A DNA stretch of 22,781 nucleotides from a virus (IMGVR_UViG_3300020205_001214:1-22781), one strand, 5' to 3'. Counted from the stretch's first letter, positions 1-22,781 are shown. The notes: generated from the sequence alone by a model not told the origin. Numbers and translations are program-made.

Positions 1-246
1 CATCTTACCAAAGAATGGCTAAGCACAACAAAGCTCGATGGCTTTTGTGAAGAGCTAATGATGCGGCCAGATGACGACTGGACCCCTGACCACCAGATGA
101 AAATAAATGCTCTCGAGCGAAAGTTTGGGAGCAAAGAAAATGTTCTGAAGAATGTTTGGTTTGTCGTCGACGATCGAGAGTCGGTCGTCGAGGGCTTACG
201 GAATTATGGACTGACAGTTCTTCAGCCAGCTGTGAGCGGCTATTGA
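1..246 (+). CDS. Polynucleotide kinase-type HAD 3'-phosphatase, C-terminal part (5' end outside window)
   Basis: The frame is open from base 1, so the gene starts upstream and only about 81 C-terminal residues are seen. The first in-frame ATG (58) falls inside the conserved block and is probably not the true start. Visible signatures are MRPDDDWTPD near residues 21-30, a Lys shortly after, then WFVVDDRESVVEGLRNYGL and a final Gly-Tyr. The order MR..xDxxPD..K...DDR..VV...R..G matches the HAD acid phosphatase domain of phage T4 Pnkp-like enzymes, where the DDR aspartates help bind Mg2+. Such enzymes remove 3'-phosphates (and, when fused to a kinase, add 5'-phosphates) during nucleic-acid end repair. 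The N-terminal DxDxT nucleophile motif and any kinase domain lie outside the window, so whether this is a bifunctional kinase or a lone phosphatase cannot be decided. Confidence 0.72.
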   Translation, partial: HLTKEWLSTTKLDGFCEELMMRPDDDWTPDHQMKINALERKFGSKENVLKNVWFVVDDRESVVEGLRNYGLTVLQPAVSGY

Positions 247-255
247 AAAAGGAAA

Positions 256-564
256 ATGAAAATGGTTACCGGCGATCAAATTTTAGAGGAAATGGCAAAG
301 ACCTACAAACAGCGCAACGAGATCTATGGCGACAACTTCATGACCATGGGTCCGGTCATGACTGCGCTGTTCCCGAGTGGCATCACTCTAAGAACCCAAA
401 AAGACTTCATTGTCTTTCATCTGCTTGACTGGATGGTCGGAAAGCTGACTCGGTTCGTCAACACAGGAATGGTTCACGTTGACTCCATTCATGACTTGGC
501 TGTTTATGCGGCAATGATTGAGATGATGCTGAAGCGGGAAATGGACCGGGAGCGTGGCAAATGA
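256..564 (+). CDS. Small conserved phage protein, DUF6378-like
   Basis: A 102-aa, mostly helical, soluble protein. The run YGDNF near residues 24-28, the central LLDWMVGKLTRFVN and the C-terminal HVDSIHDLAVYAAMIE resemble the DUF6378 pattern (YGD near the N-terminus; 'K..R......H.DS..DiagYa' near the C-terminus), common in phages and of unknown function. The distribution of acidic residues on helices recalls all-alpha NTP pyrophosphatases, but I see no clear ExxE..ExxD motif. A purine-rich site (AAAAAGG, 246-252) precedes ATG 256 by 3 nt and ATG 262 by 9 nt, so the start may be two codons later. The stop overlaps the next start (ATGA), suggesting translational coupling to the SDR gene. Confidence 0.65.
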   Translation: MKMVTGDQILEEMAKTYKQRNEIYGDNFMTMGPVMTALFPSGITLRTQKDFIVFHLLDWMVGKLTRFVNTGMVHVDSIHDLAVYAAMIEMMLKREMDRERGK

Positions 565-1313
565 GCAAAGATGCAATTTCGCGCTCTTATATGGAAGCAA
601 TGAAGGCTGAACATGCAGTGAAGCCATACAGAAACATCCACCGAGTTACAATCAATGGAACAGGGCGTGAAGGCTCCATCGGCAAAGCCATTGTTGAAAA
701 ACTTTGGAAAAGCGAAAAGGTGAATGCTGTCCACGAAATGATTGGCGATGTGCGAGATGACACAATCGTTTTCGATCCTGAAATTGATGTTCTAGTCATG
801 TGTCATGGTGCCGTGCATATGGATTGGCTTGAAAATGCACCATCCCAAAAGGTGCGCGAGGTTATTGACGTCAACCTGACTGGCTCAATTAACCTCATTC
901 AGAGTTTTGTCCGCGACACCATCAATGCTCCGCATAAAAAGAAAATCATCTCAATCGGCTCCATGGCCTACCGCAACGTGCTGAATGGCTCGGCAGCTTA
1001 CTGCGCAAGCAAAGCTGGCCTCGCTCATTACATCCGCTGTGCCGCATGGGAACTCGCCCCTAAAGGCTATGACGTGTATTGCGTTCATCCTTCCAACACT
1101 GAGGGAGCGCCCATGTCAGAAGATACAATTCAAGGCCTGATGCGTTATCGCGGTCTTGATCGTGCTGCTGCGGAAGCCTACTGGGGTGCAGTTCTGCCGA
1201 GGGAAAACTGGCTGCAACCAGATGACATTGCGGACATGGTCATGTTCCTCATTGGAGGCAATTCAGCCTATCTCTCCGGCGCACAGATTGATCTGATCGG
1301 AGGCCAAAGATGA
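561..1313 (+). CDS. Short-chain dehydrogenase/reductase (SDR) family protein
   Basis: A 250-aa protein of normal classical-SDR length, expected to be a cytosolic NAD(P)(H)-dependent oxidoreductase with a Rossmann fold. The nucleotide-binding glycine motif appears as GTGREGSIG (residues 33-41), a spaced variant of TGxxxGxG. CHGA (81-84) replaces the usual NAGx. The catalytic tetrad seems complete: N105 in VNLTG, S134 in SIGSMA, and Y147/K151 in YCASK. HPSNTEGAPM (176-185) stands where many SDRs have PGxxxTxM, and the C-terminus GAQIDLIGG matches the usual 'G..i.vdGG' end. The substrate cannot be read from sequence. It overlaps both neighbours by ATGA and sits between a DUF6378-like gene and the polymerase genes, so it is probably co-transcribed with replication functions. 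A role in modified nucleotide or nucleotide-sugar chemistry, or in altering host metabolism, is only a guess. Confidence 0.85.
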   Translation: MSKDAISRSYMEAMKAEHAVKPYRNIHRVTINGTGREGSIGKAIVEKLWKSEKVNAVHEMIGDVRDDTIVFDPEIDVLVMCHGAVHMDWLENAPSQKVREVIDVNLTGSINLIQSFVRDTINAPHKKKIISIGSMAYRNVLNGSAAYCASKAGLAHYIRCAAWELAPKGYDVYCVHPSNTEGAPMSEDTIQGLMRYRGLDRAAAEAYWGAVLPRENWLQPDDIADMVMFLIGGNSAYLSGAQIDLIGGQR

Positions 1314-1840
1314 AGACGCTCGTATTCGACACAGAGACGACCGACCTTATCAAGAACAAGCTCCAGTCTTTGGACAAGCAGCCTCACATAATTGAACTCT
1401 TCGGTGTCAGCTTGGATCTTGAGGGCAACGAGCTCGATCATTATCATTTCATGTTTGATCCGGGGTTTGTTATATCCGACGAGATAATAAGGATCACTGG
1501 CATAACACCTGACATGCTCGCAGGGAAGCCAAAATTCAAGCAACACGCTGAAGAGATAAAGCGCATCATCGAGTTTCATGATGAGGTGGTCGCGCACAAT
1601 CTTAGCTACGATCGTGCCGTCGTAGACTTCGAGATGAAGCGCGCAGGCATTGAAGTCGAATGGCCTGAGTTAATTTGCACCGTTGAGGCGACCGAGCACA
1701 TCAAAGGGTTCCGCTTGAACCTAAATGGACTGCATGAGCTTTTGTTCGGAGAGCCGTTCGCTGGTGCGCATCGTGCAGAGAACGACGTGCGTGCTTTGGC
1801 GAATTGCTTCCGTGAATTGAGAACAACAGGGAACGTTTGA
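1310..1840 (+). CDS. DnaQ-like DEDDh 3'-5' exonuclease (probable proofreading subunit)
   Basis: A 176-aa single-domain exonuclease. Exo I is FDTETT with D7 and E9, Exo II is AHNLSYD with D101, and Exo III is AHRAENDV with H154 and D159. These are all five residues of the DEDDh class, typical of DnaQ/DNA polymerase III epsilon. The family removes 3'-terminal nucleotides using two metal ions. There is no C-terminal extension equivalent to the alpha-binding tail of E. coli epsilon, although the final 15 residues could serve. ATG 1310 overlaps the SDR stop and is preceded by GGAGG (1299-1303). The stop overlaps the ATG of the DnaE-like polymerase by one base (TGATG). Such tight coupling to a polymerase whose PHP domain looks inactive makes proofreading of that polymerase the likely job, rather than RNA degradation. 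Confidence 0.9.
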   Translation: MKTLVFDTETTDLIKNKLQSLDKQPHIIELFGVSLDLEGNELDHYHFMFDPGFVISDEIIRITGITPDMLAGKPKFKQHAEEIKRIIEFHDEVVAHNLSYDRAVVDFEMKRAGIEVEWPELICTVEATEHIKGFRLNLNGLHELLFGEPFAGAHRAENDVRALANCFRELRTTGNV

Positions 1841-4680
1841 TGCTCCGAATTCGTAGCGGGTACAGCTTCCGCACCGCAGCGGGAATGATCGATGCGGTAA
1901 TGGAACGTCTCCAAGAAGTCGGCGCAACCTATGCACCGATCTCAGATCGCGCATCAACCTTCGGCTGGGTTCGCTGGAACAAGTTGGCAAAGAAAGCTGG
2001 CCTCAAGCCACTGTTCGGATTGGAGCTAGCAGTCACCGGTTCTTTGCATGCAAAGAAACCTGCAGTCGATTACTGGACCTTCTTTGCCAAAGACGATTTG
2101 AAAAGCATCAACGAACTTTTGTACCTTGCAACATCTCAGTTTAGATACGAGCCGTTGCTCAGCTACGAGCAAGCTCTGCGAGCTGATGGGGTGATCAAGG
2201 TCGTTGGCTCAAGGTCGCTGCTTGACCAGATACCGCCGCAAGAAGATCTGTATGTTGCACTTTCTCCATCCGCCGCCAAGGGCTATGTCGCCGAGGCACA
2301 AAAGATGGGCCACAAGTTCGTTGCCAGCTCTGACAACAAATACGTCAGCAAAGGCGATGAAGGGTTCTACGAAGTTCTTTGCGGACGCGGCGCCAGCACA
2401 CAAACGTACGCCCAACATATCTTGTCGGAGGGCGAGTGGCGCAAGGCGGTGGCTAGAGTTGCCGCTCCGGATCTCATAGATCTTTCCTGGACCACGGCAG
2501 CCCACATAGCGGACAAATGCAAAGCCAGTCTTAAAATGGCAACGCTCCTTAGTCCCGAGAAGCCACAGACCTTGGAGCAGATGTGCCGAGTCGGAGCCAC
2601 CAAGCTCGGCATCAACCTTGCCGATCCGGTGTATGAAGCGAGGCTCCTGCGCGAGATCGCGCTGATCAAGGATAAGCAGTTCGAGGATTATTTTTACATC
2701 ATCGCAGACGTGATGCAGTTCGCCCGTCAAAAGATGATCTGCGGTCCAGCACGCGGCAGCTCATGCGGGTCACTGGTTTGCTATTTGCTTGAGATCACCA
2801 CGATCGACCCTATACCATTCGATCTTCTTTTCGAGCGGTTCATTGACATCACCCGAAACGATTTGCCCGACATCGACATCGACTTCTCCGACCAGAAGCG
2901 CCACATGGTGTTTGAATACATGGAGAAGAAATACGGCCGCGACCACATTGCTCGCCTCGGAACAGTTGCTTTGTTCCGGCCGCGCTCGGCGATTGATGAG
3001 GCAGGGACAGCTTTGGGTGTCCCCAAATGGCTATGTGACAAGGTGCTAGACTCTTTGATCGTCCGCTCGGGCGGTGACTCACGAGCTCTTCAGACACTCG
3101 AAGACACATTCAAAACCACACCAGCCGGGAGGGAATTGCTTGAAAAGAACCCTGAGATACTTATCGCAGCGCGCATGGAGGGTCACCCACGTCACTATTC
3201 CCAACATGCGGCAGGAATTGTTGTCACTGAAACTCCGGTTACAGACTATGTGGCCGTTGATGCGCGTACGGGCGCGACTCAATGCGACAAAAAAGACGCC
3301 GAAGAATTAAACCTCCTCAAGATAGATGCACTGGGCCTGACACAGCTGTCGGTGTTTGAAGATGCATTGACGATGGCTGGCAAGGACATTCATTTCCTTG
3401 AGAGGCTGCCCTTTGATGATAAGGCATCGTTCGAAACCCTAAACAAAGGGCAGTTCTCCGGCATCTTCCAGTTCAATGGTCCGGCGCTCCAGTCAATATG
3501 CAATCAGATAAAAGTCGAGAGCCTTGACGACATCGTCTCGATAACCGCACTCGCACGTCCTGGGCCAATGGCCTCCGGTGGAACAAACGAATGGACAAAA
3601 CGTAAGAATGGGATCTCAGCAGTTGTTTATCCACATCCGACATTTGAACCTTACCTCAGGGAAACTCTTGGCATCGTGGCATATCAAGAGCAAGTTATGC
3701 AGATCGGTCGCGAGATCGGAGATCTGTCTTGGGAGGACGTCACTGCCCTCCGCAAAGCAATGTCCAAGAGCCTTGGCAAAGAATATTTCGATCAGTTCGG
3801 CGATCGTTTCAAAGCAGGTGCAATAAAGAAGAACATACCGCCCGAAGTTCTTGAAAAGGTTTGGGACGACTTGTGCGCTTATGGAGCGTGGGCTTTCAAC
3901 AAATCACATTCGGTGGCTTACGGGATCGTCAGCTATTGGTGCTGTTATATGAAGGCACATTTTCCGTTTGAATTTGCTGCTGCGACTTTGACCCATGAGC
4001 CTGATCCGGCAAAGCAGATCATGATCTTGCGAGAGATGGCAGCAGAAGGTTTCGATTACATTCCGGTTGATGCAGATCTTTCAACAGACAAATGGACTGC
4101 TGGCGTCAAGGACGGAAAGAAAGTTCTTGTCGGTCCAATCCAAAATGTGAAGGGCGTAGGGCCAAAGCTCGTTCAGCAAATCATGTCGGCTCGCGTCAGA
4201 GGTGAGCCAGTCCCGGCGAGAGCTTCAAAGTTGCTGAACAACGCCACCACAGAGATCGATAGTCTTTGGCCGGTGAGGAATGCATTCAAGAGGCTTTTGC
4301 CTGACCCCAGTGAGCGCAACATCCATACACCTCCTTTGCCTGTTATAAAAATGCAGACGAAAGGTGAAGACTACAAGGCTCTGGCATTCGTTGTCGTGCA
4401 GCAGATCAAACCAAGAGATGAAAATGAAGCAGTGAACGTAGCAAAGCGCGACGGCAAATTTTTAACTGGACCAACATCCAGTTTGAATCTCACAATATCA
4501 GATGACACAGACCGAATATTTGCAAAGATAGATCGGTTTGCTTTTGAACGGATCGGCAGAGAAATCGTAGAACGCGGAAGACCGGGCAAAGCCCTCTATG
4601 CAATGAAGGGAACTGTCCCGAGAGGGTTCAGGATGCTGCGGGTTGAAGCTGTAAGATTCATCGGGTTCATGGACGAATAG
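1840..4680 (+). CDS. dnaE: DnaE-like family C DNA polymerase (Pol III alpha type)
   Basis: A 946-aa replicative polymerase, shorter than bacterial DnaE (about 1160 aa). The N-terminal PHP domain (about 1-250) begins LRIRSGYSFR, where active PHP domains carry HxH, so its metal site looks degenerate. Palm motifs are clear: GPARGSSCGSL, then PDIDIDF with catalytic D344 and D346, and KIDALGL with third acid D496. ARPGPM, GIVAYQEQVMQI and FNKSHSVAYG also match the Pol III alpha core. GPIQNVKGVGPK is the helix-hairpin-helix segment at about 765-776. The roughly 150 remaining residues do not show an obvious OB fold, tau-binding region or consensus clamp-binding motif, which explains the short length. 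The TTG at 1837 is also possible as a start, but ATG 1840 has AGGGA upstream and gives a TGATG junction with the exonuclease. The product is probably the main phage replicase, paired with that exonuclease. Confidence 0.95.
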   Translation: MLRIRSGYSFRTAAGMIDAVMERLQEVGATYAPISDRASTFGWVRWNKLAKKAGLKPLFGLELAVTGSLHAKKPAVDYWTFFAKDDLKSINELLYLATSQFRYEPLLSYEQALRADGVIKVVGSRSLLDQIPPQEDLYVALSPSAAKGYVAEAQKMGHKFVASSDNKYVSKGDEGFYEVLCGRGASTQTYAQHILSEGEWRKAVARVAAPDLIDLSWTTAAHIADKCKASLKMATLLSPEKPQTLEQMCRVGATKLGINLADPVYEARLLREIALIKDKQFEDYFYIIADVMQFARQKMICGPARGSSCGSLVCYLLEITTIDPIPFDLLFERFIDITRNDLPDIDIDFSDQKRHMVFEYMEKKYGRDHIARLGTVALFRPRSAIDEAGTALGVPKWLCDKVLDSLIVRSGGDSRALQTLEDTFKTTPAGRELLEKNPEILIAARMEGHPRHYSQHAAGIVVTETPVTDYVAVDARTGATQCDKKDAEELNLLKIDALGLTQLSVFEDALTMAGKDIHFLERLPFDDKASFETLNKGQFSGIFQFNGPALQSICNQIKVESLDDIVSITALARPGPMASGGTNEWTKRKNGISAVVYPHPTFEPYLRETLGIVAYQEQVMQIGREIGDLSWEDVTALRKAMSKSLGKEYFDQFGDRFKAGAIKKNIPPEVLEKVWDDLCAYGAWAFNKSHSVAYGIVSYWCCYMKAHFPFEFAAATLTHEPDPAKQIMILREMAAEGFDYIPVDADLSTDKWTAGVKDGKKVLVGPIQNVKGVGPKLVQQIMSARVRGEPVPARASKLLNNATTEIDSLWPVRNAFKRLLPDPSERNIHTPPLPVIKMQTKGEDYKALAFVVVQQIKPRDENEAVNVAKRDGKFLTGPTSSLNLTISDDTDRIFAKIDRFAFERIGREIVERGRPGKALYAMKGTVPRGFRMLRVEAVRFIGFMDE

Positions 4681-4689
4681 GAGCAAGTT

Positions 4690-4908
4690 ATGAGATACGA
4701 AGAGTGTGACGAATGCTTCTTGCTTAATGATTACAAAAATCTTGAATCAAAGATTAAAGATCTTGAATCAAAGATTGATTATTTCAAAGAAATCCTGAGA
4801 GAAATCGAAGAACTTCCAAAGTCTCCTTTCTTTAATGATTTCGATCTTCAGATGAAGATAGAGAGAATGCGGTTGATAGCTCAAAAGGCTATAAAGGAAA
4901 AATGGTAA
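4690..4908 (+). CDS. Small coiled-coil protein of unknown function
   Basis: A 72-aa highly charged protein. Residues about 15-45 contain an internal repeat, LESKIKDL followed by LESKIDYF, with heptad spacing, so a short coiled coil is likely. Near the N-terminus CDEC (residues 6-9) is a CxxC pair, too little for a zinc site alone. A strong AGGAG (4679-4683) overlapping the polymerase stop precedes the ATG at normal spacing, and the stop lies one base before the primase-helicase start. Position between polymerase and primase-helicase suggests a small replication accessory or adaptor, but no family was recognised. The gene is AT-rich compared with the polymerase. Confidence 0.7.
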   Translation: MRYEECDECFLLNDYKNLESKIKDLESKIDYFKEILREIEELPKSPFFNDFDLQMKIERMRLIAQKAIKEKW

Positions 4909-4909
4909 G

Positions 4910-7186
4910 ATGAAAATTAAATCACTCACCGAAATAAACGCAGTCGCCTCCTACTTGAGGCGCATAGGCGCAGAGCCTCGTTCGCTGAGGACTGCAGTCG
5001 TAAAAGAAAGTCGTGGAGACTACTGGGAAGACATAGCGATAATAACAATCAATGCAGATGGCTCGGTCAAAGCTCCCGACATATATGCACCGACAGAAAG
5101 AGAAAAGGCTGCAATCGAAATAGATTGCCAGAGCGTTGTGTGGCCACAGATCAAAACTCTTGATCGTTTGCGCGATTTGCCGGAGGAGGTGGCCAGCGCA
5201 GATGAAAAAGACATCTTCATATTCCGCAACCTCCAAGAAGAAATAGTGATGCTCCAACTGCGCATGGAACGCAAAGGGGAGAAGAGCTACATCCCATATA
5301 CTTATTGGGATGATGAGATTTGGAGAAGGATGGAACCGGAAGGACCACTGCCCCTGTGGGGCATGGAACAGCTGAAGATGCACACAACCGTCTTCATCCA
5401 TGAAGGGGCCAAGGCTGCTCGTGCTATGAGGGAGATGGTTGAAGCCAAGACCCCTGAGATGAAGGCGCTCTTGTCGTCTCACCCTTGGGGAGAAGAACTT
5501 TCGCACGCTGCTCATCTGGGGTGGATTGGTGGGGCATTGTCACCCTATCGTACGGATTGGTCGGCGCTCCAGAAGGCAGGGGTCAAACGAGCCTACATCG
5601 TCTCGGACAATGACGCACCGGGAGTGTCGGCTGTCCCGTCAATTGCTTTCCATCTGCGGTTCCCTACTTTCCATGTTCAGTTCACCAGTGAGTGGCCGAC
5701 GAGCTTCGATCTCGCAGATAATTTCCCCAAAGGAATGTTCAAGAAAGTTGAAGGGCGGAACTATTACGTTGGACCGAGTTTCCGTTCTTGCTTGCATCCG
5801 GCAACATGGGCCACCGACCAAATCCCAAACCCCAAAGGCAAACCGACCACCGTCCTGCGTAAGAACTTCAAGGACATGTGGTCATACGTAGAAGAAGCTG
5901 ATCTGTTTGTCTGCATCGAGATGCCGGAGATAATCCGCTCAGAGCAGATCATGAACAAGATGCTGGCTGCATTCAGCCACACCAATCAAACCTCCCAGCT
6001 GATCGTTAAAGCCTACACCGGACGCTCAACAAAGCTCTGCTATCGTCCGGACATAAAAGGCAAGATCGTTACCGACAACACAACATCCGCCATTAACCTC
6101 CACACCCCATCACACATAAAATCGGTGCCGGGGAACCCAGAGCCATTCCTGAACTTTATAGACTATATGTTCCCCAATCCTGAAGAGCGTGAAGAGGTGC
6201 TGCGCTGGTTGGCGACCATCATTGCTCGTCTGGAGACGCGGATGGAATATGGTTTGCTGTTGGTGAGTGAGCGCCAAGGTGTTGGCAAAACGACCATCGG
6301 CAGCGCAATACTTGCGCCGTTGGTGGGAAGTCAAAACGTAGGCTATCCGACAGAAACTCAAATTGTCCAGTCTGAATTCAATGGTTGGCTGGCCAACAAG
6401 CGTCTTTGTGTGGTGAATGAAATCTACTCTGGCAACAGCTGGAAAGCCTACAACAAGTTGAAGTCTGCAATCACAGATCGTGAAATCGAAGTCAATGAAA
6501 AGTACCAGCGTCCTTACACGATCGAGAACTGGTGCCATATGTTTGCTTGCTCGAACTCTATGCGGGCTTTGCGAATTGAAGAGGACGATCGTCGTTGGTT
6601 CTATCCGGAAGTCACAGAGGACAAATGGCCGAGGGACAAATTTGAACATTTCCACAATTGGCTGAAGAGCGGTGGCCTAAGCATCATCCGCTTCTGGGCA
6701 GAGAATTTCAATGGATATGTTCAAAAGGGCCAAGCGGCGCCGATGACAGAGCGCAAGAAGGAGCTGATCGTTGCCTCAAGGACAGAGGGCCAGCAAGAGG
6801 TCGCAGAGCTTTCAGAAGCCATCAACCGGCGAAACGAGCCGTTGGTGATCACAATGAAGGACATCGTCGCTTGGGTGCGTCAGGCGGTCCAGGGACGAGT
6901 TTATGATTCGGACTTAGAGTTGCGTAAGGCGATGAAGGAGTGCGGTGCAATTTGGTATGACGAGAGGCTGCTGATCGGTGGACGATTGCAGCTGGCTGCG
7001 ATGAACAAGGCAGCCTATGAAACATTGAAAACAAAGCACACCCTAAAATTCATCAAGAATGCCGTGAGCCTGATAAGGTCCACCGATGAAGGTCAAGAGG
7101 AATTGGCTGATCGCAAACGGGCATTGTTCGATGATATGAGGGCGATGCTTAAGCAGCCCAATGACATATTCGAGGCGAAACTATGA
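4910..7186 (+). CDS. Toprim-like primase / SF3 (D5-like, DUF5906-type) helicase fusion
   Basis: A 758-aa bifunctional replication protein. The N-terminal half has a Toprim-like region: FIHEGAKAARAM with E165, and later SDNDAPG with D233 and D235, matching the E...DxD..G metal-binding signature of phage primases. I see no N-terminal zinc ribbon. The C-terminal half is a superfamily 3 helicase of the D5/DUF5906 type: Walker A ERQGVGKTT (454-462), Walker B LCVVNE with N503/E504, sensor FACSN (545-549) and DDRRWF (559-564). These proteins unwind double-stranded DNA by hexameric ATP hydrolysis and lay down primers. An AAAGG-type ribosome site within the preceding gene serves ATG 4910. It overlaps the next gene by ATGA. 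With the upstream polymerase and exonuclease it completes the core replisome. Whether the Toprim part makes primers is inferred from family resemblance. Confidence 0.88.
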   Translation: MKIKSLTEINAVASYLRRIGAEPRSLRTAVVKESRGDYWEDIAIITINADGSVKAPDIYAPTEREKAAIEIDCQSVVWPQIKTLDRLRDLPEEVASADEKDIFIFRNLQEEIVMLQLRMERKGEKSYIPYTYWDDEIWRRMEPEGPLPLWGMEQLKMHTTVFIHEGAKAARAMREMVEAKTPEMKALLSSHPWGEELSHAAHLGWIGGALSPYRTDWSALQKAGVKRAYIVSDNDAPGVSAVPSIAFHLRFPTFHVQFTSEWPTSFDLADNFPKGMFKKVEGRNYYVGPSFRSCLHPATWATDQIPNPKGKPTTVLRKNFKDMWSYVEEADLFVCIEMPEIIRSEQIMNKMLAAFSHTNQTSQLIVKAYTGRSTKLCYRPDIKGKIVTDNTTSAINLHTPSHIKSVPGNPEPFLNFIDYMFPNPEEREEVLRWLATIIARLETRMEYGLLLVSERQGVGKTTIGSAILAPLVGSQNVGYPTETQIVQSEFNGWLANKRLCVVNEIYSGNSWKAYNKLKSAITDREIEVNEKYQRPYTIENWCHMFACSNSMRALRIEEDDRRWFYPEVTEDKWPRDKFEHFHNWLKSGGLSIIRFWAENFNGYVQKGQAAPMTERKKELIVASRTEGQQEVAELSEAINRRNEPLVITMKDIVAWVRQAVQGRVYDSDLELRKAMKECGAIWYDERLLIGGRLQLAAMNKAAYETLKTKHTLKFIKNAVSLIRSTDEGQEELADRKRALFDDMRAMLKQPNDIFEAKL

Positions 7187-7386
7187 CGATGCTCCAACTC
7201 AATCCACCGATACCCGTCGTGACGCCCAATGGCAAGGCAATGGCGCAAGTGCTCATTGACTATGGGCCGGAGTATGATTTGGTCTGGGTTTGCTTTGAAG
7301 AAAATAACCAATGCTGGGCCTGGAGAAATCAGGAAATAAAAGCAGATGCCAATTTGACATTCGGCAGAGCGAAGGAAAGAAAATGA
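7183..7386 (+). CDS. Small conserved phage protein of unknown function
   Basis: A 67-aa protein starting with ATGA overlap on the primase-helicase stop. The centre reads IPVVTPNGKAMAQVLIDYGPEYDLVWVCF and continues with an aromatic CWAWRN segment. In my recollection, short phage proteins with 'TP.G.A..liDYGpe.dl.WvcF....CW.w.N..v' recur in environmental phage genomes, without an assigned role. The alternating hydrophobic pattern suggests a small beta-sheet domain. No signal peptide or membrane segment is present. It opens the small-gene cassette downstream of replication. Confidence 0.65.
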   Translation: MTMLQLNPPIPVVTPNGKAMAQVLIDYGPEYDLVWVCFEENNQCWAWRNQEIKADANLTFGRAKERK

Positions 7387-7526
7387 TAGATCCATTCGCA
7401 ATTGCAGTTGTCATATTCCTTTGTTTCCCGGCGATATTGATTGTGGTCGCTGTGGTGATGGGACATCTTGAAAATAAGATGGAGAAGAGGAGAAACAATT
7501 ATGACAGGGGCCAGCCGGATCAATGA
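7383..7526 (+). CDS. 47-aa single-span membrane protein
   Basis: Starts at ATG 7383, overlapping the previous stop (ATGA), with GAAGGAAAG just upstream. Residues about 5-28 form one hydrophobic helix (FAIAVVIFLCFPAILIVVAV), followed by a short, strongly charged tail KMEKRRNNYDRG. By the positive-inside rule the C-terminus should lie in the cytoplasm. The 3' end overlaps the next gene by 26 bases. One span and basic tail fit small phage membrane proteins of many kinds. A holin role is possible but unsupported, and no lysin was found beside it. Confidence 0.6.
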   Translation: MIDPFAIAVVIFLCFPAILIVVAVVMGHLENKMEKRRNNYDRGQPDQ

Positions 7527-7722
7527 GAGAGGAAAACGCTACGGCAGGCTTGTTGTCGTAGAGCTGATGGAACGGTCGATGGTTGAGCGGTTCAAACGGT
7601 CGAAGGCCAAGTGGCTCTGCCAATGCGACTGCGGCAAGCGCACAGGGGTGTTCGGCGACAAGCTGCGGAATGGGACAATCAATTGCTGCTTAAGATGTGA
7701 ACGAGCTTGGGGGAAGAAATGA
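7501..7722 (+). CDS. Zinc-ribbon-like phage protein
   Basis: A 73-aa basic protein. The N-terminal half has GKRYGRLVVVE, then WLCQCDCG with C40, C42 and C44, and NCCLRC with C62, C63 and C66. The order 'G.rfGRL.V.....W.C.CdCG....v....L.nG....C.C' is the small zinc-ribbon module often found alone in phages or fused to AP2/HNH homing-type endonucleases. Here no HNH or AP2 part follows, so it is a stand-alone, probably nucleic-acid-binding domain. ATG 7501 was chosen over the in-frame ATG at 7468 because AGGAG (7486-7490) lies at good distance and conserved residues begin only after it. It overlaps the previous gene by 26 bases and the next by ATGA. Confidence 0.72.
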   Translation: MTGASRINERGKRYGRLVVVELMERSMVERFKRSKAKWLCQCDCGKRTGVFGDKLRNGTINCCLRCERAWGKK

Positions 7723-7934
7723 CTGATGATCTTGTGAAGGAGATGCGTAGATTTTCGTTCCATGACCGGATTAACGAAAAACCGTGGGAGGCTGTGGAGC
7801 TGATTGATGCCGCTGCCGACCGCATTGAAGAACTACATAGGCAACTTGCGGCGTCAGATAAACAGATCAAAGAATTAGAAGATGAGATTGAGAGTCTTGA
7901 ATATGAAATGTGCGAAATGGAGAACCGTTCATGA
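7719..7934 (+). CDS. Small 'AADRIEEL' coiled-coil protein, cassette copy A
   Basis: A 71-aa protein with N-terminus MTDDLVKEMRRFS, then ELIDAAADRIEEL and a long acidic heptad region to the end, predicted as a coiled coil. The 'L...A.lI..AADRIE.L...L' pattern is widespread in small phage proteins of unknown function. ATG 7719 overlaps the zinc-ribbon stop and has GGGGGAAG upstream, so the in-frame TTG at 7707 is unlikely. The next gene has a closely similar beginning (7931), making these probable tandem duplicates. The C-terminal halves differ completely. Confidence 0.68.
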   Translation: MTDDLVKEMRRFSFHDRINEKPWEAVELIDAAADRIEELHRQLAASDKQIKELEDEIESLEYEMCEMENRS

Positions 7935-8194
7935 CTGAAGATCTTGTAGAGCGACTGCGTAGTTGGAGCGAAGGAGATGCATGTCTTGCCCCCGTCTCAA
8001 CCAAAGAAATGATTGATAGCGCAGCCGACCGCATCGAGCAACTAGAGAACGTGCTGCAAGAGATTGCAGGAATTGCAAATATACCGGAGACCCCGCCAAC
8101 GAAAATAGGCGCTGAGACTGATATTATGTGGGGGTGTTTGGTTATGTGCACTTTTATGGCTCGCGGCGCAATGGGAGAGTTAGATGAGCAATGA
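7931..8194 (+). CDS. Small 'AADRIEQL' protein, cassette copy B
   Basis: An 87-aa protein starting MTEDLVERLRSWS with MIDSAADRIEQLENVL, clearly related to copy A. Its second half (IGAETDIMWGCL... then ARGAMGELDE) instead resembles the C-terminal part of copy C (IGAEMPDRTTIWGLA... then AKDALKE). It therefore shares one end with each neighbour. ATG 7931 overlaps the stop of copy A (ATGA). The in-frame ATG at 7910 would force a longer overlap and lacks the conserved start. Function is unknown. The cysteine- and methionine-rich stretch near residues 64-76 is mildly hydrophobic but too short and interrupted for a sure membrane span. Confidence 0.68.
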   Translation: MTEDLVERLRSWSEGDACLAPVSTKEMIDSAADRIEQLENVLQEIAGIANIPETPPTKIGAETDIMWGCLVMCTFMARGAMGELDEQ

Positions 8195-8453
8195 TCTTAT
8201 AACGCGGTTACCAAAAGTAGGCGAGTTGACGTTGCCGATGTGGCAGGACTGGCTTGTCCGTTATAACGATGTTCTGAAAGAACAGGAACGCCTTACCAAA
8301 CATTTCGAACGCGCCCTGCGCTCTATCGCAGAAGTGCCTATTGGCGCGGAGATGCCGGACCGCACGACGATCTGGGGATTGGCGACATACATGCAAGAGA
8401 CTGCGAAGGATGCGCTGAAGGAGAAAAAAGAATCGAATGGTTTGGGCTTGTGA
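8184..8453 (+). CDS. Small helical protein, cassette copy C
   Basis: An 89-aa protein beginning MSNDLITRLPKVG. The first eight codons resemble those of copies A and B at the DNA level. The middle (WQDWLVRYNDVLKEQERL) is helical and differs from the others, while the final part (LRSIAEVPIGAE...TIWGL) aligns with copy B. GGGAGAG (8173-8179) precedes ATG 8184, and the gene overlaps copy B by 11 bases. No family with known function was recognised. The protein appears soluble. Confidence 0.65.
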   Translation: MSNDLITRLPKVGELTLPMWQDWLVRYNDVLKEQERLTKHFERALRSIAEVPIGAEMPDRTTIWGLATYMQETAKDALKEKKESNGLGL

Positions 8454-8456
8454 TGT

Positions 8457-8558
8457 ATGAAGCTGATATATTTGGCTCTTATAGGATCTAGGTTCTGCAT
8501 TGTGACTTTGGGGATTTTGGGCATGCTCTTTGGTTGCTCAAAAACAATGGATGGATGA
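8457..8558 (+). CDS. Possible 33-aa lipoprotein (very small ORF)
   Basis: From ATG 8457 the frame encodes a basic start (MKLIY), a hydrophobic stretch of about 20 residues, and LFGC at residues 24-27 followed by only SKTMDG. This order is that of a bacterial lipoprotein signal peptide with a lipobox, although Phe at -2 is atypical. If processed, the mature peptide would have 7 residues. The start lies 3 bases after the previous stop, and the end overlaps the next ORF by 8 bases. No good Shine-Dalgarno is visible, so expression is doubtful. Alternatives are a leader peptide coupled to the next gene, or chance. Confidence 0.33.
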   Translation: MKLIYLALIGSRFCIVTLGILGMLFGCSKTMDG

Positions 8559-8730
8559 AATGAGAAAACTTATGAGCTGTTGGGATTGTCTTTCTTCTGC
8601 TCGCAGCAAGGCTCTTGTTGCGTGGTGGGGTGAGTGGATGGTGATGGTTTTTGCCGTCTGTTTTGCGTCGTTCATGATCATTGTTTCTGTCGGCCTAGCT
8701 CTAGGCATCGTGTGGAATTTCTTCTTGTGA
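8551..8730 (+). CDS. 59-aa small membrane protein
   Basis: Reading from ATG 8551 (or ATG 8560, three codons on), residues about 29-59 are almost entirely hydrophobic (VFAVCFASFMIIVSVGLALG and onward), giving one transmembrane helix that ends at the C-terminus. The N-terminal half is polar with two cysteines (SCWDCL) and several tryptophans. No strong ribosome site is seen, and translation may be coupled to the overlapping tiny ORF. It ends the small-gene cassette just before the long gap. A role in lysis or host-membrane interference is conceivable but unsupported. Confidence 0.5.
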   Translation: MDEMRKLMSCWDCLSSARSKALVAWWGEWMVMVFAVCFASFMIIVSVGLALGIVWNFFL

Positions 8731-8995
8731 ATGGTCCGTGGTCGATGGCTGGAAATTCAAATTATAGTTAGGATGGTGCAGAAACGCAAAATGCTGAAAA
8801 ATGTGTTAACGCAAACAAAACAAATACTAAGTTGCAAAGCTCTAGTGATTCCATTTCCATTCTATTCTTTATTTCGACTACTCTAGGCAAAAATAGAGAG
8901 AGAGAGTAAAAGAAGGGAAGTTAGGGAAAGTGGTGTCCAGAACGGAAACGGAATAACTTAATCTGTACCTCGTTGGTAAATGAAAAGGGAAAACA
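8731..8995 (+). other. AT-rich intergenic region, probable early/late boundary
   Basis: The only gap over 200 bases in the window. It is AT-rich with runs such as AACGCAAACAAAACAAATAC, a pyrimidine-rich stretch near 8850-8870, then a purine-rich stretch (8895-8935) including six AG repeats. A consensus sigma-70 promoter with correct spacing could not be assigned, so a phage-specific or activator-dependent promoter, or a transcript leader, is inferred from position only. A 51-codon ORF (8731-8886) is open here but lacks a ribosome site or recognisable features. The last bases (AAGGG before 8996) are the ribosome site of the nuclease gene. Confidence 0.5.
8895..8906. repeat. (AG)6 dinucleotide run
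   Basis: Six consecutive AG units within the AT-rich gap. It is part of a longer purine-rich stretch that follows a pyrimidine-rich one. It may be simple low-complexity sequence. Confidence 0.7.
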
Positions 8996-9436
8996 ATGAC
9001 CGAATCAGAAATGAAAGTTTGGCTGAGGAAAAATTGGGATGGCTGGATGGAAACTTATGAGCCAAGGATTGGTTCAGGCATTGGCATACCAGATGTTCAA
9101 ATAGTCGTGGACAAAGCCATAATACCGATAGAGCTAAAATTGGCGAGGGTTGAACGTGAAATGCTTTACTCTTCCCCAATTAGGCCATCACAAATCGCTT
9201 GGCACAGAGCGTTGTCAGAATTTGAAGTTCCTTCTTTGTTCTTGTTTGGTGTCGGGAAAACGGGCAAAAAACCAGTTCGTTTGTTTGTCTCAATGGCTGG
9301 CCCTGTTTCCCGTTGGGAAGACGGATTGCCGATTGAAGATTTAAGAGAGTTGCCGATCAGCAAAAAAGGTTTCTCATCTGAACTTCAAATTTATGTCAGA
9401 GGTGTTAAGTTTCTATGGAGGAAGTTTAGCGAATAA
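8996..9436 (+). CDS. PD-(D/E)xK nuclease, VRR-NUC / resolvase-like
   Basis: A 146-aa protein. The core is GIPDVQIVV with D33, then IPIELKL with E46 and K48, then PSQIAWHRAL, the D...ExK...QxxWH arrangement of VRR-NUC-like and phage Holliday-junction-type nucleases. Such enzymes cut DNA or branched structures with Mg2+. The location directly ahead of the terminase genes suggests a role in resolving or trimming replicated DNA before packaging, though recombination or host-DNA breakdown is also possible. The protein is about the usual length for a single-domain enzyme. AAGGGAAAA sits just before ATG 8996. No overlap occurs on either side, unlike most genes here, and it is the first gene after the long gap, so it may head the late transcript. 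Confidence 0.78.
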   Translation: MTESEMKVWLRKNWDGWMETYEPRIGSGIGIPDVQIVVDKAIIPIELKLARVEREMLYSSPIRPSQIAWHRALSEFEVPSLFLFGVGKTGKKPVRLFVSMAGPVSRWEDGLPIEDLRELPISKKGFSSELQIYVRGVKFLWRKFSE

Positions 9437-9501
9437 TACGCTTTGTTTTTCTGTCAATTTGGGGGATAATTAAGACTCACTCATTGGAGCAGGAGTTGGC
9501 A

Positions 9502-9972
9502 GTGGGTCGCCTTCCCAAAAAAGAATCCAGTGGATACACAAGCAAAGAAGTTGTTGCTGATGTTTTCCGCTCAATCCTAGCCAGAATGTCTAATGGCGAG
9601 GCTCTGACTAAAATACTAAAAGAAGAAGAACAGCCAGACTATTGTGTGTTCATAAACTGGGCTCAAAGCTCAGAGGACATGTACAAAGAATACGCGCGAG
9701 CACGACAGATTCAGGCTGATTATTTCGCTGATCAAACCGTTGAAATTGCTGACAGTGAAACCGACAACAACCGTGCGCGCAACCGCATGGACGCTCGGCG
9801 CTGGCATGCTTCAAAGATCGCACCCCGCAAGTACGGCGACCGCGTTGTTCAAGAGCACACCGGCGAGGGCGGAGGTCCGATCGCAATTGCTTCGCTCAAC
9901 CTTAAAGGTTTGAACGACGACGAGTTGCTCGCTATGCAGAAGATGCTTAGCAAGGCAAAGAGCAAAGAATGA
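9502..9972 (+). CDS. terS: Terminase small subunit (DNA packaging)
   Basis: A 156-aa protein with a helix-turn-helix-like N-terminal half (VVADVFRSILARMSNGEALTKILKEE...), then MDARRWHASKIAPRKYGDRV, typical of phage small terminase subunits. The C-terminal tail ELLAMQKMLSKAKSKE is helical and basic and could contact the large subunit. It should bind the packaging site as an oligomer and deliver DNA to the motor. No ATG precedes the conserved region. I chose GTG 9502 because GGAGCAGGAG (9486-9495) lies 6 bases upstream. TTG 9484 would overlap that ribosome site, and the first ATG (9586) would remove the DNA-binding part. The stop overlaps the large-subunit start (ATGA). Base composition rises sharply in GC from about 9780 on. 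Confidence 0.85.
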   Translation: MGRLPKKESSGYTSKEVVADVFRSILARMSNGEALTKILKEEEQPDYCVFINWAQSSEDMYKEYARARQIQADYFADQTVEIADSETDNNRARNRMDARRWHASKIAPRKYGDRVVQEHTGEGGGPIAIASLNLKGLNDDELLAMQKMLSKAKSKE

Positions 9973-11540
9973 ATGCTCCTTTAAGTCCAGCAGTCATGCT
10001 GCAAATGGTCAATTGGGAGCGCGATCGTCGGGCTGCGTCCGCGTCGCTGTACGAGTTCGTCAAGCAGAGCTGGCACGTCGTTGAGCCGGGCATCAACTTT
10101 GTCCCATCCTGGCACATCGAAGAGATCTGCGAGCATCTTGAAGCTGTGACGAGTGGCGAGATCACGCGCCTGTTGATCAACATCCCACCTCGTCATTCGA
10201 AATCGACCATCGTCTCGGTCATGTGGCCGATGTGGGAGTGGATCACCCAGCCACAACAAAAGTTCTTGTGCGCTTCTTACTCCAGCACGCTCAGCATCCG
10301 AGACAACCTGAAGGCTCGGCGCCTGGTCCAGTCGCCCTGGTTCCAAGATCGTTGGGGCCATCTGTTCCACTTGGCCGGTGACCAGAACGCCAAGCAGCGG
10401 TTCGAGAACACCGAGACGGGCTACCGCATCGCGACGTCCGTCGGCGGTACGGCGACCGGCGAAGGTGGCTCGCGTCTGATCCTCGACGACCCGCACTCGG
10501 CGCAGGAGGCGCAGTCTGACGTCATGCGTCAGTCGGCGATCGAGTGGTTCAACATGGTGTGGTCAACCCGGTTGAACGACCCCAAGCGCGACGCCATGGT
10601 CATCGTCATGCAGCGCCTGCACGAGCGCGACATCAGCGGCCTGATCCTCGATGAGATGTCGGGTTGGGAGCACATCTGCATTCCGGCAGAGTGGGACGGT
10701 GTTGCCCGCAAGACCAGCCTCGGCGAGTACGATCCGAGGACCAAGAAGGGCGAGTTGATCTGCCCAGAGCGGTTCGGCGAGAAAGAAATCGCATCCCTGA
10801 AGGCGCGGCTGGGAGCTTATGGCACATCAGGCCAGCTGCAGCAAGACCCAGCACCATCAGAGGGTGGAATCCTCAAGACAAAGTACTTCAACATGTGGCC
10901 TTCTGACAAAGGTCTGCCGCCATTTGAGTACATCCTTCAGTCGTACGACTGCGCGTTCACTGAGAAGACGACCGGCGACCCGACTGCCTGCACTGTCTGG
11001 GCGATCTTTACCCATATGGGTGAGCGCAACGCAATGCTGATCGACGCTTGGGACGACCATCTATCTTATCCCGAGCTCAGAGCACGGGCGATCAAGGATT
11101 GGTCAACCGAGTACGGCGGCATGACCAAAGACTCACCGCACAGCCGTGCGCGGAGACCTGACCGGATATTGGTCGAGGCAAAAGCATCTGGCCAGTCTCT
11201 GATTCAGGACTTAAGATTGGCCAGAGTTCCTGTTGTCGGATACAATCCGGGCAATGCCGACAAAGTGTCCCGTGCTCACCAAGCTGCACCAACTCTGGAA
11301 TTAGGCTTGCTTTGGATACCGGAATCAGGCAAGAATAGAGGGCTGATGGTTAGTTGGGCAGACAGTTTCATCAAGCAGATGTCCAAGTTCCCTGTCGCAG
11401 AGCACGACGATTATGTGGACACATTCTCTCAGGCCATCATTTACTTTAAGAACGACGGATGGTTCGATCTGCCACAAGCCAAAGACATCGACGACGTGAG
11501 GCCCAAGAGCGAACCCAAGATCAACCCGTACGCAGCGTGA
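9969..11540 (+). CDS. terL: Terminase large subunit (packaging ATPase-nuclease)
   Basis: A 523-aa packaging motor. The ATPase half has a deviant P-loop, NIPPRHSKST (71-80), as in many phage large terminases, and Walker B RLILDDPHS with acids near 173-174. A coupling-type segment VIVMQRLHERD follows at about 211-221. The RNase H-like nuclease half shows SYDCAFT with D327, ILVEAKASG with E403, and EHDDYVD with acids at 480-484, the expected acidic cluster. It pumps DNA into the prohead through the portal and cuts concatemers. The length is normal. ATG 9969 overlaps the small-subunit stop. By hand count the ATPase half is far richer in G+C (up to about 70% in places) than the nuclease half (about 50%), suggesting mosaicism inside the gene. 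Confidence 0.96.
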   Translation: MNAPLSPAVMLQMVNWERDRRAASASLYEFVKQSWHVVEPGINFVPSWHIEEICEHLEAVTSGEITRLLINIPPRHSKSTIVSVMWPMWEWITQPQQKFLCASYSSTLSIRDNLKARRLVQSPWFQDRWGHLFHLAGDQNAKQRFENTETGYRIATSVGGTATGEGGSRLILDDPHSAQEAQSDVMRQSAIEWFNMVWSTRLNDPKRDAMVIVMQRLHERDISGLILDEMSGWEHICIPAEWDGVARKTSLGEYDPRTKKGELICPERFGEKEIASLKARLGAYGTSGQLQQDPAPSEGGILKTKYFNMWPSDKGLPPFEYILQSYDCAFTEKTTGDPTACTVWAIFTHMGERNAMLIDAWDDHLSYPELRARAIKDWSTEYGGMTKDSPHSRARRPDRILVEAKASGQSLIQDLRLARVPVVGYNPGNADKVSRAHQAAPTLELGLLWIPESGKNRGLMVSWADSFIKQMSKFPVAEHDDYVDTFSQAIIYFKNDGWFDLPQAKDIDDVRPKSEPKINPYAA

Positions 11541-11550
11541 GGTGATGGCC

Positions 11551-11718
11551 ATGACAAAGAAGCCCAAGCCGATTTGGTCCAAGAGCCGTCCTGATGATCT
11601 GGGCAAGCCCGAGAAGCTTTCGTCTGACAAGAAGGCTTCGGCCAAAGCAGCTGCCAAAGCTGCTGGGCGACCGTACCCCAACCTCGTCGACAACATGCGC
11701 GCTGCACGGGGTAAGTGA
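11551..11718 (+). CDS. 55-aa basic protein of unknown function
   Basis: A small Lys/Ala-rich protein: MTKKPKPIWSKSRPDD at the start, a KKASAKAAAKAAGRPYPN segment, and NMRAARGK at the end. GAGGTG (11538-11543) stands 7 bases before ATG 11551, which I prefer over the in-frame ATG at 11545, which is too close. The stop shares one base with the next ATG (TGATG). The YPNLVDN and basic character recur in my memory of small proteins beside phage terminases, but no function can be assigned. Binding to DNA or the capsid is conceivable. Confidence 0.6.
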   Translation: MTKKPKPIWSKSRPDDLGKPEKLSSDKKASAKAAAKAAGRPYPNLVDNMRAARGK

Positions 11719-11993
11719 TGGTTGATCGCGTTGACAAGGCCAGTCTGCCGCTGAACAAGCCTCGGCGTACACCTAGCCATCCGACGAAGTCGCACATCGT
11801 GAAGGCCAGCGTCGGCGGAAAAGAGAAGATCATCCGTTTTGGCGAGCAGGGGGCGAGCACAGCCGGTAAGCCCAAAGAGGGTGAGTCTGACCGAATGAAA
11901 GCGAAACGCGCCTCGTTCAAGTCTCGCCACTCGAAGAACATCGCAAAAGGTCCGTCCTCAGCTGCCTATTGGGCTGACAAAGTTAAGTGGTGA
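11718..11993 (+). CDS. Small basic conserved phage protein (IRFG...SAAYWADKVKW type)
   Basis: A 91-aa, very basic protein. Conserved-looking parts are KSHIVKASVGGKEKIIRFGEQG, then RMKAKRASFKSRHSKNI and SAAYWADKVKW at the C-terminus. Short proteins with 'k.IRFG..g.......R..fk.RH.kni..g..SA.yWa.kv.W' occur in environmental phages, often near terminase and portal genes, and resemble a basic family also seen in large DNA viruses (possibly DUF5754/DUF5872; recalled, not checked). The function is unknown. The overlap with the preceding gene by one base and the 3-base gap to the large virion gene suggest co-expression with head genes. An alternative GTG start at 11715 is less likely. Confidence 0.72.
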   Translation: MVDRVDKASLPLNKPRRTPSHPTKSHIVKASVGGKEKIIRFGEQGASTAGKPKEGESDRMKAKRASFKSRHSKNIAKGPSSAAYWADKVKW

Positions 11994-11996
11994 TCC

Positions 11997-14900
11997 ATGA
12001 CCCGAGATGACTCCCTAACTGAAAATCTTTTGCGTTATGTTGACCGAAAGTTCGCGGAGGGCGGCGCTGTGAAGGGCTACGCAGTCGGTGGCGATGTCAC
12101 GGACGAGGGGCTTGAGAAGCTCTTCGGTGATTACTTTGGCCGGGGGTCTGATCCGGGCGGGTTGAAGTATTGGAAAGACACAGCTGCGGAAAACCAATTA
12201 ACCCTTGAAGACATCGGGCAGAAGTTTTCTGAATCCCAAGAGTATCAAGATCAGTTCGCGGGTCCTGGAGTTTCCTCAAACAGGTTCGCTCCGACTTCTG
12301 ATCCGAGCGAGTGGAAAACCTATTACGGTTATAAGCCGACAACAAACGACTACACCAAAATGCTACAGGCCGCTCTCGGTGAGGTCGGTGTCAGCCCAAG
12401 CTCAAATCAATACCGAGCTGTTTACGAAGCATTGGGCAATCGCGCTGCGGCCAATACCATATCTCCTGACTATGGGCGAGGGAACAACACCATTGCGAGC
12501 CTCATTACTCCGCAACAGATCCATGGTGTTAATCCTAAGAGCATGACGCGGGTAAATTCATATCTTCGCAGCACAGACCCTGCGACAATTGCAGCTGTGG
12601 CGGCAGCGCGTGCATCTCTAGATGCATACCTAAGAGAAGGTCAAAACCGTGTATTGACAACACAAACAGATTGGAGAGGGTTTCAGGACGGCGAGCCGTC
12701 ACCTGGCGTAACTCTGAGGGGCAACCCTTTCTTGAATCGCAATGTCCCTGATGAGGGGATGATTTCGTTGTACAACACTTATTACGACGCAGAGGATCGG
12801 CCGGACATTGCCGCACGGTTAGCGGACCTTCAACGGCAGGCCAACGCAATTTGGACTCCGCCAACCCCGGAGCCAAGACCGACAGACGCTGTGCTCGCCC
12901 AAGTTCAAACCTTCACCGATGAAGACGGCAGGAAATTTACCGAGAGCGATGGCGTTAGACGATACCTTGACGAAGAAAACCCGCTCGACACCAATCAGAC
13001 AGCAGGCCGCGTTCAAACAGCCAACGTCGAACAAAACGTCGGCGGTCAGAACGTCAACAACACTATCGGCGACGACTATGACTATACGTTTATCCCGAGC
13101 GTAACGCCGGGTGCGAACACAGATCTAGGGTTCAGCACATACGACCCCAATTCCTTTAAGGTCTACAGAAACGACTCAATTGACCAGAACTCCATCCAGC
13201 AGAACCTGCTCAACGACAGTACGCGCAACTGGCAACAGGACTTCAACAACGTAGTCGGCGGTCAGTTCAACATGAGCAACCCCGGCTTGGTTGGCGGGTA
13301 CAACTCAAGCAACATCGGCGGGTTCGACTACTCTGGACTGGGCAACAGCCTCGGCAATGTCGGCGCGACTTCAGGGTTCGGTCTTAACACCGGATGGGAC
13401 TTCGGCGGTGGTTGGGGCTTTGCTGAGGGCGGCGAGGTCAACTTCAAAAAGATGTTTGAGGGCGATTCACAAGCGATGCAGGAGCGTGCTAGGGAGCTCG
13501 CTCGTGAGGCTTACTCAAAAGGCTATAGCAGCCTAGGCAAAAAGAAAGCCGAGGAGTGGGAGGCGCTTGCAAGCAAGTACAATCTCCCTCTGAGCGTCGG
13601 GCCATTCGACAACTACGAAGATCAATACAGCGACGCAGTCGGCAAATGGCAACGGGGGTTGTCCCCCAAGCAGCGAGTGCAAACTTACGATGAGGGTGGT
13701 CCAGTCAAAGCCGACCTAGCGGTTGAGGAGCTCACCAACTTACAGAAAATACTCGCTGGCTCTAACCCAGCAGCCAACGTCGCGCCGTTCCAGCTCGATT
13801 TGGGTGGAGGTGCGCAAGCTCGTGGGCGTGTTGTCCAGGCTGGTCCTTACATTGATGTTGGCGGCGGCATTACGCTCCCATTGCGTGATGTCATGCTGAT
13901 GCTGGACGCCAGCTATGGCAAGGTTCCCGGAACCGACATGAAGCCCAACATCTCGGTCAAGGGCGGGTTGCGCATACCTTTTAGCGAGGGCGGTCCGGTT
14001 ATGCCCTCAACGGACCCTATGGAAGGGTTTAGCATTGAGCCTGAAGCTCGCCCTGCTATACAGCCAAAGTCCCGCGTTGGGACGGGCATCGGCGGCGCGT
14101 TGTCGCGCATGGGCCAGGGGATTTCCGACTACGTTACCGCTGATCCTGCTCCGTCGCCGCGTGAGTTGCTTGAGGCTCGCATGAGCGAGCAAGCTCGATC
14201 GGCCATGGACCTTTCTGGCCTAGCTTTGCCGGATCGCGCAGTAGACGTTAAGGCTGACGAGTTTGGTTCGTATCCTGTGGACGCTGAGGGCAATCGCCTG
14301 AAGTATCTGCGCCGGTCATTGTTGCTGCCGATGGTTAGTGGTGAAGACGAATCCCGTCTCGCCATGCCGGGGTTCGTTGAAATGGCCGGCAACCTGATGA
14401 GTGGCGTTGCTCCGGCAGTCAAGGGCTCTGGTGCAGTGCTTGGCTCTGGCCCAGTGCGCCGTGGCGAAAAAACGTTGGCTGATCTTGTCGACACCTATGG
14501 CGTTAAGAAGCCGGGTGGCAACTGGATAGAAAGCAGCGTTGACAGCAAAATTGATTCTCTCCCTGCTTTGAGTGCTTCGCAAGACAGTGTTTCTTCGGAA
14601 GCACTTGCCAAATGGGCAGACAGCAAGCTCAAAGGTTACATCAAAAACCAGCTTGGCACAGTTGCTGATCCTTTGATCGACGTAGCTGAAGTAAAAGGAA
14701 AGCTGCACATACCGGATGAGCGAATAGAAAATTTAGCCAGATCTGCCAAGCCAACCCGTGGGGATTCTTTTTCAACAGGACGAGCTCAAACTGGATACAA
14801 TCCCAATTTGATTGGCGAAACAGATCTTAGTCGTTCTTGGGAAAAGTTAAGTCAAGATTTAATAACCAGAACTAAATACAAAGACCTCATATACCCAGAA

Positions 14901-16037
14901 ACGATCCCAGGCATGCCGGTTCTTCCTCCTGAATCGCAAGTTAACAAAGCATTTTTCACCAATAGAGATTTAGGGTTCGACCATCTAACCGACGAGTTAA
15001 AGAACGCAATGGACCCAAACAGTGGTCTGCCGCGTAATCTCCAGATCGAGCCGGAAAAGCTCGAAAGGTTCTCGATGAAGCAGGCTGTCGAGCACGTTAT
15101 CAAGATCAATGACTGGCGCGAGAAAACCAGAGCTGAAGCGAACCTTAAAATTGCACAGAACGCAGCAACAGTCCCGGTTAAACAATACGACATTGTCCCA
15201 GGAACAAATTATCCAAATGATAAAGGTCTGTCTTGGGTCCAGATAAAATCTTCAGGAAACAAAGACGATCTTGAAAAAGCTCTCAAATACGAGGGCGACG
15301 CCATGGGCCACTGTCTCGGTGAAAGCTCATATTGCCCGCAGGTCGAGGCAGGCAAAACCGAAATTTTCTCATTGCGCGACAAAAAGGGCCAGCCGCACGT
15401 AACGGTCGAAGTTAAACGAGTCAAAAACCTTGCCAATCCTAACATCAATTTCTTGGATGACTTTCCGGATTCAATAGTTAACAAAGCTATGGAAGAAGCG
15501 CACGATATTGCCGTTGAAAGAGTTATCGACAACAGGAGGGATGAATATATAGATCAGGCTTACACGATTGTTAAAAGTAAAAATCCAAAACTCGATGAGG
15601 ATTCTGAAGAGTTTTCTTATAAAATTCAAGATTTGACGGCAGTTTTTGCAAAGAAGCAGGCTCCAAGAGAGCGTGAGTTCCATGATTACATTAATGAAGA
15701 ATTTAGAAATATTGAGAAGCGAGAGATTGAGAAAATGAGGGAGAGCGGAAATGACGTCGTAACTATTAATCAGATAAAAGGCAAAAGCAACGCAAAGCCT
15801 GTTGAAGAATACATTCCATTCGTTCAAGATTTTATCAAATCACAAAATTGGTACGATGTTGGAGAAATTAAAAATGCTGACATGATTAAAGCATACAAAG
15901 GTCAGCGCCTACCTGGGATTAATCAGCAGATCCCTCCTGGATACTACACGTTTAGAGATTTAGAAAAACTAGGCGATGAAAGTGGTATGTCTTCTTCTGC
16001 AATTGCAGAATGGATGAAAAAGCTTCGTCAAAACTGA
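11997..16037 (+). CDS. Large multidomain virion-type protein with DUF4214-like N-terminus and PcfJ-like C-terminus
   Basis: A 1346-aa protein between terminase and portal. Residues about 34-88 (LFGDYFGRGSDPGGLKYW..., FSESQEYQ) resemble a DUF4214 unit. Residues about 122-180 hold ALGEVG...YEALGNRAA, faintly like SleB-type hydrolases. Residues about 430-475 are Gly/Asn-rich. Four FAEGGAV-like motifs occur at 19-25, 475-481, 564-570 and 662-668. The stretch between the last two has beta-strand-like alternation (YIDVGGGITLPL, GGLRIPF). From about 1072 the sequence resembles PcfJ-like domains: MGHCLGE (1103-1109), FSLRDKKGQPHVTVEVK and INQIKGKSN (from 1258). The size suggests an injected internal-virion or tail-associated protein, which is inference. 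No signal or membrane segment is evident. Base composition is patchy, with AT-rich blocks near the 3' end. The start is fixed by GTGGTGATCC at the previous stop. Confidence 0.8.
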   Translation: MTRDDSLTENLLRYVDRKFAEGGAVKGYAVGGDVTDEGLEKLFGDYFGRGSDPGGLKYWKDTAAENQLTLEDIGQKFSESQEYQDQFAGPGVSSNRFAPTSDPSEWKTYYGYKPTTNDYTKMLQAALGEVGVSPSSNQYRAVYEALGNRAAANTISPDYGRGNNTIASLITPQQIHGVNPKSMTRVNSYLRSTDPATIAAVAAARASLDAYLREGQNRVLTTQTDWRGFQDGEPSPGVTLRGNPFLNRNVPDEGMISLYNTYYDAEDRPDIAARLADLQRQANAIWTPPTPEPRPTDAVLAQVQTFTDEDGRKFTESDGVRRYLDEENPLDTNQTAGRVQTANVEQNVGGQNVNNTIGDDYDYTFIPSVTPGANTDLGFSTYDPNSFKVYRNDSIDQNSIQQNLLNDSTRNWQQDFNNVVGGQFNMSNPGLVGGYNSSNIGGFDYSGLGNSLGNVGATSGFGLNTGWDFGGGWGFAEGGEVNFKKMFEGDSQAMQERARELAREAYSKGYSSLGKKKAEEWEALASKYNLPLSVGPFDNYEDQYSDAVGKWQRGLSPKQRVQTYDEGGPVKADLAVEELTNLQKILAGSNPAANVAPFQLDLGGGAQARGRVVQAGPYIDVGGGITLPLRDVMLMLDASYGKVPGTDMKPNISVKGGLRIPFSEGGPVMPSTDPMEGFSIEPEARPAIQPKSRVGTGIGGALSRMGQGISDYVTADPAPSPRELLEARMSEQARSAMDLSGLALPDRAVDVKADEFGSYPVDAEGNRLKYLRRSLLLPMVSGEDESRLAMPGFVEMAGNLMSGVAPAVKGSGAVLGSGPVRRGEKTLADLVDTYGVKKPGGNWIESSVDSKIDSLPALSASQDSVSSEALAKWADSKLKGYIKNQLGTVADPLIDVAEVKGKLHIPDERIENLARSAKPTRGDSFSTGRAQTGYNPNLIGETDLSRSWEKLSQDLITRTKYKDLIYPETIPGMPVLPPESQVNKAFFTNRDLGFDHLTDELKNAMDPNSGLPRNLQIEPEKLERFSMKQAVEHVIKINDWREKTRAEANLKIAQNAATVPVKQYDIVPGTNYPNDKGLSWVQIKSSGNKDDLEKALKYEGDAMGHCLGESSYCPQVEAGKTEIFSLRDKKGQPHVTVEVKRVKNLANPNINFLDDFPDSIVNKAMEEAHDIAVERVIDNRRDEYIDQAYTIVKSKNPKLDEDSEEFSYKIQDLTAVFAKKQAPREREFHDYINEEFRNIEKREIEKMRESGNDVVTINQIKGKSNAKPVEEYIPFVQDFIKSQNWYDVGEIKNADMIKAYKGQRLPGINQQIPPGYYTFRDLEKLGDESGMSSSAIAEWMKKLRQN

Positions 16038-16060
16038 ATCCAAGCTCTTAAGGACACGCC

Positions 16061-18550
16061 ATGGCTGAACCTATTGAAGACGAAAAAGAAATTGGCGAAA
16101 CTCTCGCTTTGCCTGATGATGACAGCGGTGTTGAGGACACCGAAGATGGCGGAGCGATCGTCAAGCTTGAAACAGAGCAGGATGATCGCGAGCGTCTTGC
16201 CCACTTCGCCAACATCGTCGATGAGGTCGATCAAGATGAGTTGAAGATGGCGGTCAGCGATCTTCTCGATAAGATCGACCGCGACAAAGAAGCCCGCGAA
16301 AAGCGCGACAAGCAGTACGAAGAGGGTCTGCGCCGCACGGGTCTGGGCGACGACGCTCCCGGTGGAGCGCAGTTTAACGGCGCCAATAGGGTCGTTCATC
16401 CGATGCTGGTCGAGGCGTGCGTCGATTTCAGCGCCCGATTCATGAAAGAAGTGTTTCCGCCCAACGGTCCTGTGAAAAGCAAGATCTACGGCGAGAATGA
16501 TCGGGCAAAAATCGACAAGGCCACTCGCAAAGCCACATTCATGAACTGGCAGGTGACCGAGCAGATGATCGAGTTCCGGTCGGAGCTTGAGCAGCTCTCG
16601 ACCCAGCTGCCTCTCGGTGGTGGTCAATACATGAAATTCATGTGGGATGCCCAGCGCAGGCGTCCTATTTCTGAATTTATAGCAATCGACGACATCTATT
16701 TGCCGTTTGCAGCCACAAATTTCTACACTGCCGAGCGCAAAACGCACGTTCAGTACATCACCAAGATGGAATACCAGCGCCGGGTAAAGTCCGGCATGTA
16801 CATGGACGTCGATCTCGGGGAGCCGGGCGATCCTGAGTTCAGCAAGGCGAGCCAAGCCAACGACAAAATCGAGGGCCGCAAGGAAACCAGCTACAACGAA
16901 GACGGTTTGCGGACCATTTTCGAGATCTACACCTATTTGGAGTTTGACGAGGGAACATCGCCCTACATCCTGAGCATTGATAAGTCCACCGGCAAACCAC
17001 TTTCCCTGTATCGCAACTGGGATTTGGATGATGAATCAAAGAATGAACTGGACTGGATCGTCGAATTCCCGTTCGTTCCTTGGCGCGGTGCGTATCCAAT
17101 CGGTCTGACCCACATGATTGGCGGCCTGAGTGGGGCTGCGACGGGTGCTCTGCGGGCATTGCTTGATTCTGCCCACATCCAGAACATCCCGACGCTGTTG
17201 AAACTGAAGGGTGGCCCCAACGGTCAGACAATCAACCTTCAACCCACTGAGGTCGTCGAGATTGACGGCGGTGCATTGGTCGACGACGTGCGAAAGATCG
17301 CTATGGCGATGCCTTTCAACCCGCCGAGCCAAGTCTTGTTCAGCCTTCTGGGGTTCCTCGTCGAAGCAGGCAAGGGCGTAGTCCAAACTTCTTTCGAAAA
17401 GCTGGCTGACGCCAACCCAAATCAGCCTGTCGGAACGACGATGGCGCTGATTGAGCAGGGGATGGTCGTATTTAGCTCGATCCACTCCCGTCTGCATGGT
17501 TCAATGGCACGTTGCTTCAAAATCCTTCACCGGATCGATGCAGCCTACATGACTGAAGAGGACGTAGAGGCCCAAGACGCCGGGATTGAGATTAATCTGG
17601 CAGACTTTGATGGTCCGCTGGACGTTGTTCCGGTCAGCGATCCGGCAATTTTCAGCGAGACACAGCGTTTTGCTCAGATGCAGGCAATTATGCAGCGTGC
17701 TGCTGCAATTCCTGGCATGTACGACCCGCGCAAGGTCGAAGAGATGTTCTTGCGCACGATGAAGGTTCCTGCGGACGAGGTTCTTGCGCCTGTTCCGGGC
17801 AGCGATGACATTGACCCAGTCAGTGAGAATGTCGCAGCAGCGATGGGCAGACCTGTCTACGTTCTGCCCCGGCAGGATCACCTTGCCCACATCATGCTTC
17901 ATATGAAGTTCCTTGAATCGCCTGTCTTTGGCTCCAACCCTGTCATCATGAGGACGTATATCTATCCGATGGCGACTCATCTGCGGGACCACCTGCTGAA
18001 TTACTATCTGCAGGAGTCACATGAGGCTGTTGATCGGGCACAGAACGAGAACCTGATTAAGGAAGAAGCACAAGAGCAGGCGAAAGTTATCATTCAAGTT
18101 CAACAGTTTATCGAACAACAGCTTGGTGGATTCTCTCAGCAGCTCGTCCAAATTGATCAGGCTGCCCAGCAGTTCAAGCCCCAGCCTCCGATGCCGCCTG
18201 ACAACAGCATGAAGATCGCTGAGATGAATGTTGGCATCCAGCAGCAGGCTCTCCAGCAGAGGGCTCAGGCTGATCAGCAACGGCTGCAAATCGAGCAGCA
18301 GAAACTCGGCCAGCAGATGCAGGCCAAGCAAGAAGAGCTCGCAGCCAAGCAGCAGCAGGCACAGGTCGAACTGCAACGCGAGCAGTTGCGCCAGTCGTCG
18401 GAGGATCAACGCACCGCTGCTGAGTTGTCGATCCGTCAGAGGATGAACGAAGCTGACAATCAGACAGCAATGGATCTCGCCCAGCTTGAGATTATCTCAG
18501 GCGAGAAGTTTTCTGTGAGCACCGGCACAGGCATCAATCCCGGTTCTTGA
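16061..18550 (+). CDS. Portal protein (head-tail connector)
   Basis: An 829-aa portal of the long type known from podovirus-like and environmental phages. The N-terminus is acidic (about 1-60). The core holds VVHPMLVEACVDFSARFMKE near residues 112-131, WRGAYPIGL...GGLSGAATGALRALLDSA (about 344-370), and VGTTMALIEQG in the stem region (about 457-467). From about 667 to 812 the chain is extremely rich in Gln and Glu (QQALQQRAQADQQRLQIEQ), predicted as a long coiled coil, likely the crown/barrel that points into the capsid. As a dodecamer it forms the DNA channel and docks terminase. AAGGA (16049-16054) precedes ATG 16061. The Q-rich tail codons create low-complexity DNA that gives spurious ORFs in other frames. 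Confidence 0.92.
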   Translation: MAEPIEDEKEIGETLALPDDDSGVEDTEDGGAIVKLETEQDDRERLAHFANIVDEVDQDELKMAVSDLLDKIDRDKEAREKRDKQYEEGLRRTGLGDDAPGGAQFNGANRVVHPMLVEACVDFSARFMKEVFPPNGPVKSKIYGENDRAKIDKATRKATFMNWQVTEQMIEFRSELEQLSTQLPLGGGQYMKFMWDAQRRRPISEFIAIDDIYLPFAATNFYTAERKTHVQYITKMEYQRRVKSGMYMDVDLGEPGDPEFSKASQANDKIEGRKETSYNEDGLRTIFEIYTYLEFDEGTSPYILSIDKSTGKPLSLYRNWDLDDESKNELDWIVEFPFVPWRGAYPIGLTHMIGGLSGAATGALRALLDSAHIQNIPTLLKLKGGPNGQTINLQPTEVVEIDGGALVDDVRKIAMAMPFNPPSQVLFSLLGFLVEAGKGVVQTSFEKLADANPNQPVGTTMALIEQGMVVFSSIHSRLHGSMARCFKILHRIDAAYMTEEDVEAQDAGIEINLADFDGPLDVVPVSDPAIFSETQRFAQMQAIMQRAAAIPGMYDPRKVEEMFLRTMKVPADEVLAPVPGSDDIDPVSENVAAAMGRPVYVLPRQDHLAHIMLHMKFLESPVFGSNPVIMRTYIYPMATHLRDHLLNYYLQESHEAVDRAQNENLIKEEAQEQAKVIIQVQQFIEQQLGGFSQQLVQIDQAAQQFKPQPPMPPDNSMKIAEMNVGIQQQALQQRAQADQQRLQIEQQKLGQQMQAKQEELAAKQQQAQVELQREQLRQSSEDQRTAAELSIRQRMNEADNQTAMDLAQLEIISGEKFSVSTGTGINPGS

Positions 18551-18565
18551 TGAAGGAGAGTTGCA

Positions 18566-18703
18566 ATGACTGACAAGCCGACAACAGGGACTGTGTCCCT
18601 TCAAAACCCCGAAGTAAAACAGAAGCACCGTTTAGCGGCTGGCCTCAAGGTCGATGGTCAGACGCTTCCGAAGCCCCCGAAATACTCGAAGCCTAATCCG
18701 TGA
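18566..18703 (+). CDS. 45-aa basic protein of unknown function
   Basis: A short proline- and lysine-rich protein (starts MTDKPTTGTVSLQNPEV, ends KPPKYSKPNP). A strong GAAGGAGAG lies right upstream of ATG 18566, which supports real translation. Its stop is overlapped by the GTG start of the next gene (GTGA). No domain is recognisable. The lack of hydrophobic residues suggests a disordered peptide, perhaps a small virion component or assembly helper. Confidence 0.6.
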   Translation: MTDKPTTGTVSLQNPEVKQKHRLAAGLKVDGQTLPKPPKYSKPNP

Positions 18704-18897
18704 ACTTCGAAACACAACTTCTGGACCGGCTCAAGGCAGCACAAAGAGACTTCGCTCTCGATGCCTTGAGCCGACCGCAAGAACGCAATGCTTTTGAGTA
18801 TGGGTATCGCGTTGGTCTGGTTGCCGGTTACGAGGCAGCCATCAACATACTTTTGCAGTTAACCAATGAGGAGAAATATGGAGAACGAGACCTTTGA
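18700..18897 (+). CDS. 65-aa small conserved phage protein
   Basis: Starts with GTG 18700 overlapping the previous stop (GTGA). No ATG lies in frame at the conserved beginning. The sequence NFETQLLDRLKAAQ, then RNAFEYGYRVGLVAGYEAAIN and LLQLTNEE, is amphipathic and helical. 'EYGy..G...GyeaAi..l' patterns occur in small head-region proteins of many phages, recalled without a known role. It overlaps the GroES-like gene by 20 bases, so translation is likely coupled. Confidence 0.68.
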   Translation: MNFETQLLDRLKAAQRDFALDALSRPQERNAFEYGYRVGLVAGYEAAINILLQLTNEEKYGERDL

Positions 18898-19288
18898 GAA
18901 CGCCATTGCAGAGGCCTTCCCGCCAGTGTGTCCTGGCATCCGGCCTTTCGGTAGCCGCGTTCTGGTGCAAATCCGCACTCCAAAAAAGAAGTCTAAGGGC
19001 GGCATCCACTTCGTCGAAGACACTAGAGAAACTGAAAAGTGGAACACTCAAATCGCCAAAGTTATTTCGATGGGTCCGGGTGCATTCCGGAACCGGACAA
19101 CTTTGGAACTTTGGCCCGAAGGCGGCTGGTGCACGCCTGGGGAGTTTGTTCGTGTTCCTAAATACGGCGGCGACAGATGGGAAGTCGCCATCAATAGCGA
19201 CGACAGCGCCATGTTCGTGATCTTTAATGATCTCGATCTTATCGGCGATGTAATCGGTGATCCCCTCGTAGTGAAAGCATTCATCTGA
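18878..19288 (+). CDS. GroES-like co-chaperonin
   Basis: A 136-aa protein with the GroES (Cpn10) layout. PFGSRVLVQI near residues 27-36 is the first strand. KKKSKGGIHF (about 40-49) is the mobile-loop region, and IAKVISMGPGAF is the central 'gkVvavG.G' strand. WCTPGEFVRVPKYGG matches 'vk.GD.V.f..y.G', and FVIFNDLDLIGDV is the last strand. The mobile loop carries GGI-H-F, comparable to the GGI(V/L) that contacts GroEL. The length exceeds bacterial GroES (about 97 aa), as in some phage versions. It would cap the host GroEL ring to help fold phage proteins. It sits just ahead of scaffold and capsid genes, so capsid protein is the likely client, as with T4 gp31. GAGGAG (18868-18873) favours ATG 18878 over ATG 18866. 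Confidence 0.85.
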   Translation: MENETFENAIAEAFPPVCPGIRPFGSRVLVQIRTPKKKSKGGIHFVEDTRETEKWNTQIAKVISMGPGAFRNRTTLELWPEGGWCTPGEFVRVPKYGGDRWEVAINSDDSAMFVIFNDLDLIGDVIGDPLVVKAFI

Positions 19289-19301
19289 TAGGAGATGACT
19301 A

Positions 19302-20243
19302 ATGGCTGATGTGATGAAAGAAGACGACGAAAATGAAAAGAAGATTGCTGCTGAAGAATTAGTTGTTGTCGAAGAAGACCAAGCAGACAATAATGATTCA
19401 GACGAAGATGATGATGACGAACGAGTTTCTAGGAGCTCCGACGATCAGAATGACAGCGAACGAGAGTCAATACGTGAACGTCGCCGTCAGGAAAAACAAG
19501 ACCGTAAAGAGCGTCGCGAAAAGGCGATCAGCCGCGACAAATTAGAACTGGATTTCCTCCGCAAGAGAAACGATGATCTCGAGCGCAGGTTCACCGTTCA
19601 TGAACAGCGGTTCCAGCAGATCGACATGGGCCAAATTGATGCCCGCATCAACAAGGCCAAGAACGACGCCGAGATGGCGGAGCGCGTAATTGCAAAGGCG
19701 ATTGATTCCGGCAACGGAGCTGACGTCACCCAAGCAATGCGTTATCGCGATCAGGCGATGCTGACAATGAACCAGCTGCTTGCTGCCAAGCAGGAAACTG
19801 GTCGACCTCAGCCGAACATCCCCAGAGTTGACGACCTAACGATGCACTATGCAAAGGAGTTTATTCAGGAAAATCCTTGGTATGACGCGCAGGGCAGGGA
19901 TGAGAGTTCGGCGATCGTCTTGGCGATTGATCAATCTCTTGCCAAAGAAGGTTTGAACCCGCAAACCGAAGAGTACTGGGACGAACTGCGCTCTCGGGCA
20001 GCACGTCGTCTTCCGGAAAAGTTCGGACAGAACAAACAAGCGCAGAAAACTGATCGTCAACCAAGAGGAGGTCCTGCTGTTGGATCTGGACGAGAGCATG
20101 CTCCTGCGACAACCCGCAAAGAATTCGTTATCAATCCCGAGCGTAAGCAGGCATTGATTGATGCGGGTGTTTGGGACGATCCAGCCCTCCGTATGCGGTA
20201 TATCAAGAAGTATGCCGAATATGACAGAAACAACAAGCAATAA
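19302..20243 (+). CDS. Capsid scaffold/assembly protein
   Basis: A 313-aa protein with a very acidic start (SDEDDDDERVSRSSDD near 32-47), a charged Arg/Glu region, and a long helical coiled-coil stretch to about residue 125 (LRKRNDDLERRF... then RINKAKNDAEMAERV). A middle helical domain (MHYAKEFIQENPWYD) follows, then a proline/glycine-rich linker and a basic C-terminal piece (EFVINPERKQALIDAGVWDD). An acidic, elongated, helical protein placed before the major capsid gene is what a phage scaffold looks like. The C-terminal basic helix would bind the capsid protein. There is no visible protease domain or self-cleavage site. AGGAG (19291-19295) precedes ATG 19302. Confidence 0.85.
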   Translation: MADVMKEDDENEKKIAAEELVVVEEDQADNNDSDEDDDDERVSRSSDDQNDSERESIRERRRQEKQDRKERREKAISRDKLELDFLRKRNDDLERRFTVHEQRFQQIDMGQIDARINKAKNDAEMAERVIAKAIDSGNGADVTQAMRYRDQAMLTMNQLLAAKQETGRPQPNIPRVDDLTMHYAKEFIQENPWYDAQGRDESSAIVLAIDQSLAKEGLNPQTEEYWDELRSRAARRLPEKFGQNKQAQKTDRQPRGGPAVGSGREHAPATTRKEFVINPERKQALIDAGVWDDPALRMRYIKKYAEYDRNNKQ

Positions 20244-20262
20244 AACACTTTCCTTTTCCCCA

Positions 20263-20284
20263 TAAAGACGACATAATGTCTTTA
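20263..20284 (+). other. Short inverted repeat between scaffold and next gene
   Basis: TAAAGAC (20263-20269) and GTCTTTA (20278-20284) form a 7-bp stem with an 8-base loop that itself contains part of GACAT/ATGTC symmetry. It lies 19 bases after the scaffold stop and ends before the ribosome site AGGAG of the next gene. A T-run after the stem is absent, so it is not a standard rho-independent terminator. It may slow transcription, protect mRNA ends, or be chance. Confidence 0.4.
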
Positions 20285-20303
20285 ATCGCTGTAGGAGCGA
20301 GAT

Positions 20304-20834
20304 ATGAACGACGAACGCTTTAAGAAACCTGCTGCTGAAAATCGCGAGAGCCGAAAGATGGCCGATAGGGCCGTTACGGAGAATCGTTTGATTTCCGATG
20401 ACGAGCGGGTTGCTATGTTCCGTCAACAGTTCTTTCAGTCCTCTCTTCCGGACTTGCCTCAGATGCCTGGCTGGCATTGTTGCTGGCTTACTACGACTAA
20501 TCCTCGTGATTCCATCCAGACGCGTATTCGTCTGGGCTACGAGCCCGTCAAGCCAGAAGACGTTCCTGGCTGGGAATATGCCACCCTCAAGACTGGGGAC
20601 TGGCAGGGCTTCATCGGGGTTAATGAGATGCTGGCCTTTAAACTTCCTATGTCCCTGTACGAAAAGTACATGCTTGAGGCGCATCATGATGCACCGATGC
20701 GGGAAGAGGAAAAGCTCACGGATACTGCGGATTTCCTTGAGCAGCAGGCCAAGTCCTCAAAGTCGCGGTTGACCATGGGTGATGGCAATATGGAAATTGG
20801 GCAGCGCCGGGAGGCGATCTTTGATCTCTCCTGA
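20304..20834 (+). CDS. Conserved head-region protein of unknown function
   Basis: A 176-aa soluble protein. The first ~40 residues are charged and helical. Then come PGWHCCWLTTTNPRDSIQ, RIRLGYEPVKPEDVPGWE and GVNEMLAFKLPMSLYEKYM, followed by HHDAPMREEEKL. This series (pgwh..WlsTtn..D....R...GY.pV....vpG....GF.g.NEm..fK.p...y...m...Hhd.P..eee) is, from memory, repeatedly found between scaffold and capsid genes in environmental phages. The role is unknown, but the fixed place suggests head assembly. The ending EQQAKSSKSRL... GDGNMEIGQRR is basic. AGGAG (20294-20298) precedes ATG 20304. Confidence 0.78.
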   Translation: MNDERFKKPAAENRESRKMADRAVTENRLISDDERVAMFRQQFFQSSLPDLPQMPGWHCCWLTTTNPRDSIQTRIRLGYEPVKPEDVPGWEYATLKTGDWQGFIGVNEMLAFKLPMSLYEKYMLEAHHDAPMREEEKLTDTADFLEQQAKSSKSRLTMGDGNMEIGQRREAIFDLS

Positions 20835-20862
20835 TCACCCTCTTTAACCAATAGGAGCTACT

Positions 20863-21462
20863 ATGTCCTCGACTAGCGCACCTTTTGGCTTTCGAGCCTC
20901 TTACCACAACAGTGGTCAGATTCGACCGAAGGCCTACACCATCGCGAGCACCTATGCCGCGAACATCTTCTCCGGTGATCCGGTGAAGCTGACCGACAAC
21001 GGCGTTATCCAGCTCGGAACCTCTGACGGCACCCGCTCGGGCACCGTTGACGGCATCTCCCTGCTGGGCATCTTCGCTGGCTGCCAGTATCTTGATGCTT
21101 CTGGCAAGCCGACGATCAGCCCCTTCTGGCCCTCGGGCACTACAGGCACTGAGATCGTTGCTTGGGTCTACGATGACCCGGAGACGCTCTTTGATGTCCA
21201 GTACAACAACCCCGGCACGCCTGGCACCACGACGGTTCAGACCGCTGTGGGCGAAGAATGCGACTGGACTGTTGCTTCTCCCGGTGGTTCGACTGCTACG
21301 GGTCTTTCGAACACCCTACTGACCGCGATTCAGGCGACCTCTGGCCAGTTCCAGATCACCGGCTTTGCGTACAACATCAATGACTCGCTCACCGACGCTT
21401 ATGTAGTGGCAACTGTTCGTATCAACGAGCATCACTACAAAGCGGCTGTCAACTCTGTTTAA
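20863..21462 (+). CDS. Putative capsid decoration/stabilisation protein
   Basis: A 199-aa protein rich in Thr, Gly and Ser, with beta-rich alternation. Visible conserved-looking parts are APFGFRASYHNSGQIRP near the start, NIFSGDPVKLTDNGVIQL, GIFAGCQYLDASGKP and YDDPETLFDVQ. 'PFGlrp..h.sG......y.i.s.Y...if.GDpV.l...G.v' proteins sit beside major capsid genes in many marine phages and are predicted to be virion surface or decoration proteins. That role rests on position and fold-like character, not on a clear domain. AGGAG (20852-20856) precedes ATG 20863. The next gene starts 14 bases after the stop with its own ribosome site. Confidence 0.7.
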   Translation: MSSTSAPFGFRASYHNSGQIRPKAYTIASTYAANIFSGDPVKLTDNGVIQLGTSDGTRSGTVDGISLLGIFAGCQYLDASGKPTISPFWPSGTTGTEIVAWVYDDPETLFDVQYNNPGTPGTTTVQTAVGEECDWTVASPGGSTATGLSNTLLTAIQATSGQFQITGFAYNINDSLTDAYVVATVRINEHHYKAAVNSV

Positions 21463-21476
21463 GGGAGGCTTAAACT

Positions 21477-22391
21477 ATGGCTACTCCTATGCGTAGTACT
21501 GACTTCCGGTCAGTTGTTGAGCCCATCCTGAACGAAGTTTTCGATGGTGTATACGATCAGCGTGCTGACGAATGGAAGATGGTCTTCCGTGAGCAGAAGG
21601 GCATTCCGCGCAACTACCATGAAGAGCCTGTGCTCTATGGTTTTGGCGCCGCGCCTGAGTTGCCCGACGGTATGGCTGTCAGCTATCAGTCCGGCGGCGT
21701 GCTGTTCCTGCAGCGTTACCTCTACAAGGTCTATGGTCTCGCGTTCTCGCTGACCAAGGTCCTTGTGGAAGACGGCGATCACATTCGTATCGGCCAGACC
21801 TATGCCAAGCACTTGGCTCAGTCTCTGATCGAGACGAAGGAGACGCTCTCGGCGAACGTGCTTAACCGTGCGTTTAACTCTGCGTACACGGGCGGTGACG
21901 GTGTTTCTCTTATCAACGCCAACCACCCGATCGTCAACGGTGTGTTCAGCAATGTGCTCACCACACCGGCTGCATTGTCGCAGACATCGCTTGAGCAGAT
22001 GCTCATCCAGATCCGCAACGCTGTTGACAACAACGGCAAGCGCATCCGTCTGACGCCGACACAGATCGTCACTGGTCCGTCGAACGTGTTCCAAGCTGAG
22101 GTGCTCCTGAAGAGCGTTCTCCGCACTGGCACCGCAGACAACGACATCAACCCCGTCAAGTCGATGGGTCTGCTGTCGAAGGGCCAAGCCAACCTTTCTC
22201 GTATCACGTCGTCCACCGCTTGGTGGGTGCAGACGGATGCGCCGGAAGGTCTCAAGCTGTTGATGCGTCGCGGCCTTGACAAGTCCATGGAAGGCGATTT
22301 CGAAACCGACTCCATGCGCTACAAGGCTACCGAGCGTTACACGGTTGGCTGGACCGACCCGCGTGGCCTGTACGGCACCGCTGGCGTCTAA
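21477..22391 (+). CDS. Major capsid protein (HK97-like fold expected)
   Basis: A 304-aa protein following the scaffold in standard head-gene order. The ETLSANVLNRAFNSAYTGGD region with NANHPIVNGVFSN resembles Mu gpT-like major head subunits ('..N.a......DG..L....Hp.......SN'). The N-terminal part (DFRSVVEPILNEVFDGVYDQ) is helical like an N-arm, and the C-terminal WTDPRGLYG is typical for the family. An HK97 fold is expected from family knowledge, though it cannot be seen directly. The coding is GC-rich with consistent codon use, as expected for a highly expressed protein. A very strong GGGAGG ribosome site (21463-21468) fits this. It is followed by a structured, gene-free stretch. The GroES-like protein upstream may assist its folding. 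Confidence 0.92.
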   Translation: MATPMRSTDFRSVVEPILNEVFDGVYDQRADEWKMVFREQKGIPRNYHEEPVLYGFGAAPELPDGMAVSYQSGGVLFLQRYLYKVYGLAFSLTKVLVEDGDHIRIGQTYAKHLAQSLIETKETLSANVLNRAFNSAYTGGDGVSLINANHPIVNGVFSNVLTTPAALSQTSLEQMLIQIRNAVDNNGKRIRLTPTQIVTGPSNVFQAEVLLKSVLRTGTADNDINPVKSMGLLSKGQANLSRITSSTAWWVQTDAPEGLKLLMRRGLDKSMEGDFETDSMRYKATERYTVGWTDPRGLYGTAGV

Positions 22392-22399
22392 GTCAATAC

Positions 22400-22432
22400 C
22401 CTGCTCGGCTCACCCCTTCCGAGTCGAGCAGG
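22400..22432 (+). terminator. Strong hairpin after the major capsid gene (possible terminator or mRNA stabiliser)
   Basis: CCTGCTCG (22400-22407) pairs with CGAGCAGG (22425-22432). Inside, a G-T wobble and CTC/GAG extend the stem, closing a loop of about 9 bases. The stem is GC-rich and begins 8 bases after the capsid stop. No T-run follows, so it may be a processing/pausing or mRNA-protecting hairpin rather than a classical intrinsic terminator. Confidence 0.6.
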
Positions 22433-22437
22433 AAACT

Positions 22438-22452
22438 ACCGGGCTTCCCGGT
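22438..22452 (+). other. Second perfect inverted repeat after the capsid gene
   Basis: ACCGGG (22438-22443) and CCCGGT (22447-22452) form a 6-bp all-perfect stem with the 3-base loop CTT. It follows the previous hairpin after 5 bases. Confidence 0.5.
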
Positions 22453-22491
22453 GCAACAGACAGTCCCGGCTGACGACATGCAGACTGTTGC
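22453..22491 (+). other. Third inverted repeat after the capsid gene
   Basis: GCAACAG (22453-22459) is complementary to CTGTTGC (22485-22491) with about 25 bases between. It abuts the second hairpin. The loop is larger, so it is weaker than the first two. It lies upstream of the GAGG ribosome site of the next gene. Confidence 0.4.
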
Positions 22492-22518
22492 GCTTATCTC
22501 GCATGTGAGGTTTTTATC

Positions 22519-22781
22519 ATGGCTTCAACAACCTTCTCTGGTCCAGTTACCTCGACCAATGGCTTCATCGGCGCGCTTACAGGCAATGTAACAGGCAACG
22601 TAACGGGCAATATTGCCGGAACGGGCCGCATCACGCACGCCACGACCGCTGCAATTAACGCTACTGCAACAGCGACCGCAGCTGAGGTAGCAACCGGCTA
22701 CATCACCTCAACATCCGCAGCCGCAACAGCCATCACGCTTCCCACAGGCACCTTGCTGGGTGCAGCTCTAGGCGCGTCTAA
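22519..22781 (+). CDS. Repetitive Gly/Thr/Ala-rich virion protein, N-terminal part (3' end outside window)
   Basis: From ATG 22519, preceded by GTGAGG, the frame is open to the last base (about 87 codons). The start MASTTFSGPVTSTNGFIGA leads into LTGNVTGNVTGNIAGTG, three four-residue units of the TGNV type. An Ala/Thr-rich segment (TTAAINATATATAAEVATG) follows and then ITLPTGTLLGAALGAS. 'tFsGpv.s.nGF.G..tGnvtGn' starts are typical of phage head-fibre or tail-fibre-like and collagen-like surface proteins, and the position after the capsid gene suits a capsid-attached fibre or accessory protein. Function is inferred, and the C-terminus is not visible. Confidence 0.7.
   Translation, partial: MASTTFSGPVTSTNGFIGALTGNVTGNVTGNIAGTGRITHATTAAINATATATAAEVATGYITSTSAAATAITLPTGTLLGAALGAS
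22579..22614 (+). repeat. Three 12-bp tandem repeats encoding TGNV units
   Basis: ACAGGCAATGTA, ACAGGCAACGTA and ACGGGCAATATT follow one another, each encoding Thr-Gly-Asn-Val/Ile. They differ at a few bases, so copy-number changes by slippage are possible. Confidence 0.8.

Follow-up and report, generated by a model that had tools for sequence, protein, structure and literature searches.

Protein P0001, the 1346-aa product of an open reading frame (ORF) in the slot between the terminase large subunit (TerL) and portal genes of a virus, is, judged by its context, most likely a phage polyvalent protein, and it ends in a PcfJ module with a predicted GNAT-like fold. Genes of this type are accessory, because the slot is empty or otherwise filled in related phages. 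The fuller reading, in which P0001 would be an accessory injected polyvalent protein whose PcfJ end acts as a GNAT-fold acyl- or aminoacyl-transferase on a host protein, has about an even chance of being right.

The window, meaning the whole stretch of viral DNA analysed, is the 22.8 kb record IMGVR_UViG_3300020205_001214:1-22781 (22,781 nt). The P0001 ORF runs from an ATG at 11997 to a stop at 16037 with no internal stops (0), and the reading frame reported in an earlier note on this DNA is intact. Its gene order is TerS, TerL, a small gene, the P0001 ORF, portal, GroES, a putative scaffold, two small genes and the major head protein; the scaffold is a guess by position, as this gene has no family match. 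The GroES co-chaperonin gene (18866-19288), with the portal on one side and the scaffold on the other, is kept in nearly all examined relatives. Elsewhere in the window, a Short-chain dehydrogenase gene (561-1313) lies within the replication region, and a phage-encoded DNA polymerase III alpha subunit with a PHP domain (1310-4680) adjoins a separate RNase_T exonuclease. At the PcfJ position of P0001, PHROGs offers only two families, both of unknown function. Features are collected in Table 1.

Table 1. Features of the P0001 ORF and its slot (window positions).
Feature	Position	Strand	Evidence
Whole ORF, 1346 aa, polyvalent-type protein, TerL-portal slot (P0001)	11997..16037	+	intact ORF; synteny in relatives
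TerL, left border of the slot	9969..11540	+	phrog_38, E 8e-92
Portal protein, right border of the slot	16061..18550	+	phrog_1216, E 2.5e-8; homologous to other phages' portals
Linker motif FAEGGAV, residues 19-25	12051..12071	+	motif scan
Linker motif YAVGGDV, residues 28-34	12078..12098	+	motif scan
DUF4214-like stretch, residues 41-87	12117..12257	+	19.2 bits, below curated cut-off of 23.2
Linker motif FAEGGEV, residues 475-481	13419..13439	+	motif scan
Looser linker motif YDEGGPV, residues 564-570	13686..13706	+	loose pattern only
Linker motif FSEGGPV, residues 662-668	13980..14000	+	motif scan
PcfJ module, residues 830-1346	14484..16034	+	conserved unit in relatives; AlphaFold mean pLDDT 89.9, pTM 0.79
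Predicted GNAT-like core, residues 1079-1299 (b1-a1-a2-b2-b3-[insertion]-b4-a3-b5)	15231..15893	+	model; best 50 VIA-align rows all GNAT enzymes; compact bacterial homologue agrees
Invariant His1105-Cys1106	15309..15314	+	62/62 relatives
Helical insertion, b3 to b4, residues 1152-1250	15450..15746	+	model; variable in phages, lacking in bacterial PcfJ
QIKGKSN loop after b4, residues 1259-1265, candidate acyl-donor loop	15771..15791	+	Q, K, G, K, N invariant 62/62; model position

Profile searches did return the PcfJ match whose absence the earlier note had named as grounds for dropping its PcfJ-like C-terminal domain: Pfam PF14284 aligns with residues 1094-1141 at E 1.3e-7 and 32 bits (curated cut-off 25). 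Relatives were gathered by running a phage-specific profile of the PcfJ core on IMG/VR; 80 of the 324 found were retained and, together with a small number of further phage and bacterial sequences, formed 65 clusters. H1105, C1106, S1125-L-R-D1128, P1133-H-V-T1136, E1138, Q1259, K1261-G-K1263 and N1265 are invariant in all 62 aligned relatives, and the motif residues singled out earlier (H1105, C1106 and the QIKGKSN loop) are thus real. The core residues (yEG, M-HC-G, S-R, Q-KG) are likewise invariant across phage and bacterial PcfJ rows, P0001 included. Conservation in the whole-protein alignment sets in near KKPGGNW (KP-GGNW motif), ~275 residues upstream of the HC pair, and the module is therefore placed at about residues 830-1346; the PcfJ part stands, at ~517 residues instead of the ~275 first proposed. 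A helical insertion of variable length separates VTVEVK from INQIKGKSN and is lacking in compact bacterial PcfJ proteins. Two arrangements among the relatives may be mentioned here: one contig (L061:3739-7478) has an adjoining tandem pair of diverged PcfJ ORFs of 618 and 626 aa, and in several bacterial or gut contigs (L101, L102-L105, L009) the PcfJ domain stands at the front of a protein whose later part resembles leucine-rich repeats.

The predicted fold of the module points to GNAT enzymes. The AlphaFold2 model, built with 58 sequences, runs from residue 1079 through b1, a1, a2, b2, b3, the insertion, b4, a3 and b5, followed by helices; the order b1-a1-a2-b2-b3-b4-a3-b5 is the GNAT topology. 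It did not turn out to be a fold clearly belonging with known tail or internal-virion proteins, the other result that the earlier note had set against its own proposal. In a VIA-align comparison with the PDB, the best 50 rows were all GNAT enzymes, headed by HAT1 (Z 7.4, 165 residues, 6.3 A), with another HAT1 entry superposing 111 residues at 3.5 A (Z 7.2). Domain matches can be blurred in a long chain, so a compact bacterial PcfJ protein (L101) was also modelled. Its core reached a pLDDT of ~90-95, the whole chain being poor, and its best 50 VIA-align rows against the PDB were again all GNAT enzymes (HAT1: Z 8.8, 105 residues, 3.2 A), the top Z values of both models (7.4 and 8.8) lying near the tool's 'middling' level. 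The two models are not wholly independent, since the L101 alignment has rows in common with the first. Foldseek on its own was weak (best E 0.07), though many entries on its list are GNAT-type enzymes, FemX, FemA and L-PGS among them; the best matches among viral models were mostly annotated as PcfJ-like. Sequence-profile similarity between PcfJ and six GNATs was absent (hhalign probability 0.2%), and a PDB sequence search with the PcfJ profile gave no convincing relative. Because such profile similarity is absent, the claim is one of a GNAT-like fold, which the models make highly probable, and not of proven GNAT membership.

Whether the fold is catalytic can be considered from its conserved residues. 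The GNAT donor-loop consensus after b4 is Q/RxxGxG/A. Among the 65 clusters, about 25 carry QIKGKGN or QIKGKAN and match this consensus, while the others, including 35 with QIKGKQN and P0001 with QIKGKSN, have Q or S at the final consensus position. In the mechanism we propose, QIKGKxN in the b4-a3 loop would hold the donor, either CoA or aminoacyl-tRNA; the acceptor side would consist of the SLRD and HVTxE strands and of the invariant His-Cys pair that lies between helices a1 and a2; and the substrate would be a host protein modified early in infection. The C-terminal module is predicted to have a minimal GNAT-type fold, on which the two models agree. The partly kept donor-loop consensus and the lack of sequence similarity to active GNATs would also suit a domain that, within an injected polyvalent protein, binds a host factor such as tRNA without catalysis; however, the polar residues H, C, R, D, H, T, E, Q, K and N, of active-site type, are invariant in 62/62 relatives, and a mere binder seems unlikely. 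On the modelled fold and these residues, the balance tips slightly towards PcfJ being an active acyl- or aminoacyl-transferase.

In every relative with both flanking genes identified, the PcfJ ORF sits between TerL and portal; a few contigs have an additional ORF alongside it, and ~15 contigs of this PcfJ-selected set have no recognisable TerL or portal of the window's type. To avoid selection for PcfJ, phages were also sampled by portal only, giving 80 contigs, of which 53 with both borders visible formed 45 clusters (95% portal identity). The slot is empty in 26 of these 45 clusters and filled in 19, with PcfJ in 13 of the filled ones; in none of the 45 does PcfJ occur outside the slot. Isolated phages with an empty slot include Caulobacter phage RW, Roseobacter phage CRP-902 and Planktothrix phage Pag-Yong1, and in the metagenomic phage ctpbd312 the slot holds a GP88-domain protein. 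Two contigs with portals 93% identical to that of the window (L003, L008) have an 1864-aa protein and no PcfJ; in L004 the protein of 1864 aa has ART-PolyVal plus a methyltransferase domain, and ART-PolyVal also occurs in L005. Where PcfJ is present, its pairwise identity tracks that of the portal (Mantel 0.80, against 0.89 for TerL and portal; 23 phages with all three genes), which led us to reject free swapping of the module among phages. Inheritance therefore appears mostly vertical, with gain and loss: the module would be handed down mostly with the head genes and lost or replaced in some lineages.

This pattern of presence and absence bears on the suggestion, also made in the earlier note, of a novel head or tail component. 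P0001 adjoins the portal and is large, and its SLT- or amidase-bearing slot homologues recall internal virion proteins such as T7 gp16, all of which would suit a structural or ejection-channel component in which the PcfJ part is incidental. Such a role is disfavoured because related phages that share the portal, GroES, scaffold and head genes often lack this gene, which is therefore not core; the strong conservation of the PcfJ module also speaks against it, and we consider it very unlikely.

Pfam scans of relatives indicate the company that PcfJ keeps. It occurs in one chain with ART-PolyVal (L029, L054 and others), InPase (L032), LPD23 (three members) and, in one member, a GDSL lipase domain; where a slot protein lacks PcfJ, it has SLT transglycosylase, amidase, ART-PolyVal or DUF7178. 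In P0001 itself PcfJ is the sole recognised effector domain, whereas L029, L054 and L032 have several. The fusion of PcfJ to a large late-gene protein, which the earlier note had described in this window, is real and widespread among relatives, so that the window is not unique; the DUF4214 start reported with it is only sub-threshold. The ART-PolyVal, InPase and LPD domains derive from a survey of polyvalent proteins, whose main text argues for packaging and injection from fusions and context, places phage GNAT modules next to ART, and makes no mention of PcfJ (PMC5512222). P0001 is grouped with phage polyvalent proteins because the partner and replacement domains in its relatives are polyvalent modules, and it is encoded among virion genes, with TerL and portal on its flanks.

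From the domains fused to PcfJ, or replacing it, in relatives, we infer that P0001 is most likely loaded into the capsid and injected along with the phage DNA. The same context, with ART-PolyVal, InPase, LPD23, SLT and amidase as partners or replacements, favours the delivered effector that had been suggested earlier. Late expression follows from the late-gene position whether the protein is packaged or not, and P0001 could accordingly stay inside the producing cell, modifying the host or helping assembly; yet the murein hydrolase and ART-type modules found in the same slot better suit entry functions, which makes an unpackaged protein quite unlikely. Packaging and injection remain the preferred reading. 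Besides phages, plasmids and some bacterial genomes carry PcfJ; among cellular genomes it is sparse (4/76 in one class-level sample).

The N-terminal regions of P0001 are less readily assigned. The resemblance of its start to DUF4214 (PF13946, E 0.0013) is weak and falls under the cut-off (Table 1), and it recurs sub-threshold in L004, L005 and L024. Residues 98-317 (12288-12947) form a conserved domain common to the same three contigs (47-52% identity), with no Pfam match. A GE...NR pattern recalling murein hydrolases made SleB/Hydrolase_2 (PF07486) a candidate for this domain, which was dropped for now given the lack of a Pfam match and an hhalign probability of 0.1% against two SleB proteins, both profiles being shallow. 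Residues 564-668 (13686-14000), between two GG motifs (GPYIDVGGGITLPLRDVMLMLDASYG...NISVKGGLRIPF), have the look of amphipathic beta strands; that they serve in a membrane or as a channel is only a guess.

A short glycine motif, [FY]AxGGxV, recurs in P0001 and in other slot proteins. In its wider form, [FYW][AS]xGGx[VIL], it has four copies in P0001 against 0.02 expected from shuffling. Among the 63 PcfJ proteins, 44 carry the motif and the total is 67 copies. This density of 0.90 per 1000 aa compares with 0.07 for 214 other ORFs on these contigs and 0.02 for shuffled sequences, and none of the 67 lies inside the PcfJ core, although the core makes up 20% of the length. In the portal-sampled set, PcfJ-less slot proteins included, the motif is again enriched, at 2.3 against 0.11 per 1000 aa. 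The enrichment covers 11997-16037 and the slot proteins of L109-L187 and L029-L100, other ORFs being nearly devoid of the motif. In three contigs (L016:15390-16745, L135:15701-16750, L176:19079-20074), ORFs of 330-450 aa that follow the head genes carry 2-4 copies, and these may be further packaged proteins. We read the motif, from its distribution in the sequences, as probably marking linkers between modules: the modules would be set apart by [FY]AxGGxV spacers, the motif being possibly a processing (cleavage) site, a packaging signal or a structural turn. The idea that the His-Cys pair is a protease acting on the GG linkers was set aside, the fold being GNAT-like and the motif occurring in PcfJ-less slot proteins too.

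PcfJ-like annotations of phage proteins are already present in databases, and GNATs in polyvalent proteins are known. The earlier claim of an undescribed domain combination holds insofar as the pairing of PcfJ with polyvalent modules is unreported in the open-access text searched; such text likewise yielded no account of the GNAT-like fold of PcfJ, of the TerL-portal cargo slot or of the linker motif, and no paper assigning PcfJ a function. With the predicted fold, a widespread family that had no assigned function acquires one that can be tested. Filled and empty slots in related phages offer a natural comparison of the role of injected proteins in infection, the other occupants (ART, InPase, murein hydrolases) amount to a list of possible early effectors and anti-defence proteins, and the [FY]AxGGxV motif offers a specific candidate for a packaging or maturation signal in proteins of this kind. 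More tentatively, the whole PcfJ family of phages, plasmids and bacteria might be an unrecognised GNAT-fold branch with an unusual His-Cys active site, perhaps using aminoacyl-tRNA or another acyl donor, which aquatic phages keep in the TerL-portal slot as an injected protein-modifying enzyme.

Compared with the GNAT superfamily (HAT1, MYST, ESCO, GNA1), PcfJ agrees in predicted strand and helix order and in its best 50 structural matches, and differs in lacking detectable sequence similarity, in its unusual invariant His-Cys and in the long insertion before b4. The internal ejection proteins of the T7 gp16 type are also very large late proteins, like the slot homologues with SLT or amidase domains; their gene position differs, and the likeness comes without any evident sequence relationship. 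Within PF14284, P0001 scores above the curated cut-off and has the HC, S-R, T-E and Q-KG core in common with bacterial members, but it differs in its helical insertion of ~100 residues, in a conserved extension at the N-terminal end of the module and in having PcfJ embedded in a 1346-aa late phage protein. The 'PcfJ-like protein' of phage DSL-LC04 (OR003939) also occupies the TerL-portal slot and is 28% identical to P0001 residues 865-1330; it is 825 aa long, with a much shorter and different N-terminal part, and the paper describing the phage contains no analysis of it (PMC10611076). Set beside the polyvalent proteins as described in the main text of Iyer et al. (2017, PMC5512222), P0001 has no second recognised catalytic domain, but it is similarly large, multi-module, late and near terminase and portal, and its relatives fuse PcfJ to ART-PolyVal, InPase and LPD23 in a class of proteins where GNAT modules are already known.
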